Shown: positions 1-64,000 of the stretch, in pieces
Position numbering within the stretch: the stretch's first letter is position 1
How the letters are laid out: each line of letters starts with the position of its first letter
From: Brachybacterium saurashtrense
GTDB lineage: Bacteria > Actinomycetota > Actinomycetes > Actinomycetales > Dermabacteraceae
Direction of reading: 5' to 3'
NCBI RefSeq assembly: GCF_003355475.1
Contig: NZ_CP031356.1
Span: 2,790,001 to 2,854,000 of the forward strand
DNA length: 64,000 nt
The notes under the pieces: generated by a model
What the model was told of the DNA's origin: nothing
Seen by the model: only the letters and a program-made list of their open reading frames with translations
Databases searched by the model: none
Position numbers and translations under genes: made by a program

Positions 1-1285
1 CCGCCGCACCGCGCTGCTCGGCCTCCCGCTGGGCGTGCTCGGCGCGGGCGCCCTCGCCTCCTGCGGCCCCAACGCCTCGAGCGGGGGAGAGGACGGGGAC
101 GACGCCTCGCTGCGCTTCACCTGGTGGGGCAACACGGATCGCGCCGCGACCACGCAGCAGGTGATCGACCTGTTCGTGGCCGAGCACCCCGAGATCGCCG
201 TCTCCGTCGAGCCGGGGAACATCGCCGGGTACTTCGACAAGCTCGCCACCTCGGTGGTGGCCGGGGACGAGCCGGACGTCATCACGATGGGCGGCGCCTA
301 CCCCGCCGAGTACGCCGCCCGGGACGTGCTGCTGGATCTGGGCTCCGTCTCCGCGCAGCTCGACCTCTCCGGCATGGACGAGGTGGCCCGCAGCAACGGC
401 CAGGTGGACGGCACGCAGGTGGCGGTGACCACGGGCATCAACGCGCCCGGCATGATCGTGAACCGGGCGGTGCTGGAGGCGGCCGGGGTGGAGATGCCGG
501 ATCCGGAGAGCTGGACCTGGGAGGACTTCGCCGAGGCCGCCCGCGCGGTGAGCGAGAGCAGCGAGGAGGGGGTGTACGGCTCCGGCACCGTGTTCACCCA
601 CGACTCCCTGGACCTGTGGGCACGCCAGGGCGGCCAGATCCTCTACACCGAGGACGGCGAGATCGGGGTGGACGTCGAGACGGTCGCCTCGTTCTTCGCC
701 TTCTCGAAGGAGCTGGTGGACTCCGGCGCGTCCCCCGGGGCGGAGGAGCTCGTGGAGCTCACGGACGTGGGGCCGGAGCAGACCCTCATCGGGCGCGGGG
801 CCGCCGCGTTCATGCTCACCTGGTCCAGCTCGCTGACCCCGCTCGCCGACGCCTCCGGGGAGGAGCTCGAGATCGTCAAGGTGCCCGGGGAGTCGCGGGA
901 GACCGGGGTGTGGCTGCAGTCCTCCCAGCTGTACACGATCTCGGCCCGCACCGCCGCCCCCGAGGCCGCGGCGACGTTCGTGGACTTCCTGGTCAACTCG
1001 CCGGAGGCAGGGAAGCTGATCCTCACCGACCGCGGGGTGCCCGCCGTGGAGGCGGTGCGGCAGGCGATCCTGCCCGAGCTCACCGACTCGGCCCGGCGCG
1101 AGGTGGAGTACATCTCCGCGCTCGGCGCGATGGAGCTCAAGCCCACCTGGATCGGTCCGGCCGGGTCCACCGCGGTCGCGGAGATCACGCCCCGCCACCA
1201 GAGCACGGTGCTGTTCGGGGACGCGACCGCCCAGGAGGCGGCGCAGGCCTGGCACGACGAGGCCGTCGCCGCGGTCGCGTCGTGA
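1..1285 (+). CDS. Sugar ABC transporter substrate-binding lipoprotein, 5' end outside window
   Basis: Family 1 extracellular solute-binding protein (MalE-like), expected to sit on the outer face of the membrane and pass a sugar to a permease pair that must lie upstream of the window. The frame is open from base 2 and begins inside a signal peptide with two arginines (RRTALLG) and a lipobox LASC, the lipid-anchored Cys being encoded at 62-64. The mature part starts with a typical family segment (FTWWGN near base 118) and continues through aromatic-rich sugar-contact regions. About 427 residues are visible, close to full length, so only the first few codons are missing. Its stop overlaps the GTG start of the next gene by 4 bases, so the two are translationally coupled. 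The actual sugar cannot be read from sequence. Confidence 0.85.
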   Translation, partial: RRTALLGLPLGVLGAGALASCGPNASSGGEDGDDASLRFTWWGNTDRAATTQQVIDLFVAEHPEIAVSVEPGNIAGYFDKLATSVVAGDEPDVITMGGAYPAEYAARDVLLDLGSVSAQLDLSGMDEVARSNGQVDGTQVAVTTGINAPGMIVNRAVLEAAGVEMPDPESWTWEDFAEAARAVSESSEEGVYGSGTVFTHDSLDLWARQGGQILYTEDGEIGVDVETVASFFAFSKELVDSGASPGAEELVELTDVGPEQTLIGRGAAAFMLTWSSSLTPLADASGEELEIVKVPGESRETGVWLQSSQLYTISARTAAPEAAATFVDFLVNSPEAGKLILTDRGVPAVEAVRQAILPELTDSARREVEYISALGAMELKPTWIGPAGSTAVAEITPRHQSTVLFGDATAQEAAQAWHDEAVAAVAS

Positions 1286-3378
1286 CCCCCGCCGCGATCG
1301 ACCGCCGCGCGGTGGTCTCCCGGCACGATCCGCACCTCGACGGCACCTCCGAGGCGGTGCTCTCGGTGGGCAACGGCAGCTTCGCCGCGGGCGTGGACCG
1401 CACCGGCACGCAGACCCTGTGCGGGCCCGGCCATCCGGAGACCCGCCTGAACACGATGGCCGAGTGGGGCTGGCACTCGATGCCGGAGGGCCCGCCGGCG
1501 CCGTGGGAGTCGGTGCTGCACCCGTACGCGACCTCGCGCGGCCGGGCGCTGTTCGTGGATCTGCCGGAGGGGACGGAGGCGCCGGGACCGGGCCCGGCCT
1601 GGTTCCGGGAGAACCCGCACAAGGTGTCGCTGCTGCGCTTCTTCCTGGTCGACGCGCGGACGGGCCGCGCGCCGGCGGCGGCGGACCTCGCCGGCGCCAC
1701 CCAGCATCTCGCGCTGTACGACGGGCTGATCCGCTCCCGGTTCCGGTACCGGGGGCGGGAGTGCACGGTGGTCACGGCCGCGGATCCGGAGCATGCGGCG
1801 CTCGCGCTGCGGATGGACGCCCCGGGACTCGCCCTCGCCCTCGCCTTCCCCTACGGCACCACCGACTGGGAGCGCGCGGCGGACTGGGAACGGCCGGGCG
1901 CGCACGAGACCGTGCTCGCGGGGGACCGGATCCGTCGGCGCCTGGACGATCTCGCCTACGACGTGCAGGTGCACGGGGGCGGACTGCGCCGCACCGGCGC
2001 GCACGAGGTGCAGGTGCTGCCGCCGGGGGACGCCGCCGAGGCCCCGCTCGACCTGGTGCTCGCGCTGCTCCCCCGGGAGGTGCCGCCGCTGTCCCTGCCC
2101 GCCGCCTCCTCGCTCCCCACCGCGTCGCCGAGCACCACCACGTCCCCGGGCACCGCTGACGCGCCGCCGCCCTCGGACCCGGCGGCCCTGCGGGACCGTG
2201 CGGCCGCCTTCTGGTCCGCGCACTGGGAGGGCACCGGTGTGCTCGACCTCGGCGCGGCCGACGACCCGCGCGCCGCGGAGCTGGAGCGCCGGGTGGTGCT
2301 CTCGCGCCACCTGCAGCGCGTGCACGCCGCCGGGGTGCTCCCGCCGGCGGAGACCGGGCTGCTGGCGAACTCGTGGCGGGGCAGGTTCCACCTCGAGATG
2401 CACTGGTGGCATGCGGCGCACTTCGCCCTCTGGGGCGATGCGCCGTCCCTGCGCCGCAGCCTGGACTTCTACGCCGCCGCCCTGCCCACGGCGCGGGCCA
2501 CCGCGGCCCGGCAGCACTGCCGCGGTGCGCGCTGGCCCAAGCAGACCGGCCCGGACCTGCACGAGTCCCCCAGCGACATCGGCCCGTTCCTGCTGTGGCA
2601 GCAGCCGCACCCGCTCCACCTCGCCGAGCTGCTGCGCCGCGCCGATCCGGCCGCCGGGCGCGACCCGATGCTGCAGGAGATCGTCGAGGAGACGGCGCTG
2701 TGCCTGGTGGACCTGCTGGACGAGGACGGGGACCGGCTGGGCCTCGGGGCCCCGCTGGTGGGCGCCCAGGAGCGCCACGTCCAGGACCGGGCGGTGCTGC
2801 GCGACCCCTCCTTCGAGCTGGCCTACACCGCCTGGGCGCTGCGGATCGCGGACGGGTGGCGGCACCGGCGGGGCGCGGCCGGGGCCGGGGAGCTCACCGC
2901 GATCGCGCGCCGGATCCATGCGCCGCTCACCGCGCAGGGCCGGCTGTCCACCTTCCGGGCGGGTCCCGCGATGGATCGCTCCGATCATCCCTCGCACCTG
3001 CTCGCCTACGGGATGGTGCCGCCCACCGGCACGATCCCCGCCCGCGCCGCCCAGCACGCGCTCGAGGACGCGCTGCAGGACTGGGACTGGGACTCCACCT
3101 GGGGCTGGGACTACCCGGCGCTGGCGATGACCGCCGCGCGCCTGCAGCGGCCCGAGACCGCGGTGGACGCGCTGCTGCTGCCCACCGTGAAGAACCGGGC
3201 CGACGAGGCCGGGCACGTCCCGCAGCGCCCGGGCCTGCCCGCCTACCTGCCCGCCAACGGCGGCACCCTGATCGCGGCCGCGCTGATGGCGGCGGGCTGG
3301 GACGGCGGGCCCGACTCCCCCGGCCTGCCGCCGCAGTGGGGTGCCCGCCACGAAGGGATCCTGCCGCTGCCGGGCTGA
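1282..3378 (+). CDS. Putative six-hairpin (alpha/alpha)6 glycosidase-like protein
   Basis: A 698-residue cytoplasmic protein with no signal peptide. The start is GTG at 1282, overlapping the upstream stop as GTGA. The N-terminal part carries LSVGNGSFAAGVD, a pattern seen at the start of GH65/GH95-like and related six-hairpin enzymes. The central part has a Trp/His-rich stretch (RFHLEMHWWHAAHFALWG near base 2390) followed by DLHESPSDIGPF, and the C-terminal part has another Trp-rich block around base 3090 (DWDWDSTWGWDY). Such repeated aromatic helical blocks fit an (alpha/alpha)6 barrel. Coupling to a sugar-binding lipoprotein suggests it degrades the imported oligosaccharide. The exact GH family and catalytic acids were not identified; the glycosidase role is an inference. 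Confidence 0.6.
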   Translation: MTPAAIDRRAVVSRHDPHLDGTSEAVLSVGNGSFAAGVDRTGTQTLCGPGHPETRLNTMAEWGWHSMPEGPPAPWESVLHPYATSRGRALFVDLPEGTEAPGPGPAWFRENPHKVSLLRFFLVDARTGRAPAAADLAGATQHLALYDGLIRSRFRYRGRECTVVTAADPEHAALALRMDAPGLALALAFPYGTTDWERAADWERPGAHETVLAGDRIRRRLDDLAYDVQVHGGGLRRTGAHEVQVLPPGDAAEAPLDLVLALLPREVPPLSLPAASSLPTASPSTTTSPGTADAPPPSDPAALRDRAAAFWSAHWEGTGVLDLGAADDPRAAELERRVVLSRHLQRVHAAGVLPPAETGLLANSWRGRFHLEMHWWHAAHFALWGDAPSLRRSLDFYAAALPTARATAARQHCRGARWPKQTGPDLHESPSDIGPFLLWQQPHPLHLAELLRRADPAAGRDPMLQEIVEETALCLVDLLDEDGDRLGLGAPLVGAQERHVQDRAVLRDPSFELAYTAWALRIADGWRHRRGAAGAGELTAIARRIHAPLTAQGRLSTFRAGPAMDRSDHPSHLLAYGMVPPTGTIPARAAQHALEDALQDWDWDSTWGWDYPALAMTAARLQRPETAVDALLLPTVKNRADEAGHVPQRPGLPAYLPANGGTLIAAALMAAGWDGGPDSPGLPPQWGARHEGILPLPG

Positions 3379-3496
3379 GCGCGCCGCCCGCCGCGCACGC
3401 CGCCGACACGGCCCGTTCACGCCCCCGCCATGCACGGGCGCTATCGTCGGGCCGATCTCGAGGGGACGCGACCTCGGGGGGACGGGAGGGCACGGA

Positions 3497-4231
3497 GTGG
3501 ACGTCACCGCGCTCGCCCTGGCCCTGATGGAGCTGCTGGGCGGTCCCGGCACCGCGCTGGTGATCGCGGCGGAGGCGGTGTTCCCGCCGGTCCCCGGGGA
3601 GGTGCTGCTGCCCTTCGCCGGGGTGAGCGCCGCGGCGACCGGGCAGTCGGTGCTGGTGCCGCTGGCCTGGACCACGGCCGGGTCCGTGCTGGGCGGTCTG
3701 GCGGTGTACGGGGTGGGGCGCGCCCTGGGCCTGCGCCGCACGCGCGCTCTGGTGCGGCGCCTGCCGCTGCTGGAGGAGCGGGACGTGGACGCGGCGATGC
3801 GGTTCTTCGCCCGCTGGGGCTTCCCGGCCGTGGCCCTGGCCCGCTTCGTGCCGATGGTGCGCACCTTCATCTCGATCCCGGCCGGCATCGAACGGATGCC
3901 GGTGTGGCTGTTCGCGCTGGCCACCGGGCTGGGCTCCGGGATCTGGAATGCGGTGTTCGTGGTGGCCGGCTACCTGTTCGGGCAGGCGGGCGGGGAGCTG
4001 CTGGAGGGGTTCGTGCGGAGCTACTCCGCGATCGTGGCCGTGATCGGGGTGCTCGCCCTGGTGGGCTTCTCCCTCCAGCGGCTCCGCACCCGCCGCGACC
4101 GCCCTGACGCGGCCCCCTCGGCCTCGGACGCGCAGCCGCCGCAGGAGCGGCAGGAACCGCAGGAACCGCCTCCGCCGCGGGAGCCGACTCCGGGGCGGGA
4201 GCCGGGCGCACCCTCTACGCTCGAGGAATGA
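3497..4231 (+). CDS. DedA/SNARE-associated-domain membrane protein
   Basis: A 244-residue integral membrane protein of the DedA family, whose members act as lipid-carrier (undecaprenyl phosphate or phospholipid) transporters and affect membrane homeostasis. Visible signatures are EAVFPPVPGEVLLPFAG near the N-terminus and ARFVPMVRTFISIPAG in the middle, the latter being the usual family R-F-x-P-x-x-R-T motif with Met replacing the common Gly. Start: GTG at 3497, preceded by GGGAGGG at 3484-3490. An upstream ATG-less extension in frame has no ribosome site. The last ~50 residues are a Pro/Glu/Gln-rich charged tail, cytoplasmic by inference. The gene ends in an ATGA overlap with the sirtuin gene. 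Confidence 0.88.
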   Translation: MDVTALALALMELLGGPGTALVIAAEAVFPPVPGEVLLPFAGVSAAATGQSVLVPLAWTTAGSVLGGLAVYGVGRALGLRRTRALVRRLPLLEERDVDAAMRFFARWGFPAVALARFVPMVRTFISIPAGIERMPVWLFALATGLGSGIWNAVFVVAGYLFGQAGGELLEGFVRSYSAIVAVIGVLALVGFSLQRLRTRRDRPDAAPSASDAQPPQERQEPQEPPPPREPTPGREPGAPSTLEE

Positions 4232-5262
4232 GCCGCGCCGAGGACCACCCGTCGCCCGTCGGGCCCGCGGCGGACGTCGGCCGCTGGTTCTCCACCGCCA
4301 CCCGGCGCCCGCCGGACGCGCCCGGGCCCACCCGCGGCGGCCCGCGCCTGCCCGCCTGGGGGCCGATGGCGGGGGCGCAGTACGGGCTGCGCAGCGACGA
4401 CGCCCACATCGACGCAGCGCTCGCGCAACTGCGCGGCCGCCCCGTCGCGGTGCTCACCGGGGCGGGGATGTCCACCGGCTCGGGCCTGCCGGACTACCGC
4501 GGCCGCGACGCGGTGCCCCGCTCCCCCATGACCTACCAGGAGTTCCTGGGGCACGATCTGGCCCGGCGCCGCTACTGGGCCCGTTCCACCGTGGGCTGGG
4601 AGCAGTTCCGCAGCGCCCGGCCCGGGACCGCGCACCGCCTGCTCGCGGCGCTGCACCCTGCCGCGTTCGAGGTCACCGCGGTGATCACCCAGAACGTGGA
4701 CGGCCTGCACGCGGAGGCCGGCTCGGAGCCGGTGATCGACCTGCACGGGAGGCTGGACCGGGTGCGCTGCCAGCAGTGCGACGCCCTCTCCTCCCGCGCC
4801 GCCCTGCACCAGCGGATGCTCTCGATGAACCCCGCGCTCGCCGCGCGCCTGCCCGAGCTCGCCGCCGACGCCGCCCAGGCGCCCGACGGCGACGCCGAGG
4901 TGGACCGCACCAGCTCCTTCCGCTACCCGCCGTGCGCGCTGTGCGGCGGGATCCTCAAGCCCGACGTGGTGTTCTTCGGCGAGTCCGCGCGGCGCGAGGT
5001 GGTCGCCGCCGCCTTCACCGCCCTCGCGCGGGCCGAGGCGCTGCTGGTGCTGGGCTCCTCGCTCACCGTGCAGTCCGGGCTGCGGTTCGTGCGCGCCGCC
5101 CGCCGGGAGGGCAAGCCCGTGGTGATCCTCAACGACGGCCCCACGCGCGCCGATCCCGAGGCGACGGTGCGGGTGCACGGCCGGCTCGAGGACGTGCTCG
5201 CGCAGTGGGCACCGGCCGCGGCGCCTGCCCGGGCCCGGCCCCGGGCTCAGGCGCCGGGCTGA
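4228..5262 (+). CDS. Sir2-family NAD-dependent protein deacylase (sirtuin)
   Basis: 344 residues; removes acyl groups from lysines, consuming NAD+ and releasing nicotinamide and O-acyl-ADP-ribose. The NAD-binding [15 protein letters not shown] begins near residue 78, TQNVDGLH near 154, the catalytic His is at 173 (LHG), and two zinc Cys pairs lie at 181/184 (CQQC) and 236/239 (CALC). A second Rossmann segment, [11 protein letters not shown], follows. An N-terminal extension of about 70 residues precedes the core, longer than in minimal bacterial CobB. The ATG overlaps the DedA stop (ATGA). A TACGCT box at 4216-4221 lies 6 bases before the ATG, so a separate leaderless transcript is also possible. 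The 3' end overlaps the convergent gene by 16 bases. Confidence 0.93.
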
Positions 5263-6164
5263 GGAGGGGCGCCGCCACCCACCAGCACGGTCGCCAGTGC
5301 GCGCAGCGAGGCGCCGTCCACGGCGCGGATCTCGAGGGGCGGGTCCGCGGCGGCCGGGTCGAGCGCCTCCATCGTGAGCACCCCGTCGGCCGTCGCGTAG
5401 GCGCTGAGCTGCTGGACGGAGCCGTCGCCCGTGCGCACCAGGGTGAGCACGGTGAGGGCGCGGGTCTGCGCGAGCCGGGCGGCGAACGGATGCTCCGGCA
5501 ACGCCGAGCTGCGCACCCGCACGGGATCGCCCTCCGCCCCCGCGACCTCGGCGGGGTCCAGGAACGCGGCGAGGCGCGCGGCGGCCGACGCCGGGGTGAG
5601 CACGGTGAAACGGTGCAGGCCGTCGGCGGTGACCTCCTCCTCGAGCACCCCGCCCGGGTGGGTGAAGCAGTGCAGGCGGTGCACCTGCGGGCCGTCGCCC
5701 GTCTGGACGGTGCGCTCGGCGGTGGTGAACGACTCCGCGGTGCGGCGCAGCACCAGGCAGCCGGAGATCTCCGGCACCGCCCGCCAGCGCGGCCCCTCGC
5801 CGCCGGGCCCGGTGCGGGCGAGCACCTGGCCGGCGGCGAGCATGCCGCGCAGCGCGACGGCCGCGGCGAGGCGCTGCCGGTCGGGGTCCTGGTCGAGGTG
5901 CCGCTCCGCCCAGGGCCGGGCGACGAACTGCCGCCGCGCGTAGCCGTCGAGCGCGCTGATCTGCTCATCGCTCAGCACCACGACCGGGGCGGCCTCCTCG
6001 GGCCCGTCCCCGCCGCGCACGCGGTCCAGCAGCGCGCGGGCGGCGGCGACGTCCTCCGGGGTGTAGTGCAGCGGCTGTCCGGGGTCGGTGCCGCTGATCC
6101 CGGCGGGCAGGTCGGGACAGTCCGCCCGCGGGTCGGGGGCGGGGGCCGGGCTCGACGCGCTCAT
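5247..6164 (-). CDS. Uncharacterised 305-residue protein
   Basis: No family recognised. The product is soluble, acidic and Ala/Arg-rich, with no signal peptide or membrane segment. The first ~40 residues are Pro-rich; an LSDEQISALDGYARRQF helix lies near residue 80; the C-terminal half alternates hydrophobic strands and polar loops (for example VHRLHCFTHPGGVLEEEV near residue 160, with one Cys-His pair). This alternation suggests a beta-rich ligand- or protein-binding fold. The ATG at 6164 has GGAGG directly abutting it, which is too close to act as a ribosome site, but a TACCGT box lies 6 bases further out, so a leaderless mRNA is likely. Coding bias is normal. The 3' end overlaps the convergent sirtuin gene. 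Confidence 0.7.
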   Translation of the reverse strand: MSASSPAPAPDPRADCPDLPAGISGTDPGQPLHYTPEDVAAARALLDRVRGGDGPEEAAPVVVLSDEQISALDGYARRQFVARPWAERHLDQDPDRQRLAAAVALRGMLAAGQVLARTGPGGEGPRWRAVPEISGCLVLRRTAESFTTAERTVQTGDGPQVHRLHCFTHPGGVLEEEVTADGLHRFTVLTPASAAARLAAFLDPAEVAGAEGDPVRVRSSALPEHPFAARLAQTRALTVLTLVRTGDGSVQQLSAYATADGVLTMEALDPAAADPPLEIRAVDGASLRALATVLVGGGAPPQPGA

Positions 6165-6196
6165 CCTCCGACGGTACCCGGGCGGCGGCGCCCACC

Positions 6197-7516
6197 TCAG
6201 CCCTTCGCCGGCGTCTCCCCGGTGGACCAGAAGTACAGCAGCCCGGTCCCGTTCAGCAGCCGATCGCCGATCGCGCGCTCCTGGTAGATGACGGGGTTGT
6301 GGGAGGCGAGGGTGCGGGCGTTGCGCCAGTGACGGTCCAGCGCCCGGGAGGTGGAGGTGGCCGAGGCGCCGCCCACCTCGAACAGCTCGGTGGTCACCGC
6401 GAGCACGTCCGGCACGGAGGTGAGCTGGGCCTGGATGGTGCGCAGCTCCGCCGCGTCGATCAGCGCCTCCCGCTCCTCCCCGGTGGCGGAGCGGGCCGTC
6501 TCCAGGGCGCGGGCGGCGGCGAGCACCGCGTCCTCCGCGGCGGCGACCCGGGCCGAGAGCCGGCCGATCACCTGCTGGACCAGCGGATCCTGCGCGGCGG
6601 TGGCGCCGGAGCCCTGGGAGTAGACGCGGGTGCGGGAGCGGACGAAGCCCACCGCGTCGCGCAGCGCCGCCCGGCCCGCCCCCACCAGGGAGGAGAGCAG
6701 CACCAGCTGCAGGAAGGAGGTCTGGGTGGTGGGGACGCCGTCCCCGCCCCGGGGCCGCACCCGCACCTGCGCGGCCGGCACGTGCACGCCCTCGAAGAGG
6801 GAGGAGCCACTGCCGGTGAGGATCTGGCCGAAGCCGTCCCAGTCGTCGCGCAGGGTCACGCCGGGGGCGTCCGCCGCGACGGTGACGCGGGCACGGCCGC
6901 CGTCCTCGGTGCGGGCGGAGACGTCGATCCAGTCCGCGAACAGGGACCCGGTGGAGTAGTGCTTCTCCCCGTCCAGCCGGTACCCGTCGCCGTCGGCGAC
7001 CACGGTGGTGGCGAGGTCGCCCACGGTCGCGGTGCTGCGCTCGTGGCTGGCGTTGCCGATCACGTCCCCGCGCGCGATCGCCTCCAGGCGGTGCACGTCG
7101 GTCTCGTCCAGCGCGCCGCCCAGCAGCTCCTCGACGTGGGAGAAGTGGGCGCGCAGCAGCTGGGGCAGGTTCGAGTCCGCCTCCCCGAGATCGATGAGCA
7201 GGCGGAAGAACGTCTCGATCCCGGCCCCGTGGCCGCCGTGGGCGGCCGGGACCGTGACGGCGGTGAAACCGGCCTCGGCGAGCGCCCGCACCTCGGCGTG
7301 GGGCAGGCGGCGCTCGCGGTCCCGGGCCGGGGCGCCCGCGGCGATCTCGGCCAGCAGCGGGGCGAAGCGCTCCCGCAGCGCGGCGTGGTCGCCCTGCGCC
7401 GCCGGGGTGGCGGCGGCGCGGCGGGCGGCCTCCGCGAGGCGTGCGGCGCCGTCGTCGACGGCCCCGCCCTCGGGCGCCGCGGCGGGGCGGGTGGTGGTCT
7501 CGGCGGTGGCGGTCAT
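6197..7516 (-). CDS. SfnB/DszC-like acyl-CoA-dehydrogenase-fold flavin monooxygenase
   Basis: 439 residues with acyl-CoA dehydrogenase architecture: N-terminal helical domain, central beta domain (residues ~170-270, with GEKHYSTGS and TGSGSS typical of the flavin site) and C-terminal helical domain with a terminal motif around HNPVIYQERAIGD. This subgroup (SfnB, DszC, DmoA-partner enzymes) uses reduced flavin to oxygenate organosulfur compounds rather than oxidise acyl-CoA. The start is the ATG at 7516, overlapping the stop of the ABC ATPase gene as ATGA, so it is the last gene of the transporter operon. Context with an NtaA/DszA-like monooxygenase across the promoter supports sulfone or sulfide desulfurisation. 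The substrate is inferred, not shown. Confidence 0.85.
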   Translation of the reverse strand: MTATAETTTRPAAAPEGGAVDDGAARLAEAARRAAATPAAQGDHAALRERFAPLLAEIAAGAPARDRERRLPHAEVRALAEAGFTAVTVPAAHGGHGAGIETFFRLLIDLGEADSNLPQLLRAHFSHVEELLGGALDETDVHRLEAIARGDVIGNASHERSTATVGDLATTVVADGDGYRLDGEKHYSTGSLFADWIDVSARTEDGGRARVTVAADAPGVTLRDDWDGFGQILTGSGSSLFEGVHVPAAQVRVRPRGGDGVPTTQTSFLQLVLLSSLVGAGRAALRDAVGFVRSRTRVYSQGSGATAAQDPLVQQVIGRLSARVAAAEDAVLAAARALETARSATGEEREALIDAAELRTIQAQLTSVPDVLAVTTELFEVGGASATSTSRALDRHWRNARTLASHNPVIYQERAIGDRLLNGTGLLYFWSTGETPAKG

Positions 7517-9315
7517 GCGATCTCCTCGAGCTCGGGGTGGGGAAGGGCGGCGACGAGCTGCCGGGTGTAGGGGTGGCGGGGCGTGTGCAGCACCTCGTCG
7601 GCGGTGCCGGATTCCACGACGCGGCCGTGCTGCATCACCAGCACCCGGTCGCTGACGTGGTGGATCACGCCCAGATCGTGCGAGATGAACAGGTGGGCGG
7701 TGCCGAGGGCCTGCTGCAGGTCCGCCAGCAGGTCCAGCACCTGTGCCTGCACGGAGACGTCCAGGGCGGAGACGGGCTCGTCCAGCACCAGCACCTCCGG
7801 GTCGGTGGCCAGCGCCCGCGCGATCGCGACCCGCTGGCGCTGGCCGCCGGAGAGGGTGAGGGGGTGCCGGTGCGCGAGGGCGGGATCCAGGCCGACGGCG
7901 CGCAGCAGCGCGGCGATGCGGGCGGTGCGGTCGCCGCCCGAGCCATCCCGCGCGGGCCCGGTCCCCCTCTCCCGCCTGACCGACGGGAGCGCGTCGGCGA
8001 GGGTGCGGCCCACCGTCCAGCGCGGGTCGAAGGAGGAGAGCGGATCCTGCTGCACCACGGCGATGCGGCGACGGCGCGGCCGCCGGCGTCGCTCCGGGAT
8101 GCCCGTCCACGGCTCCCCGTCGAGGGTGACGTGCCCGGCAGTGGGCTCGGTGAGGGCCAGCGCCATCGCCGCGGCGGTGGACTTCCCGGAGCCGGACTCG
8201 CCGACGATCCCGAGGGTCTCCCCCGCGCACAGCTGGAAGGAGACGTCCTCGACGACGCGGCGCAGTCGACCGTCGGGGCCGCGGTAGCTCTTGGAGAGCC
8301 CCTCGGCGACCAGCACCGGCCGGGACGTCGCGGGCCCGGGCCCGTCGGCCTGCTCCCGCCCGACGGGCCGGCGAGCGGCGTCGGCCCCCGTGCCGCCCTC
8401 AGGCCGCGCGAGCTCGTCGGCCCCCGTGGTCCCGTCGGCCCGTGCCCTCTCGGCGCGCGGGGACAGGCTGATGGGTGCGGGCGGGAGGTCCGAGAGCCGC
8501 CTCCCGCGGGAGCCGGCCGAGGGGATCGCGGCCAGGAGGCGCCGGGTGTACGGATCCTGCGGCGCGGCGAGCACCTGCGAGGTGGGGCCCTCCTCGACCA
8601 CGCGGCCGTGGTGCATCACCAGCACGTGGTCCGCGAGGCGCTCCACCACGGAGAGGTCGTGGCTGATGAGGATCAGGGCGCGGCCGGCGGCGAGGTTCTG
8701 CTGCAGCAGCTCCAGGATCTGGGCCTGCACCGTGACATCTAGCGCGGTGGTGGGTTCGTCGGCGATGAGCACCTGCGGGTCCAGGGCGAGGGCGGCGGCG
8801 ATCAGGGCGCGCTGGCGCAGCCCGCCCGAGAGCTCGCTGGGCAGCTGCCGGGCGCGCAGCGCCGGCTCGGGCACGCTCACCGAGGCCAGCAGCTCCTGCA
8901 CCCGCTGGGGCCGTTCGGCGCGCGGCACCCCGTGCACCCGCAGCGGTTCGGCGATCTCGGTGCCCACCCGCCGCAGCGGGTCCAGGGAGACCAGCGCGTC
9001 CTGGAGCACGTAGCCGAGGCGGCGACCGCGCACCTCGCGCAGCGCCTGCTCCGAGGCGGTGAGCACGTCCACGCCCACGTCGAGCGTCGTCGCGGAGACC
9101 TGGGCCCCCGGGCCGTTCAGGCCCAGCAGGGCGCGGGCCGTCACGGACTTGCCCGAGCCGGATTCGCCCACGATCCCCACGCACTGCCCGGGGCGCAGGG
9201 TGAAGGAGACGTCGTGGACCACCTCGTGGCCGTCGAAGGCGATGGCGAGGTCCTGGACGGCGACCAGGGGCGGGGCCGCGTGTCGGGCAGTGGCGCGGGC
9301 GGCGGTGGGGGTCAT
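7513..9315 (-). CDS. Dipeptide/nickel-type ABC transporter, fused double ATP-binding protein
   Basis: 600 residues containing two complete DppD/DppF-type ATPase domains in one chain. Domain 1 (residues ~15-265) has Walker A GESGSGKS, signature SGGLRQR and Walker B LIADEP; domain 2 (~340-590) has GESGSGKS, SGGQRQR and LVLDEP. An Ala/Gly/Arg-rich linker of roughly 60 residues joins them. Each domain ends in the YTRxL region typical of oligopeptide ATPases. The start is the ATG at 9315 (ATGA overlap with the upstream permease). The protein would power uptake through the two permeases encoded just upstream. Fusion of D and F subunits is common in sulfur-compound and glutathione-type importers. 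Confidence 0.93.
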   Translation of the reverse strand: MTPTAARATARHAAPPLVAVQDLAIAFDGHEVVHDVSFTLRPGQCVGIVGESGSGKSVTARALLGLNGPGAQVSATTLDVGVDVLTASEQALREVRGRRLGYVLQDALVSLDPLRRVGTEIAEPLRVHGVPRAERPQRVQELLASVSVPEPALRARQLPSELSGGLRQRALIAAALALDPQVLIADEPTTALDVTVQAQILELLQQNLAAGRALILISHDLSVVERLADHVLVMHHGRVVEEGPTSQVLAAPQDPYTRRLLAAIPSAGSRGRRLSDLPPAPISLSPRAERARADGTTGADELARPEGGTGADAARRPVGREQADGPGPATSRPVLVAEGLSKSYRGPDGRLRRVVEDVSFQLCAGETLGIVGESGSGKSTAAAMALALTEPTAGHVTLDGEPWTGIPERRRRPRRRRIAVVQQDPLSSFDPRWTVGRTLADALPSVRRERGTGPARDGSGGDRTARIAALLRAVGLDPALAHRHPLTLSGGQRQRVAIARALATDPEVLVLDEPVSALDVSVQAQVLDLLADLQQALGTAHLFISHDLGVIHHVSDRVLVMQHGRVVESGTADEVLHTPRHPYTRQLVAALPHPELEEIA

Positions 9316-10208
9316 CGCAGGGCTCCTGCATCGGTGGCGCGCTGGAGGTGCCGCCCGAGGACGGTCAGCGACAGGGTGAACAGCACGATCGTCAGGCCGG
9401 GGAAGAGGTCCATCCACCAGGCCTGCTGGATGTAGGTGCGGCCGGCGTTGAGCATCGCGCCCCACTCGGCGGTGGGCGGCTGCACGCCCATGCCCAGGAA
9501 GCCCAGCGCCGCCGCCCACACGATCGCCTGGCCGATCCCGAGGGTGACCAGCACCGTCAGCGGTCGGAAGGCGTTCGGCAGGATGGTGCGCAGCAGGATC
9601 CGCACCGGCGGGTGGCCCAGCGCGCGGGCCGCCTCGACGTAGGCGCTGCCGCGCACCACCAGCACCTGGCCGCGCACCATGCGGGCGTAGCCGGGCATGG
9701 TGGCCAGGCCCACCGCCACCATCTGGGTGACGGCGCTGTTGCCGTACACGGCGATGAGGATGAGGGCCAGCAGGATGCCGGGGAAGGCGTAGAGCACCTC
9801 GATCACGCGGGTCACGGCGCCATCGGCGATCCGGCCGCCGAGCCCGCCCAGCAGCCCCAGCACCAGGGCGCCGGCCAGGCCGATCGCGGTGGCGCCAATC
9901 CCGATCACCAGCGACTGGCGGGCGCCGTGGACCACGCGGCTGTACACGTCGCGGCCCGACTGGTCGGTGCCGAACACGTGCTCGGCGCTGGGCGGGGCGA
10001 AGCTCTCCGAGAGGCTGATCTCCAGCGGGTCGTGCGGGGCGAGCAGGTCCGGCACCAGCGCGGCGAGCAGCACCACGGCCACCACGGCGCCGGCGGCGAC
10101 CAGGCCCGGCCGGATCCTCGCCGGGCGGCGGCGTCGGGCGCGGCCCGGCGCGGGAGCGGTCTCCTGCGCGGCGGCGGGAGCGGGAGCGGGCGGGGCGAGA
10201 GTGGTCAT
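9312..10208 (-). CDS. Dipeptide-type ABC transporter permease (DppC-like)
   Basis: 298-residue inner-membrane permease. A ~50-residue Ala/Pro/Arg-rich cytoplasmic N-terminus precedes the first membrane span (VVAVVLLAALVPDLLAP). The DppC hallmark GTDQSGRDVYSRVVHGARQS follows, then four or more spans and the EAA loop (EAARALGHPPVRILLRTILPN) that contacts the ATPase. The ATG at 10208 overlaps the preceding permease stop (ATGA). It pairs with the DppB-like subunit to form the channel. Nothing in the sequence fixes the substrate; the operon context points to an organosulfur compound. Confidence 0.93.
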   Translation of the reverse strand: MTTLAPPAPAPAAAQETAPAPGRARRRRPARIRPGLVAAGAVVAVVLLAALVPDLLAPHDPLEISLSESFAPPSAEHVFGTDQSGRDVYSRVVHGARQSLVIGIGATAIGLAGALVLGLLGGLGGRIADGAVTRVIEVLYAFPGILLALILIAVYGNSAVTQMVAVGLATMPGYARMVRGQVLVVRGSAYVEAARALGHPPVRILLRTILPNAFRPLTVLVTLGIGQAIVWAAALGFLGMGVQPPTAEWGAMLNAGRTYIQQAWWMDLFPGLTIVLFTLSLTVLGRHLQRATDAGALR

Positions 10209-11272
10209 GAGGCACGTCCGATCGCGTGGCGGAGACGGGGATCGACCAGCACGGAGGCGAGGTCGGAGAGGATGTTCGCCACCACGTAGACCACGGCGAC
10301 CACGAAGGTCACCCCGATCACGAGCGGCAGGTCCTGCGCGGTGACGGCGGCGACCAGCACCTGGCCGATGCCCTGGCGGGAGAAGATCACCTCGACCACC
10401 ACCGCGCCGGAGATCAGGGAGCCCAGCCCCCAGCCGGACAGCGCGATGCCGGGCAGGGCCGCGTGGCGCAGCACCTGGCGCCGCCGCACCTGGCCGGGCC
10501 GCGCGCCGCGGGAGAGGGCGGAGAGCACGAACGGCTGGCGCAGGGCGGCGTCGAACTCGTCCCGTGTGACCTGGGCGAGGAACCCGCCCAGCGGGATCCC
10601 CAGGGTGAGGGCGGGCAGCACCAGCCCGGCCGGGCCGTCGTCCACCACGGGCAGCCACTGCAGCACCACGGCGAACACCACCAGCAGCACCACGCCCAGC
10701 CAGAAGTGGGGCAGCGCCGCGCACACCACCTCGACCGCGGCGCCGAGCCGGCCCCAGCGGCCCGGGCGCCCCGCGGTGGCGAGGGTGAGCACGATCGCGA
10801 ACGCCCAGGCGATCAGCAGCGCCGCGCCGGTGAGCTGCAGGGTGGGGGTGATCTGCTCGGCGACGATCGAGACCACGGACTGCTTCATCGTGTAGGACTC
10901 GCCGAGGTCCAGCACCAGCAGACCGGCGAGGAAATGCCCGTACTGGACCAGCACCGGCTGGTCGAAGCCGTACTGCGCCCGCACCGCCTCGAGGGTCTCC
11001 TCCGGCGGGTTCGCGGAGGCGCCGCCGAGGATCGTCAGCGCCGGGTCCCCCGGCACCAGGTGCTGCAGGAAGAACACGATCGTCGCCACCGCCCACAGCA
11101 GCAGCGCGGAGGAGGCGAGCGTGGTGAGGACCCGGCGGGCCAGCACTCGTGCGCGGCCGGCGCGCGCGGGTCCCGGGCCTGCGGGGCCGCCCGGCCGGGC
11201 GGCGTCGGCCGGGCCCGGCGTCTCGCTGCGGGGGCCGACGGGCGCGGCCTCGGGGTGCGTGGTGGTGGTCAT
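10205..11272 (-). CDS. Dipeptide-type ABC transporter permease (DppB-like)
   Basis: 355 residues. A Pro/Ala-rich cytoplasmic N-terminus (~50 residues) is followed by the family first span (SSALLLWAVATIVFFLQHLVPGDPA), whose HLVPGDPA is the usual DppB L-x-P-G-D-P motif. The C-terminal half carries ALPGIALSGWGLGSLISGAVVVE, matching the conserved G-x-L-x-x-G-x-x-x-x-E-x-I-F segment. The ATG at 11272 overlaps the substrate-binding protein stop (ATGA). It is the outer partner of the DppC-like permease in the predicted importer. Confidence 0.93.
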   Translation of the reverse strand: MTTTTHPEAAPVGPRSETPGPADAARPGGPAGPGPARAGRARVLARRVLTTLASSALLLWAVATIVFFLQHLVPGDPALTILGGASANPPEETLEAVRAQYGFDQPVLVQYGHFLAGLLVLDLGESYTMKQSVVSIVAEQITPTLQLTGAALLIAWAFAIVLTLATAGRPGRWGRLGAAVEVVCAALPHFWLGVVLLVVFAVVLQWLPVVDDGPAGLVLPALTLGIPLGGFLAQVTRDEFDAALRQPFVLSALSRGARPGQVRRRQVLRHAALPGIALSGWGLGSLISGAVVVEVIFSRQGIGQVLVAAVTAQDLPLVIGVTFVVAVVYVVANILSDLASVLVDPRLRHAIGRAS

Positions 11273-12930
11273 CGCGGGTCTCCATCCCGGAGCAGGTGGG
11301 CGTCGTGGAGGACCGGCTCGCCCTCGCTGGGCTCGATCCAGATGTCCGCGACCAGGTCGGAGCGGATCGCGAGCCGGGTCTGGATCGGGTAGAGCGGGAT
11401 GTGCCAGGCCTGGTCGGTGAGCAGCTCTTGGGCGCGGGAGTACAGCTCCTGCTGGCGCTCCGGATCGGTGGTGGCGGCGGCCTCGAGCAGGGTCTGGTCC
11501 AGCTCCTCGTCGTAGGCGTAGGAGACGTTCTGGCCGTTGTCGATCTCGTAGGTCTCCTGCGAGAACTTGATGTACATGACCCCGGCGGTGGGGCTGTTCC
11601 AGTACCCGGCGCGGATGTCGAAGGCGGTGGGGTCGCGGCGGATCGCGGTGAGGGAGGCGGCGTCGGTGGGGATCAGCTGCACGTCCACCCCCACCCGGCG
11701 CTCCATCGCCTGGAAGTTCTGGAGGATGGTGAGATCCGCGGGCGGCGTCTCCCCGGGATCGGAGGCGTAGGGCAGGCGCAGGGTGAGCCGCTGCCCGTCG
11801 CGGGTGCGGACCCCGTCCTCGTCCCGGCCCGTCCACCCGGCCTCGTCCAGCAGGGCGTTCGCGCGCGCCTCGTCGTAGGGGTAGGGCTGGTGGTAGGCCT
11901 CGTCGTAGAACGGGGTGCCGGTGGAGATCGCGTTGCCCTCGTAGGGGAACACCCCGGCATAGGCGCTGGTGACGATCCCGGGCGCGTCCGCGGCGTGCAC
12001 CAGGGCGCGGCGCACCCGGCGGTCCCCGAGCGCCGTGTTCGTGGTGTTGAGGTCCAGGGCGAAGGGCACGCAGGAGTGCACGAAGTCCTGCGTCCGGACC
12101 CGGTCGTCGGCCTGCGCGGTGGGCACCTGCTCGGGCGGCAGGTTGAAGATCGCGTGCACCGCCCCGGAACGCAGCGCCCCGTAGCGGGCGGTGTTGTCCT
12201 TCAGGAAGCGCCAGGTGAGCTTCTCGACGTAGGCGGGGCCCTGGTGCCTCGCGTCGGCGGGGGCGGAGGTGTAGTCCTCGTTGCGCACCATCACCACCTC
12301 CTGGTTGCGCCGCCACTCGACCACCTTGAAGGGGCCGGTGCCCACGGGCGCCTCGCAGTTCGCGGTGAGGCCGCGACCCATCGCCTTCGGGGACTCGATG
12401 CCGAAGAACGCCTGGGCGAGCACGGTCAGCAGCGGCGAGTAGGGGCGCTTCAGCGTCACCCGCACCACGTGCTCGGAGAGCGACTCGGAGGAGACGAAGT
12501 ACGGCGAGAGGTACAGCAGCGCGGTGGAGGACTGGGTGGCCGGATCCATGATCTGGTCGAAGTTCGCCACCACCGCGTCGGCGTCCAGCACCTCCCCGTC
12601 GTGGAAGCGCACGCGCTGCTTCAAGGTGAAGTCGTAGACGAGGCCGTCCTCGGAGATCTCCCACGACTCCGCCAGCCAGGGCACCACGCTGCCGTCGGGC
12701 CGCATCGACACCAGCGAGTCGAGGTACTGGCGGGCGATGTACGTCTGGGGCATGTCCCCGCTGTTGTGGGGGTCCAGGCAGGTGGGCTCGCGGTCGGTGG
12801 CGAAGATCAGCTCACCGCCCTCGCGGGTGCCGGCGGGCAGCTCCGCGGCCGGGGCCGCGCCGCCGCAGGCGCTGAGCACGGAGCCGGCTCCCGCGGCGGC
12901 GAGGCCGGTCATGAGGGTTCGTCGGCGCAC
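11269..12930 (-). CDS. ABC transporter substrate-binding lipoprotein, family 5 (oligopeptide type)
   Basis: 553 residues. The start is GTG at 12930, chosen because AAGGAG sits 5 bases upstream and the protein then begins with a clean signal peptide: VRRRTLMTG, a hydrophobic core, and lipobox LSAC. A longer in-frame ATG at 13038 would bury this signal. The mature part has the SBP_bac_5 pattern (LDPHNSGDMPQTYIARQYLDSLV), an EGLVYDFTLKQRVRFHDG-like region, and a long C-terminal lobe. It is the first gene of a five-gene chain in which every junction is a 4-base ATGA overlap. The SfnB-like enzyme at the end suggests an organosulfur ligand. Confidence 0.92.
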   Translation of the reverse strand: MRRRTLMTGLAAAGAGSVLSACGGAAPAAELPAGTREGGELIFATDREPTCLDPHNSGDMPQTYIARQYLDSLVSMRPDGSVVPWLAESWEISEDGLVYDFTLKQRVRFHDGEVLDADAVVANFDQIMDPATQSSTALLYLSPYFVSSESLSEHVVRVTLKRPYSPLLTVLAQAFFGIESPKAMGRGLTANCEAPVGTGPFKVVEWRRNQEVVMVRNEDYTSAPADARHQGPAYVEKLTWRFLKDNTARYGALRSGAVHAIFNLPPEQVPTAQADDRVRTQDFVHSCVPFALDLNTTNTALGDRRVRRALVHAADAPGIVTSAYAGVFPYEGNAISTGTPFYDEAYHQPYPYDEARANALLDEAGWTGRDEDGVRTRDGQRLTLRLPYASDPGETPPADLTILQNFQAMERRVGVDVQLIPTDAASLTAIRRDPTAFDIRAGYWNSPTAGVMYIKFSQETYEIDNGQNVSYAYDEELDQTLLEAAATTDPERQQELYSRAQELLTDQAWHIPLYPIQTRLAIRSDLVADIWIEPSEGEPVLHDAHLLRDGDPR

Positions 12931-13216
12931 GGGAACTCCTTCGGCCGGTGGTGTCGAGGGGTCCGCCCGGGCGTCGAGGAACGCCGCGGAGGCGGTGCTC
13001 GGGGACTCCCGAACACAGGCGACACTAAGGACGGCCACAACCTCCGCCTAGCACCGTGACGGAGCGCGAACGGCGATGACGGGGCTGTGTCCGCGGATGT
13101 CCCCCGGTATCGGAGGCCGGTCACGGGGCGTCATCGGGGGTCACGGGAGGTGCACGGCGGGGCGGGGCCGCGTGAGGCTGTCCGCACCACCGCCCCCTGC
13201 CGATCGGAGCCCCCTC

Positions 13217-14647
13217 ATGGCCCCCAAGCCGCTGATCCTGAACCTCTTCGAGATGAACTGCGTGGGCCACATCACGCACGGACTGTGGCGCCTGCCGGAC
13301 AACCACCGCCACCGCTACACGGACCTCGACTACTGGACGGAGCTGGCGCGGATCGCCGAGGACGGCGGGTTCACGGCGATCTTCCTCGCCGACGTGGTGG
13401 GGGCGTACGACGTGTACGGCGGCTCCGCGGAGACGGCGCTGCGTGAGGGGCTGCAGATCCCCAACAACGACCCGATGCTGGTGGTCCCGGCGATGGCGGC
13501 GGTGACCGAGGACCTCGGCTTCGGCATCACCTTCTCCACCAGCTACGAGCCGCCGTTCTCCTTCGCGAGGCGGATGTCCACCCTGGACCACCTCACCAAG
13601 GGCCGGGTGGGCTGGAACATCGTCACCTCCTACCTGCCGAACGCCGCGCGGAACTTCGGCCTGGCCGAGGAGATCGAGCACGACCACCGCTACGAGATCG
13701 CCGACGAGTACCTCGAGGTGCTGTACAAGCTGTGGGAGGGCTCCTGGGACGAGGGCGCCGTGGTGCGGGACGCGGAGGGGAACGTGTACACCGACCCCGC
13801 GAAGGTGCACCGCATCGACCACGTGGGGGAGAACTTCTCGGTGGCGGGGCCGCACCTGTCCGAGCCGTCCCCGCAGCGCACGCCCACCCTGATCCTCGCC
13901 ACCGCCTCCCCGGCGGGAGCGCTGCGCGCAGGCCGGCACGCGGAGATGGTGTTCACCCACGGCCCGCTGCTGGAGCGCACCGTCCCGGCGGTGCGCGCCG
14001 CCGCGGAGGAGGCGGGCCGCGACCCGCTCGACCCGAAGTTCGTGGTGCAGGCGGCGGTGATCACCGCCCCCACCCAGGAGGAGGTGGACGCGAAGCTCGC
14101 GCAGTACCGCGAGCACCGCTCCACCGAGGGGATGCTGGTGCACCAGTCGGTGCCGCTCCGCGCCCTCGACCACCCGCGCGAGCGCACCATCGCCGAGGCG
14201 CTCGAGATCGAGGGGCTCCCGGCGGACACCCCCGTGGGCCGCAAGGGGGCGCACGAGACGATCGGCGACCTGCTCGACGCGGTGGACGAGGCCTGGCAGG
14301 ACAGGTTCTTCGTGGCGGGGACGCCCGAGGTGGTGGCCGACGCGATCGAGCACTGGCTGGACGTGGACGGCATCGACGGCATCAACCTGCGCCAGTACCA
14401 CTCCTTCGACACGGTGCGGGACTTCGCGGAGCTGGTCTCCCCGATCCTGCGCGAGCGGGGACGCCTGCCGCAGCGCGGCGCGAGTGCTGGAGCTGGAGCT
14501 GGGGCTGGGGCTGGGGCTGGGGCTGGGGCTGGGGCTGGGGCTGGGGCTGGGGCGACGCTGCGCTCGCGCCTGACCGGTACCGACCGTCTCCCGGCGGAGC
14601 ACCCCGCGGCCGCCCAGCGCGGCGCCTTCGTCGGCCACGGGGTCTGA
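13217..14647 (+). CDS. NtaA/SnaA/DszA-family FMNH2-dependent monooxygenase
   Basis: 476-residue class C flavin monooxygenase of the luciferase-like (LLM) superfamily. The N-terminus LFEMNCVGHITHGLW and the strongly conserved STLDHLTKGRVGWNIVTSY near residue 120 are diagnostic of the nitrilotriacetate/DszA/DmoA branch, which attacks C-S or C-N bonds using reduced FMN from a partner reductase. The start is ATG at 13217 with GGAG about 8 bases upstream. Residues ~424-445 are eleven Ala-Gly repeats encoded by a hexanucleotide microsatellite, lying after the last conserved barrel helix; the tail is probably dispensable. The gene is divergent from the five-gene importer/SfnB operon, with which it likely forms one pathway. 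Confidence 0.9.
   Translation: MAPKPLILNLFEMNCVGHITHGLWRLPDNHRHRYTDLDYWTELARIAEDGGFTAIFLADVVGAYDVYGGSAETALREGLQIPNNDPMLVVPAMAAVTEDLGFGITFSTSYEPPFSFARRMSTLDHLTKGRVGWNIVTSYLPNAARNFGLAEEIEHDHRYEIADEYLEVLYKLWEGSWDEGAVVRDAEGNVYTDPAKVHRIDHVGENFSVAGPHLSEPSPQRTPTLILATASPAGALRAGRHAEMVFTHGPLLERTVPAVRAAAEEAGRDPLDPKFVVQAAVITAPTQEEVDAKLAQYREHRSTEGMLVHQSVPLRALDHPRERTIAEALEIEGLPADTPVGRKGAHETIGDLLDAVDEAWQDRFFVAGTPEVVADAIEHWLDVDGIDGINLRQYHSFDTVRDFAELVSPILRERGRLPQRGASAGAGAGAGAGAGAGAGAGAGAGATLRSRLTGTDRLPAEHPAAAQRGAFVGHGV
14486..14551 (+). repeat. Hexanucleotide microsatellite, 11 units, within the LLM monooxygenase gene
   Basis: Two GCTGGA units followed by nine GCTGGG units, read in frame as Ala-Gly. The period of six keeps the reading frame whatever the copy number, so it changes tail length rather than switching the gene on or off. 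Confidence 0.95.
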
Positions 14648-14682
14648 GCACGGGGGCCGCGCCGAGAGGGCGTTCCGCGCCG

Positions 14683-14842
14683 TTGCACGCGTGGCGTGGA
14701 AACGTCCAGCCCGGCCGGCCCGGCCCGCACAGGAGCGGGGTTCCGCGGCCTTGCACGCGTGGCACCGAAACGTCCACGCCGACCGCCCCGCCGTGCCGGA
14801 GCGGCATGCTGCGCCCGTGCACGCGTGGCATCGAAACGTCCA
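14683..14842 (+). repeat. Three tandem ~67-bp repeats upstream of pxpA
   Basis: A 26-bp core occurs at 14683-14708, 14751-14776 and 14817-14842 (start-to-start 68 and 66 bp). Each core contains the perfect palindrome CACGCGTG and ends GAAACGTCCA; flanks upstream of each core (GTTCCGCG-like and GAGCGG) are also partly conserved. The third copy ends 5 bases before a CACAAT -10-like box (14848-14853), so it covers the -35 region of the likely pxpA promoter. The arrangement resembles repeated operator or activator sites, or a dispersed intergenic repeat; no other copy was noticed in this window. Confidence 0.8.
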
Positions 14843-14889
14843 GGGCGCACAATGGGACCGACCGATCTCGGACGAAGGAGCCGTTCCGC

Positions 14890-15666
14890 ATGCCCTCGCA
14901 CGCCTCTCCCGCGCTGTCCCTCGACCTCAACGCCGATCTGGGAGAGGGCTGGGGCGACTGGTCGATGGGGGACGACGCCGCCATGCTCGACGTGGTGACC
15001 ACCGCGAACGTCGCCTGCGGCGGGCACGCCGGGGACGGCGGGACGATGCGTGCCGCGTGCCGCGCCGCCGCCGCGCGCGGGGTCGCGATCACCGCCCACG
15101 TCGCCTACCCGGACCTGCAGGGCTTCGGACGGCGCTTCGTGGACATCGCCCCGTCGGACCTCACCGACCAGGTGGTGGTGCAGGCCGGTGCACTGCAGGC
15201 GATGGCCCGCGCCGAGGGCACCGCGGTGCGGGGCGTGAAGCCGCACGGCGCCCTGTACAACACACTGGCCCACCACGAGGCGCAGGCCGGGGCGGTGGTG
15301 CGGGCGCTGACGGAGCTCGGGGACCTGCCGCTGGTGGCCGCGCCCGGTGCCGTGGCCGTCGGCGTCGCGGAGGAGGCGGGGCTCGAGGTGGTGCTGGAGG
15401 GGTTCGCCGATCGCGCCTACCTGCCGGACGGCACCCTCACCCCGCGCCGCGTGCCGGGGGCGGTGCTCACGGAGGCGTCGGCCGTGACGGCGCAGGCGCT
15501 CGCGATCGCGACGGAGCAGCGGGTGCGCACGGCCGACGGGGAGTGGATCCCGCTGCCGGTGCGCTCGCTGTGCCTCCACGGCGACACCCCGGGGGCGGTG
15601 TCCCTGGCGCGCACGGTCCGCGCCGCGCTCGAGGACGCCGGTGTGCGCCTCCAGGCGGTGCTGTGA
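14890..15666 (+). CDS. pxpA: 5-oxoprolinase subunit A (LamB/YcsF family)
   Basis: 258 residues. PxpA, with PxpB and PxpC, hydrolyses 5-oxo-L-proline (pyroglutamate) to glutamate using ATP, removing a damage product of glutamine and glutathione metabolism. Family signatures are the N-terminal LDLNADLGEGWG, ANVACGGHAGD near residue 40, AHVAYPDLQGFGRR near 75 and VKPHGALYN near 117, and the length is normal for the family. GAAGGAG at 14874-14880 lies 9 bases before the ATG. The stop overlaps the GTG of the fused pxpBC gene. The tandem repeats upstream probably regulate both genes. Confidence 0.95.
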   Translation: MPSHASPALSLDLNADLGEGWGDWSMGDDAAMLDVVTTANVACGGHAGDGGTMRAACRAAAARGVAITAHVAYPDLQGFGRRFVDIAPSDLTDQVVVQAGALQAMARAEGTAVRGVKPHGALYNTLAHHEAQAGAVVRALTELGDLPLVAAPGAVAVGVAEEAGLEVVLEGFADRAYLPDGTLTPRRVPGAVLTEASAVTAQALAIATEQRVRTADGEWIPLPVRSLCLHGDTPGAVSLARTVRAALEDAGVRLQAVL

Positions 15667-17981
15667 GCACAGGGCGTGGCTCCGGGCGGGACACGGCTGG
15701 CCACCCGGCCTCGCAGCCTGATTCCGCCGCGCGCCCCGCACGCACGCCGGGCGACGCGTCCTCGCGGTCGGTCGCCACGGCCTCCGGGGTGCTGGCCGCG
15801 CCGCGGTCGGTGCACCGCGCCGGGGAGACCGCCCTGCTCGCGGAGTACCCGGACACCCCCTCCGTGCTCGCCGCCGCCGCCGCGGTGCGTGCCCTCGCCC
15901 CGCCGCACCTGCTCGAGGCGGTGCCGGCCGAGCGCACGCTGCTGCTGGTGGCCGTCGCCGCCCGGGACCTCCCCGAGCTCGCCGCGCTGCTGCAGCACCT
16001 GCCCGCCGCGAGCGCCGACGCCGACGCGGCCGCCGAGGTGACCGTGGGGATCGTGTACGACGGGGAGGACCTCGCCGACGCCGCGTTGCTGCTGGGCATG
16101 AGCACGGAGGCGCTGATCGCCGCGCACAGCGGCACCGGCTGGGTCGCGGCCTTCGGCGGCTTCGCGCCCGGCTTCGCCTACCTGCTGCCGGAAGCCCCCT
16201 CGCACGGCGCCGCTCGCGATGGAGGCGGCGCTGCCGGTGGGGGCGCCTCTGCCGGCGGAGACACCACTGCTGGCGGAGGCACCACTGCTGGCGGGGGCCG
16301 CGCACCCGGTGGAGGCGGCGCGCCCTCCCCCGCGACCGCGCCCGCCGACGGGGTCGCGTCCTCGCCCGTCGGCCCGCCGTGGGACGTGCCGCGCCGGGCC
16401 GAGCCGCGCACCGCCGTGCCCGCCGGCGCCGTGGGCCTGGCCGCCCGCTACTGCGGCATCTACCCCCGCGAATCCCCCGGCGGCTGGCAGCTGATCGGCC
16501 GCAGCGACGCCGTGCTGTTCGACCCGGACCGGGAGCCGCCCGCGCTGCTCACGCCGGGCACACGGGTGCGCTTCGCGCCGGAGCGGCCGACGGCGCGGGC
16601 CGGGTGCACGACGGCGGCCACGGCGCGGGCCGGGGGCACGACGGGGGCCGGAGCAACGGCAGCGCCCGCCGAGGCGTCCGGGCCCTCGGCCGGGACGGCA
16701 CCGCCGCCTGCCGGGGCGGCCCGGCCCACGGCCGGGACGCCGGTGCTCGAGGTGGTCTCCCCCGGTCCGCTGGCCCTGCTCGAGGACGCCGGCCGGCCGG
16801 GCCGGGCCGCGAGCGGCGTCACCGCCTCCGGGGCGTTCGACCGCGGCGCGATGCTGCGGGCGAACCTGGCCGTGGGCAATCCCGCCCGCGCCGCGGTGCT
16901 CGAGGTCGCCCTGGGACCGGTGACGCTCCAGACCCTCGCCCCCACGGTAGTCGCGCTCGCCGGTGCCCGCGCTCCGCTGCGGGTGCAGCGCGCCGCGGCC
17001 GAGACCGCCCCGACCGAGTCCGCCGCCGACGCCTCGGCGGACGCCCCTGTGCTGACGTTCGACCCCGCGACGTCGGCAGAGCGTCCGATCGCGCTGGATC
17101 CCGGGGACCGGCTCACCGTAGGCCCGGCGACGGACGGGCTGCGCCTGGTGCTCGCGGTGCGCGGCGGGCTGCGGGGCGCCGCGGCGGACGGGCGCGAGCC
17201 CGTGCTCGGCTCGTGGTCACGGGACACCCTCTCCGGGCTGGGCCCGGCGCCGCTGCGCGCCGGGGACGTGCTGTGCGCCGGCCCGCAGAACGGCCTCGAC
17301 GCGGTCACGACGGCGCTGCCCCCGGTGGTGCCGGCGCCCCGCACACCCCGTCATCGCGCCGTGCCGGAGCGCGAGCAGGACATCGCGGTGCAACTCCCCC
17401 ACGGCACGGGCCAGGTGGCTGGTCCGGAGGTGGTCGCGGCCGCCGTCGCCGTCGCCGCTCTCACCACGGACGGGGACGCCGCCGCCCCCGATGACGGTCC
17501 AGGCGATGCCGCCCCCACGGACAGCGCATCCGGCGTGGACAGCGCATCCGGTGCGGACGGCGCATCGATCGTGGACGACGCACCGCGCACCGACGGCACC
17601 GCGCGCACGGCCCCGTCGGCCGCCGCGCCGGAGCCGCGGGAGATCGCGGTGCACGTGGGCCCGCGCGACGGCGTGCTGGGCGAGGCCGCCCTCGCGGCGC
17701 TGCTGGGCACCGAGTGGCGGGTGCGACCGGACTCGGACCGGGTGGGGGTGCGGCTCGACGGCGCGGCGCTGCCGGTCCCGGAGGGCTCCGGGACGCTGCC
17801 CAGCGAGCCGATGGTGCCCGGCGCGATCCAGGTGCCGCCCTCCGGCCTGCCGGTGGTGTTCGGTCCCGACCATCCCACCACCGGCGGCTATCCGGTGATC
17901 GCCGTGGTCACGCGGGCGGGCCTGGACCTGCTCGCGCAGTCGACCGCCGGGACGGCCCTGCGGTTCGTACGGGCGCAGTGA
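15663..17981 (+). CDS. pxpBC: Fused 5-oxoprolinase subunits B and C (KipI-KipA type)
   Basis: 772 residues; start GTG at 15663 overlaps the pxpA stop. After a ~45-residue low-complexity leader comes a PxpB/KipI domain: ERTLLLVA, then SGTGWVAAFGGFAPGFAYL, then VPAGAVGLAARYCGIYPRESPGGWQLIGRS. A PxpC/KipA (biotin-dependent carboxylase-like) domain begins near residue 360 (VVSPGPLALLEDAGRPG) and closes with GGYPVIAVVTRAGLDLLAQ. Two Ala/Gly/Asp-rich insertions are unusual: about 65 residues inside PxpB at bases ~16200-16380 and about 85 inside PxpC at ~17400-17640. Both fall between conserved blocks, so they are likely surface loops. Fusion of B and C is known in the family. Confidence 0.93.
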   Translation: MSTGRGSGRDTAGHPASQPDSAARPARTPGDASSRSVATASGVLAAPRSVHRAGETALLAEYPDTPSVLAAAAAVRALAPPHLLEAVPAERTLLLVAVAARDLPELAALLQHLPAASADADAAAEVTVGIVYDGEDLADAALLLGMSTEALIAAHSGTGWVAAFGGFAPGFAYLLPEAPSHGAARDGGGAAGGGASAGGDTTAGGGTTAGGGRAPGGGGAPSPATAPADGVASSPVGPPWDVPRRAEPRTAVPAGAVGLAARYCGIYPRESPGGWQLIGRSDAVLFDPDREPPALLTPGTRVRFAPERPTARAGCTTAATARAGGTTGAGATAAPAEASGPSAGTAPPPAGAARPTAGTPVLEVVSPGPLALLEDAGRPGRAASGVTASGAFDRGAMLRANLAVGNPARAAVLEVALGPVTLQTLAPTVVALAGARAPLRVQRAAAETAPTESAADASADAPVLTFDPATSAERPIALDPGDRLTVGPATDGLRLVLAVRGGLRGAAADGREPVLGSWSRDTLSGLGPAPLRAGDVLCAGPQNGLDAVTTALPPVVPAPRTPRHRAVPEREQDIAVQLPHGTGQVAGPEVVAAAVAVAALTTDGDAAAPDDGPGDAAPTDSASGVDSASGADGASIVDDAPRTDGTARTAPSAAAPEPREIAVHVGPRDGVLGEAALAALLGTEWRVRPDSDRVGVRLDGAALPVPEGSGTLPSEPMVPGAIQVPPSGLPVVFGPDHPTTGGYPVIAVVTRAGLDLLAQSTAGTALRFVRAQ

Positions 17982-17993
17982 CACGATGGCGGC

Positions 17994-18485
17994 ATGCCGC
18001 GACTGCTGCCCGAGCCCGCCTACTTCGCGACCCTGCCCAAGGTGATCACCTCCGGCGCCGTGATCCTGCGCGACGAGCACGATCACCTCGTGATCGAGAA
18101 GCCGAACTACCGCGACCACTGGCTGCTGCCCGGCGGCGGGGTGGATGCCGGTGAGGACCCGCGCCGCTGCGCGCAGCGGGAGGTGCACGAGGAGCTCGGT
18201 CTGGACATCGAGGTGGGTCGCCTGCTGGGCGTGGACTGGCTGCCCGCCAGCGCCGAGCGCAGCGCCCCGATGGGGGCGCACTTCCTGTTCGACGGCGGCG
18301 TGCTCCCCCGCGCCGAGCTCGAGGCGCGCGTGGTCCCCCAGGCGGCCGAGCTCGACGACTGGGCGCTGATCCCCGAATCGCAGGCGCACCTGCTCTCCCC
18401 CTGGGGTGCGGCGCGCGTGCAGCGAGCGCTCGCCGTGCTGCGCGGCGAGGCCGAGGCGGACCTCATCCCACACGCGCTGCGCTGA
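17994..18485 (+). CDS. NUDIX hydrolase
   Basis: 163 residues. The Nudix box GGGVDAGEDPRRCAQREVHE continuing ELGL (bases ~18130-18203) matches G-x5-E-x7-R-E-U-x-E-E-x-G-U exactly, so the metal-binding catalytic helix is intact. Such enzymes hydrolyse nucleoside diphosphate-X compounds. A WLLPGGG strand precedes the box. The ATG at 17994 has no clear ribosome site; a CACGAT-like -10 box a few bases upstream suggests a leaderless transcript, though it lies only 12 bases after pxpBC and could also be read from that operon. The specific substrate is unknown. Confidence 0.9.
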   Translation: MPRLLPEPAYFATLPKVITSGAVILRDEHDHLVIEKPNYRDHWLLPGGGVDAGEDPRRCAQREVHEELGLDIEVGRLLGVDWLPASAERSAPMGAHFLFDGGVLPRAELEARVVPQAAELDDWALIPESQAHLLSPWGAARVQRALAVLRGEAEADLIPHALR

Positions 18486-18603
18486 CCTGCGGCGCGCCCG
18501 TCGGGGGATCACGTGCTCACACGCCCGCGGGTGGTCCGCTCCGCACGTCCCGCGCCCGGTGCGGGATGATGTGCCCGTCCCCTCCCCGTCGACGGAGAAG
18601 AGC

Positions 18604-20016
18604 ATGACCCCCTCGACCCCCACCGCCCCATCGGCCCCCGCCGCCGGGTCCCTCACCCGGTCGCAGCGCCTGGACCGACTCCCCTTCACCCGCCGGCACG
18701 GCAGGCTCCTGGGCGCCTCCGGCATCGGCTGGGCGCTCGACGCGATGGACGTGGGCCTGATCAGCTTCGTCATCGCCGCGCTGTCCGTGCACTGGGAGCT
18801 GTCCAAGGCGGACGGCTCCCTCATCGCCTCCGCCGGGTTCGCCGGCATGGCGATCGGCGCGAGCGTGGGCGGGCTGCTGGCCGACCGCCTGGGCCGACGC
18901 TTCGTCTTCGCCCTCACCCTGCTGGTGTACGGCCTGGCCACGGGGGCGTCCGCGCTCGCGATGGGCGTGGGCGCGCTGATCGTGCTGCGCTTCGTGGTGG
19001 GGCTGGGGCTCGGCGCCGAGCTGCCCGTCGCCTCCACCCTGATGAGCGAGTTCGCGCCGGCCCGGATCCGCGGCCGCGTGATCGTGTGGCTGGAGGCGTT
19101 CTGGGCGCTGGGCTGGATCCTCGCCGCCGTGATCGGCACCTTCGTGGCCGCCTCGGGGCCGACGGGGTGGCGCTGGGCGCTCGCGGTGGGCCTGGTGCCC
19201 GCCGTCTACTCGCTGGTCATCCGCCTGGGCATGCCCGAATCGGTGCGCTTCCTGGAGAAACAGGGACGGCACGAGGAGGCCGAGCGCGTGGTGCGCGGCT
19301 TCGAGGACGCCGCCGGGGTCGCCTCGCCCACGCACGCGAGCGCACCGGCCGACGGGACCGAGGACGACTCCGGCCGGGTCGCGGCCGACGAGGTGGGCGC
19401 GATCCCCGCCGCCGATCAGGTCGCCGCGAGCGGCGGCATCTGGTCGCGCCCGCTGCGCGCCCGCACCGCCGGGCTCTGGGCGGTGTGGTTCTGCATCAAC
19501 CTCTCCTACTACGGCGCGTTCATCTGGATCCCCACGCTGCTGGTGGACCGCGGGTTCGACCTCACCCGCTCCTTCACGTTCACGCTGATCATCACGCTCG
19601 CCCAGATCCCCGGCTACGCCGTGGCGGCCTGGCTCATCGAGGTGCTGGGCCGGCGCTGGACCCTCACCGTGTTCCTCGCCGGCTCGGCCCTGGCCGCCAC
19701 CGCCTACGGCCTCGCCGACTCCGAGGCCACGATCATCGCCGCCGGCTGCGCGCTGAGCTTCTTCAACCTGGGCGCCTGGGGCGCGCTGTACGCGATCGGT
19801 CCGGAGCTGTACCCCACCCGGGTGCGCGGCACCGGCACCGGTGCCGCGGCCGCGTTTGGGCGCATCGCCTCGATGCTCGCCCCGTTCCTGGTGCCGGTGC
19901 TGCTGGTCGCGGGCGGGCAGTGGCTCGTGTTCACCGTCTTCGGCCTCGCCTTCGCCCTCGCCGCCGCCGCGGCCTTCACCCTGCCCGAGCAGCGGGGGAA
20001 GGCGCTGGCGGAGTAG
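18604..20016 (+). CDS. MFS transporter, NiaP-like (putative niacin/aromatic acid:H+ symporter)
   Basis: 470 residues, 12 predicted membrane spans. Motifs closely follow the Bacillus NiaP niacin-transporter pattern as I recall it: GIGWALDAMDVGLISF in span 1, GLLADRLGRRF loop, GLGAELPVASTLMSEF in span 4-5, WFCINLSYYGAFIWIP in span 7 and LSFFNLGAWGALYAIGPELYPT in span 10-11. The central cytoplasmic loop has an extra ~40-residue Ala/Asp-rich segment. The ATG at 18604 follows GGAGAAG. It is monocistronic and ends at a bidirectional terminator. Niacin is the best guess; related transporters take other aromatic acids, and no NAD-biosynthesis gene lies nearby. Confidence 0.85.
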   Translation: MTPSTPTAPSAPAAGSLTRSQRLDRLPFTRRHGRLLGASGIGWALDAMDVGLISFVIAALSVHWELSKADGSLIASAGFAGMAIGASVGGLLADRLGRRFVFALTLLVYGLATGASALAMGVGALIVLRFVVGLGLGAELPVASTLMSEFAPARIRGRVIVWLEAFWALGWILAAVIGTFVAASGPTGWRWALAVGLVPAVYSLVIRLGMPESVRFLEKQGRHEEAERVVRGFEDAAGVASPTHASAPADGTEDDSGRVAADEVGAIPAADQVAASGGIWSRPLRARTAGLWAVWFCINLSYYGAFIWIPTLLVDRGFDLTRSFTFTLIITLAQIPGYAVAAWLIEVLGRRWTLTVFLAGSALAATAYGLADSEATIIAAGCALSFFNLGAWGALYAIGPELYPTRVRGTGTGAAAAFGRIASMLAPFLVPVLLVAGGQWLVFTVFGLAFALAAAAAFTLPEQRGKALAE

Positions 20017-20075
20017 GGCCGGGGCGGCGCCGCGGGCCCGGCGGGATCGGGGCTGCCGGACGGGATCGGGGCGGG

Positions 20076-20098
20076 CCGGTGCCGCGGGGCGGCACCGG
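20076..20098. terminator. Bidirectional hairpin between convergent genes
   Basis: A perfect 10-bp stem (CCGGTGCCGC / GCGGCACCGG) with a GGG loop lies in the 95-bp gap between the NiaP-like gene and the isomerase gene, which converge here. There is no U-tract, as is common in high-GC actinobacteria. Confidence 0.7.
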
Positions 20099-20111
20099 TG
20101 GCCGCGTCAGA

Positions 20112-20579
20112 TCACTTCTCGAGCGAGCCGTCGTAGGCGCAGATCGCGTCGACCTTCGCGGCGGAGCTGGAGGCGGGATCGAACTCGAGGTCCAGCCACA
20201 CCTTCACCAGCTCCTTCGCGAGCTCCAGCCCGATCACGCGCTCGCCCATGCACAGCACCTGCGCGTTGTTCGACAGCACCGAACGCTGCACCGAGTACAG
20301 ATCGTGCGCGGTGACGGCGCGGATCCCGGAGACCTTGTTCGCCGCGATCGCGACGCCGAGGCCCGTGCCGCAGATCAGCAACGCCCGGTCCGCCTCGCCG
20401 GCGGCGATCTTCTCCGCCGCCTCGACCGCGACGTTCGGGTAGTAGGTGCCGTCCTCGCGGCCGGTCACGCCCACGTCGAGGACCTGATCCACGCGGGGAT
20501 CGGCCTCGAGCAGCTCTGTCAGCGCGCTCTTGTGGCCGTACCCGGCGTTGTCGGATCCGGTGATGATTCGCCAGCCCAT
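20112..20579 (-). CDS. RpiB/LacAB-family sugar-phosphate isomerase (DerI-like)
   Basis: 155 residues. The RpiB signature LLICGTGLGVAIAANKVSGIRA (split here: LLICGTGLG then VAIAANKV) contains the catalytic Cys near residue 71, followed by THDLYSVQRSVLSNNAQVLCMG, which carries the phosphate-binding and ring-opening residues. RpiB relatives convert ribulose-5-P/ribose-5-P, but in tetritol loci a homologue (DerI) converts D-erythrulose-4-P to D-erythrose-4-P. Its position immediately downstream of a DhaK-type kinase favours the second role. The ATG at 20579 has GAAGGAG 8 bases upstream. It is the last gene of the permease-kinase-isomerase unit. Confidence 0.88.
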   Translation of the reverse strand: MGWRIITGSDNAGYGHKSALTELLEADPRVDQVLDVGVTGREDGTYYPNVAVEAAEKIAAGEADRALLICGTGLGVAIAANKVSGIRAVTAHDLYSVQRSVLSNNAQVLCMGERVIGLELAKELVKVWLDLEFDPASSSAAKVDAICAYDGSLEK

Positions 20580-20695
20580 GTGACTCTCCTTCGTGATGGT
20601 CGAGGTCGGCTCCCGTGAGGAGCCTTCCACCTGTTCAACGCCTCGGGTCGCCGACGACTTCCTGTCCGGGCCCGGCCGACCGATCGCTCAGCCGC

Positions 20696-22429
20696 TCAGC
20701 CGGCCAGCTTCTCGCCGAGCAGGGTGACGATCTTCGAGAACGAGATCGCGCCGGGGTCCGGGGTGCCCACGGACTTGTCGCCGTGGTTGCGGGCCCGGCC
20801 CATGGTGGCGGCGATGTCGGCGGTGGCCTCGGCGGCCTCGACGGCGCGGGCGGCGGCGGTGGCCACCACGGTCGCGGCCGTCTCGGCGGGCCCGTCGGCG
20901 TCCGCTCCCCCGGCCTGGCTGAGCGCGATCGCCTCGCGGAAGGGCACCGCGGCGTCCACCATCGTCTTGTCGCCGGGCGTCGCCCCGCCCAGGCGCTCGA
21001 TCGCCTCGACCGCCTGCACCAGGCCGGTGAGCAGCTGGTCACCGGTCGCCGCGGCGTCGTCGGAGAAGGCGCTGCCCAGGCTGGTCAGGGCCGCGCCCCA
21101 GAGCGCGCCGGAGGTGCCACCGGCCTCGGCGGACCAGGCCGCGCCGGCCTGCACCAGCACCGTGCGGGCGCCGCCGTCGGCCGCGACCACGCGCTCGGCG
21201 GCGGCGCGGGCGGCCGTCGCCCCCAGCACCATGCCCTGGCCGTGGTCTCCGTCCCCGGCCACCTGGTCCATGCGACCCAGCTCCGGCTCCAGATCGCGCA
21301 GCAGCTCCTCGACTGCGCCCAGGTGGGCGAGGATCCGCTGCGCGGAGGCGCGGGAGTCCTCGGAGGCCTCCGGGATCGGGTCCTCGCCGGGGGTGTACAC
21401 CCCGTCCCGCTCCTCGCCGAGGTCGCCGCCCACGGTGCCGCCGCGGCGGAAGGCGGGGGCATCCGCCGGGGCGAGCCACAGCTGCTCCAGCTCCTCATCG
21501 AGCCGCATCACGGTGAGGGAGAGGCCGGCCATGTCGAGGCTGGTCACGTGCTCGCCCACCTCGGGGCGCACCACCGTCAGGCCCGCCTCGGCCAGGAGCT
21601 CGGCGCAGTGCTTCCACACCACGAACATCTCCTCGTACTTCACGGTGCCCAGGCCGTTCAGCACCACGGCCGCGCGCTCGGAATCGAGCTCCGGGGTCTC
21701 CGCGAGCACGCCGTCCACCAGCACCTTCGCGAGCTCCTTCGCGCTCGGCATGGGCTGCTCGTCGATGCCGGGCTCGCCGTGGATGCCCAGGCCGATCGCC
21801 ATCCGCCCCTCGGGGACGTGGAACAGGGCGTCCTCGGCGCCGGGCAGGGTGCAGCCGTCGAAGGCCACGCCGAGCGAGCGGGTGGCGTCGTTCGCCTTCC
21901 AGGTGAGGCGCTCGGCCTCGGCGAGGTCGGCACCGGCCTGGATCGCGGCGCCGGCGATCTTGAACACCGGCAGGTCGCCGGCGATCCCGCGGCGGTCGCG
22001 GTGCTCGCCCTTCGCGCCGGAGGCGACGTCATCGCTGACGGCGACGATGCGCACGTCGATCCCCTCGGCGCGCAGCTTCTCCGCGGCGACGCCGAAGTGG
22101 AGCACGTCCCCGGCGTAGTGGCCGAAGCCGAGGATCACGCCGCCGCCGTTCTCGGCGTTCTTCGCCACCGAGTACACCTGGTCGGAGGACGGCGAGGAAA
22201 AGATGTTCCCGCACGGGGCGCCGTGCGCGAAGCCGGGGCCCACCCAGCCGGCGAAGGCCGGGTAGTGGCCGGAGCCGCCGCCGACGACGAGCGCGGGCTG
22301 CCCGGCCGGGGTGCGTCGGGCGCGCACCACGCCGCCGTGCACGCGCAGCAGCCCCTCGGGGTGCGCGGCCACGAGCCCCTCCACGGCGTCATGGGGGAAG
22401 GTCTTCGGATCGTCGAACAGATAGGTCAC
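20696..22429 (-). CDS. Dihydroxyacetone kinase family protein (DhaK-DhaL fusion; erythrulose kinase candidate)
   Basis: 577 residues, ATP-dependent ketose kinase. The DhaK domain (1-~330) has GGGSGHYPAFAGWVG, AGDVLHFGVA and GLGIHGEPG, the last holding the His that forms a hemiaminal with the keto substrate. The DhaL domain (~380-577) has the Mg-ADP loop GDGDHGQGM, GGTSGALWG, GDKTMVDA and GRARNHGDKSVGTPDPGA. Both halves look active. The start is GTG at 22429 behind GAGAAGAGAG. Neighbouring EltD-like dehydrogenase and DerI-like isomerase make D- or L-erythrulose a more likely substrate than dihydroxyacetone, as in the Mycobacterium smegmatis DerK/LerK kinases. Confidence 0.92.
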   Translation of the reverse strand: MTYLFDDPKTFPHDAVEGLVAAHPEGLLRVHGGVVRARRTPAGQPALVVGGGSGHYPAFAGWVGPGFAHGAPCGNIFSSPSSDQVYSVAKNAENGGGVILGFGHYAGDVLHFGVAAEKLRAEGIDVRIVAVSDDVASGAKGEHRDRRGIAGDLPVFKIAGAAIQAGADLAEAERLTWKANDATRSLGVAFDGCTLPGAEDALFHVPEGRMAIGLGIHGEPGIDEQPMPSAKELAKVLVDGVLAETPELDSERAAVVLNGLGTVKYEEMFVVWKHCAELLAEAGLTVVRPEVGEHVTSLDMAGLSLTVMRLDEELEQLWLAPADAPAFRRGGTVGGDLGEERDGVYTPGEDPIPEASEDSRASAQRILAHLGAVEELLRDLEPELGRMDQVAGDGDHGQGMVLGATAARAAAERVVAADGGARTVLVQAGAAWSAEAGGTSGALWGAALTSLGSAFSDDAAATGDQLLTGLVQAVEAIERLGGATPGDKTMVDAAVPFREAIALSQAGGADADGPAETAATVVATAAARAVEAAEATADIAATMGRARNHGDKSVGTPDPGAISFSKIVTLLGEKLAG

Positions 22430-22547
22430 GGCACTCTCTTCTCGTCTGCGAGCGGGATCGGCACCGGGGGTGCCGGGCGGCGGGGCCGCCGTGGGTCGAC
22501 GGCTCCGAGCCTGCCACGACAGCGGCGGGCCCGTCACCGGGGAGCGG

Positions 22548-23894
22548 TCAGGCGTCCACGTGGATGTCCTTCTTCCCCACGCGGGGCTGCTCGACCGTCA
22601 GCGCGAAGGTCATGAGGAACGCGAGCCCGTACAGGGCCACGAACGCCCACACCACGCCCACGTCCCCGCCCCAGGGACGCACCACGGCGACCACGGCGGA
22701 GCCCAGGAACGTCGCGCCGCCCGCGGCGGTGGTGTACATCGCCATCGCGGCACCCTTGTGGGCGGGGGCGAGCGCGGGCATGATCGCGCCGAGCGGCACG
22801 AACCCTGCCAGCAGGATGCCGAACACGGTGCCGGCGACCACCGCGACCACGAAGCCCCAGTCGGAGCCGGCCGGCACCCAGTGCGGCACGTACCACCACA
22901 GCAGCAGGCCGAGCGCGGAGCCGACGATGCCGAACCAGCGCACCGTGGTGGTCCAGCCGATGCGGTCGCCGAGGGCGCCGAAGGCGGCGTTGAACAGGAT
23001 GTTCCCGGCGAAGATCACCGAGGTCATCAGCAGCCAGCGGGACTGGCCCCAGCCCAGGGTCTCGGCGATCACGGTGGGCAGGATGATGAACATGCCGAAC
23101 TGCGGGGCGGTGTTGATCAGGCGGGTCAGGAAGCCCATCATCACGCGCCGGTTGGTCAGCGCCAGGCGCACGCCCGAGAGGATCACCTGGGAGGAGGACT
23201 CGCCCGCCGGGGCGAGGCGGCGGTCGCCGTGCTCCTCCCGCACGCCCAGGCGGGCGATGAGGAAGCCGGCGATCACGATCGCGGTGGAGGCCACCATCGC
23301 CCAGCGCTCGCCGAAGAACCCGCCGCCGAAGGCGGGGATCAGGCCGATCGCGACCAGCGAGCCGAGGGTGGGCATGCCGCCGGTGAACATCACGTAGAAC
23401 CAGCCCACGGCCGCGCCGTTGCGCTCCTTGGGCACCACGGCGTTGACCCACACCAGGAACGAGAAGGCGAACAGCGGGAAGCCGAAGCCGCGCATCAGGT
23501 AGGCGCCGAAGATGAGGGCGATCGAGCCGGTGGCGAGCGCGGCGACGAACGCGGCCTGGAACACCACCCACACCACCACGCCCAGCAGCATCACGCGGCG
23601 CGGACCCCACAGGTCCGAGAGGGCGCCGGCGAGGTAGGAGCCCACCAGCGCCGCCAGCGAGTAGACGGTGATGACGGTGGCGGCGAGGTTGATCATCGCG
23701 TCGCCGCCGCCGAACACGTTCGCGATGTGCGGGGAGACGACGTTGGTCTCCACGCCGTTGCCGGTCATGAACACCAGCACGCCGAGGAACCCCCAGCGCA
23801 GGGGGTGCGGGATGCCGAGCCGGTCCAGGCGGGACTCCTGGGCGGTCCCGGCGGCGGGGATCTCGTCGGCGCGTGCCGTGGAGACAGGGGCCAT
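22548..23894 (-). CDS. MFS permease of the polyol permease family
   Basis: 448 residues, 12 predicted spans. The first span, VLVFMTGNGVETNVVSPHI, matches the FMTGDGxE pattern of ribitol/arabinitol permeases (RbtT, DalT), and LAGALSDLWGPRR is the cytoplasmic MFS motif. It would import a polyol by proton symport, giving this locus a second uptake route beside the ABC system. The ATG at 23894 has GAAGGAG 8 bases upstream. It is first in the unit permease-kinase-isomerase, and its promoter carries the operator at 23999-24025. Confidence 0.9.
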   Translation of the reverse strand: MAPVSTARADEIPAAGTAQESRLDRLGIPHPLRWGFLGVLVFMTGNGVETNVVSPHIANVFGGGDAMINLAATVITVYSLAALVGSYLAGALSDLWGPRRVMLLGVVVWVVFQAAFVAALATGSIALIFGAYLMRGFGFPLFAFSFLVWVNAVVPKERNGAAVGWFYVMFTGGMPTLGSLVAIGLIPAFGGGFFGERWAMVASTAIVIAGFLIARLGVREEHGDRRLAPAGESSSQVILSGVRLALTNRRVMMGFLTRLINTAPQFGMFIILPTVIAETLGWGQSRWLLMTSVIFAGNILFNAAFGALGDRIGWTTTVRWFGIVGSALGLLLWWYVPHWVPAGSDWGFVVAVVAGTVFGILLAGFVPLGAIMPALAPAHKGAAMAMYTTAAGGATFLGSAVVAVVRPWGGDVGVVWAFVALYGLAFLMTFALTVEQPRVGKKDIHVDA

Positions 23895-23983
23895 GAGGAC
23901 ACTCCTTCGTGCGTGCTGGTCGCTGCGGGCCGGGCCCGGGGCGGTGGCGGCGGGGCGCGCGCCGCCCGTCGGCCGACGGGTCG

Positions 23984-24025
23984 ACCCTAGACCGCGCGAG
24001 AACATTCGTCAAGCACAAATGTTCT
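23984..24025 (-). promoter_or_regulatory. SorC-type operator overlapping the polyol permease promoter
   Basis: A perfect 8-bp inverted repeat (AGAACATT at 23999-24006, AATGTTCT at 24018-24025) encloses the 11-bp spacer CGTCAAGCACA. On the minus strand the spacer contains TTGACG (24012-24007), followed after 17 bases by TAGGGT (23989-23984), a good sigma-70-type promoter. A bound regulator would cover the -35 box. The same arrangement occurs at 30445-30486. Confidence 0.85.
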
Positions 24026-24046
24026 GCGGGTTCCCGCCGACGATCG

Positions 24047-24080
24047 GCGCGGGCGGGGCCCGGAGCTCCCCCGCCCGCGC
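24047..24080 (-). terminator. Terminator hairpin after the tetritol ABC binding protein
   Basis: A perfect 12-bp GC stem (GCGCGGGCGGGG / CCCCGCCCGCGC) with a 10-base loop starts 8 bases after the stop of the binding-protein gene. It separates the ABC operon from the downstream permease promoter. Confidence 0.75.
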
Positions 24081-24087
24081 CCGCCCC

Positions 24088-25080
24088 TCACTCGGTGTAG
24101 GTGAAGGGCGCCGTCATCTTGTCGACGTTCTCCTCGGTGATCAGCAGGCAGTCCAGCGCCTGCTTCTCCTGCTCCGGCTCGGTGCCGTTGCGCAGGAAGT
24201 CGTCCGCCATCTCGATCACGAGCTCCGCGAACTGCGCCACCGGCTGCAGCACCGTGTAGGCGAGCTCGCCGTTGCGGATCGCCTCCACGGCGTCCGGCGA
24301 GCCGTCGAAGCCGCCCACGACGATGTCCTCGAGCACCCCGGCCTCCTTGAAGGCGGCGATCGCGCCGAGCGCCATCTCGTCGTTGCCGGAGATCAGGCCC
24401 TGCATGTCCGGATGGGCCTGCAGCAGGGACTGCGCCTTGTCGTGCCCCTTGGTGCGGTCCCAGTCCGCCACCTCCTCGCCGAGCTTCTCGAGGTCCGGGT
24501 ACTGGCTGATGGTGGTGGTGTAGCCGTTGGAGCGGGTCTGGGCGTTGTTGTCCGAGGGCAGCCCGAACAGCTCCACGTAGGTGCCCTTCTCCTCCATCCG
24601 CGACACCCACTCCTGGGCACCGAGCGCGGCGCCCTGGGCGTTGTTGGAGACCAGCTGCGCCTTCGCGACGCCGGATTCGTTGATCTCCGCGTTGATGAGG
24701 AAGACGGGGATGTCCGCCTGGATCGCCTTTTTGATCGTGCCGATGGAGCCGTCGGCGTTGGCGGGATCCATGATCAGCGCGACCGACTGGTTCGAGATCG
24801 CGGTGTCCACCAGGGTGTTCTCGGTGTTGGTGTCGCCCTTGTGGGCGCCCACGGTGGTGGTGTAGCCGAGCTCCTCTGCCTTGGCGGCGGCGACGTCGCC
24901 CTCCGTCTTCCAGTACGGGTTGGAGGGGTCGTTGACGATGATCGTGATGAGGCCGCCGTCCACGCCGCCGCCCTCACCTCCGGCATCGCTGGCCCCGCCG
25001 TCGGAGGTTCCGCCGCACGCGGCGAGACCGGCGGCCGCGGCGCCGAGGCCGAGGGCGGAGAGGAAGTGCCTGCGTTCCAT
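24088..25080 (-). CDS. Ribose-type ABC transporter substrate-binding lipoprotein
   Basis: 330 residues. The ATG at 25080 (AAAGGA 7 bases upstream) gives a compact signal peptide MERRHFLSALGLG ending in lipobox LAAC; an upstream in-frame start adds nothing useful. The mature protein is a periplasmic-binding-protein type 4 (RbsB) fold, with DPSNPYWKTEGD near residue 52, MDPANADGS near 105, SGNDEMALGAIAAFKEAG near 230 and GGFDGSPDAVEAIRNGE near 255. Members of this group bind small sugars and polyols, and the flanking enzymes point to erythritol or threitol. It is last in its operon. Confidence 0.92.
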   Translation of the reverse strand: MERRHFLSALGLGAAAAGLAACGGTSDGGASDAGGEGGGVDGGLITIIVNDPSNPYWKTEGDVAAAKAEELGYTTTVGAHKGDTNTENTLVDTAISNQSVALIMDPANADGSIGTIKKAIQADIPVFLINAEINESGVAKAQLVSNNAQGAALGAQEWVSRMEEKGTYVELFGLPSDNNAQTRSNGYTTTISQYPDLEKLGEEVADWDRTKGHDKAQSLLQAHPDMQGLISGNDEMALGAIAAFKEAGVLEDIVVGGFDGSPDAVEAIRNGELAYTVLQPVAQFAELVIEMADDFLRNGTEPEQEKQALDCLLITEENVDKMTAPFTYTE

Positions 25081-25233
25081 GGGTGTTCCTTTCATCGGGA
25101 TGCTCTCCGGGGAGCGCATCGTGCTGGGCCGGAGGGTCCGGCAGCGGGATCGGGGGGGTGGGTGCGGTCAGTGCATCGGGTGCGGTCAGCGGGGTCGGTC
25201 CCGGGGTTCGGGGCCGACGGACGGGTGCGCCGG

Positions 25234-26478
25234 TCAGGAGCGCTCCTCGGGGGACGGCGAGCCGTCGGCGGCCGACGGCGACGTCGCCGGGCCCTGTCCC
25301 GTCGACGCGCCCTGTCCCGTCGGCGCGGCGTCCCCGTCGGACCCCGCCGCCGGGGCCTTCCCGGCGTTCGCGCGGGCCCGTCGGCGCGGGCCGCCGTACT
25401 GCAGGGAGTTGAGCATCACGGCCACCACGATCACGGCGCCGATGAACACGGTCTGCCAGTAGGCGGAGACGCCCACCAGCACCAGGCCGTCGGAGAGGAA
25501 GCCGATCACGAAGGCGCCCAGCAGGGTGCCGCGCACGGTGCCGCGACCGCCGGCGAGCGCCGCGCCGCCGATCACCACGCCCGCGATGGCGGTGAGCTCG
25601 TAGGTGTTGCCCGCGGTGGGGCTGGCGCTGGTGAGGGTGGAGGCGAGGATGACGCCCGCGATCGCGGAGCAGAGGCCGGAGACCACGTACACCCACACGG
25701 TCACGCGCCGCACCGGCACGCCGGAGAGCTCGGCCGCGCGGGCGTTGCCGCCGGTGGCGTAGAGCCAGCGCCCGAAGGTGGTGCGCGCCAGCACCAGGGC
25801 CAGCACCAGCGCCACCGCGGCCATGATCAGCACGCCGGCGGGGATGCCGAGGATGCGCTGGAAGCCAAGCCATTCGAAGCCGGTGTTGCCCAGGCCCTCG
25901 GTGCCGGAGAGGTCGTTGATGGTGCGTCCGTTGGTCATCAGCAGCGCCGCGCCGCGCACCACGTAGAGCATGCCCAGGGTGGCCACGAACGGCGCCACGT
26001 TGAACCGCGCCACCAGCACGCCGTTGAGCGCCCCGATGAGGCCGCCGAGCCCGACGGACAGCAGCACCGCCACGGGCACGCTCGGGTAGAGCGTCACGCC
26101 GAAGATGTCCAGCGGGACGCCGCGCAGCAGGAAGCCGGCGATCACGGCGGAGAAGCCGAGGGTGGAGCCCACCGAGAGGTCGATCCCGCCGGTGAGCACC
26201 ACCAGCAGCATCCCCATCGACAGCAGCGCGAAGATCGCGACGTGCGAGGTCATGATCAGCAGGTTGTCCACGGTGAGGAAGTTCGGGGACAGCAGGGAGA
26301 ACACCACGATGATCAGGGCGAGGGCGAGGAAGGCGCGGCCCTCGATGAGCAGCGTGGACAGGTCGAGCCGCCTCCGGCCGGCGCCGGAGCCCCCGGAGCC
26401 GGGCCCTTCTGCGCCGGGTCCGCGGGGGCCCGTGGCGGCGGTGGTGGTCGTGGCGGTGTCTGCGGTGGTGGAAGCCAT
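25234..26478 (-). CDS. Ribose-type ABC transporter permease
   Basis: 414 residues with the RbsC-family pattern: NLLIMTSHVAIFALLSMGMLLVVLTGGIDLSVG (LTGGIDLSVG is diagnostic), NVAPFVATLGMLYVVRG, and an EAA-like loop before YVVSGLCSAIAGVI. A ~35-residue Thr/Gly-rich N-terminus and a ~45-residue Ala/Pro/Gly-rich C-terminal tail are cytoplasmic by inference and unusual in length. A homodimer would form the channel. The ATG at 26478 lies 24 bases downstream of the ATPase stop, so it is in the same operon. A 153-bp gap, containing two copies of GGGTGCGGTCAG, separates it from the binding-protein gene. Confidence 0.92.
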   Translation of the reverse strand: MASTTADTATTTTAATGPRGPGAEGPGSGGSGAGRRRLDLSTLLIEGRAFLALALIIVVFSLLSPNFLTVDNLLIMTSHVAIFALLSMGMLLVVLTGGIDLSVGSTLGFSAVIAGFLLRGVPLDIFGVTLYPSVPVAVLLSVGLGGLIGALNGVLVARFNVAPFVATLGMLYVVRGAALLMTNGRTINDLSGTEGLGNTGFEWLGFQRILGIPAGVLIMAAVALVLALVLARTTFGRWLYATGGNARAAELSGVPVRRVTVWVYVVSGLCSAIAGVILASTLTSASPTAGNTYELTAIAGVVIGGAALAGGRGTVRGTLLGAFVIGFLSDGLVLVGVSAYWQTVFIGAVIVVAVMLNSLQYGGPRRRARANAGKAPAAGSDGDAAPTGQGASTGQGPATSPSAADGSPSPEERS

Positions 26479-26502
26479 GGGAGTTCCGTTCGTGGGAGCG
26501 GG

Positions 26503-28023
26503 TCAGGAGGTGAGGACTTCGCCGGAGGCGGCCATGACGTCGGCCCGCGCGGCGTCCGGGCCGAACTCGGCGGAGACGCGGCCGCGGCGCAGCACCACGA
26601 TCCGGTGCGCGATGCTGAAGCACTCGTCGATCTCGGAGGTGGTGAACAGGACGGCCAGCCCCTGGCGGGCGTGCTCGGCGAGCAGGCCGAACACCTCGGC
26701 CTTCGCCCCGATGTCGATGCCGCGGCTGGGCTCGTCCAGGAGCATCACGGCCGGGTCGGTGGCCATCACCTTGCCGATGACGACCTTCTGCTGGTTGCCG
26801 CCGGAGAGCGAGCCGATGGGCGCCTCGGGGCCCGGGGCCTTGACGGTGACGTCCTGGATCAGGGAGGTGGCCAGGGCCTTCTCCCGGGGGCGGGAGAGCA
26901 GCCCGCGGCGCAGGAACCGGCGGATGCTGGCCAGGGTGAGGTTCTGGCCCACGGACATGGTCTGCACCAGGCCGTCGCGCTGGCGGTCCTCGGGGACCAG
27001 GCCCACGCCGCGGGCGATGCGTTCGCGGATCGACTCGGGGCCCAGCTCCTCGCCGTCCAGGAGGATGCGGCCGGAGGCGACGTCGCCGCGGCCGGCCACG
27101 GCCTCCAGCAGCTCGGTGCGCCCGGCGCCCATCAGGCCGTACAGGCACACGATCTCGCCGGCCCGCACCTGCAGCGAGAGCCCGTCGACGACGGCGCGCT
27201 CGGGGGTGTCGGGGTCGCGCACCACGAGGTCCTGCACCTCGAGCACCGGGGCGCCGAACTCGTGGCCCTCGGGCGGGGAGCCCAGGTCGAAGTTCTCCCC
27301 CACCATGTGGCGCACGATCCAGGCCAGGTCGATCTCGTCGCGGTCCCCGCGCGCGGTCATGGTGCCGTCGCGCAGCACCACGGCGTGGTCGGTGACCCGC
27401 AGCGCCTCCTCGAGGTGGTGGGAGATGTACACCAGGGAGACGCCGCGGGCGGTGAGCTCGTCGATGATCCCGAACAGCACCTCCACCTCGCGGGCGGCCA
27501 GGGCGGAGGTGGGCTCGTCCATGATGAGGATGCGGGCGTCGATGGAGAGCGCCCGGGCGATCTCGACGATCTGCTGCTGGCCCACCCGCAGGTCGCCGAC
27601 GGGGGTGGAGGGGTCCACGTCCAGCCGCATCTCCTGCAGCAGGGCGCGGGTCTGCCGGGCCTCCTCGGCGTAGTCCACGGCGCCGGCGCGGGTGATCTCG
27701 CGGCCCAGGAAGATGTTGTCGCGCACCGAGAGGTTCGGTGCGAGGCTCAGCTCCTGGTGGATGATCGCGATGCCGTGGTCGCGGGCGTCGTTGGTGGTCG
27801 CAAAGGAGACGTCCTCCCCGTCCAGCACGATCCGCCCGGAGGTGGGCTGCTCCACGCCGGAGAGGATCTTCATCAGCGTGGACTTCCCGGCGCCGTTCTC
27901 GCCGAACAGGGTGGTGACGGTGCCGCGGCGGATGTCGAAGTTGACGCCCTTGAGCGCGCGGGTGCCGCCGTAGGTCTTCACGATGTCCCGCGCCTGCAGG
28001 ATCACGCTCTCGTCGGTGTTCAT
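26503..28023 (-). CDS. Ribose-type ABC transporter ATP-binding protein (double ATPase)
   Basis: 506 residues with two ATPase halves, RbsA/XylG type. The first half has Walker A GENGAGKST, signature VGQQQIVEIARAL and Walker B LIMDEP. The second half has the usual degenerate P-loop GLMGAGRTEL, signature SGGNQQK and MLLDEPSRGIDIGAK. Only the first site is expected to be fully catalytic. The ATG at 28023 overlaps the DUF2291 stop (ATGA). It drives uptake through the adjacent permease. Confidence 0.93.
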   Translation of the reverse strand: MNTDESVILQARDIVKTYGGTRALKGVNFDIRRGTVTTLFGENGAGKSTLMKILSGVEQPTSGRIVLDGEDVSFATTNDARDHGIAIIHQELSLAPNLSVRDNIFLGREITRAGAVDYAEEARQTRALLQEMRLDVDPSTPVGDLRVGQQQIVEIARALSIDARILIMDEPTSALAAREVEVLFGIIDELTARGVSLVYISHHLEEALRVTDHAVVLRDGTMTARGDRDEIDLAWIVRHMVGENFDLGSPPEGHEFGAPVLEVQDLVVRDPDTPERAVVDGLSLQVRAGEIVCLYGLMGAGRTELLEAVAGRGDVASGRILLDGEELGPESIRERIARGVGLVPEDRQRDGLVQTMSVGQNLTLASIRRFLRRGLLSRPREKALATSLIQDVTVKAPGPEAPIGSLSGGNQQKVVIGKVMATDPAVMLLDEPSRGIDIGAKAEVFGLLAEHARQGLAVLFTTSEIDECFSIAHRIVVLRRGRVSAEFGPDAARADVMAASGEVLTS

Positions 28024-28727
28024 GAGACCTCCAGGGCCGAGGGCGTGATGAGCCAGCCCTCGGGGTTGACGAGGGTGAACGCCCCGGTGACGGTGACCGT
28101 CTGCCCCTCCAGGCCCTCGACGTCCACCGGGTCCAGCACCTGCGCCTTCATCTCCTCGTTGAGGGCGGCGCCGGCGTCCTGGAACTCGATCTGATTGGTG
28201 AACTGGCTGAAGTCGTACTCGCCGGTGGCGTCGCGCAGCTCGGTGCCGTTGATGGCGGGGCCGGTCTGCATCCGCACGGTGACGCCCTCCGGCATCCCGT
28301 CCACGGCGATCTCCACGATGCCGCCCTCGCCCTCCTCCACGGTGCCGGTGAACGTGGTGGAGAAGACGGGCTGACCGGCGGCGACCACCGCGTGCTCCTC
28401 GACGGCGGCGTCCTGATCGGCGGCGAGCGTCTCGGCGAGCTCGGGGGCGGGCACCGCGCGCTCGGCGATGCCCTTCTGCACGGCCGGGAACTGCTCGGCG
28501 CCGAAGGTGGCCTTGTCGAAGGCGCCGGGCCCCCCGGCCAGCTCGGCCTCCTGGCCCTGCGGCACCACCTTCGTGCCGAGCACCACCACGAGCAGGGCGA
28601 GCACGGTGAGGCCGATCGCGACCCAGCGCCCGATCGGGCGGGGGCGGTTCACGGCCCGGCGCGGGGAGGGGGCGGCGGGCGGTGCGGCGGAGGACTCGGG
28701 CGGTGCGGCGGCGGAGGCGGTGCTCAT
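28020..28727 (-). CDS. DUF2291 family membrane-anchored protein
   Basis: 235 residues. A ~30-residue cytoplasmic Ala/Pro-rich head is followed by one membrane span (WVAIGLTVLALLVVVLGTKVV, residues ~34-54) and an extracytoplasmic domain with paired segments such as GTELRDATGEYDFSQFTNQIEFQDAG. DUF2291 proteins typically accompany ribose-type polyol transporters; their role is not established, and an accessory role in binding-protein function is possible. It is the first gene of the ABC operon, coupled to the ATPase gene by an ATGA overlap. GAAGG lies about 5 bases before the ATG. Confidence 0.85.
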   Translation of the reverse strand: MSTASAAAPPESSAAPPAAPSPRRAVNRPRPIGRWVAIGLTVLALLVVVLGTKVVPQGQEAELAGGPGAFDKATFGAEQFPAVQKGIAERAVPAPELAETLAADQDAAVEEHAVVAAGQPVFSTTFTGTVEEGEGGIVEIAVDGMPEGVTVRMQTGPAINGTELRDATGEYDFSQFTNQIEFQDAGAALNEEMKAQVLDPVDVEGLEGQTVTVTGAFTLVNPEGWLITPSALEVS

Positions 28728-29269
28728 GGGGAACCTTCCTGTCGGGGCCCGCTGCGCGGATCACCTCGGGGGCGAGGCCGACGCCAGCGGCTGCGGGCAG
28801 TGCGGGAACGGGGTGCTGCGGAGGGCGGGAGTCCGAGGGGCGGGGGCGGGTGAGAGGCGAGGGCGGGCGAGGGACGATCGATGCGGCACACACGACGGCC
28901 GACGGCGACCGACGGTGGACGGCGGCGAGCGGCGGCGCCCGGCGGCGACCGGCGGCGACCGGCGGCTCTGCGCCGCGTGGTACGAAACGCGACCACCCGC
29001 GCAAGGCCCTTGCGCCCCTCCCCGACCAGCACTGATATCGAGGAAACTGAGAGGCCGACGGGCCTGCCGAGGAGGCGGTCGCCGACCACGCGGCGCCCGG
29101 GGACGCGAACCTCTCGCAGGTGACTCGCCCGCTACGGCGCGGGCGGTCGGCGCGAGGACGGCCGAGCCGGGGAACGGAGGGTCGCGACGATGCGCCACCC
29201 GCTCCCCCCGGGGCCGGAGGGTCCGGGGCACGGTGCGCGCTCAGCGCGCGCCGCGCCCCGCGGTGCGGC
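28728..29269. other. 542-bp intergenic region: leader of the tetritol ABC operon
   Basis: No convincing gene. It lies between the dehydrogenase stop and the DUF2291 start, both on the minus strand, so it must hold the ABC operon promoter unless the operon is read through. It contains a perfect 17-bp palindrome at 28999-29015 and a short GGCGGCGACC-rich simple-sequence stretch (28920-28970). Neither copy of the GAACAT operator nor a clear TTGAC -35 box is present here, unlike the two flanking transcription units. Confidence 0.6.
28999..29015. promoter_or_regulatory. 17-bp palindrome in the tetritol ABC operon leader
   Basis: GCGCAAGG-C-CCTTGCGC, perfect 8-bp arms around one base. It could be an operator distinct from the SorC-type sites, or part of a terminator for the upstream dehydrogenase gene; it has no T-tract on either side. 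Confidence 0.5.
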
Positions 29270-30358
29270 TCAGAGGCCGGGGACGATCGAGACCTTCACC
29301 GAGGCCCCCGCGGAGTCGGCGACCTGGTCCAGCGCCTTCTGCACGTCGCCGAGCCCGTACTGGTGGGTGCAGATCTCCTCCATCGGCAGCACCCCGGACT
29401 CGATGATCTTGATCGCGGCGGGCCAGCAGTTCGGCCCCAGGTGCGCGCCCAGGACGTCCAGCTCCTTGTCGTCGGAGATGATCGACCAGTCCACCGAGAC
29501 GTCGTCCTTGAACACCGAGTACTCCACGAAGGTGCCGAGCTTGCGCAGTAGGTTCAGGCCCTGGGCGACGGCGCTGGGATGGCCGGTGCACTCGATGTAC
29601 ACGTCGGCCCCGTAGCCGCCGGTCAGTCCGCGGATCTCCTCGTAGATGTCGACCTTCGAGGGGTTCAGGGTGAGATCCGCCCCGCACTTCTTCGCCAGAG
29701 CGAGCTTGTCGTCGTCGAAGTCGAGCGCGATCACCATCTTGGGCGACTTGTGTGCCGCGCCGATCACCGCGCCCAGGCCGATCGGGCCGCAGCCCGCCAC
29801 CACGACCACGTCGTCGAAGCCGAGGTTCGCGCGCTCCACGGCGTGCAGCGAGCAGGACAGCGGCTCCGAGAACGCCGCGTGGTGCGGGGGGAGGTCCTTG
29901 GAGACCTTGTGGGCCCGCGCGAGCGAGGGGACGATCATGTACTCGGCCATCGCGCCGTGGTAGCTCTTGAAGCCGAACATCGCGTGCGGCGCGCACATCC
30001 AGTACCAGCCGCGCTGGCAGTACATGCAGTCGCCGCAGGGGACGATCTGCTCGCACGCGATCCGGTCCCCCACCTCCACGCCGTGGTGGGCGAGGGCCTC
30101 GGGCGAGCCGGAGACCACCTCGCCCACGAGCTCGTGGCCCGGGGTGATGCCGGGCTGCACCCAGCGGTCGCGGTTCTCGTCGCCCCAGAACTTGGCGGCG
30201 CCGTGGTAGCACTTCAGGTCGCTCGCGCACACGCCCACGGCCTCCACCCGGAGCAGGAGCTCATCCGCCCCCGGCACGGGCACGGGGATCTCCTCCAGCC
30301 GGTAGTCCTTCGGCGCATGCATCACGACCGCCTTCATGGTCTCCGCGCTCTGCGTCAT
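29270..30358 (-). CDS. eltD: Zinc-dependent erythritol/L-threitol dehydrogenase
   Basis: 362-residue medium-chain dehydrogenase. Catalytic zinc ligands are in VGVCASD and GHELVGEV; the structural zinc loop is CGDCMYCQRGWYWMC with four Cys; the NAD(P) fold is VVVVAGCGPIGLG near residue 170. The overall pattern (YHGAAKFWGDE, GGYGADVYIECTGHPS, DDKELDVLGAHL) matches the EltD group that oxidises erythritol or L-threitol to L-erythrulose. Two ATGs compete: 30367 directly abuts GAAGGAG (no spacing), whereas 30358 is 9 bases from it, so 30358 is preferred. The gene sits behind the 30460-30486 operator. Confidence 0.88.
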   Translation of the reverse strand: MTQSAETMKAVVMHAPKDYRLEEIPVPVPGADELLLRVEAVGVCASDLKCYHGAAKFWGDENRDRWVQPGITPGHELVGEVVSGSPEALAHHGVEVGDRIACEQIVPCGDCMYCQRGWYWMCAPHAMFGFKSYHGAMAEYMIVPSLARAHKVSKDLPPHHAAFSEPLSCSLHAVERANLGFDDVVVVAGCGPIGLGAVIGAAHKSPKMVIALDFDDDKLALAKKCGADLTLNPSKVDIYEEIRGLTGGYGADVYIECTGHPSAVAQGLNLLRKLGTFVEYSVFKDDVSVDWSIISDDKELDVLGAHLGPNCWPAAIKIIESGVLPMEEICTHQYGLGDVQKALDQVADSAGASVKVSIVPGL

Positions 30359-30444
30359 CACACCCATCTCCTTCGCTGCGTTGCGGCCGCTTCACGGCAT
30401 CGACCCGGGCACCGGGCCCGAGCGGACTTCTCTGTCTGGCCGTG

Positions 30445-30486
30445 AGCGTAGCCACATCGGGAACATACGTCAAGCACATATGTTCC
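30445..30486 (-). promoter_or_regulatory. SorC-type operator overlapping the eltD promoter
   Basis: A perfect 8-bp inverted repeat (GGAACATA at 30460-30467, TATGTTCC at 30479-30486) encloses the same 11-bp spacer CGTCAAGCACA as at 23999-24025. On the minus strand this spacer supplies TTGACG (30473-30468), then a 17-base gap and TACGCT (30450-30445). The two sites differ only in the outer and inner base of each arm, with compensating changes, so the arms are under selection. Confidence 0.87.
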
Positions 30487-30529
30487 GCCCCGGAACACGA
30501 GGAGACCCACGGCCCCCGGAGGGCGTCTC

Positions 30530-31465
30530 TCAGGAGTCGGCGAGCAGGGCCTCGGCCGTGGGCACGTCGGTGATCAGCGAGGTGAACATGCCGGTGCGGG
30601 CGCCGGCGCGGATGGAACCCGCCTTGGCGCGGCCCACCGCCAGCGCGATCGAGGTGGGGATGGCGCGCAGCTGCTCCACCGACGGCCGCACCAGGCGCTC
30701 CGCGCCCGGGTGGGTGATCATCCGCCCCTCGGCGTCGAAGAAGTGCAGGCAGACGTCCCCGATCGCACGGCGCAGATCAGGATCCTCCCGAGGCAGCACC
30801 GACGTGATCGCCTCGCGCTCCTCGAACGGCGCCCCCACCCCGGTGACCAGCACGCGCGCCCGATCCCACAGCTCGGTGATCGCGAGGAAGCTCGGATCGG
30901 CCTGCAGCGACTCCCAGAGGCTGGGGCTGGGCAGCGCCGGGGCGAAGATGAAGCGGGGCAGCGCCCCGGTGCGGTCGGCGAAGGCGCGGGCCGTCTCGTT
31001 GGTCTGGAAGCTGGGATCGAACTCCTGCTGCCCGCCCACCGTGGGCGCGACCACCACGCCGGGGAGGTCCGGCAGCCCGGGCACCTGGCTCACCGCATGG
31101 GTGGTGGTGCCGGAGGAGATCAGCAGCACCTCGCCCCGTCACAGGCCCAGGCCCGCGAGCTCCTCGCCCAGCAGCTCCCCCAGCCCGCGGTAGCCCCGCT
31201 GCACCTGATCGCCCGGGGCGATGCGCACCGCCTCGAGCCCCAGCAGCTCCCGCACCTGCGCGGCCAGCTCGCCGAGGTCCACACTGGGCACGTCCAGCAC
31301 CTCGAAGCGCACCATCCCGATGCGACGCGCCTCCGCGAGGAGCTTGCTCACCGAGGGGCGCGAGACGCCCAGCAGCGAGGCCACCTCGGCCTGGCGCATG
31401 TCGTCGAGGTAGTACGCGGTGGCGGCGCGGTGCAGCTGCTGCATGTCCATCGACGTCTCCAGCAT
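30530..31465 (-). pseudogene. SorC/DeoR-type sugar-binding regulator interrupted by an in-frame TGA
   Basis: Read through, the frame gives a 310-residue SorC-family regulator: HTH MRQAEVASLLGVSRPSVSKLL near residues 22-42, then a sugar-phosphate-binding domain (VLLISSGTTTHAVSQVPGLP, TGMFTSLITD). The ATG at 31465 has GGAGGAG 5 bases upstream. After GLGL the codon at 31141-31139 is TGA, and the same frame resumes as RGEVLLISSG with full family similarity and no other defect. A CGA-to-TGA change would explain it. Possibilities are a true nonsense mutation, a sequencing error, or UGA readthrough; a GTG at 31129 could give a separate C-terminal piece. As written, the product would be a 108-residue DNA-binding fragment. 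Confidence 0.85.
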
Positions 31466-31497
31466 GCCGCTCCTCCTGGCTCTCGACCCCACTGTGC

Positions 31498-31511
31498 AGA
31501 ACAATAGTTCC
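31498..31511. promoter_or_regulatory. Possible autoregulatory GAAC/GTTC site
   Basis: AGAAC-AATA-GTTCC lies between the divergent SorC regulator and FGGY kinase genes. The half-sites resemble the arms of the two 27-bp operators (GAAC and GTTC), but with a 4-base instead of a long spacer, so this is only a weak candidate. Confidence 0.3.
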
Positions 31512-31633
31512 GAGCCGGCGGCCGCGGGGCAAACGCGGAGCGCACGCCCGCCTCGCGGACGCGCGCGGGAGACGGGGCGATGGCAGGATGGACTGCGGCG
31601 AGATCCGCATCGGCACAGGAGGCGATGGGCACG

Positions 31634-33121
31634 ATGGCACCAGCGGCGAAGGCCGTGCTCGGCGTCGACGTCGGCACCTCCAGCTCGAAGGGGGTGCTGG
31701 TCGACCTCGACGGCACGATCCTGCGCACCGCCGTGCGCGAGCACGCCGTGGAGCGCCCCGCCCCCGGGCACGTCGAGATGGACGCCGCGATCTGGTGGGC
31801 CGAGTTCCTCTCCCTGGCCCGCGAGCTCACCGCCCCCGGGGACGTGGCCGTCACCGCCGTGGGCGTCTCCGGGATGGGGCCCTGCGCCCTGCTCACGGAC
31901 GAGCACGGCGCCCCGGTGCGCCCCGCGATCCTCTACGGGGTGGACACCCGCGCCGAGGAGGAGATCCGCCGGATCACGCACGTGCTGGGCAAGGAGGAGA
32001 TCCTCGCCCACTGCGGCGCGCTGCTGTCCTCGCAGTCCGCGGCGCCGAAGATCGCCTGGGTGGCCCGCCACGAGCCCGAGGCGTACGCGCGGGCGCGCCG
32101 CGTGTTCATGCCCGCCTCCTACCTGGCCTTCCGCCTCACCGGCGCGTACGTGATGGACCACATCAGCGCCAGCCAGTCCCCGCCGCTGTACTGCCTGCGC
32201 CGGCAGGAGTGGCACGAGGACTGGTCCGCGCACGTGGCCCCGGGGATCGAGCTGCCCGCGCTGCGCTGGCCGGGCGAGGCCGCGGGCACCGTGACCGAGG
32301 AGGTCGCCGCCCAGGTGCCCGGCCTGCCGGCGGGGATCCCGGTGATCAGCGGCTCGATCGACGCCTGGGCGGAGGCCGCCAGCGTGGGCGCCTCCGCGCC
32401 CGGGGACCTGATGCTGATGTACGGCACCACCACGTTCCTGGTCGCGACCCTCTCCGAGCCCGTGGCCAGCCGCACCGTCTGGCCCACCTCCGGGATCGTG
32501 CCCGGCACCTACTCCCTGGCCGGGGGCATGGCCTCCTCCGGCGCCATCACCGGCTGGCTGCGGGACCTCACCGGGGAGACCGACTTCGACGCGCTGGTCT
32601 CCGAGGCGGCGCAGAGCCCGCCCGGCGCGAACGGCCTGCTGATGCTCCCCTACTTCGCCGGCGAGCGCTCCCCCGTCGCGGACCCGTCGGCCCGCGGCGT
32701 GGTGGCCGGCCTGACCCTCTCCCACACCCGCGGCGACCTGTACCGGGCGGCGCTCGAGGCCGCCGCCTACGGCGTGCGCCACCACCTGGAGACCTTCGCG
32801 GAGGCCGGGTTGCGCATCGAGCGCACCCTCGCCGTGGGCGGCGGCGCCGGCCGTGATCTGTGGCCGCAGATCGTCTCCGACGTCACCGGGCTCACCCAGC
32901 AGATCCCCGCCAGCACCGTGGGCGCGTCGTTCGGCGGGGCGCGCCTGGCGGCCGAGCTCGCGCACGGGCTGGACACCGCGCACTGGAACCCGAGCGACCA
33001 CCAGGTGGTGCCCGATCCGGCGCACCGCGACCGCTACGACGAGCTGTACCGCCTCTACCGCGAGCTGTACCCCGCCACCCGCGACATCACCCACGCCCTC
33101 GCCGAGCTGCAGCGCGGCTGA
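31634..33121 (+). CDS. FGGY-family carbohydrate kinase
   Basis: 495 residues, ATP-dependent sugar/polyol kinase of the xylulokinase-like branch. The FGGY N-terminus VLGVDVGTSSSKGVLVDLDG starts near residue 8, the second signature region MLPYFAGERSPVADPSARG near 330 matches the xylulokinase G-E-R-x-P pattern, and AVGGGAGRDLWPQIVSDVTG near 395 holds the adenosine site. AGGAGG at 31617-31622 is 2 bases from the ATG at 31625 and 11 from that at 31634; 31634 is preferred. It is divergent from the SorC regulator. In this locus erythritol, a pentulose or a tetrulose are candidate substrates; Brucella EryA erythritol kinase is also FGGY type, so a parallel erythritol route is possible. Confidence 0.88.
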   Translation: MAPAAKAVLGVDVGTSSSKGVLVDLDGTILRTAVREHAVERPAPGHVEMDAAIWWAEFLSLARELTAPGDVAVTAVGVSGMGPCALLTDEHGAPVRPAILYGVDTRAEEEIRRITHVLGKEEILAHCGALLSSQSAAPKIAWVARHEPEAYARARRVFMPASYLAFRLTGAYVMDHISASQSPPLYCLRRQEWHEDWSAHVAPGIELPALRWPGEAAGTVTEEVAAQVPGLPAGIPVISGSIDAWAEAASVGASAPGDLMLMYGTTTFLVATLSEPVASRTVWPTSGIVPGTYSLAGGMASSGAITGWLRDLTGETDFDALVSEAAQSPPGANGLLMLPYFAGERSPVADPSARGVVAGLTLSHTRGDLYRAALEAAAYGVRHHLETFAEAGLRIERTLAVGGGAGRDLWPQIVSDVTGLTQQIPASTVGASFGGARLAAELAHGLDTAHWNPSDHQVVPDPAHRDRYDELYRLYRELYPATRDITHALAELQRG

Positions 33122-33349
33122 CGAGCAGGGCGCCGGGCGCGCACCGGTCCGCGCCGGGCAGGCCGCCGACCCCGCCGGGCGCGCACCGGCCCCCACGGGG
33201 ACGACCGCCGGCCGTCGGCCCCGCCGAGCGCCCGACGATCCGCACCGAGCCGACCGTCGGCCCCACCGCCCCGCCGGCCCACGCAGCGCGTACGGTGGCC
33301 CCAGCGACGACGCGCTCGTCGGCCGCATCCCACCGTCCCAGGAGGTCCC

Positions 33350-34240
33350 ATGCACGCCGAACGTCTCACCGAGTCGCTCTGCCACCACGGCGAGGGGCCG
33401 TACTGGTCCGAGGCCTGGGGCGGGCTGCGCTGGATGGACCTGCTCGCCGGGGACATGCTGCACCTGGGCGCCGAGGCGCTCAGCGGTCCCGGGCTCGCCA
33501 CCGAGCGCCCCGACGGCCTGGTGCGGCGCCTGCCCACGCCGGGCTCCGTGGTGGCCTGCGCGCGCCCTGCCTCCAGCGGCGGCGCCGTGCTCGCGCTCGA
33601 GAAGGGCTTCGCCCTCGAGGACCCGGACGGCTCGATCACCGCGCTGCCGCCGCTGTGGGAGGAGGACGTGCGCATGAACGAGGGGGCGGTCGCGCCCGAC
33701 GGGTCGTTCCTGTGCGGCACGATGGCCTACGACCAGCGCCCGGGCGGCTCGGCGATGTGGCGCCTCCACCCCGACGGCACCACCGAGAGGATGCTCGACG
33801 GCCTCACGATCTCCAACGGCCTCGCCTTCAGCGCCGACGGCACGCGCGCCTTCCACATCGACACCCCCACGCGGCGGGTGGACCTCTACGACTGGTCCGA
33901 CGAGCACGGCCTGGTGGAGCGTCGCCCGTTCGCGGATCTCGGCGAGGAGGAGGGCTTCCCCGACGGGCTGTGCCTGGACGCCGAGGGGAACGCGTGGGTG
34001 GCGATGTTCGGCGGCGCCCAGGTGCTGGGGCTCGACGCCGGCGGCGCGGTCGCGGAGAGGATCGACGTGGACGCGCGGCAGGTGACGGCCTGCACCTTCG
34101 GCGGTGCGGACCGCTCCACGCTGCTGATCACCACCAGCCGCGAGAACCTCCCCGAGGGCGAGGACCCGGCCGCCGGCTCGCTGTTCGCCGCGCGTCCCGG
34201 GATGCGCGGCCCGGCCGACGAGGTGCTGTTCGGCGCCTGA
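33350..34240 (+). CDS. SMP-30/gluconolactonase/LRE-like protein
   Basis: 296-residue six-bladed beta-propeller. Family features are GEGPYWSEAWGGLRWMDLLAG at the N-terminus (metal-binding Glu15 in GEGP), MNEGAVAPDGSFLCGTMAY near 105 (Asn/Asp metal ligands), ISNGLAFSADGTRAFHIDTPT near 155 (Asn) and GFPDGLCLDAEGNAWVAMF near 203 (catalytic Asp in PDG). All metal ligands appear present, so it is probably an active lactonase. AGGAGG lies 5 bases before the ATG. It follows the FGGY kinase by 228 bp and may share or have its own promoter (TACGGT at 33290-33295). A lactonase implies an aldonic-acid branch in this locus; the substrate is unknown. Confidence 0.87.
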   Translation: MHAERLTESLCHHGEGPYWSEAWGGLRWMDLLAGDMLHLGAEALSGPGLATERPDGLVRRLPTPGSVVACARPASSGGAVLALEKGFALEDPDGSITALPPLWEEDVRMNEGAVAPDGSFLCGTMAYDQRPGGSAMWRLHPDGTTERMLDGLTISNGLAFSADGTRAFHIDTPTRRVDLYDWSDEHGLVERRPFADLGEEEGFPDGLCLDAEGNAWVAMFGGAQVLGLDAGGAVAERIDVDARQVTACTFGGADRSTLLITTSRENLPEGEDPAAGSLFAARPGMRGPADEVLFGA

Positions 34241-34256
34241 GCGCACGACGGACGGC

Positions 34257-34299
34257 GGCCCGGCCGGGCAGGAGCGCGATGCTCCGCCCGCCGGGCCGT
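34257..34299. terminator. Bidirectional hairpin between SMP-30 gene and putP
   Basis: A long imperfect GC stem (GGCCCGGCCGGGC against GCCCGCCGGGCC, one bulged base) extends through an inner GGAGC / GCTCC stem with a GCGAT loop, 17 bases after the SMP-30 stop, in the convergent gap with putP. Confidence 0.7.
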
Positions 34300-34381
34300 C
34301 GGACTGTGCCTGCCGGACCGTCGGCGTCGGGAGGTGCCGGCCGGCCGAGCCGCTCGGGGCGCGACCGGCCGGGCCGTCCGC

Positions 34382-35950
34382 TCAGGCCGTGGTGCCGGAC
34401 TGCGAGGTCTCCCGGTGCACCGGGATCTCGCCGGTCTCGAGGGTCTCGAGCATGTCGTCGAACTCCTCCATGGTGGTCGCCGCCGGGCGCGGCGTGATGA
34501 GGCTGACGCCCACCGCGAGCACGAGGCAGATCAGGAAGCCGGGCACGATCTCGTAGAGGTGGTCCCCGCCGAACAGGCCCCAGGTGACGTCGAGCGGCTG
34601 ATCCTCCGCGCCCCAGGACTGGCCCCACAGGAACGCCACGGCGGCACCGGCCACCATGCCCGCCGCGGCACCGGCCGCGGTGAGGCGCCGCCAGAACAGC
34701 GACAGCAGCACGATCGGGCCGAACGCGGCGCCGAAGCCGGCCCAGGCGAAGCCCACCAGGTTCAGCACGGAGGCCCCCGGGTCCAGGGCGATGACCACCG
34801 CGATCACCGAGACGGCGAGCACGCCGATCCGCCCGGCCCACAGCGCCCCGGTGGGGCTGAGCTTCACGCCGAACCCGCCCACGAGGTCCTCCACCAGCGC
34901 GGAGCTGGAGACGATCAGCTGCGAGGAGATCGTGGACATGATCGCGGCGAGCACCGCGGCCAGGAGGATGCCCGCGATCAGCGGGTGGAACAGCTGCTGG
35001 GAGAGGTCCAGGAACACGGTCTCGCCGCTCTTGGTGTCGGTGAGGACGGCATCCTGGTTCTGCTGGAAGTAGGCCAGGCCGGCCAGTGCCGTGAAGACGG
35101 CGCCGATCACGCACAGCACCATCCAGCTCATGCCCACGGTGAAGCCGTACTTGGCGTCACGGGAGGAGCGCAGCGCCATGAAGCGCACGATGATGTGGGG
35201 CTGGCCGAAGTAGCCCAGGCCCCAGGCGAGGGAGGAGATCACGCCCACCACGGTGGCGCCCGCGGTCATCGAGCCGAAGTCCGCGTTGACCTCGCGCACG
35301 GAGGCGAACATCTCCGCCGGTCCGCCCACCACGGTCATCGCCACCAGCGGCACGGCGATCAGGGAGACCAGCATGATCAGGCCCTGCACCACGTCGGTGT
35401 AGGTGGCGCCCAGGAACCCGCCGAAGAGGGTGTAGAGGATCGTGACGCCGCCGACGATCAGCATGCCGGTGAGGTACGAGCCGCCGAAGGTGGACTGGAA
35501 GAACAGACCGCCGGCCACCATGCCGGAGGAGACGTAGAAGGTGAAGAACAGCAGGATGATCACGCCGGCGGCGATGCGCAGGATGTGCGTGCGATCGTGC
35601 AGACGATTGCCGAAGAAGCTCGGCACGGTGATCGAGTTGTCGGCGATCTGCGTGTACTGACGCAGCCTCGGGGCCACGAAGTACCAGTTCAGGCCGGCGC
35701 CGATGGTGAGGCCCACGGCGATCCACGCCGAGACCAGGCCGCCCATGTACAGGGCGCCGGGAAGGCCCATCAGCAGCCAGCCGGACATGTCCGACGCTCC
35801 GGCGGAGAGGGCTGCGGTGAACGGGTGCAGCTGCCGCCCGCCGAGCATGTAGTCCTCACCGTCGGAGGTCTTCCGGAAGGCGTACAGGCCGATGCCGACC
35901 ATGACGCCGAAATATATGACCAGTGCGATGATCTTGAATGCGAGATCCAT
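34382..35950 (-). CDS. putP: Sodium/proline symporter (SSS family)
   Basis: 522 residues, about 13 membrane spans, sodium:solute symporter. The N-terminal MLGGRQLHPFTAALSAGASDMSGWLLMGLPGALY is characteristic of PutP (SAGASDMSGW carries Na+ and proline contact residues). Further PutP-like blocks are LGYFGQPHIIVRFMALRS near residue 250 and AVLAAIMSTISSQLIVSSSALVEDL near 330. The length is close to Escherichia coli PutP. No putA proline dehydrogenase is nearby, so it may serve osmoprotection or general uptake. The ATG at 35950 has GGAG 8 bases upstream. Its leader is unusually long and structured (see 36121-36188). Confidence 0.92.
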   Translation of the reverse strand: MDLAFKIIALVIYFGVMVGIGLYAFRKTSDGEDYMLGGRQLHPFTAALSAGASDMSGWLLMGLPGALYMGGLVSAWIAVGLTIGAGLNWYFVAPRLRQYTQIADNSITVPSFFGNRLHDRTHILRIAAGVIILLFFTFYVSSGMVAGGLFFQSTFGGSYLTGMLIVGGVTILYTLFGGFLGATYTDVVQGLIMLVSLIAVPLVAMTVVGGPAEMFASVREVNADFGSMTAGATVVGVISSLAWGLGYFGQPHIIVRFMALRSSRDAKYGFTVGMSWMVLCVIGAVFTALAGLAYFQQNQDAVLTDTKSGETVFLDLSQQLFHPLIAGILLAAVLAAIMSTISSQLIVSSSALVEDLVGGFGVKLSPTGALWAGRIGVLAVSVIAVVIALDPGASVLNLVGFAWAGFGAAFGPIVLLSLFWRRLTAAGAAAGMVAGAAVAFLWGQSWGAEDQPLDVTWGLFGGDHLYEIVPGFLICLVLAVGVSLITPRPAATTMEEFDDMLETLETGEIPVHRETSQSGTTA

Positions 35951-36120
35951 GAGGAGGCTCCGATCTCAGGGGACGAAGGGGCGGGGGACAGGGATTCCCG
36001 CGCACTGCCCACCGCGACTCGTACTCGCGGGACACAGCACGCGACCATCCTGACGTCGGGCATCGGCGACCGATCGAGTCACCGACGGGACGCACAGGGC
36101 GTCCGGGCACCAGGACGGGC

Positions 36121-36188
36121 TTGACAGTACGCCGATGAGCGGCCATGTACAGCTGTCGTTGCGCGACAGTGATGTTCTCGTGAACATC
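36121..36188. promoter_or_regulatory. Regulatory cluster upstream of putP: TTGACA box and two inverted repeats
   Basis: In order on the plus strand: a perfect -35 box TTGACA (36121-36126) with a weak CATGTA 17 bases downstream; the inverted repeat CTGTCG-TTGCG-CGACAG (36153-36169); and the perfect repeat GATGTTC-TCGT-GAACATC (36171-36188). The last uses the same GAACAT hexamer as the tetritol operators but in the opposite order. This looks like an operator region for putP or for a small plus-strand transcript. Confidence 0.5.
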
Positions 36189-36304
36189 CGCACGCCCCAG
36201 GTGGCGTGGGTCACGGCGTCGGAGGGGTGCCCACTGCGCTCGCCCACCGTGCCCGCCCGCTGCACTCGCCCACTGCACTCACCCGCTGTGCCGAGAACGA
36301 CGAA

Positions 36305-36335
36305 CGGACCAGGATCCGGCAGGGATCCTGGTCCG
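36305..36335 (-). terminator. glpK terminator
   Basis: A perfect 13-bp stem (CGGACCAGGATCC / GGATCCTGGTCCG) with a 5-base loop lies 109 bases after the glpK stop; on the minus strand it is followed by TTCGTCGTTCTC, which is T-enriched for this genome. Confidence 0.75.
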
Positions 36336-36443
36336 AGCGTCGATCTGGACGCGATCAGCCGTGCTCGACTGCTGATCTCCTCCCGCGGGCGCTGTACGGG
36401 CGGCTCGTCCCTCGCCGACCGCTCCACGCCCGCAGTTCGTCGA

Positions 36444-37988
36444 TCAGCCGTACAGCGCCTCGGTGTCGTCGTCGACCCAGTCCAGGGTGCGCTCGACGGC
36501 CTTGCGCCACAGGCGCATGTACCGGTCGCGGGTCTCCTCGTCCATCTGGGGCTCCCAGCGCTTGTCCTCGGCCCAGTTGTCGATGACGTCCTGCTCGCCG
36601 TCCCAGTAGCCCACCGCGATGCCGGCCGCGTAGGCGGCGCCGAGCGCGGTGGTCTCGATGACCTTCGGGCGCACCACGGGCACGCCGAGGATGTCGGCTT
36701 GGAACTGCATCAGGGTCTCGTTCATGACCATGCCGCCGTCGACCTTGAGCTCGGTGAGCTCCACGCCCTCGGAGGCCGCATCGGCGACCGCGGCGTCCAG
36801 CACCTCGCGGGACTGGAAGGCCGTGGCCTCGAGGACCGCGCGCGCCACGTGGTTCTTGTTGTGGAAGCGGGTCATGCCCACCATCACGCCGCGGGCGTCG
36901 GAGCGCCAGTGCGGGGCGAACAGGCCGGAGAACGCCGGCACCACGAACAGGCCGCCGTTGTCGTCCACCTGCTTCGCGAGGTCCTCGATCTCCGGGGCGC
37001 TCTTGATGAGGCCCAGGTTGTCGCGGATCCACTGCACCAGCGAGCCGGTCACCGCGACCGAGCCCTCGAGGGCGTAGATCGCCTTGTTGTCGCCGATCTT
37101 GTAGGCGACGGTGGTGAGCAGCCCGTTCTGGCTGTGCACCAGGTCCTCACCGGTGTTCACCAGCATGAAGTTGCCGGTGCCGTAGGTGTTCTTGCCCATG
37201 CCGATCTCGAAGCAGGCCTGGCCGAAGGTCGCCGCCTGCTGGTCGCCGAGGATGCCGGCGATCGGGGTGTCGATGAGCAGGTCGTTCTTGCGGCCGTGGC
37301 CGTACACCTCGGAGGAGGACTTGATCTCCGGGAGCATGGAGACCGGGATGCCCATGTCCTTCGCGATGTCCTCGTTCCAGTCGAGGGTGTCGATGTTCAT
37401 CAGCATCGTGCGGGAGGCGTTGGTGACGTCGGTGACGTGGATGCCGCCGCTGGTGCCGCCGGTCAGGTTCCACACCAGCCACGAGTCGGTGTTGCCGAAG
37501 AGCAGGTCGCCGGCCTCCGCCTTCTCGCGCGCACCCTCGACGTTGTCGAGGATCCACTTGATCTTGGGACCGGAGAAGTAGGTGGCCAGCGGCAGCCCCA
37601 CGCGCTCCTTGTACTTGTCCGCGCCCGCGTCCCCGGCGAGCTCGTCGCAGATCTTCTGGGTGCGGGTGTCCTGCCAGACGATGGCGTTGTACACCGGCTC
37701 GCCCGTGTTCTTGTCCCACACCACCGCGGTCTCGCGCTGGTTCGTGATGCCCACGGCGGCGAGCTGGTGGCGGTTGATGTCCGCACCGGTGAGGGCCTCG
37801 CCCACCACGGAGCGGGTGTTGCGCCAGATCTCCTGCGGATCGTGCTCGACCCACCCGGACTTCGGGAAGATCTGCTCGTGCTCCTTCTGGCCGGTGGAGA
37901 CGATCTGCCCGGCGTGATCGAAGACGATCGCGCGGGTGGAGGTGGTGCCCTGGTCGATCGAGAGGATGTAGTTCTTCTGGTCGGTCAT
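36444..37988 (-). CDS. glpK: Glycerol kinase
   Basis: 514 residues; phosphorylates glycerol to sn-glycerol-3-phosphate. The FGGY N-terminus is [20 protein letters not shown], followed by the glycerol-kinase-specific [31 protein letters not shown] near residue 44, [15 protein letters not shown] near 250 and [21 protein letters not shown] near 337 (the second FGGY signature). Length and motifs are standard for an active enzyme. GAAGGAG lies 5 bases upstream of the ATG. It is third in glpD-glpF-glpK and separated from glpF by 162 bp containing two strong hairpins, so it may have its own promoter or a processed mRNA. Confidence 0.97.
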
Positions 37989-38033
37989 CGGAACTCCTTC
38001 GTGGTGATGAGCGGATGGTCAGGGGTGGTGCAC

Positions 38034-38083
38034 GGGGCCCGGGCGCACTGCCCGGCGGGTCGCCGCAGCGGCGCCCGGGCCCC
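38034..38083 (-). other. Long hairpin in the glpK leader
   Basis: Perfect 13-bp arms GGGGCCCGGGCGC / GCGCCCGGGCCCC separated by 24 bases, 45 bases upstream of the glpK start. It would form in the glpF-glpK intercistronic mRNA and could act as a processing or stability element. Confidence 0.55.
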
Positions 38084-38104
38084 ACGCCGGGAAGTCCGGC
38101 GGGG

Positions 38105-38144
38105 CGCCGTGACCGCACCCTCCGCGGAGGATCCGGTCACGGCG
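38105..38144 (-). terminator. Hairpin directly after glpF
   Basis: Perfect 11-bp arms CGCCGTGACCG / CGGTCACGGCG, with an inner CCTCCGCGGAGG palindrome in the loop, begin 6 bases after the glpF stop. It is a terminator or attenuator between glpF and glpK. Confidence 0.65.
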
Positions 38145-38150
38145 AGCGGC

Positions 38151-38870
38151 TCAGAAGGCCGCGGCGGCCAGGCCGGCCAGGATCGCGCCGATCAGCGGGC
38201 CCACGATCGGCACCCACGAGTATCCCCAGTCGCTGGATCCCTTGTGCGGGATCGGCAGGATCGCGTGGGCAAGACGCGGCCCGAGGTCACGGGCGGGGTT
38301 GATGGCGTACCCCGTGGGGCCGCCCAGGGAGGCGCCGATGCCCACGACCAGCAGCGCGACCGCGAGCGGGCCGAGCTGGTGCGGGGTGTTGCCGAACATG
38401 ATGATGATGAACACGAGCACGAAGGTGCCGATGATCTCCGTGACCACGTTCCAGCCGTAGGAGCGGATCTCGGGGCCGGTGGAGAAGGTGCCGAGGATCG
38501 TGCCGGCGTCCGTCTCCTGGTCGTAGTGGTTCTTGTAGGCGAGCCAGGCCACGACGGCGCCGAGGAAGGCACCGATCAGCTGCGCCAGGAAGTAGGCGAT
38601 GGTGTTGCCGAACGTCACCGGGATCCCGGGGGCGAACTCCGCGGCGCCGTTGGCGATCAGGCCCACGGTGACGGCGGGGTTGATGTGGGCGCCGGTCTTG
38701 TACGCCGTCCACACACCGGCGAAGACCGCGAGGCCCCAGCCGAAGTTGATCAGCAGCCAGCCGCCGCCGTTGCCCTTGGTCTTGCCCAGGATCACGTTGG
38801 CGACGACGCCGCCGCCGAGCAGGGTGAGCATCGCCGTACCGGCGATCTCGTACAGGAAGATGGTTGCCAT
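38151..38870 (-). CDS. glpF: Glycerol uptake facilitator (aquaglyceroporin)
   Basis: 239 residues, six membrane spans plus two half-helices of the MIP family. The two NPA boxes are GAHINPAVTVG (near residue 65) and GYAINPARDLGPR (near 195). The Asp directly after the second NPAR is the known marker of glycerol-conducting rather than water-only channels. AGGAGG lies 4 bases before the ATG. A 10-bp perfect hairpin lies just upstream in the glpD-glpF gap. Glycerol entering here is trapped by GlpK and oxidised by GlpD. Confidence 0.95.
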   Translation of the reverse strand: MATIFLYEIAGTAMLTLLGGGVVANVILGKTKGNGGGWLLINFGWGLAVFAGVWTAYKTGAHINPAVTVGLIANGAAEFAPGIPVTFGNTIAYFLAQLIGAFLGAVVAWLAYKNHYDQETDAGTILGTFSTGPEIRSYGWNVVTEIIGTFVLVFIIIMFGNTPHQLGPLAVALLVVGIGASLGGPTGYAINPARDLGPRLAHAILPIPHKGSSDWGYSWVPIVGPLIGAILAGLAAAAF

Positions 38871-38887
38871 GGGGCCTCCTCGTCGAG

Positions 38888-38911
38888 CGATCCCGCATCG
38901 GTGCGGGATCG
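38888..38911 (-). other. Hairpin immediately upstream of the glpF ribosome site
   Basis: Perfect 10-bp arms CGATCCCGCA / TGCGGGATCG with a TCGG loop, ending about 12 bases before the AGGAGG of glpF. There is no T-tract, so it may be an mRNA stability or translation element, or an operator, rather than a terminator. Confidence 0.55.
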
Positions 38912-39020
38912 TTGGCATCCAGGGGGTCGTGCGGGGGTCCGCACTCATTCCGCACGCGGGTGCGCGCAGAGGGGAAAGGGGGCCCGCCCCGCCAGGTCGC
39001 CGGGGCGGGCGGTGCAGGGG

Positions 39021-40763
39021 TCAGGACGTCGGCGGCACCTCCGGGGCAGTGCTGATGCGGGCCGCGGCCTCGGCGTCCGACGAGGTGGACTCGCCGGCCA
39101 GCCGTGCCTCGATGTGGGCCCGGTAGGTCTCGACCTCGCGCCGCACGGCCTGCTCGTCCCAGCCGAGCTCGGGGGCGATCAGCGCGGCGATCTCGTCGGC
39201 CGCGGCGACCCCGCGGTCGCGGGTCTCGTAGTCCAGGCGGGTGCGGCGCTCGAGCACGTCGGCGAGGTGCCGGGCGCCCTCGGCGCGCACCGCGTAGAGC
39301 ACCTCGGCGCGCAGGTAGCGCGGGGCGTGCTCGAGCGGGGTGCCCAGCGTCGGGTCCTCGTCGATCAGGGCGAGCACGTCGCTCAGCAGCGCGCCGTAGC
39401 GGAACAGCAGCCGGTCGGTGCGGATCTCGTCGAACCCGTACCGTCGGCCGATCTCCTGGCTGTCCCGCACCAGGGTCTCGTACCCCTGGGCGCCGATCAC
39501 GGGCACGGTGCGGGTGAGGCTGGGACGGCCGGGCTGGGAGTCCTTGATCGCGAAGTCCACGACGTCCTCGGCCATCACCCGGTAGGTGGTGTACTTGCCG
39601 CCGGCGATCGCGGTGAGGCCCGGCTCGACCTCCATCACGGTGTGCTCGCGGGAGACCTTGGTGGAGCCCTTGTCGGCGCCCTTGCTCACGGGCTGCAGCA
39701 GGGGGCGCAGCCCGGAGTACACGCCGATCACGTCCTCGCGGGCGAGGTCGTCCTTTAGCACGGCGTTGGCGTGCTCGAGGACGTAGTCGATGTCCTCGCC
39801 GGTGGCGCCGACGTCGCGCGGGTCCTGGGTCCAGGGGGTGTCGGTGGTGCCGATCACCCAGTACTCGTCCCACGGGATGATGAACAGCACCGACTTCTCG
39901 GTCTGGGTGATGATGCCGGTGTCCGGCACGGCGGGGATGCGGTCGCGGGCCACGGTGATGTGGATGCCCTTGGAGGCGAGGACCTCGAGGCCGGCGTCGG
40001 CCCCGGCGAGCTCCTGCTGCTCCTGGGTCCACACGCCGCCGGCGAGGATGGTCTCGCGGGCGTGGACGTCGAACTCCTCGCCGGTCTCCTCGTCGCGCAC
40101 GCGGGCGCCGACCACCTGCTCGCCCTCGTGGAGGTACTCGATCACGGTGGTGTAGTTCGCGGCGGCGGCGTCGAGCTGCGCGGCGGAGCGCACCAGCATC
40201 ATCACGAAACGGGCGTCGTCCATCTGGGCGTCGTAGTACTCGAGCGCGCCCACGGCCTTGTCCCCGTCCAGTCCCGGGAACACCTCGAGCATCTTCTCGT
40301 GCAGGAGGTGGCGGTGGAAGGGCACGGCACGCTTGCGGCCGATCGACTGCATCGCGTCGTAGAGAGCCACGCCGGAGCCGATGAAGGCGCGATCCACCAC
40401 CTTCTTGAAGAAGGGGAACACGAACTTCACGGGCCGCACCAGGTGGGGGGCGGTGTGCTCGAGCAGGAGGTCCCGCTCGCGCAGCGCCTCGGCCACGAGC
40501 TTGAAGTCGAGCATCTGCAGGTAGCGCAGGCCGCCGTGCATGAGCTTGGAGGAGCGGGAGGAGGTGCCGGATGCCCAGTCGTGGGTCTCCACGAGGCCCA
40601 CGGAGAGGCCGCGGGTGGCGGCGTCGAACGCGGCGCCGGCGCCGTTCACGCCGCCGCCCACCACGAGAACGTCGAGCGGGGAATCGGCCGTCGCGGCGCG
40701 CAGGCGGCCCAGATGCTCCGCACGCCCCGCGGGGGTGAGCGCGGATCGCTGCTGATCGGACAC
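39021..40763 (-). CDS. glpD: Aerobic glycerol-3-phosphate dehydrogenase (FAD)
   Basis: 580 residues; membrane-associated flavoprotein that oxidises glycerol-3-phosphate to dihydroxyacetone phosphate and feeds electrons to quinone. The FAD fold is DVLVVGGGVNGAGAAFDAATRG near residue 30, then the GlpD motif ASGTSSRSSKLMHGGLRYLQ near 60, and the C-terminal GVYSGLRPLL, IAGGKYTTYRVMAEDVVDF and the helical DUF-type tail. The start is GTG at 40763 with AAGGAG 6 bases upstream. It is the first gene of the glycerol operon and divergent from a SorC regulator. Confidence 0.96.
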   Translation of the reverse strand: MSDQQRSALTPAGRAEHLGRLRAATADSPLDVLVVGGGVNGAGAAFDAATRGLSVGLVETHDWASGTSSRSSKLMHGGLRYLQMLDFKLVAEALRERDLLLEHTAPHLVRPVKFVFPFFKKVVDRAFIGSGVALYDAMQSIGRKRAVPFHRHLLHEKMLEVFPGLDGDKAVGALEYYDAQMDDARFVMMLVRSAAQLDAAAANYTTVIEYLHEGEQVVGARVRDEETGEEFDVHARETILAGGVWTQEQQELAGADAGLEVLASKGIHITVARDRIPAVPDTGIITQTEKSVLFIIPWDEYWVIGTTDTPWTQDPRDVGATGEDIDYVLEHANAVLKDDLAREDVIGVYSGLRPLLQPVSKGADKGSTKVSREHTVMEVEPGLTAIAGGKYTTYRVMAEDVVDFAIKDSQPGRPSLTRTVPVIGAQGYETLVRDSQEIGRRYGFDEIRTDRLLFRYGALLSDVLALIDEDPTLGTPLEHAPRYLRAEVLYAVRAEGARHLADVLERRTRLDYETRDRGVAAADEIAALIAPELGWDEQAVRREVETYRAHIEARLAGESTSSDAEAAARISTAPEVPPTS

Positions 40764-40892
40764 TGGCTGCTCCTTCGCATCGACGCCTGCTGGTCCCGAC
40801 CTGACCCGCGGAGAGGCGGCGCATGCGGCGCGACGCCCTGCCGGGGTGATCGGCGCCATCCTCGAACGGCGTGCACTGGATCGCAAGCCGGG

Positions 40893-40906
40893 TGCACGAA
40901 CGTGCA
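40893..40906. promoter_or_regulatory. Candidate operator between glpD and its SorC regulator
   Basis: Inverted repeat TGCAC-GAAC-GTGCA. On the minus strand its right arm forms TTGCAC, a plausible -35 box followed 16 bases later by TGCGAT for glpD. As at the tetritol promoters, regulator binding would block the -35 element. It lies 13 bases before the regulator GTG, so it could also control the regulator itself. Confidence 0.6.
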
Positions 40907-40918
40907 AGACTAGTGTCC

Positions 40919-41878
40919 GTGAGCCACGATTCCCGCCTCCAGGACCTCTACTCCGTTGCACGGATGTACTACGAGGAGGGGCAGACGATGGAGGCGATCG
41001 CCGGGAAGCTCGCCGTCTCCCGCTCCACCGTCTCGCGCATGCTGCGCGATGCACGGGACGCCGAGCTGGTGCGGATCTCGCTGCGCCCGCCGGAGGCGCA
41101 GCGGATCGAGGAGCTGGGACGCCGCATCGCCCGCCAGTACGGGGTGCAGGCGCACGTGGTGCCCGCCTCCCCCGGCGACGACCAGCGCGCCCGCCTCCGC
41201 ACCGTCGCCGAGACCAGCGGCGAGCTGCTGGACGAGATGCTCGAGCCCGGCTCCACGCTCGGCATCGCCTGGGGCACCACGATCGCGGAGCTGCTCAGCA
41301 CGATCCGCTCCCGCCCGGTGCCCGGCCTGCGGATCGTGCAGCTCAACGGCGCGATCAACGTCGAGGGCTCGGGCCTGGCCTACATCTCGGCAGTGCTGGC
41401 AAGGGCCGCCACGCGCTGGGACGCCACGGTGCACCAGTTCCCGGTGCCCGCGTTCTTCGACTTCCCCGGCACCCGCGAGGCGATGTGGCGGGAGCGCTCG
41501 GTGCAGCGGGTGCTGGCCGTGCAGCGCGAGGCCACGGTCGCCGTGTTCAGCGTGGGCGCGTTCGATGCGGAGGTGCCCAGCCACGTCTACACCCACAACT
41601 ACCTCACCGGCGCGGATCTGCGCTCGCTGAGGGCCGACGGGGCGGTGGGGGACGTGTGCACCGTGTTCCTGCGCGCCGACGGCACTTACCGCGACATCGC
41701 GATGAACCAGCGCGGCTCGGGCACGCCGCCGGACCGCCTGCTGCGGATCCCCCGCCGGCTCCTGGTGGCCTCCGGCTCCCGCAAGGCGCTGCCGCTGCGG
41801 GCGGCGTTGAGGGCGGGCCTCGCCACCGACCTGGTGCTCGACGAGATCACGGCCTCGAGCCTGCTCGCCCTGCGGTGA
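40919..41878 (+). CDS. SorC/DeoR-family sugar-binding transcriptional regulator
   Basis: 319 residues, intact. The N-terminal HTH is TMEAIAGKLAVSRSTVSRML (residues ~21-40). The effector domain follows, with LGIAWGTTIAELLSTI near 115, LNGAINVEGSG near 140 and VGDVCTVFLRADGTYRDI near 240, the usual sugar-phosphate pocket of the SorC family. A GTG at 40913 is an alternative start; neither has a strong ribosome site, so the mRNA may be leaderless. The divergent position to glpD predicts control of the glycerol genes, with glycerol-3-phosphate or dihydroxyacetone phosphate as likely effector. Most bacteria use a DeoR-type GlpR or antiterminator GlpP instead. Confidence 0.88.
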   Translation: MSHDSRLQDLYSVARMYYEEGQTMEAIAGKLAVSRSTVSRMLRDARDAELVRISLRPPEAQRIEELGRRIARQYGVQAHVVPASPGDDQRARLRTVAETSGELLDEMLEPGSTLGIAWGTTIAELLSTIRSRPVPGLRIVQLNGAINVEGSGLAYISAVLARAATRWDATVHQFPVPAFFDFPGTREAMWRERSVQRVLAVQREATVAVFSVGAFDAEVPSHVYTHNYLTGADLRSLRADGAVGDVCTVFLRADGTYRDIAMNQRGSGTPPDRLLRIPRRLLVASGSRKALPLRAALRAGLATDLVLDEITASSLLALR

Positions 41879-41891
41879 GCGGGGCGGGGGC

Positions 41892-41930
<39 letters not shown>

Positions 41931-41959
41931 AGCGGTATTGCCTCTCAGTTCTGGTGCAT

Positions 41960-41994
41960 TTCTGAGCCACTTCTGGCACCGACGTGGCTCAGAA
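41960..41994. repeat. Inverted-repeat element, copy 1
   Basis: Perfect 11-bp arms TTCTGAGCCAC / GTGGCTCAGAA around 13 bases, followed by ACGCACTTCTCGC. It aligns well with the element at 43305-43331 in the same orientation, including sequence outside the stem. Confidence 0.8.
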
Positions 41995-42075
41995 TCACGC
42001 ACTTCTCGCAGGGTGGCCCGCTCCCCCGGCGTGACGGGGACGACGACGGAAGCGGGGGCGGCAGCAGTGGAGCCG

Positions 42076-43176
42076 TCACCGGTGTCGTCGGGCAATGCGC
42101 GTCGAGAGCTCGCGCCGCCCTATGTCGACAACCGTGCTGCGCACTCGAGCGTCGTCCGGTACGCGCAGTCCCCGCTGCGCCATCGTGCGTCGGAGTCGGA
42201 GCAGAATGCGCGTCGGCCAGAACAGGTCCTTCCCGTTCGCCCGGCTGAGAGTCCAGCCGCGGGACGCGAGCTCGTCCCGCCGCCGCTCGTCGTCCCGCCA
42301 CTGCCCCTTGGTGAGGCGGTGTCCGTCGCCGTCGAATTCCAGGCCGAGGCCGATCTCGGCCCAGGCAAGGTCAATCTCCTTGGTCCCGCCCGTGACCGGG
42401 TCCGGCACCGGATGGTTGAGCGTCGGCTCCGGGAAACCGGCCTCCGCGAGAAGCAGGCGGAAGATCGTCTCGCCCGGAGAGCGCACCCTCGTGCGGGCGA
42501 GGCGGAGCGCGGCGAGGGCACGCGGCGTCCCCCGGCGCCCTCTGCCCTCGGCGATCTCGTCCACGAGCGAGTCCAGGGTCGCCTCCGTGCACTGCGTTTC
42601 CGGGCCGACCACCCCGTCGGCCGCGGCGACCAGGTCCCAGAGCGGGATCTGTGACGCGAGCTCCCGCAACACCTCCGACGGCGAGGAGACGACCAGCCTC
42701 CCGACCGACGCCGTCGGCCCGGCCCGCAGACGATGGACGACGGCTCCCCGCCCGAGACCCGAGCTCCCTCCTCTGTCGACACGAGCATGCAGGAGCGGGA
42801 GCTTCGCTCCGTCACGCAAGGTCATCCCCGGAGCGACGGAGGGGATCTGCTCGACGCCCGCCGGACCGACGACGACGCCGGCGCGAAGCATGTCGACGCC
42901 GCTGTCGAGGACGAGCGGGATCGGGATGCCCCAGAGAACCGCTGCCGTGGAGTGACTCAGCACCGCGCCCGGGAGCACGCGGTTCTGCAGCACGGACCCC
43001 ATCGCGTTGAAGGTCGCGGGGTGATCGGTCGGGGTGTGATAACCGGGGAACACCGTCCTGAAACTCTGCGACGCCAGGTCGCGCGTGTGGAATCCCAGCT
43101 CGTGCCATCTGCTTCGATGCAGCAGGGCACCGCCGTACCGGTCGAGGGACTTGCGCATGCGGCTGACCGTAGGCAT
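42076..43176 (-). CDS. AbiEi-antitoxin-like / DUF559 endonuclease-fold protein
   Basis: 366 residues. The N-terminal half resembles AbiEi-type antitoxin domains common in actinobacteria (HRSRWHELGFHTRDLASQSF, then PGAVLSHSTAAVLWGIP near 73). The C-terminal half resembles the DUF559/very-short-patch-repair nuclease fold: an acidic pair in KEIDLAWAEIGLGLEFDGDGH (split as KEIDLAWAEIG and LGLEFDGDGH, near residue 270) and DDERRRDELASRGW after it. The ATG at 43176 has GGAG 9 bases upstream; 43158 is an alternative. There is no AbiEii partner next to it, so it is probably not a toxin-antitoxin pair. It is flanked by two related inverted-repeat elements, and codon use looks slightly less GC-biased than its neighbours. 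Confidence 0.75.
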   Translation of the reverse strand: MPTVSRMRKSLDRYGGALLHRSRWHELGFHTRDLASQSFRTVFPGYHTPTDHPATFNAMGSVLQNRVLPGAVLSHSTAAVLWGIPIPLVLDSGVDMLRAGVVVGPAGVEQIPSVAPGMTLRDGAKLPLLHARVDRGGSSGLGRGAVVHRLRAGPTASVGRLVVSSPSEVLRELASQIPLWDLVAAADGVVGPETQCTEATLDSLVDEIAEGRGRRGTPRALAALRLARTRVRSPGETIFRLLLAEAGFPEPTLNHPVPDPVTGGTKEIDLAWAEIGLGLEFDGDGHRLTKGQWRDDERRRDELASRGWTLSRANGKDLFWPTRILLRLRRTMAQRGLRVPDDARVRSTVVDIGRRELSTRIARRHR

Positions 43177-43250
43177 CCGGGCCGGCTCCGGCTCGGCCCT
43201 GTGCCCCGCGGTGGACGACGCGGCAGTGTGGAGGAGACGTGCCCGGCAGC

Positions 43251-43288
43251 CAGCCCAGCCCAGCCCAGCCCAGCCCAGCCCAGCCCAG
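43251..43288 (+). repeat. Pentanucleotide microsatellite, 7.6 copies
   Basis: Seven perfect CAGCC units plus a partial one. It ends 17 bases before the second inverted-repeat element, mirroring the heptamer repeat beside the first element. Confidence 0.92.
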
Positions 43289-43304
43289 GCGATCGGGTCA
43301 GATT

Positions 43305-43331
43305 CCGAGCCACTTCCGGGCGGGAAGTGGC
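43305..43331. repeat. Inverted-repeat element, copy 2
   Basis: Perfect 11-bp arms GAGCCACTTCC / GGAAGTGGCTC with a GGGCG loop, preceded by GATTCC and followed by AGAAAGACGCAATTCTC. It is related to copy 1 at 41960-41994. Confidence 0.8.
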
Positions 43332-43395
43332 TCAGAAAGACGCAATTCTCCGCGACTTGCCTGTCGCGGGAGCTGAGGCGACACGCCCCGCCCCG

Positions 43396-44268
43396 TCACC
43401 CTTCGGCGGCGTCCAGGTCCAGCCGCTGCTCGCCGCTGTAGACGTTCATGCGGCCGTCGCCGTCCTCGCCCGCGCGGGCGAAGCCCAGGAGGGTCTGGCC
43501 GAACGCCTCGGCGGTCTCGACGGCGAGGGAGCTGGCGGCAGAGACGCAGGCCAGCAGCGGGATCCCGGCCATGCAGGCCTTCTGGACGATCTCGAAGCTG
43601 GCCCGGGAGGAGACCAGCAGGACGCAGTCCCGCAGCGGCAGCCGGTCTGCCATCAGGGCCCAGCCGATCACCTTGTCCACGGCGTTGTGGCGGCCCACGT
43701 CCTCCCGCACCACCAGCAGGTTCCCCTCGAGGTCCACCAGCGCGGCGGCGTGCACCCCGCCGGTGCGGGCGAAGACGGCCTGCTGCGCGGAGAGCGCACG
43801 CGCGGCGGAGAGGAGCACCCGGGGGTCGAGGCGCCACTCCGTCTGCAGGGCGTAGCGGCTCTTCCGCCGCACCGCGTCGATGCTCTCGGCCCCGCACACC
43901 CCGCAGGCCGAGCTGGTGGTGAAGGCTCGGGCGACGTGGGGAAGCAGCTGCGGCCGGGCGGTGGTGACGTCCATGACGTTGTAGGTGTTCTGCGGGACGC
44001 CGCTGCCGGGGTCCACCACGGCGCCGTCGCAGTAGCGGGCCTCGGAGACGTCCTCGCGGTGCGCGATTAGCCCCTCGCCGTGGAGGAAGCCGTGGATCAG
44101 CTCGACGTCGTGCCCCGGCGTGCGCATGGTGAGGGAGAGCTGCTGTCCGTTCAGCCGGATGTCCAGCGGCTCCTCGACGGCGACGTGGTCGCCCTTGCGC
44201 CCGGCGTACAGCCGCCCGTCGCGCACCCGGACGGTGCGGATCCGTGTGCTGTCGGTGACCCTGCCCAT
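43396..44268 (-). CDS. fdhD: Formate dehydrogenase accessory sulfurtransferase FdhD
   Basis: 290 residues. FdhD transfers sulfur from a cysteine desulfurase to the bis-MGD molybdenum cofactor of formate dehydrogenases. The active-site loop SACGVCGAES near residue 120 has both conserved Cys, and REDVGRHNAVDKVIGWAL near 195 and SSRASFEIVQKACMAGIP near 225 are family blocks. Length is normal. No formate dehydrogenase or molybdenum-cofactor gene is in the window, so its target must be encoded elsewhere. No strong ribosome site precedes the ATG at 44268; a GGAGGGATG start context abuts it. Confidence 0.95.
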   Translation of the reverse strand: MGRVTDSTRIRTVRVRDGRLYAGRKGDHVAVEEPLDIRLNGQQLSLTMRTPGHDVELIHGFLHGEGLIAHREDVSEARYCDGAVVDPGSGVPQNTYNVMDVTTARPQLLPHVARAFTTSSACGVCGAESIDAVRRKSRYALQTEWRLDPRVLLSAARALSAQQAVFARTGGVHAAALVDLEGNLLVVREDVGRHNAVDKVIGWALMADRLPLRDCVLLVSSRASFEIVQKACMAGIPLLACVSAASSLAVETAEAFGQTLLGFARAGEDGDGRMNVYSGEQRLDLDAAEG

Positions 44269-44312
44269 CCCTCCAGGATAGTGCGCTCACCTGCGGCGCG
44301 GCGGGGTGACGT

Positions 44313-44711
44313 TCAGTCTCCGGCGCCGCTGCTCCCGTCGGCCGCGCACTGTCGCCGCTCGGCCTCCTCGGCGATGCCGGTCAGGCGGCGATCCCAACCG
44401 CGGGCGACGAGTCCGAGCAGGTCGGAGATCTCCCGGATCCGCGAGGCCTCGACCACGTGGACCCGTCGGCGCGCCTGCGTGCTCGCGGAGACGATCCCCG
44501 CGGCCTCGAGCAGGCGCAGCTGCTTGGCGACGGCCTGGCGGCTGAGGTCGAGGTCCGCGGCGACGGCGCCGGCGTCGTCGGGCCGCTCGGCCAGGCGCAC
44601 GAGGATCCGCCGACGGGTGGGGTCGCCGAGCGCACCGAAGATGCGGTCCGCGTCCTCGCCGAGCAGCTGCGCGGATCCGTTGCCGGATGACGCCGAGGCC
44701 CCGGGGATCAC
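44313..44711 (-). CDS. ArsR-family winged-helix regulator
   Basis: 132 residues. The ArsR/SmtB fold core is FGALGDPTRRRILVRLAERP near residue 26 and LSRQAVAKQLRLLEAAGIV near 55, with a beta-wing ARRRVHVVEAS. No metal-binding Cys cluster is present, so it is not a metal sensor. The start is GTG at 44711, overlapping the upstream SRPBCC stop as GTGA. ArsR-SRPBCC pairs are common in actinobacteria and usually regulate themselves; the operator at 45271-45300 is the predicted site. Confidence 0.9.
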   Translation of the reverse strand: MIPGASASSGNGSAQLLGEDADRIFGALGDPTRRRILVRLAERPDDAGAVAADLDLSRQAVAKQLRLLEAAGIVSASTQARRRVHVVEASRIREISDLLGLVARGWDRRLTGIAEEAERRQCAADGSSGAGD

Positions 44712-45178
44712 TGCCGCTCCGCCTGCGTCTTCGCGACGCCGAGCTCCTCGAGCCAGCCCGAGTCGTTCGACTCGAAGCGGGCGCGGCGCTCGGCGGCATC
44801 GGCGCTGATCCCGGCGAATCCGGTCTCCCGGACGGTGAGGCGCACACCGTCGTCGTCGGGCTCGATCCCGAACTCGACGGTGGTGGCCGGATGCTCCTCG
44901 AGGGAGCCGGAGGCCCCGGCGAGCCAGCGGAACACCGCCCGACGCCGCGGATCGAGCTCCACCACGCCGACCTGGAACTCGCCGAGGACGGGGTCGATCA
45001 CGGTCGCGGTCGCGCCGTCGCGGCGGATCTCGTGCGCGCGGTACTCGCCGTCGTTGATGAACCAGCCCGGTTCGCTGATCACCTCGAACACGGTCTCGGC
45101 GCTCGCGTGGACGTGGATGCTGCGGACGATCTCGTCGGGGACGTCGTCGGTGGTCAGGGGTGTCGTCTCGGTGCTCAT
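44708..45178 (-). CDS. SRPBCC (START/AHSA1-like) domain protein
   Basis: 156 residues forming a helix-grip hydrophobic ligand fold. The start DEIVRSIHVHASAETVFEVISEPGWFINDG and the later FRWLAGASGSLEEHPATTVEFGIEP are typical of AHSA1/START-like proteins. GAGGAGGAGC precedes the ATG. It is co-transcribed with and translationally coupled to the ArsR regulator, the usual arrangement for stress-responsive ArsR-SRPBCC operons. The ligand is unknown. The related protein at 45344-45877 shares its VPDEIVRS and EPGWFxNDGEYR segments, suggesting duplication. Confidence 0.88.
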   Translation of the reverse strand: MSTETTPLTTDDVPDEIVRSIHVHASAETVFEVISEPGWFINDGEYRAHEIRRDGATATVIDPVLGEFQVGVVELDPRRRAVFRWLAGASGSLEEHPATTVEFGIEPDDDGVRLTVRETGFAGISADAAERRARFESNDSGWLEELGVAKTQAERQ

Positions 45179-45270
45179 CGGCTCCTCCTCGGGATCCCCG
45201 GGCCGACACCGCGGGGCCGGCCCGTGCGGCCGCTCCGTGCGGCCGACGGCGCCAGCCTGGCACGCCGAGA

Positions 45271-45300
45271 CCCGTAGTGCAACCCCACGGTTGCACTACG
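45271..45300. promoter_or_regulatory. Operator of the ArsR-SRPBCC operon
   Basis: Perfect 13-bp arms CCGTAGTGCAACC / GGTTGCACTACGG around CCAC, 93 bases upstream of the SRPBCC start. The symmetry and position fit an ArsR dimer operator overlapping the promoter; it also lies 44 bases after the next SRPBCC gene stop. Confidence 0.8.
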
Positions 45301-45343
45301 GTGGGGTGCGCTCAGTCCTCGCCGCGCTCCGGCGCCGCCGCGC

Positions 45344-45877
45344 TCAGGCCTCGCCGCGCTCCGTCGCCGCCGCCTGCTCCGCGGGCGTGGTGTGACGGGG
45401 TTCCTCGGCGAGCTGCTTGGCGAGCTCGAGCTGCTGCTTCCAGCCGTGGAGGTTCTCCTCGTAGTTGCGCCGCCGCACCGACTCGTCGAGACCGAGCTTG
45501 GCGAAGCCGCGCTCCTTCACGGTGAGGCGCACCAGGTTCCGCGCCGCGGTGCCGGCGGGGTCGATGAGGAACTCGACGGTGTTGTGGGGGGCGTCGGAGA
45601 TGTCGCCGAGGCCGCCGCCGAGCCAGCGGAAGAAGATCCGGTGCGGCGGCTCGTGCGCCTCGATCGCGAGCTGGAAGGAGCCGTGCACCGGATCATCCAC
45701 CTGGGTGACCGGGCCGTAGCGGGTGACGGTGTGCTCCCGGTACTCGCCGTCGTTGAGGAACCAGCCCGGTTCGCGCACGATCGCGAACACGCGCTCCGCG
45801 CTGGCACCGATCAGGACGCTGCGCACGATCTCGTCGGGCACCGCGCCGGTGGAGGGGGAAGAGGGCTCGTCGGCCAT
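45344..45877 (-). CDS. SRPBCC domain protein, paralogue
   Basis: 177 residues with the same opening as the preceding SRPBCC protein (VPDEIVRSVLIGASAERVF, EPGWFLNDGEYREH) and the same core, plus a longer C-terminal helix (YEENLHGWKQQLELAKQLAEE). It probably arose by tandem duplication. It lacks its own adjacent regulator gene, but the ArsR operator lies just downstream in the intergenic region. The start is ATG at 45877 with GGAGCGC upstream. Ligand and role are unknown. Confidence 0.86.
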   Translation of the reverse strand: MADEPSSPSTGAVPDEIVRSVLIGASAERVFAIVREPGWFLNDGEYREHTVTRYGPVTQVDDPVHGSFQLAIEAHEPPHRIFFRWLGGGLGDISDAPHNTVEFLIDPAGTAARNLVRLTVKERGFAKLGLDESVRRRNYEENLHGWKQQLELAKQLAEEPRHTTPAEQAAATERGEA

Positions 45878-46043
45878 GACTGCGCTCCTGGGGTCTGCCG
45901 GCGACCTCGTCGTCGCCGAGGGACGGGCTGGCAGGATACGCCCCGCAGGGCGGCTCCGGGCGGTCGGGCGGCGCCCCGGGCCCGCGTCGCGGGCCGGCCC
46001 GGCGGGGACGGGCCGGGCGCGACGCGTCCCGGGTGCCCGGGCC

Positions 46044-46529
46044 TCAGTCCTTCGTGACCGCCGCGGCGAGCAGGTTCAGCGACTCCTCGAGATCCTCCTG
46101 CGGGATCGCGGGGAAGTGCACCTGCTTCAGCAGCTCCGGGTCGGTGACGTCGGACCAGCTGTAGGTGAGGGACACCTCGGTGGCGTCCGAGCCCTGGGGC
46201 GTCAGCTCGTACAGCCACTCCCAGCCCAGCGGGCCGGCGGGGGCGGCGCCGTTCTCCTCGGGCGCGGGCTTCCAGCCCACCATCTTGTTCTCGTCGTAGG
46301 CGGTGACGAAGTTGTGGGTGCGGTAGTCGCCGCCCATGAACTCGGCGTGCATGTTCATCACGAACTTCTCGCCGGCGGCGGTGATGCGCTCGGTGTCGTC
46401 GGCGTTGCGCACCATCCCGGAGCCGTCGAACTCGTGGTGACGGGCCGGGAGGGTCAGCACGGCGAAGACGTCCTTCGGGGCCACGTCGACGGTGCGGGTC
46501 ACGGTGAGGTGCTTCTGCTCTGTGCTCAT
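46044..46529 (-). CDS. SRPBCC family protein (polyketide-cyclase-like)
   Basis: 161 residues. LTVTRTVDVAPKDVFAVLTLPARHHEFDGSG near the N-terminus, then WKPAPEENGAAPAGPLGWEWLYEL and a C-terminal helix ESLNLLAAAVTKD, fit the START-like coenzyme-Q/polyketide-cyclase branch. It is more distant from the other two SRPBCC genes than they are from each other. GGAGGG immediately precedes the ATG at 46529 with short spacing. It stands alone between the SRPBCC cluster and soxG. No function is assigned. Confidence 0.83.
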   Translation of the reverse strand: MSTEQKHLTVTRTVDVAPKDVFAVLTLPARHHEFDGSGMVRNADDTERITAAGEKFVMNMHAEFMGGDYRTHNFVTAYDENKMVGWKPAPEENGAAPAGPLGWEWLYELTPQGSDATEVSLTYSWSDVTDPELLKQVHFPAIPQEDLEESLNLLAAAVTKD

Positions 46530-46671
46530 CCCTCCACCCTGCCTCGCCGGTGCCGGGCTGTCCACGTCACGGCGACCGCCCGGTCGGCCCCGCCCCACCG
46601 ACGGCCCGCCTGCACACGCCGCGCCCGCCGACGGCCCACCGGCCGGCGCCGCGCCGGCCGGCGACCCGCGG

Positions 46672-47352
46672 TCAGGCGAACTGCGCCGGGCGCACCGAGC
46701 GGGCCGCGGACTCCTCCTCCGGGCAGGCGGAGCCGTACTCGGTCATGCCGTCGGCCAGCCAGCGCACCACGTGCTCGGCGAAGGAGGCGCGGGGCAGCAC
46801 CCGCCAGGTCTCCTCGCCGCTGCGCATCAGCAGCACGGGGACGGTGCTCAGCAGCGTCGCCTCCGCCCTGCCCACGCCGAACACCCGGGGGCGGAGGTCC
46901 AGCGCCACGCTCTTGTCCAGCACCGCCCGTGCGCCGGGCCCCTTGAGCACCAGCACGGTGCGATTGGCGGAGAGGTCCACCGCCTGCCCGGGGAGGCCCT
47001 CGAGCGCGTCCTGGCAGGGGGTCGCGTCGCCGGGGCGCTGGCGGCGGGAGACGTCCACGGCGAGGAACTCGTCGGGCGCGAGCCGCAGCACGTGCAGGCC
47101 GTCGGGATCCCCGGTGACCTCGCCGTGGACGCCCGGCAGCGGCACGCCGAGCACGGTCTCGAGCGCGCGGGCGCTCGCGCTGCCGGGCGCGGCCCGCAGG
47201 CCGATCTGCACGGCGAACTCGTGCTCGTGCAGGGTCACGGCGCGGGGGCCGTCGGCCGCGGCGGCGGCCATGAGGTCGGTGAGATGGCGGGCGGGGGCCG
47301 CGCGCAGCGGCTCCAGGACGTCCAGTGCGGGGAGGGCGGATTCAGCCGTCAC
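46672..47352 (-). CDS. soxG: Sarcosine oxidase gamma subunit
   Basis: 226 residues. The small gamma subunit of heterotetrameric sarcosine oxidase has a GcvT-like fold that packs against the alpha subunit. Recognisable blocks are [15 protein letters not shown] near residue 115, [29 protein letters not shown] near 147 and [21 protein letters not shown] near 195, the typical C-terminal helix. It overlaps soxA by 11 bases and is last in the order soxB-soxD-soxA-soxG, identical to corynebacterial and pseudomonad operons apart from glyA. Confidence 0.93.
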
Positions 47353-50278
47353 GGCGGGCTCCTTCGGGGTCGACGAGCACGGGAGAGGTGATGGTGAGGT
47401 CGATGATCCGGTCGCCCTGCGGGGAGCGGACGGTCTCGCCGAGGCGGCCCAGGCCGCCGTCGATCAGGGCGAGCGCGAAGGGCTGGTCGAGCTCGGCGGA
47501 GAGGTAGGAGGAGGAGACCCAGCCGATCATCGGCACCGGTCCCTCCTCCGGGGTGATCGGGGTGGTCGCCTCGACGATCTGGGCGCCCTCCTCGAGCCGC
47601 GTGCGGCCGTCCACGCTGAGCAGTCCCACCAGCTGCCGGCGGTCCTCGCGGCGGGTGTCCGGACGATCCAGGGACCGCTTGCCCACGAAGTCCTTCTTCT
47701 TCGCGCCGACCACCCAGGACATGTTCGCGTCGTGCGGGGTGATCGTGCCGTCGGTGTCCTGGCCCACGATGATCAGGCCCTTCTCGGCGCGCAGCACGTG
47801 CATGGTCTCGGTGCCGTACACGGTGATCCCGAACTCCGCGCCCGCGGCGTGCACCGCCTCCCACGCCGCACGGCCGTAGAAGGCCTCGACGTTGATCTCG
47901 AAGGCGAGCTCGCCGGAGAAGGAGATCCGCGGGATCCGGGCCGGGATGCCGCTGGCGAGCACGGTGTCGCGCACCTCCATGAAGCCGAACGCCTCCTGGG
48001 AGACGTCGAGGTGCGGCGCCACCTTCGCGATGACGTCGCGGGAGCGGGGGCCGGCGACGGTGATGGTGGTCCACTGCTCGGTCACCGAGGTCATGAACAC
48101 GTCCAGCTCGGGCCACTCCGTCTGGTGCCACTCCTCGAGGTGGTCGAGCACCGCGGCGGCGCCCGAGGAGGTGGTGGTCATGAAGAAGTGGTCCTCGGCC
48201 AGGCGCAGCGTGACGCCGTCGTCCATGATCATCCCGTCGGGCCCGCACATCACGCCGTAGCGGCCCTTGCCCACGGGCACCTTGAGGAAGCCGTTGGTGT
48301 AGATGCGGTTGAGGAACTGTGCGGCGTCGGCGCCGCGGATCTCGATCTTGCCCAGGGTGGTGCCGTCCATCATGCCGACGGAGCCGCGCACGGCGGCGCA
48401 CTCGCGCAGCACGGCCGCGTCCATGTCCTCGCCGTCCCGGGGGAAGTAGCGGGGGCGCTTCCACTGGCCCACGTCCTCCCACACGGCACCGTTCTCCAGG
48501 TGCCACTGGTGCACGGAGGTGATCCGGGCGGGATCGAACAGCTGCCCGCGCCGCCTGCCGGCCAGCGCCGCGAAGGAGACCGGCGCATACGGCGCCCGGT
48601 AGGTGGTGGTGCCGATGCCGCCCAGGTCCTCCTCCCCCAGCAGCACGCTCATCACGCCGATCGCGGCGACGCCGGAGGTCTTGCCCTGATCGGCGCCGGT
48701 GCTGATGGAGGTGTACCGCTTGACGTGCTCGACCGCGCGCATGCCCGCGCCGAGCGCCCGCAGCACGTCGCGCACGGACTGGTCGCGCTGGAGGTCGACG
48801 ATGTGTTCGGTCCACCGCTCGGGATCCTCGCTCGCGCGGCCGACGGGGCCCGAGTCCGGGCTCGGCACCAGCCACAGCGGCCGTGCCGGCGCCGCGGGGG
48901 CCGACGGGTCGGCGTGCGGGATCCGGGCGGTGACGGGGTGCCCGGCGGCGGTCGCGGCGGCGGCCCCGGCCTGCGCGCCCTCGGCGAGCGCGGCGGCGAG
49001 ATCCGCGGTGCCGCGCACGGCCCCGGCCAGGTGCTGGTCCTCGACCGACGGCACGGCGACGAAGGAGGTCAGCGCCTCGTCGTACTGGATCCGGCCCTGC
49101 CGCTGGGAGTGCAGGTGCACCAGCGGCGAGAGCCCGCCGGAGACGGCGAGGAGGTCCGCGGGAACGGTCTCGACCTCGCCCGCGATCTCGCCGTCGGCGT
49201 CCAGCGGCGCGATGTGTACGGCGGAGAGACGGCCGCGCTCCCCCTCCCCCTCGGTGTCCACCACGGCCCAGCCGAAGCGGGCGTCGACGCCGGTCGCCTC
49301 GCGCACCGCCGCCGCCCGGGCGGAGGGCTCGGGACGTGAGTCGAGCACGACGGGCAGGCGCACGCCCGCGTCGTGGAGGTCGGCCACGAGCTCCCAGGCG
49401 GAGTCGTTCGTGGTGAGCACCGCGACGTCCTCGCCAGCGGCGACGCCGTAGCGGTTCAGGTAGGTCTGCACGGCGGCGGCGAGCATCACGCCAGGGCGGT
49501 CGTTGTGGGCGAACACCACGGGGCGGTCCATGGCGCCGGGGGCGAGGACCACCTGCGCGGCGCGGAGGTGCCAGACCCGCTGGCGGGAGACGCCGGGCCG
49601 CTCCTCGTGGCCCAGGTGGTCGGTGCGCTTCTGCAGGCCCACCAGGTAGTTCGCGTCGTAGCTGCCCACCACGGTGGTGCGCTCGAGCACCGCGACGTCC
49701 TCGGTGCGGCGCAGCCCGGCGACGGTGCCGTCGGCCCAGTCCATGGCGTCCTGGCCGTCGATGCTCAGGCCGCGGGAGGAGAGCAGCGAGCCGCCGGCGA
49801 GCGGCTGCTCGTCCAGCAGCATCACCCGGGCGCCGGAGCGGGCGGCCTCGCGGGCGGCGGCGAGCCCGGCGGGGCCGGCGCCGACGACGAGCACGTCGGT
49901 ATGGACGTGCATGTGGTCGTAGCAGGCGCGGTCCTCGCGCGGGTCGAGGGTGCCGAGCCCGCTGAGCAGGCTCGCCTCGAGCCCGTCGACGGCCTCGACG
50001 GCGGTGGCGGGGAGCATCGACTCGTCGGTGCCGTGCTCGCGCCGGTCGTGCACGGTGAGCAGGGCGTTCGGCTCCTCGAGGCCGGCGGCCGCGAGGCCGC
50101 GGGGCCGGCGCAGGTAGATCGACGGCGCCACCACGAGACGGCCCGCGGCGAGCAGGGCGCTGGCGACGGTGTCCCCGGCGACGGCGGGCAGCGTCTCGCC
50201 GTCCACCGTCATGGTCAGCGGCCGGGCGGGGTCGATGCCGTGGGCGGGGCCGCGGCGGGGGGTCTGGGTCTCAGGCAT
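47342..50278 (-). CDS. soxA: Sarcosine oxidase alpha subunit
   Basis: 978 residues, large subunit of heterotetrameric sarcosine oxidase, which demethylates sarcosine to glycine and passes formaldehyde to tetrahydrofolate. Domains in order: an N-terminal ferredoxin-like region (residues 1-85), a NAD+-binding Rossmann region [22 protein letters not shown] near 130, a second nucleotide region near 280-430, a linker, and a C-terminal GcvT (aminomethyltransferase-like, THF-binding) domain from about 600 ([41 protein letters not shown]). Overlaps soxD by 8 bases and soxG by 11. Confidence 0.96.
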
Positions 50279-50687
50279 GGTGGTCCTCGTTCCCGGGGAG
50301 TGCGTCGGCGGCGGAGTCGTCGGCGAGGGAGCCGTCCGTGCGGCCCTCGGTGGTGGCCGCGGCGGCGAAGAGGTCCGGATCGGCGGCGTCGGCCGGGAGC
50401 GGGGGCTCCTCCGGCGGTGCGGGGCGCGGCGCGCCCATCGGGTAGGTGCGCTCGAAGCGATAGGTGCGGGTGTCGCGCAGGGCGTTGAACCACTTGCGGC
50501 AGCCGGCGGCGTGCTGCCAGCGCTCGGCGAGGACGCCCTTGGTGTTGGCGCGGTAGAAGAGGTAGTGGGCCCATTCGCGGTCGCTCAGCGAGGCGGGGTC
50601 CTCGGGGTAGGGCACGTGGGCCTCCCCGCCGTAGTGGAACTCGACCTCGTTGCGGGGGCCGCAGTGGGGGCAGTCGATGAGGAGCAT
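50271..50687 (-). CDS. soxD: Sarcosine oxidase delta subunit
   Basis: 138 residues. The delta subunit binds structural zinc through Cys residues of [12 protein letters not shown] at the N-terminus and a later [15 protein letters not shown] segment, both present here. The conserved core ends near residue 95; the remaining ~45 residues are an Asp/Ala-rich tail that is longer than in most homologues. The ATG at 50687 has AGGAGG 6 bases upstream. It lies 38 bases after soxB and overlaps soxA. Confidence 0.93.
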
Positions 50688-50725
50688 GGGTGGCCTCCTG
50701 GGGCGTGGCGGGGCGGGGAGCGCGA

Positions 50726-51943
50726 TCAGTGGGCGACGCCGGCGGCGCCGTGCTCGTCGATGAGGTGGCCGGTCTCGAAGCGCTCGAGGCCGAAGGGCCG
50801 GTTGATCTCGTGCGGAGTGTCGGTGGCGACGGTGTGGGCGAGGGCGAGGCCCGCCCCCGGCGTGGCCTTGAAGCCGCCGGTGCCCCAGCCGCAGTTCACG
50901 TAGAGCTGGTCCACCTCGGTCCTCGAGATGATCGGGGAGGCGTCCGCGGTGACGTCCACGATCCCGCCCCAGGTGCGCAGCACGTGCGCGCGGGCGAAGA
51001 TCGGGAACAGCTCCACGGCGGCGGCGAGCTGGTCCTCGATGACGTGGAAGGCGCCGCGCTGCCCATAGCCGTTGTACTGGTCCACGCCGGCTCCCATCAC
51101 CAGCTCGCCCTTGTGCGCCTGGGAGACGTACACGTGCACGTGGTTGCTCATCACGACGGCGGGATGGACGGGCTCGAACAGCTCGCTCACCAGCGCCTGC
51201 AACGGCCGGGACTGGACGGGCAGGCGCACCCCGGCGCTCTCGGAGACCTCGGTGGAGTGGCCGGCCGCGGCGAGGGCCACCTTCCCGGCGCGGATCCGGC
51301 CGCGGGTGGTCTCCACCCCGACGGCGCGACCGTTCTCCACGATCACCTCGGTCACCTCGCAGTTCTGGATGATGTGCACGCCCAGCTGATCCGCCTTGCG
51401 CGCCAACGCCCAGGCCACGTGATCGTGCTTGGCGATGCCGGCCCGAGGCTGGTAGGTGGCGCCGTGCACGGGGTACCGGATGTCCTGGGAGATGTTGAGG
51501 ATCGGCACCACCTCCTTGACCTGCTGCGGGTCCAGCCACTCGGCGTCCACGCCGTTGAGGCGGTTGGCGTTGACGCGGCGCACGGAGCCGCGCACGTCCC
51601 CGAGGGTGTGGTCGAGGTTGAGCACGCCGCGCTGGCTGAACAGGAAGTCGTACTCGAGCTCCTCGGGCAGCTGCTCCCACAGCTTCAGCGAGGCCTCGTA
51701 GATCGCCGCGGACTCGTCCCAGAGGTAGTTCGAGCGGATGATCGTGGTGTTGCGGGCCATGTTCCCGCCGGCCAGCCAGCCCCGCTCGAGCACGGCGACG
51801 TTCGTGATGCCGTACCGGGAGGCGAGGTAGTAGGCGGCGGCGAGGCCGTGCCCGCCGCCGCCCACGATCACCACGTCGTAGCCGGCGGCCGGCTCGGGCG
51901 AGTGCCACAGGAAGTCCGGGTGCTCGGGGAGGAGGTCGGCCAT
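50726..51943 (-). CDS. soxB: Sarcosine oxidase beta subunit
   Basis: 405 residues, the catalytic flavoprotein subunit. The FAD-binding N-terminus is [36 protein letters not shown] follows near residue 60. His173 in AKHDHVAW falls exactly at the position of the known covalent FMN attachment site of heterotetrameric enzymes. [18 protein letters not shown] near 325 and [14 protein letters not shown] near 355 form the C-terminal FAD contacts. It is first in the sox operon. A GntR-type operator lies about 80 bases upstream of its ATG. Confidence 0.96.
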
Positions 51944-52023
51944 GGGGGTCCCTTCGGCGTGGGGCCGGGTGCTCCCTACGGGAGCCGGCGCGGAGGACGG
52001 CGTGTCGACCAGTCGACGATGAC

Positions 52024-52033
52024 TGATATATCA
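52024..52033. promoter_or_regulatory. GntR (FCD) operator candidate in the soxB / gntR divergent region
   Basis: The perfect palindrome TGATATATCA is the only AT-rich block in this 190-bp divergent gap. It sits 81 bases upstream of soxB and 101 upstream of the GntR gene, as expected for shared control. It is flanked by two GTCGAC palindromes at 52004-52017. Confidence 0.65.
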
Positions 52034-52133
52034 CTCATCACTCACAGTAGGGTGGGCCTCGGAGGGTGTCAACCAGCCTCCGCGATCCCGCCTCGTCGGG
52101 CGTCGCCCGTCCGCCACCCGCCCAGGAGGAGCC

Positions 52134-52787
52134 ATGACCGCCGCTGCCGCCGGCTCGCTCGCCGAGCAGGCCTATCTGGCCCTGCGCGACCACCTGATCA
52201 TGCTCGAGATCGCGCCCGGCGAGCCGCTCCAGGAGGGCCGTATCGCCGAGGAGCTCGGCGTGGGGCGCACGCCCGTGCGGGAGGCGATCAAGCGCCTCGA
52301 GCTCGACCACCTCGTGGTCACCTATCCGCGCCGCGGCACCTTCGCCACCGCGGTGGACATCACCGCGCTCGCAGCGATCACCCAGGTGCGCGCCGCCCTC
52401 GAGCCGGTGGCGGTGCGGGCGGCCAGCGCCAACCGGGACCCGTCGGCGCGCGCGGCCCTCGAGGAGGCCGCCCGCTCCCTCGCCGCGCTCGAGGGGACGC
52501 CCGACGGGCCCGCGCCGCGCCAGGCGCTGCAGGTGGACGTCGACGTGCACCGCGCGATCTACCGCAGCTGCGGGAACATCTACCTGGCCGAGACGCTGCT
52601 GCGCCTGGACAACCTCTCCACCCGCATCTGGTGCGTGGCGATGCACCGCCTGCCCGGCCTCACGGCGCACGTCACCGAGCTGCGGGAGATGCTCGAGGCC
52701 ACGCTCGCAGGGGACGCGGACCGCGCCGCCGCCCTGATCTCCCAGCACGTCGCCGAGTTCGAGTCCTCGATCCGCGCCGTGCTCTGA
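52134..52787 (+). CDS. GntR-family transcriptional regulator (FCD domain)
   Basis: 217 residues. The winged-helix part has LAEQAYLALRDHLIMLEIAPGEPLQE, then the recognition region IAEELGVGRTPVREAIKRLELDHLV (residues ~38-62). The C-terminal FCD helical domain carries metal/ligand residues in QVRAALEPVAVRAAS, DVDVHRAIYRSCGN and LGAD-like HVTELREMLEATLAGDADRAAAL. AGGAGGAGCC precedes the ATG. The divergent position from soxB strongly suggests control of sarcosine oxidase, probably as a repressor relieved by sarcosine or a metabolite. Confidence 0.92.
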   Translation: MTAAAAGSLAEQAYLALRDHLIMLEIAPGEPLQEGRIAEELGVGRTPVREAIKRLELDHLVVTYPRRGTFATAVDITALAAITQVRAALEPVAVRAASANRDPSARAALEEAARSLAALEGTPDGPAPRQALQVDVDVHRAIYRSCGNIYLAETLLRLDNLSTRIWCVAMHRLPGLTAHVTELREMLEATLAGDADRAAALISQHVAEFESSIRAVL

Positions 52788-52814
52788 GCGCCGCGGGCCC
52801 CGTCTGACCGCCGC

Positions 52815-53654
52815 TCACAGCGGGGCGGCGACCGTCTCCTCGAGCGTGCGCGGGGCACGGCCCAGCACCTCGGCCACGCCGTCGCCCACCACGTCCAGCT
52901 CGCCGTCGCGGATCGCGGTGTAGGTGCTGATCCACGCCTCGACCTGCCACTCCGGGGCGCCGTAGGGGGCGCGGGAGGCGCGGGCCTCCGCCATCGTCTC
53001 GTCGACGTACTCGTACTCCTCGCCGCGGGCGCGGGTCATGAGCAGCGCGGCCTCGGCGAGGCTCACGGCGACGGGGCCGGTGAGATCGAGGACCCGCCCG
53101 GCGTACGGCGCCGGGTCCCGCAGGATCCGTGCGGCGACCTCGGCCACGTCGCGGCGGGCCACGAAGGCGCAGCGACCGGTGCCGCCCGGGCCGCGGATCA
53201 CCCGGTCATCCCCGGCGAAGTCCAGCAGCACGTCGGCGTAGAAGCTGTCGCGCAGCGCCGTCCAGGCCGGCCCGGCGTCGCGCAGCATCTCCTCGGTCGC
53301 CGCGTGATCGCGGGCGAGGGTGAAGGCCGCGTCCACGGAGGCGCCGAGGAACGACGTGTACACCACGTGCCCCACCTCCGCCGCCGCCAGGGCCGCGATC
53401 GCGGTGCGGTGCTGGTCGAGACGGTCCGCGGCCTCCCCGGCGGAGACCAGCAGCACGGCATCGGCCCCCGTGAAGGCCTCGCGGCAGGCCTCCGCGTCGT
53501 CGAAGGAGGCCAGGGCCGTCTCCGCACCCTCGAGGCGGGGAAGGCGTGCCGCGCTGCGGCCCACGAGGCGCAGCGTGATCCCGGGGATGCCGTGGAGCAG
53601 CCGGGCCACCTCCCCGCCGATCCTCCCGCTCGCCCCGGTGACCGCGATCCGCAT
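52815..53654 (-). CDS. NmrA-like NAD(P)-binding epimerase/reductase
   Basis: 279 residues, atypical short-chain dehydrogenase fold. The dinucleotide motif is VTGASGRIGGEVARLL at the N-terminus; GADAVLLVSAGEAADRLDQH near 70 and YTSFLGASVDAAFTLARDH near 100 match the NmrA/QOR2 group, which lacks the classical catalytic Tyr-x-x-x-Lys and may act as a redox sensor or quinone reductase. The start ATG overlaps the upstream binding-protein stop by one base (TGATG), so it is translationally coupled to the betaine-type transporter, an unexpected partner. Confidence 0.87.
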   Translation of the reverse strand: MRIAVTGASGRIGGEVARLLHGIPGITLRLVGRSAARLPRLEGAETALASFDDAEACREAFTGADAVLLVSAGEAADRLDQHRTAIAALAAAEVGHVVYTSFLGASVDAAFTLARDHAATEEMLRDAGPAWTALRDSFYADVLLDFAGDDRVIRGPGGTGRCAFVARRDVAEVAARILRDPAPYAGRVLDLTGPVAVSLAEAALLMTRARGEEYEYVDETMAEARASRAPYGAPEWQVEAWISTYTAIRDGELDVVGDGVAEVLGRAPRTLEETVAAPL

Positions 53655-54601
53655 CAGACCAGGCCCTTCTCCGTGAGCCAGGCGGAGGCGATGTCCGCGC
53701 TGCTGGACTGGTCCACCACGCTCTGACGGTTCAGCTCCACCAGATCGTCGGCGCTGAGCTGGGCGATGACCCCGTCGATCAGGGAGGCGGCCGCCTCGTC
53801 GATCCGCTCCGAGACCACCGGCACCACGTTCTGGGGCAGGATCATCGACTCGGGATCCTCGAGCACCACCAGGTCGTTCTCGGCGATGGTGGGATCGGCG
53901 GTGTAGATGTCGGCCAGCTGCACGTCCCCGTCCAGCAGCGCCTGCACCGTGAGCGGGCCGCCGGAGTCCTCCACGGGGACCACGGTGACGTCCACGCCGT
54001 AGATCTCCTTCGCGCCGTCCGGGCCGTAGGGGCGCACCTCGAACTCGCTGTTCGCGGCGATGGTGAGATCCTCGTCCACCCCGGCGAGGTCGCCGATCGT
54101 GGTGAGGGAGTGGGTGGAGGCGAACTCGGAGGTGGTGGTGTACGAGTCCTGATCGGAGGCCTCGGCGAAGGAGAGCACGCGCAGCCCGTCCGGCAGCGCC
54201 TCCGAGAGCGCGCTGCTGATCTCCTCGGGGCTCGCGGAGGCGGCCTCGGAGTCATAGTGCTGAAGCAGGTTCCCGAGGTACTCGGGCAGCAGGTCCAGCC
54301 CGCCGGACTCGAGCTCCGGCATGTACACCTCGCGCTGTCCGATCTGGAACTGACGGTCCACGGTGCGACCATCCGCCTCCAGCACCTGGGCGAACAGCTC
54401 GGCGATGATCTCGTTGGAGTAGTAGGCCTGGGAGCCGATGGCGAGGGTGCCGCCGCCGGCCCCGCCGCCGTCGGAGCCGCCGGAGCCGCTGCCGTCACCC
54501 TCCTCGAAGGGGTCGGAGCTGCCGCAGGCGGCGGCGGTGAGGGCGAGCGAGCCGGCGCCGACGGCGCCGAGCAGGTGGCGGCGGGTGGAGTGGATGCTCA
54601 T
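53654..54601 (-). CDS. Glycine betaine/choline-type ABC substrate-binding lipoprotein (OpuC/OsmF-like)
   Basis: 315 residues. Signal peptide with STRRHLLGAVG and lipobox AAAC, then a Gly/Ser-rich linker, then the OpuAC-type domain: IGSQAYYSNEIIAELFAQVLEADGRTV, MPELESGGLDLLPEYLGNLL and VQLADIYTADPTIAENDLVVLEDP. The last segment (binding-site Asp/Thr/Asp) is typical of quaternary-ammonium-compound binding proteins. The ATG at 54601 has AGGAG 9 bases upstream. It is encoded downstream of its permeases rather than first in the operon. Confidence 0.92.
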   Translation of the reverse strand: MSIHSTRRHLLGAVGAGSLALTAAACGSSDPFEEGDGSGSGGSDGGGAGGGTLAIGSQAYYSNEIIAELFAQVLEADGRTVDRQFQIGQREVYMPELESGGLDLLPEYLGNLLQHYDSEAASASPEEISSALSEALPDGLRVLSFAEASDQDSYTTTSEFASTHSLTTIGDLAGVDEDLTIAANSEFEVRPYGPDGAKEIYGVDVTVVPVEDSGGPLTVQALLDGDVQLADIYTADPTIAENDLVVLEDPESMILPQNVVPVVSERIDEAAASLIDGVIAQLSADDLVELNRQSVVDQSSSADIASAWLTEKGLV

Positions 54602-54792
54602 GAGGGATCTCCTGGGATGCGAGTGGGACGGACGGACAGGGGGCCGACGGGATCGCGCGCGGGGCGCGCCCGGGCGGGCGGGGCCGGCACGAGTGGGGCC
54701 GTCGCGGGCAGGGCCGACACGCGCGGGGCCGGCCCGGGCGGGGCCGGCACGAGCAGGGCCGTCGCGGGCGTGGCCGTCGCGGGCGGGCTCAT
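54598..54792 (-). CDS. Possible 64-residue Pro/Ala-rich bridging ORF
   Basis: A small open frame whose ATG overlaps the permease stop (ATGA, 54792-54789) and whose TGA overlaps the binding-protein ATG (ATGA, 54601-54598). Thus it exactly fills the gap between two operon genes with 4-base overlaps at both ends. The product is repetitive (PATALLVPAPP and PATAPLVPAPP), encoded by two 60-bp repeat units at about 54674 and 54734. It has no recognisable domain. It may be a real coupled small gene or a repeat-generated linker that keeps ribosomes on the message. Confidence 0.35.
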   Translation of the reverse strand: MSPPATATPATALLVPAPPGPAPRVSALPATAPLVPAPPARARPARDPVGPLSVRPTRIPGDPS

Positions 54793-55472
54793 GCCGCGAT
54801 CACCCCGCGCGGGGCGGTGAGGCGCTGGATCAGCAGCAGCGCGAGGTCGAGCACGAGGGCGAGCGCGATCACCAGCAGCGAGCCGGCGATCATCTGCGGG
54901 TAGTCCTGCGAGCCGAGGCCCTGGAAGATGTACCGGCCCAGACCGCCGTTGCCCACGTAGGCGGCGAGCATCGCGGTGGAGACCACCTGCACGGTCGCGC
55001 CGCGGAACCCGCCCACCAGCAGCGGCATGCCCAGCGGGATCTCCACTCGGGTGAGGATCTGCCACTCGGTCATGCCCTGGGCGCGGGCGGCGTCGACGGT
55101 GGCCGGATCCGCGGCCTCCACCGCGGAGTACGCCCCGGCCAGCAGCGACGGCACCGCCAGGATCACGAAGGAGAGCAGCGGGGCGGTGAGCCCGATGCCG
55201 ATGAGCAGCGCGAACAGCGTGACCAGGCCCAGGGTGGGCAGGGCGCGGGCCATCCCGGCGGCCGCCACGGCCAGGCTCTTGAAGCGCCCGGTGTGGCCCA
55301 CGTAGAGGCCGAGCGGGATCGCGATCAGCGCGGCCACGGCCACGCCCAGCACCGTGTAGCCGAGGTGCTCGGCGGTGCGGGCGGGGATCCCCGCCGCCCC
55401 GGTCCAGCGGGACGGGTCCGCCAGCCACTGCAGGGCCAGCGCGAAGGGGCTCTGGGCGCCGGACTCGTTCAT
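54789..55472 (-). CDS. Betaine/choline-type ABC transporter permease (OpuB-like)
   Basis: 227 residues, about six spans. HLGYTVLGVAVAALIAIPLGLYVGHTGRFKSLAVAAAGMARALPTLGL is split over spans 1-2; the family motif is the RALPTLGLVTLF segment near residue 90. The EAA loop VDAARAQGMTEWQILTRVEIPLGMP near 130 contacts the ATPase. The ATG at 55472 overlaps the previous permease stop (ATGA). The second of two paralogous permeases, which would form a heterodimeric channel. Confidence 0.92.
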   Translation of the reverse strand: MNESGAQSPFALALQWLADPSRWTGAAGIPARTAEHLGYTVLGVAVAALIAIPLGLYVGHTGRFKSLAVAAAGMARALPTLGLVTLFALLIGIGLTAPLLSFVILAVPSLLAGAYSAVEAADPATVDAARAQGMTEWQILTRVEIPLGMPLLVGGFRGATVQVVSTAMLAAYVGNGGLGRYIFQGLGSQDYPQMIAGSLLVIALALVLDLALLLIQRLTAPRGVIAA

Positions 55473-56119
55473 GCCCGCCTCCCCTCGGGGCCGCGGGTCC
55501 AGGGCATCAGCACCCGGCCCAGCAGCACCAGCAACAGGTCGATGAGGAGGGCGAGCGCGGCGGTGACCACCACGCCGGCGGCCACCTCGGCCACGATCCC
55601 GCGCCGCACCCCGTCCACGAACAGCATCCCCAGGCTGGGCACGCCCAGCACGCCGCCCACGGTGACCAGGGAGATCGTGCTCACGGCCACCACCCGCACC
55701 CCGCCCAGCAGCACGGGGCCGGCCAGCGGCAGCTCCACCGCGAGGAAGCGGGCGGCGGGGGCGTAGCCCTGCGCGGTGGCGGAGCCCAGCACGTCGCGGC
55801 TCACCGAGCGGAAGCCGTCCGCCGCGGTGGGGACCATCAGGGCGAGCCCGTAGAGGGTGAGGGCGATGATGATGTTCGCGGGGCTGCGCACCCCGGTGCC
55901 CACCAGGCCGGGAAGCAGCACGAACAGCGGCAGCGAGGGGATTGCGTACATCAGCCCCGAGGTGGTGGTCACGCCGGTGCGCAGCCAGCCGCGGGTGGTG
56001 GCGAGCTTGGCCAGCGGGAGCGAGAGCACGAAGGCGAGCAGGATCGGAGGCAGCGCCTGCACCAGGTGCGCGCCGGTGTACCCGGCGATCACGTCCAGGT
56101 TGGCGAGGACCCAGCTCAC
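55469..56119 (-). CDS. Betaine/choline-type ABC transporter permease (OpuD-like)
   Basis: 216 residues, about six spans. The N-terminus GAHLVQALPPILLAFVLSLPLAKLATTRGW leads to GLMYAIPSLPLFVLLPGLVGTG, the OpuB/OpuD-family A-I-P-S-L-x-L motif, and the ATPase-contact loop SATAQGYAPAARFLAVELPLAGP. The start is GTG at 56119, overlapping the ATPase stop as GTGA; no internal start gives a better N-terminus. First permease of the operon. Confidence 0.92.
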   Translation of the reverse strand: MSWVLANLDVIAGYTGAHLVQALPPILLAFVLSLPLAKLATTRGWLRTGVTTTSGLMYAIPSLPLFVLLPGLVGTGVRSPANIIIALTLYGLALMVPTAADGFRSVSRDVLGSATAQGYAPAARFLAVELPLAGPVLLGGVRVVAVSTISLVTVGGVLGVPSLGMLFVDGVRRGIVAEVAAGVVVTAALALLIDLLLVLLGRVLMPWTRGPEGRRA

Positions 56120-56949
56120 GGCCGGTCCGCCTCGGGCGCGGCCGCGAGCACCCCGGCGGCGCGCCCGTCGGCGTCCACCACCACGTCGCGGCCGTCCACC
56201 TGCTCGACGTGCAGGGTGCGGGCGCCGCGGTCCGCGCCCACGAAGCTCGCCACGAAGTCGTCGGCCGGGGCGGCGAGGATCTCCTGCGGGGTGCCCACCT
56301 GCGCGATCCGACCGCCGGGGCGGAGGATCACCACGCGGTCGCCGATGCGGAACGCCTCGTCGATGTCGTGGGTGACGAACACGATCGTCTTGCGCAGCTC
56401 GTGCTGCAGGCGCTGCAGCTCGCCCTGCAGCTCGGCGCGCACGATCGGGTCCACCGCCCCGAAGGGCTCGTCCATCAGCAGGATGTTGGGATCGGCGGCG
56501 AGGCCGCGGGCCACGCCCACCCGCTGCTGCTGCCCGCCCGAGAGCTGGGAGGGGTAGCGCGCGGCGAGCTCCGCGTCCAGGCCCACCGTCTCCATCAGCG
56601 TTCGGGCGCGCTCGCGCGCCTCGCCCTTCGCGGTGCCGCGCAGCACGGGCACGGTGGTGATGTTGTCCAGCACGGTGCGGTGCGGGAGCAGCCCCGAGGC
56701 CTGCATGACGTAGCCGATCGAGCGGCGCAGCCGCACCGGATCCATGCCGGCCACGTCCTCGCCGTCGATCGTGACCCGCCCGGAGGTGGGGTCCACCATG
56801 CGGTTGATCATCCGCATCAGGGTGGTCTTGCCGGAGCCGGAGGTGCCCACCAGCGCCACCGCCTCGTGCGAGGCGATCTCGAGGGTGAAGTCCTCCACGG
56901 CCAGGGTGCCGCCAAAGTACTCCTTGCGGACGTTCTCGAAACCGATCAC
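56116..56949 (-). CDS. Betaine/choline-type ABC transporter ATP-binding protein
   Basis: 277 residues. Walker A GTSGSGKTT near residue 36, Q-loop YVMQASGLLPHRTV, signature [16 protein letters not shown] near 137, Walker B ILLMDEPFGAVDP and switch His in VTHDIDEA. After the ATPase core, a C-terminal extension of ~50 residues (HVEQVDGRDVVVDADGRA) may be a truncated CBS-like or regulatory segment; full CBS domains of OpuA-type osmosensors are absent. First gene of the operon ATPase-permease-permease-binding protein-NmrA. Confidence 0.93.
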   Translation of the reverse strand: MIGFENVRKEYFGGTLAVEDFTLEIASHEAVALVGTSGSGKTTLMRMINRMVDPTSGRVTIDGEDVAGMDPVRLRRSIGYVMQASGLLPHRTVLDNITTVPVLRGTAKGEARERARTLMETVGLDAELAARYPSQLSGGQQQRVGVARGLAADPNILLMDEPFGAVDPIVRAELQGELQRLQHELRKTIVFVTHDIDEAFRIGDRVVILRPGGRIAQVGTPQEILAAPADDFVASFVGADRGARTLHVEQVDGRDVVVDADGRAAGVLAAAPEADRP

Positions 56950-57097
56950 GGGGCCTCCCCGGGCAGTGGGTCCGACGAGCTGTCACTGCCGGAGCCTCCA
57001 CCCTACAGAGAACGACCGACGGGGCGAGGGCGGCCGGCCACGCGGCGCCCGGTCACGGCACCGATGCAGCGCGGGCGGGAGTCGGTGCGCGGCGCGC

Positions 57098-57925
57098 TCA
57101 GCGCTGCGACAGGGCCGGTGCCGGATGCCGCTCCACCCGCAGGGTGCCCTGGTGCACGGTGAGCGCCGCCCCCTGCGCGAGGGTCTCGAACCCCGGCTGC
57201 GGGTAGCCCGTCGAGGAGACCAGCACACGATCGTGATCCGCACGCCACCGCAGGTCGTACACCTCGACCGGCTGGTCGGCCGGGGCCTGGGCGGGATCGT
57301 GCTGCGCGTAGGCCACGAGGGTGCCCGGCGTGGTGAGCAGGCAGTTCAGCGACTCCGGCGGGCGGCCGAACAGCTCCTGGGTGAGCGCGGTCAGCTCGGC
57401 GGCGGCGTGCTGGATCGCCGCCGCCCAGTCCGGGCGCCCCTCACGGGCCGGCAGCTCGCGGGACCAGGCGGTGATCAGGGAGAAGAACAGCTCGGAGTCG
57501 GTGGTGCCGGCCGGGGTGCGACCGCCGCGGGCGAGGAGCCGCTCCCGCAACACGGCGGAGAGGTCGAACTGGCCGTTGTGGCTGAAGGTGACGCCCTGTT
57601 CCACGAAGGGGTGGGTGTTCGCGAGCTCGAGCGCGAGGCCCACGCTGGCGCGGCGCAGATGCACCGCCACCACCTCGCCGCGCGCCTCCGCGACCGCCCG
57701 GCCGTAGGCGCCCGAGGCACGCGCGGTGTCCGTGCCGCGCCGCACCAGCGGGAGGTCCGGGGCGGGCTGGTCGTCCCCGTCGGCCCCCGTGCCCGGCGGG
57801 TACGAGGCCACGCCCCAGCCGTCCTTGTGCCGTTCCGAGAGGGCTGTGAACAGGGGAAGCTCCGCGGGGACGGTCTCGGTGAGCGGCAGCGCACCGCGGG
57901 AGACGACGCCGAGCAGACGGCACAT
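57098..57925 (-). CDS. Class II glutamine amidotransferase
   Basis: 275 residues beginning MCRLLGVVSRG, where Cys2 is the N-terminal nucleophile after Met removal, as in YafJ/EgtC-like amidohydrolases. HKDGWGVASYPPGTG near 33, VAVHLRRASVGLALELANTHPF near 87 (Arg/Asn substrate contacts) and SHNGQFDLSAVL near 114 form the remaining active site; DSELFF follows. It lies 31 bases after gluD and probably belongs to that operon. Its acyl acceptor is unknown; an ergothioneine role (EgtC) is possible but no other egt gene is here. Confidence 0.9.
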   Translation of the reverse strand: MCRLLGVVSRGALPLTETVPAELPLFTALSERHKDGWGVASYPPGTGADGDDQPAPDLPLVRRGTDTARASGAYGRAVAEARGEVVAVHLRRASVGLALELANTHPFVEQGVTFSHNGQFDLSAVLRERLLARGGRTPAGTTDSELFFSLITAWSRELPAREGRPDWAAAIQHAAAELTALTQELFGRPPESLNCLLTTPGTLVAYAQHDPAQAPADQPVEVYDLRWRADHDRVLVSSTGYPQPGFETLAQGAALTVHQGTLRVERHPAPALSQR

Positions 57926-57956
57926 GTGGAGTGACCTTCCGAGGAGGGGTGAGCGC

Positions 57957-58787
57957 TCAGCTCGCGGCCGCGCGGGCCTTCATGCGGGCGTCGAGCGCGA
58001 GCGCGATGCGGGTGAGCACCAGGTTGATGACGATGTAGATCGCGGAGACCACGAGGTAGGTCTGCACCAGGTAGCGGGTGATGGAGACCAGGGTCTTGCC
58101 CTGGAACTGCAGCTCGTTGAAGCTCACCACGTAGCCGAGGGTGGAGTCCTTCAGCAGGCTCACCAGGGCCAGGATCAGGCTGGGCAGCACCAGGCGCACC
58201 GCCTGCGGCAGCACCACGTGCACCAGCGCGTCCCGCCGGCCCAGACCGATCGCGGCCGCCGCCTCGTGCTGCCCCTTGTCCACCGCGTTGATCCCGGCGC
58301 GGAACACCTCCGCGGTGGAGGCGCTGGAGACCAGGATCATCGGGATCACGAGCATCCAGAAGCGCGGGAAGGTCACCCCGAAAGCCGGCAGGGCCAGCAG
58401 GAACGCGTACACCACCAGCAGCATCGGGATGCCGCGGAAGAACTCGATCCAGGTCACCGCCACCGCCTTCAGCAGGGTGAACCGCGACAGGCGGGCCAGC
58501 GCGAGCAGCAGCCCGAAGGGGAAGGCCACCACGGCGGCGAGCGCCGTGACCTTCAGCGTCCCCCACAGGCCCTGACCGAGGAAGGCGATGTAGTCCGCGC
58601 GCAGGTACACCACCCACTTGCCGGGATCCAGCTGCCCGTTGGCGTGGAACTGCCACAGCGCGCCCGCCAGCACCGCGAGGATCGCCGCCACCGAGAGGAT
58701 CGACAGCAGCAGGATGCGGCGCCGCCCCTTGGGGCCCGGCGCGTCGAAGAGGACCTGGGTGGCGGTGGCGGAAGAAGTGGTGCTCAT
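57957..58787 (-). CDS. gluD: Glutamate-type ABC transporter permease (GluD-like)
   Basis: 276 residues. A 25-residue cytoplasmic head, then a first span (ILLLSILSVAAILAVLAGALW), an extracytoplasmic segment, and the polar amino-acid permease core: LWGTLKVTALAAVVAFPFGLLLALAR, WIEFFRGIPMLLVVY and the ATPase-contact loop HEAAAAIGLGRRDALVHVVLPQA. The longer N-terminus relative to the partner permease is the GluD feature of Corynebacterium gluABCD. Fourth in the same gene order as that operon. Confidence 0.9.
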   Translation of the reverse strand: MSTTSSATATQVLFDAPGPKGRRRILLLSILSVAAILAVLAGALWQFHANGQLDPGKWVVYLRADYIAFLGQGLWGTLKVTALAAVVAFPFGLLLALARLSRFTLLKAVAVTWIEFFRGIPMLLVVYAFLLALPAFGVTFPRFWMLVIPMILVSSASTAEVFRAGINAVDKGQHEAAAAIGLGRRDALVHVVLPQAVRLVLPSLILALVSLLKDSTLGYVVSFNELQFQGKTLVSITRYLVQTYLVVSAIYIVINLVLTRIALALDARMKARAAAS

Positions 58788-58836
58788 GCGCGCATCTCCT
58801 CCCGCTCGTTCCTCGCAGTTCGTCGACCCGCGGGGC

Positions 58837-59535
58837 TCATGCCTGGGCTCCTGCCGCGACGTCGAGCGCGGCGCGGGTGTCGCCGCGGCGGGGCCGGCCC
58901 GGCGCCACCGCCCGCTCGATCACGCCGCCCAGCGCCGCTCCGCCCAGGGACAGCACCAGGTAGACGGCGCCGGCGATGAGGAACATCAGCACCGCCTGCG
59001 CATAGCGGATGTTCAGCGTCTGCGTCACCCAGGTGACCTCCTGCACGGCGATCGCGGAGCACAGGGCCGAGCCGATCACCGTCCCGATGAACACGTTCAC
59101 CAGCGGCTGCACCATCGAGCGGAACGCCTGCGGCAGCACCACGAAGCGGAGCGTGCCGAAGAACCCCAGCCCGATCGAGCGCGCCGCCTCCGCGTGCCCC
59201 AGCGGCACCGTGTTGATGCCCGAGCGCACGTTCTCGCACACGAACGCCGCCGAGGAGAGCGTGAGCCCCAGCACCCCGCACCAGAAGTACGGCAGCAGCA
59301 GGCCCACGTCCGGCAGGCCGAAGGCGATGAGGATCAGCAGGCTCAGCAGCGGGATGTTGCGGAAGATCTCGACGTACACCGTGGCCGCGCCGCGCAGGGG
59401 CGGGATCGGGCTCACCCGCGCCACGGCCAGCACCGTGCCGAGGATCAGCGCGAAGGTGTAGCCGAGCAGCGTGAGCGCGATCGTGGTGCCCACGCCCTGC
59501 AGCAGCAGGGGGATGTTCTCGCGGATGGCGTCCAT
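58837..59535 (-). CDS. gluC: Glutamate-type ABC transporter permease (GluC-like)
   Basis: 232 residues, about five spans. LLQGVGTTIALTLLGYTFALILGTVLAVAR at the N-terminus, then YVEIFRNIPLLSLLILIAFGLP and the EAA loop GHAEAARSIGLGFFGTLRFVVLPQAFRSMV. Pairs with the GluD-like permease encoded 49 bases downstream. The C-terminal ~25 residues are Arg/Ala-rich and cytoplasmic. Confidence 0.9.
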   Translation of the reverse strand: MDAIRENIPLLLQGVGTTIALTLLGYTFALILGTVLAVARVSPIPPLRGAATVYVEIFRNIPLLSLLILIAFGLPDVGLLLPYFWCGVLGLTLSSAAFVCENVRSGINTVPLGHAEAARSIGLGFFGTLRFVVLPQAFRSMVQPLVNVFIGTVIGSALCSAIAVQEVTWVTQTLNIRYAQAVLMFLIAGAVYLVLSLGGAALGGVIERAVAPGRPRRGDTRAALDVAAGAQA

Positions 59536-59610
59536 CGGGTGCCTCTCGGTGCGATCGGGGGACGGCGGCCGACGGGGTGCGCGGCGGGGCGCGCCCCGTC
59601 GGCCGACCCG

Positions 59611-60591
59611 TCAGACGGGCAGCTCGCCGGGGATGGGCGGCTCGGGGGCGTCCCCGTCGACGACCTGGCCGATGCTCGCCGCCCACAGCGTCTCCCAGGA
59701 GCCGGAGTCGATGATCTCCTGCAGGAAGGTGTTGACGAAGTCGAGGGCGCCCTCGGCGTCCTTGGCCAGGCCCACGCCGTAGGGGTCGTCCACGAAGGGC
59801 TCGCCCACCACGACCACCTCGGGATCCGCGGCGGAGTTGCCCAGCAGCACGCCCTGGTCGAGCACGTAGGCGTCGGCCCGGCCCTGCTTGAGCGCGGCGA
59901 CGCAGGACTCGTTGTCGGGGAGGGTCTGGACGTCGCCGGGATCGGTGACGTTGTCCTCGATGGCCTGGATGCCGGTGGAGTTGGCCTGGGTGACGAGATT
60001 CAGGCCGGTGAGGTCCTCGGGGCCGGCGATGTCGCCCGCGTCCTCGGCGCGCACCTGGATCGCGGTGCCGGAGAGGTAGTACGGGCCGGCGAAGTCGATC
60101 ACCTCGAGCCGCTCGGGGGTGATCGAGTAGGTCGCGATGACGCAGTCCACGGTGCCGTTCTGCACCATGGTCTCGCGGGTCTCGACGGTGGTGTCGATGT
60201 ACTCCACCTTCTCCTCGCCGCCCTCGCCCAGGATGTACTTGGCCAGCAGCTGGGTGATGCCGGCGTCGAAGCCGGTGGGCTGCCCGCCGCTGGTGGAGGC
60301 GAGGGAGAACACCTGGTTGGCGACGGTGCCGCCGCGGATCAGCTGGTCCTTGTCCTTGATCGCCTGGGCCCAGGGGCTCGCGGCGATCGCGTCCTCCGCG
60401 GCGACGGGACCGGCGGCGAGGGCCTCGGCCAGGGGCGAGTCCTGCGCGTCGCCGTCCCCGGAGTCGCCGGAGTCACCGAGGTCGGGGCCGTCGCCCGTCT
60501 CGGAGGAGCAGGCGGCGAGGCCGACGAGCGGCAGGGCGGCCGCGGCGGCGACCACGGCGCGGCGGCCGGGGCGGAAGCTGGTGGGGGTCAT
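59611..60591 (-). CDS. gluB: Glutamate-type ABC substrate-binding lipoprotein (GluB-like)
   Basis: 326 residues. Signal peptide FRPGRRAVVAAAAALPLVG with lipobox LAAC, an acidic Asp/Gly/Ser linker, then an SBP_bac_3 domain: GFDAGITQLLAKYILG near 140, MVQNGTVDCVIATYSITPERLEVIDFAGPYYLSG near 175 (the T-x-T/S-x-x-R region contacts the amino acid), and DPYGVGLAKDAEGALDFVN near 270. Glutamate, aspartate or related ligands are likely from gene order and similarity to gluB. Confidence 0.9.
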   Translation of the reverse strand: MTPTSFRPGRRAVVAAAAALPLVGLAACSSETGDGPDLGDSGDSGDGDAQDSPLAEALAAGPVAAEDAIAASPWAQAIKDKDQLIRGGTVANQVFSLASTSGGQPTGFDAGITQLLAKYILGEGGEEKVEYIDTTVETRETMVQNGTVDCVIATYSITPERLEVIDFAGPYYLSGTAIQVRAEDAGDIAGPEDLTGLNLVTQANSTGIQAIEDNVTDPGDVQTLPDNESCVAALKQGRADAYVLDQGVLLGNSAADPEVVVVGEPFVDDPYGVGLAKDAEGALDFVNTFLQEIIDSGSWETLWAASIGQVVDGDAPEPPIPGELPV

Positions 60592-60710
60592 GGGTCTCTC
60601 CGTTGTCTCGTGCCGCTCCGGGTGGGAGCGGAGGGTCGGGGCGGTCGATCCGCGCCGGGTGCGCGGGTCGGGTCGGGGGCGGCGGGGACGGGCTGCCGCG
60701 GGACGGGTCG

Positions 60711-60736
60711 GCGGGGTCGGTCAGCGGGGTCGGTCA
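60711..60736 (+). repeat. 13-bp direct duplication at the gluA stop
   Basis: Two adjacent copies of GCGGGGTCGGTCA; the second contains the gluA stop codon (TCA at 60734-60736), so the first duplicates it downstream. Probably a slippage product. Confidence 0.8.
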
Positions 60737-61492
60737 GTGGGCGAGGATCTTGCTGAGGAAGGCCTTGGCCCGGTCGCTGCGCGGGGCGGTGAAGAACTCC
60801 TCCGGCTCGCCCTGCTCCACGATCTCGCCCTGGTCCATGTAGACCACGCGGTCGCACACGTGCCGGGCGAAGCCCATCTCGTGGGTGACCACGAGCATCG
60901 TCATGCCCTGCTCGGCGAGCTCGGTCATGACGTCGAGCACCTCGTTGATCACCTCGGGGTCGAGCGCGGAGGTGGGCTCGTCGAACAGCAGCGCCTTGGG
61001 CTTCATGGCCAGAGCGCGGGCGATCGCGACGCGCTGCTGCTGGCCGCCGGAGAGCGCCGTGGGCAGGGAGTTCGCCTTGTCCGCGAGACCCACCCGCTCC
61101 AGCAGCTCGCGGGCCTGCTGCTCCGCCTCGGCCTTCGGCACGCCCCGCACCCGGCGCGGGCCGAGGGTGACGTTGTCGATCGCCTTGAGGTGGGGGAACA
61201 GGTTGAAGCTCTGGAACACCATGCCCACGTCGGCGCGGAGGCGGGTGAGCTCCCTGCCCTCCTCGGGCAGGCGCTCCCCGTCGATCGTGATCTCGCCGGA
61301 GGTGATCGTCTCCAGGCGGTTCAGGCAGCGGCACAGGGTGGACTTCCCGGAGCCGGAGGCGCCGATCAGCGCCACCACCTCACCGCGGTGGATGTCCAGG
61401 TCGATGTTCTTCAGCGCCTGGAAGTCGCCGAAGAACTTGTCGACGCCCCGGGCGGAGATGAGGGCCTCCCCGATGGCCTTGTGCTCGTCCAT
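60734..61492 (-). CDS. gluA: Glutamate-type ABC transporter ATP-binding protein (GluA-like)
   Basis: 252 residues, polar amino-acid ATPase. Walker [10 protein letters not shown] near residue 45, Q-loop [22 protein letters not shown] (FQSFNLF is typical of this family), signature [19 protein letters not shown], Walker [14 protein letters not shown] and switch [14 protein letters not shown] 61492 gives a standard N-terminus ([16 protein letters not shown]); a longer in-frame start at 61549 adds an unlikely extension. First gene of gluA-B-C-D plus the amidotransferase. Confidence 0.93.
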
Positions 61493-61789
61493 GCCCCTGA
61501 GAATGCGCCGCGGATCGACGCCTGTCCACATCCCGGCACCGCCGCCCACATGTCGGAACGCATTCGTGACCGTGCGTCATAGTCCGCCACAGGGCATGCG
61601 CCGGAGCGCGCCGGCCGCTCTCTCCCGGGACCACACGGAACCTCCCGTCCCCCTGCCGAACGGTCGTGTGCGGCTCTGGTCCCGCTCGGGAACAGAGCCG
61701 CACACGACCGTCGCGTCACCGACGGTATGGGGTGCGGACTCGGTGCGTCCGACCGCCCCCCGGGGCCCGTCGCGCCCCGGCGCCCGGGC
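61493..61789. other. 297-bp intergenic region upstream of gluA and downstream of the PdxK gene
   Basis: Both flanking genes are on the minus strand. It contains the long hairpin at 61661-61710 and must hold the glu operon promoter; a TATGAC box at about 61575-61580 (minus strand) is a weak -10 candidate without a clear -35. No gene seen. Confidence 0.55.
61661..61710 (-). terminator. Long perfect hairpin after the PdxK-type gene
   Basis: Perfect 18-bp arms CGGTCGTGTGCGGCTCTG / CAGAGCCGCACACGACCG around a 14-base loop that itself contains a TCCCG-CT-CGGGA stem. It lies 80 bases after the PdxK-type stop. No T-tract follows; it is most simply a GC-rich terminator, but the length and perfection are unusual. 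Confidence 0.7.
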
Positions 61790-62590
61790 TCAGGCCTGGT
61801 AGGCGCCCTGGTAGACGGCGTCGAAGGGCGTCGCGCCGGGCTGGCGGTTCTCGATCGCGCTGGTGACCACGGCCTTGGCGGTGCGGGCGGCCTCGAGCGG
61901 GGTGGCGCCCTTGGCGAGCTCCGCGGTGATGGCGGCGGCGACGGTGCACCCGGCGCCGGAGACGCGGTGCTCCCCGATCTTGGGGCTGCGCAGCTCGACG
62001 GTCTGCTCGCCGTCGTGGAGCACGTCCACGGCGTCCTCGCCCTCGAGCACCACCCCGCCCTTGGCCAGCACGATCACGTCGTAGGTGTCGTGGATGCGGC
62101 GCGCCGCCTCGGCGAGGTCCTCCACGCTCTCGATGGCGTCCATGCCGGAGAGGGTGAGCGCCTCGAAGTGGTTGGGGGTGACGAAGGTGGCCAGCGGCAG
62201 GATCTTCTCCTTGAGCGCGTTGTCGGTGTCCAGCGCCGCGCCGGGCTCCTGCCCCTTGCAGATCAGCACCGGGTCCAGCACCACGTTCGTGAACGAGCGC
62301 TCGGCGAGCGAGGCCGCGACGGTGTCGATGGTGGTGGGGGTGCCGAGCATGCCGATCTTCACCGTGTCGATCCGGTGCACGGCGGTGGTCGCCTCGATCT
62401 GGTCGGCGATCACCTGCGGGTCCACGGGCACGAAGCGGTGCGCCCAGTCGTTCTGCGGGTCGAAGGAGACGATGCAGGTCAGGGCGGCGGTGCCGAAGGT
62501 GCCGAGCTGGTGGAACGTCTTGAGGTCGGTCTGCGCCCCGGCTCCTCCGGTGGTCTCGGAGCCGGCGATGGTGAGGGCGACGTGCGTCAT
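61790..62590 (-). CDS. pdxK: Pyridoxal/HMP kinase, PdxK (ThiD2)-type
   Basis: 266 residues, ribokinase-fold kinase. LTIAGSETTGGAGAQTDLKTF opens the protein; SFDPQNDWAHRFVPVDPQVI near 43, LDPVLICKGQEPG near 110, FVTPNHFEALTLSGMDAIESVED near 138 and the anion hole RVSGAGCTVAAAITAELAKGA near 205 follow. The DPxNxWxH and VCKG-type segments resemble Bacillus PdxK (formerly ThiD2/YwdB) more than canonical ThiD, so pyridoxal/pyridoxine phosphorylation is favoured, though hydroxymethylpyrimidine kinase activity cannot be excluded. AAGGAAGG precedes the ATG at 62590. Monocistronic. Confidence 0.87.
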   Translation of the reverse strand: MTHVALTIAGSETTGGAGAQTDLKTFHQLGTFGTAALTCIVSFDPQNDWAHRFVPVDPQVIADQIEATTAVHRIDTVKIGMLGTPTTIDTVAASLAERSFTNVVLDPVLICKGQEPGAALDTDNALKEKILPLATFVTPNHFEALTLSGMDAIESVEDLAEAARRIHDTYDVIVLAKGGVVLEGEDAVDVLHDGEQTVELRSPKIGEHRVSGAGCTVAAAITAELAKGATPLEAARTAKAVVTSAIENRQPGATPFDAVYQGAYQA

Positions 62591-62822
62591 GGGGGCCTTC
62601 CTTGGTGGTGTCCGTGCCGGGCCGCGCGGTCCCGGCCTCGTCGGTGCGGGCCGACGGGGCCGCCGCGGCGGCGGTGACCGGGCGCTCCCAGGGCCGGGAC
62701 CTCGCAGGTCCGTCGGCCCGTCGCCTCGGCCGGGCCGCGCGCTCCCAGGCCCCGGTGCGCGGTGCATCGGTCCGTCGCAGCGGCCGGGGGCCGATCCTAT
62801 CGGCTCGGGTACAGTGCCGTGC

Positions 62823-63344
62823 GTGCTGACGCCGAACTCGACGACGCAGGACGGCCCGGCCGCCTCCCCCGGGTCGCGCCCGACCCTGCGCGACCGCACC
62901 GCCGGCCTGCTCGCGGAACATCTGCGGCCGACGACGACGTTCCTGCTGGTGGGCGGCGTGGTGTTCCTGCTGGATGCCGCGATGTACAACCTGCTGGTGT
63001 TCTGGTCGCCGGGCGAGGGCTGGGGCACCGGGCTGATGCACACCACCCCGCTGCTGGCGAAGCTGCTCACCATCGCCGCGGCCTCGTGCCTCACCTACCT
63101 GGGCAACAGGTTCCTCACCTTCGGGGACCGACCGCGGCCGCACACCGCCCGCTCGATCGTCATGTTCCTGCTGGTGAACCTCATCGCGGCCGGGCTGCAG
63201 CTCTCGTGCCTAGGCTTCTCGCGGTACGTGCTGGGGCTGGACTCGGTGCTGGCGGACAACATCTCCGGCACCCTGATCGGGCAGGTGGTCTCGACCTCGT
63301 TCCGGTACGTCACCTACGGGCGGTTCGTGTTCCCGAAGCGCTGA
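62823..63344 (+). CDS. GtrA family membrane protein
   Basis: 173 residues with four membrane spans and a ~35-residue cytoplasmic head. TTFLLVGGVVFLLDAAMYNLLVF, LLTIAAASCLTYLGNRFLTFGDRPR and the closing SFRYVTYGRFVFPKR are diagnostic of GtrA, a family that assists transfer of lipid-linked sugars or cell-wall polysaccharide decoration. The start is GTG at 62823 (62814 is an alternative). A TACAGT box at 62810-62815 lies just upstream with no ribosome site, so the transcript is probably leaderless. Confidence 0.9.
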   Translation: MLTPNSTTQDGPAASPGSRPTLRDRTAGLLAEHLRPTTTFLLVGGVVFLLDAAMYNLLVFWSPGEGWGTGLMHTTPLLAKLLTIAAASCLTYLGNRFLTFGDRPRPHTARSIVMFLLVNLIAAGLQLSCLGFSRYVLGLDSVLADNISGTLIGQVVSTSFRYVTYGRFVFPKR

Positions 63345-63409
63345 GCCGCGCGGGCCGCGCGGGCCAGGGTGTCCCGTCGACCCGGGCCCGCGCGCCCACC
63401 CGTCGGCGT

Positions 63410-63934
63410 CTACGCCGTCCCCGCCCAGCGGCGGAACGCCTGCTCGGCCTCCGCGCCGAAGGGCACGAACACCACCTCGTCGATCGCCCCGGCGAGCTCC
63501 GCCTCGCACGCCCGGACGGTCTGCACCGCGATCCGGGCGGCATCGTCCATCGGCCAGCCGTACACCCCGGCCGAGATCGCGGGGAAGGCCACGCTGCGGG
63601 CCCCCACCCGTGCCGCCTCGCGCAGGCTCTCGCGGTAGCAGGAGGCGAGGGTCGCCGAGCGGTCCTCGCGTGCGGAGTGCACCGGTCCCACCGTGTGGAT
63701 CACCCAGCGGGCGGGGAGGCGGCCGGCGGTGGTGGCGACGGCCTGCCCGGCGGGGAGCCCGTCCGGCAGCTCCCCCGCGCGCAGCGCCCGGCAGGCGGCG
63801 AGGATCTCCGGCCCGCCGGCTCGGTGGATCGCGCCGTCCACGCCGCCCCCGCCCAGCAGGCCCGAGTTGGCGGCGTTCACGACGGCGTCGGCGCGCTCCC
63901 GGGTGATGTCCCCTGGTCGAACGATGATCTCCAT
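63410..63934 (-). CDS. Macrodomain protein (ADP-ribose / O-acetyl-ADP-ribose binding, YmdB-like)
   Basis: 174 residues. GDITRERADAVVNAANSGLLGGGGVDGAIHRAGG contains the NAAN and GGGGVDGAIH motifs of deacetylating and de-ADP-ribosylating macrodomains (split as GDITRERADAVVNAANSG and LLGGGGVDGAIH). FPAISAGVYGWPMDDAARI near 118 forms the distal ribose loop. It hydrolyses O-acetyl-ADP-ribose, the sirtuin by-product, or removes ADP-ribose from proteins. The ATG at 63934 has GGAG upstream. The sequence after it to the window end (63935-64000) shows nothing recognisable. Confidence 0.93.
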   Translation of the reverse strand: MEIIVRPGDITRERADAVVNAANSGLLGGGGVDGAIHRAGGPEILAACRALRAGELPDGLPAGQAVATTAGRLPARWVIHTVGPVHSAREDRSATLASCYRESLREAARVGARSVAFPAISAGVYGWPMDDAARIAVQTVRACEAELAGAIDEVVFVPFGAEAEQAFRRWAGTA

Positions 63935-64000
63935 GCCTGCTCCTGCGTCCGCTCCGCGCGGCGCCGCGCCGCGCTCCGTCCACGGTAGCCCTCCCCGACT

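Follow-up and report, generated by a model that had tools for sequence, protein, structure and literature searches.

To our knowledge, few operators have been defined for the SorC family of regulators. EryD, the regulator of the Brucella ery operon, controls an erythritol pathway and belongs to a SorC-type family. An erythritol/threitol pathway with a polyol dehydrogenase, a DhaK-type kinase and an RpiB-type isomerase was reportedly described in Mycobacterium smegmatis by Huang and colleagues in 2015. According to the available part of the published account, Bacillus subtilis DeoR, a member of the SorC/DeoR subfamily, binds as a tetramer to half-sites TTGAACA within an operator that partly overlaps the promoter (PMC11229326). 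The operator of B. subtilis CggR, from the SorC/CggR subfamily, resembles the arrangement proposed below in having two palindromic halves and a dimer of dimers; in the same part of that account it differs in the DNA-binding domain, in the repeat CGGGAC, in its location at +32 to +77, and in the roughly 20 bp between repeats, as counted on the printed sequence (PMC11229326).

The locus considered here lies in a window of 64,000 nucleotides, the whole stretch of Brachybacterium DNA that was analysed, and contains two 27-bp sites, each in front of genes of a predicted polyol pathway:

20112..20576, minus strand: RpiB-type sugar-phosphate isomerase
20696..22429, minus strand: DhaK-DhaL fusion kinase of the dihydroxyacetone kinase family
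22548..23894, minus strand: RbtT/DalT/CsbX-family MFS permease, first gene behind site 1 (TIGR00897, 464 bits, cut-off 375)
24088..28727, minus strand: ABC cluster (DUF2291 protein, ABC ATPase, permease, ribose-type binding protein)
29270..30367, minus strand: zinc-dependent polyol-type dehydrogenase, first gene behind site 2; the start may be 30337
30530..31465, minus strand: SorC/DeoR-subfamily regulator gene with an in-frame TGA at 31141-31139
31465-31142, minus strand: regulator piece with the helix-turn-helix (HTH)
31129-30530, minus strand: regulator piece with the sugar-binding domain

As in M. smegmatis, a dehydrogenase, a DhaK-type kinase and an RpiB-type isomerase all occur together, here as predicted from the genes, and the regulator resembles EryD in its SorC-type family, and would do so in its pathway too if erythritol were the substrate. 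The isomerase scored 152.6 bits against the D-erythrulose-4-phosphate isomerase model NF051858, below its cut-off of 240. The solved structures matched (named ribose-type for the binding protein, dihydroxyacetone kinases for the kinase, and threonine, ketose or sorbitol dehydrogenases for the dehydrogenase) were not decisive for the substrate. Within the ABC cluster, the DUF2291 and binding-protein open reading frames were assigned by family scans, and the two middle ones were named from their reading.

Site 1 (AGAACATTCGTCAAGCACAAATGTTCT, 23999-24025) and site 2 (GGAACATACGTCAAGCACATATGTTCC, 30460-30486) both have perfect 8-bp arms around an identical 11-bp centre, as the first-pass annotation had described, and the promoter elements that it had reported on the minus strand are also there, TTGACG being followed after 17 bases by TAGGGT at site 1 and by TACGCT at site 2. 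The only exact matches to GAACAT-N13-ATGTTC in the window are the two sites, and four matches with up to two mismatches compare with 0.21 expected. The genome scan that had been proposed, with the 27-mer at up to three mismatches, returned exactly two matches in the whole genome and none with the reversed control, so there is no surplus of unrelated sites, and chance is excluded as the origin of both. As a stand-alone motif the 11-bp centre was uninformative, with three genome matches against three in the control, which is background; the short single box GAACANNNNGTTC was likewise uninformative, its 25 window matches at one mismatch (3.52 expected) being scattered. That one promoter arose as a recent copy of the other is unsupported: when the sequences flanking both sites were compared genome by genome, they agreed at 13-28 of 60 positions (15 genomes), mostly near chance, while 25 bp are kept.

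Instead of arms plus spacer, each site is better read as a tandem pair of palindromic 12-bp boxes, GMACANNTGTKC, set at a distance of 13 bp. The 11-bp centre, earlier taken for a spacer, is better read as the inner half-sites of the two boxes, one of them merged with the -35 element, so that the -35 is at the same time one half of the promoter-proximal box. The elements are as follows:

23984..23989, minus strand: -10 hexamer TAGGGT of the permease promoter, 17 bp from the -35
24000..24011, minus strand: promoter-proximal box of site 1, GAACATTCGTCA on the plus strand; the outer half GAACA is retained, and -35 sequence takes the place of the inner half
24007..24012, minus strand: -35 hexamer TTGACG of the permease promoter
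24013..24024, minus strand: distal box of site 1, GCACAAATGTTC, an exact match to GMACANNTGTKC
30445..30450, minus strand: -10 hexamer TACGCT of the dehydrogenase promoter, 17 bp from the -35
30461..30472, minus strand: promoter-proximal box of site 2, GAACATACGTCA on the plus strand
30468..30473, minus strand: -35 hexamer TTGACG of the dehydrogenase promoter
30474..30485, minus strand: distal box of site 2, GCACATATGTTC, an exact match to GMACANNTGTKC
31499..31510, no strand assigned: single box GAACAATAGTTC, one mismatch, between the SorC gene and a divergent FGGY kinase gene

The distal boxes of the two sites are the only exact boxes in the window, where boxes with up to one mismatch number eight, against 2.65 in shuffles. 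The single box upstream of the regulator gene is possibly an autoregulatory site, weak by itself, its second box being absent here. The ABC cluster sits between the dehydrogenase and permease genes, and no tandem box with up to four mismatches was found in front of it, so it may well be read from site 2 by read-through.

As far as the DeoR operator is set out in the available text, its likeness to the Brachybacterium sites lies in the half-site GAACA, in the presence of two boxes and in the partial overlap of operator and promoter, and an alignment of the printed sequence places its TTTACATATGTTC in register with TTGACGAATGTTC here. The printed dra-nupC-pdp operator contains two such boxes with two mismatches each, an outcome reached in 0 of 2000 shuffles (PMC11229326). 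Two GAACA-type half-operators overlapping the promoter are thus found in our sites, but the spacing of about 20-22 bp that is typical of DeoR is not: its boxes are 22 bp apart and ours 13 bp, so the DeoR tetramer model cannot be transferred directly. A DeoR-like spacing of 22 bp was absent among the leading offsets listed for these promoters. By the same text DeoR differs further in serving another pathway and in that its left half, situated upstream of the -35, forms the clearer palindrome.

Across the genus, 27-bp sites occur in 29 of 38 genomes (reversed control, 0), and the neighbouring dehydrogenase is present in the same 29; the species compared are related, and these counts are not independent events. 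All 39 sites stand before the dehydrogenase (25) or the permease (14), which agrees with the earlier proposal and supports, at the level of sequence comparison, a small local regulon of the permease-kinase-isomerase unit and the dehydrogenase. Every one of the 29 dehydrogenase genes is preceded by the 25-bp pattern GMACANNTGTKCTTGACNNNTGTKC, matched with 0-2 mismatches. Selection had been thought to keep both dimer symmetry and the promoter. The promoter half of that claim stands, in that the operator overlaps a promoter of sigma-70 type: a -10 of the form TAnnnT, 17 or 18 bp from the -35, recurs in all 29 dehydrogenase promoters (the best of spacings 16-18 being taken) and in all 15 site-bearing permease promoters, one of them degraded. 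The symmetry half is not supported, because arms matching at 8 of 8 positions occur in only 2 of the 39 sites (29 genomes, up to three mismatches), namely the pair in the window. Nor do compensating arm changes hold as a general rule, no arm pair showing clear covariation against shuffled columns in the 39 sites (smallest permutation fraction 0.12-0.14, at the outermost pair). The promoter-proximal box has three mismatches in the genus, and consequently only one of the 29 dehydrogenase promoters shows a two-box pair at a two-mismatch cut-off.

An order-wide draw of 396 genomes yielded a 17-bp core in 24, of which 18 belong to the genus and six lie outside it; the reversed control gave five matches in four genomes, so the six are near background. 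Five of these six core matches are before the same dehydrogenase and beside a SorC gene 38-46% identical, and the sixth (L138) has neither nearby. Regulator orthologues 36-50% identical adjoin these enzymes in Rothia, Kocuria, Nesterenkonia and others. The tandem pair with up to three mismatches was found outside genes in 20 of 27 outgroup loci, one of them (L186) being a perfect tandem; two more (L176 and L193) have a two-mismatch core only, and at the cut-offs applied five (L174, L180, L182, L183 and L185) show none. Two boxes 13 bp apart occur in 18 of 23 outgroup dehydrogenase promoters (shuffle mean 0.02), and a box with up to one mismatch in 22 (shuffle mean 0.70).

A regulator orthologue is encoded in 28 of the 38 genus genomes, all among the 29 with sites, and the 29th has a regulator piece at a contig edge. 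This distribution points to the adjacent SorC/DeoR-subfamily protein as the likely regulator of both sites, as had been predicted. Upstream regions of the regulator gene in the genus contain boxes 13 bp apart in 5 of 27 cases (shuffles 0.04) and a single box in 16 (shuffles 0.60), while 11 have no box at one mismatch. The regulator locus in the window scored 132.1 bits for Sugar-bind (PF04198) with one TGA inside, its C-terminal piece 114.7 bits (cut-off 27), and the N-terminal piece fell under every Pfam cut-off (HTH_Crp_2, 25.7 of 27). Among relatives with a solved full-length structure, DeoR (8r7y) scores best against the orthologous regulator (E 4.6e-24), and the intact orthologue P0001 aligns to it through the HTH, which is of DeoR type. 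R36 is invariant (16/16) and position 41 is K or R; judged from the numbering in the available DeoR text, they would correspond to the base-contacting arginines R34 and R39 of DeoR. The two pieces scored 54.4 and 50.9 bits against the B. subtilis DeoR equivalog (NF053881), below the cut-off of 420, and the window regulator is a relative of DeoR, not DeoR itself. The regulator gene is not a single open reading frame here, whereas all 15 other loci examined are open and 28 of 29 regulator matches in the genus search lack an internal stop, and control in this genome may already be lost through the stop codon.

The whole is best explained, and probably so, by operator-promoter composites for the adjacent regulator. 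The recognition unit would be the 12-bp palindrome, with one dimer of DNA-binding domains per box; two boxes in tandem with a 1-bp linker keep a 13-bp period, and a dimer of dimers could therefore occupy both. In promoter orientation the distal box would be followed by TTGACG as the -35, by NATGTTC and by a TAnnnT -10 at 17-18 bp, the bases of TTGACG also forming the first half of the proximal box. Bound protein would mask the -35 and keep out RNA polymerase, thereby repressing transcription, and a phosphorylated pathway intermediate, perhaps tetrulose phosphate, may release it. Site 2 would control the dehydrogenase and then the ABC cluster by read-through, and site 1 the permease-kinase-isomerase unit, with the box upstream of the regulator gene suggesting autoregulation. 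With its regulator gene cut short by a stop codon, this strain is predicted to express these genes constitutively.

Some members of the SorC family are activators, and the intact distal box upstream of the -35 would suit such a protein, in which case the broken gene would silence the pathway. However, the boxes extend through and below the -35, as they do for the DeoR repressor so far as its operator is described in the available text, and TTGAC with TAnnnT looks like an activator-independent promoter; both points favour repression and make an activator unlikely. The sites might instead serve a different regulator, such as the intact SorC-family paralogue at 40871-41878 or either of two further paralogues encoded outside this region. 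The broken state of the linked gene would then be easily accommodated, three of the four SorC-family genes in this genome being without internal stops. We nevertheless consider this very unlikely, as the sites track the linked orthologue across the genus and other families with different gene order, and near the start of the 41-kb paralogue there is another palindrome of different sequence, TGCACGAACGTGCA.

The first-pass annotation had instead envisaged one 27-bp palindrome with one dimer on the 8-bp arms and a spacer fixed for the promoter alone. The perfect arms of both window sites and the invariance of the outer bases ACA and TGT in 39 of 39 sites are consistent with it, but a tandem pair of palindromic boxes automatically yields a larger palindrome and the arm pairs lack clear covariation. 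The inner half-sites are still kept at L186, L192, L198 and L199, where TTGAC is absent, some outgroup sites carry three boxes, and third boxes follow again at 13 bp. A single palindrome is therefore quite unlikely. It is hardly credible that the promoter alone is conserved, the repeats being by-products and an operator absent: the promoter elements are strongly conserved, as it would require, but the whole of the distal box sits upstream of the -35, most of its specified columns vary little or not at all across the 39 sites, and the flanks have diverged around the retained 25 bp.

Returning to the tandem-box operator, we suggest tentatively, and with somewhat more doubt than conviction, that actinobacterial SorC/DeoR repressors use contiguous 12-bp boxes, two or three in a row and repeating every 13 bp, the promoter-nearest half-site being fused to the -35, and that this fusion is an old family trait that includes the right half-operator of DeoR, the spacing alone having changed (13 versus 22 bp). 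If this is true, the geometry of the tetramer on DNA differs from that of DeoR, and the same merger would account for the half-site that matches poorly in the right DeoR half-operator, its partial degeneracy reflecting double use as a -35. The sites themselves provide a candidate operator for a SorC-family regulator, derived from comparative data alone and with a simple, testable grammar; among the literature matches listed, the operator is unnamed in titles and abstract openings. Of 13 genomes with the ABC cluster between dehydrogenase and permease, 12 have a separate site for the permease, and of 11 genomes in which both genes adjoin, none has one, a pattern that suggests maintenance of the regulon after operon splitting through a separate operator copy. 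The permease site of the 13th genome (G015) is degraded, with four mismatches.

A looser two-box search found 51 places against three control matches, and in some relatives two boxes 13 bp apart lie between the SorC gene and a divergent FGGY kinase gene. Within the MFS/RpiB/DAK set the 13-bp offset occurs in 11 of 59 cases and a 14-bp offset in five. More distant SorC loci (32 of 79), considered up to 400 bp from the gene, gave any output in seven cases, and two Chloroflexi loci (L210 and L211) among the distant SorC loci have two boxes 14 bp apart.

Both 27-bp sites and both promoter elements lie in the window sequence where the first-pass annotation had placed them, and a scan of the 3.72-Mb genome with the 27-mer at three or fewer mismatches returned only these two places (reversed control, 0).

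23999-24025, promoter on the minus strand: site 1, before the permease gene
24026-24037: perfect 12-bp palindrome GCGGGTTCCCGC, abutting site 1 and absent at site 2
24088-28727: ABC cluster, headed by a DUF2291 protein (28020-28727)
30460-30486, promoter on the minus strand: site 2, before the dehydrogenase gene
30530-31465, minus strand: SorC/DeoR-subfamily regulator gene

Of 38 genomes from the genus, 29 carried the site, at 39 places and with no control matches, although the species are related and the counts are not independent. The dehydrogenase was found in the same 29 genomes and was not found at the cut-off in the same nine; a regulator orthologue was found in 28, the 29th (G032) having only a fragment at a contig end. 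Most of the named relatives in which the regulator was found belong to Brachybacterium. When one mismatch was allowed, a looser two-box pattern recovered the same 29 genomes (control, three matches in three genomes), and only one of the 51 places listed, on G028 contig 16, lay off the cluster.

Columns that do not vary over the 39 sites are ACA (4-6), GTCAAG (10-15), ACA (17-19), TGT (22-24) and C (26), and two letters alternate at positions 3 (A/C), 16 (C/A) and 25 (T/G). The site reads as three copies of the half-site GMACA and a fourth overwritten by CGTCA, the -35 element TTGACG being the reverse complement of CGTCAA. From this arrangement the predicted recognition unit is the 12-bp palindrome GMACANNTGTKC, two of which stand in tandem with a 1-bp linker. 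The larger palindrome in the first-pass annotation arises because two tandem palindromes produce one; the compensating arm changes proposed there did not hold up, with no clear covariation of the arms and 8/8 arms in only 2 of 39 sites, both in the window. Taking the best -10 reading among spacings of 16-18 bp, TTGAC is followed by TAnnnT at 17 or 18 bp in 29/29 dehydrogenase promoters and 15/15 site-bearing permease promoters of the genus. The G015 permease promoter (L250) has retained its -35 and -10 elements with the operator degraded to GAGCAGACGTCTTTGACGCCTGTTC.

The 79 regulator loci comprised 20 genus-like loci, 27 (L174-L200) used for outgroup tests and 32 more distant, scanned only around the regulator gene. 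The genus-like loci have the site in 19 of 20, the exception (L171) being a sequence that stops 140 bases past the regulator match. The tandem pair occurred at three or fewer mismatches in 20 of the 27 outgroup loci and as a 2-mismatch core only in two; the same scan saw no site in five. With two mismatches permitted per box, the 13-bp pair was found in 18/23 dehydrogenase promoters of other genera (shuffles, 0.02). Pairs lacking the -35 fusion precede an isomerase gene (L186, no mismatches in either box), the permease (L198 and L199, one mismatch in total) and the dehydrogenase (L192, one mismatch). Three-box arrays with a 13-bp period precede the dehydrogenase or permease at L041, L187, L188 and L195. 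Upstream of the regulator in the genus, 5/27 have the 13-bp pair and 16/27 a box. Counting against the two-box reading are the seven outgroup loci with no site or a core only, and a 14-bp offset that other outgroup promoters show in 5/59, versus 13 bp in 11/59. The Pseudonocardia dehydrogenase promoter (L182) has GAACAGATGTGTTGACGAATGTTC, two boxes 12 bp apart with no linker, and immediately upstream of two Chloroflexi SorC genes (L210 and L211, ~30% identity) is a pair of boxes of this type with 14-bp spacing.

The permease set comprised 26 orthologous genes, beside or apart from the cluster; a 27th (G013, 48% identical) was excluded, and none was found at the cut-off in G016, G029 and G030. 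The site is absent (best fit, at least 8 mismatches) from all eleven that follow the dehydrogenase at 57-153 bp. Thirteen lie 4.9-5.4 kb away, with DUF2291 next after the dehydrogenase, and have the site at 0-1 mismatch in 12 and at 4 mismatches in one. DUF2291 follows the dehydrogenase in 15/29 genus genomes. G031 has the two genes on separate contigs and a permease site with one mismatch. G005 has a 246-bp gap, with the site but no ABC cluster, which may have been lost. Because the two genes are adjacent in Kocuria polaris, Zhihengliuella, Isoptericola and Pseudonocardia relatives, adjacency may be ancestral.

A related arrangement is suggested by the Bacillus subtilis DeoR operator as printed in PMC11229326, where we find two boxes with two mismatches each (0/2000 shuffles have two), spaced 22 bp apart in contrast to 13 bp in Brachybacterium. 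As we read the coordinates given there (-60 to -21), the right box TTACATATGTTC, directly preceded by T, gives TTTACA in the -35 place. The authors, who proposed this right half-site, remark on its departure from the conserved pattern (PMC11229326); our comparison suggests that it deviates because it doubles as the -35 element.

The closest solved full-length relatives of the intact regulator orthologue are DeoR and SorC, and serine-arginine-proline is invariant in the recognition helix (16/16 orthologues). By analogy with DeoR, we infer putative repression, an effector and a tetramer. The reading frame of the window gene is interrupted by a TGA at codon ~109, past the DNA-binding domain; in this single assembly it may be a true stop or an assembly error, and the frame is open at the 15 other loci examined. 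Upstream of the window gene is one box with one mismatch; a second was looked for there and is not present. The RbtT/DalT/CsbX-family permease, dehydrogenase, DhaK-type kinase and RpiB-type isomerase would fit a tetritol route, making tetritols a candidate substrate class. A second, uninterrupted SorC-family gene (40871-41878) lies opposite an ORF whose reading suggests a glycerol-3-phosphate dehydrogenase, and near the start of the SorC-family gene is a perfect palindrome, TGCACGAACGTGCA (40893-40906), of similar 12-bp layout with the half-site GCACG.
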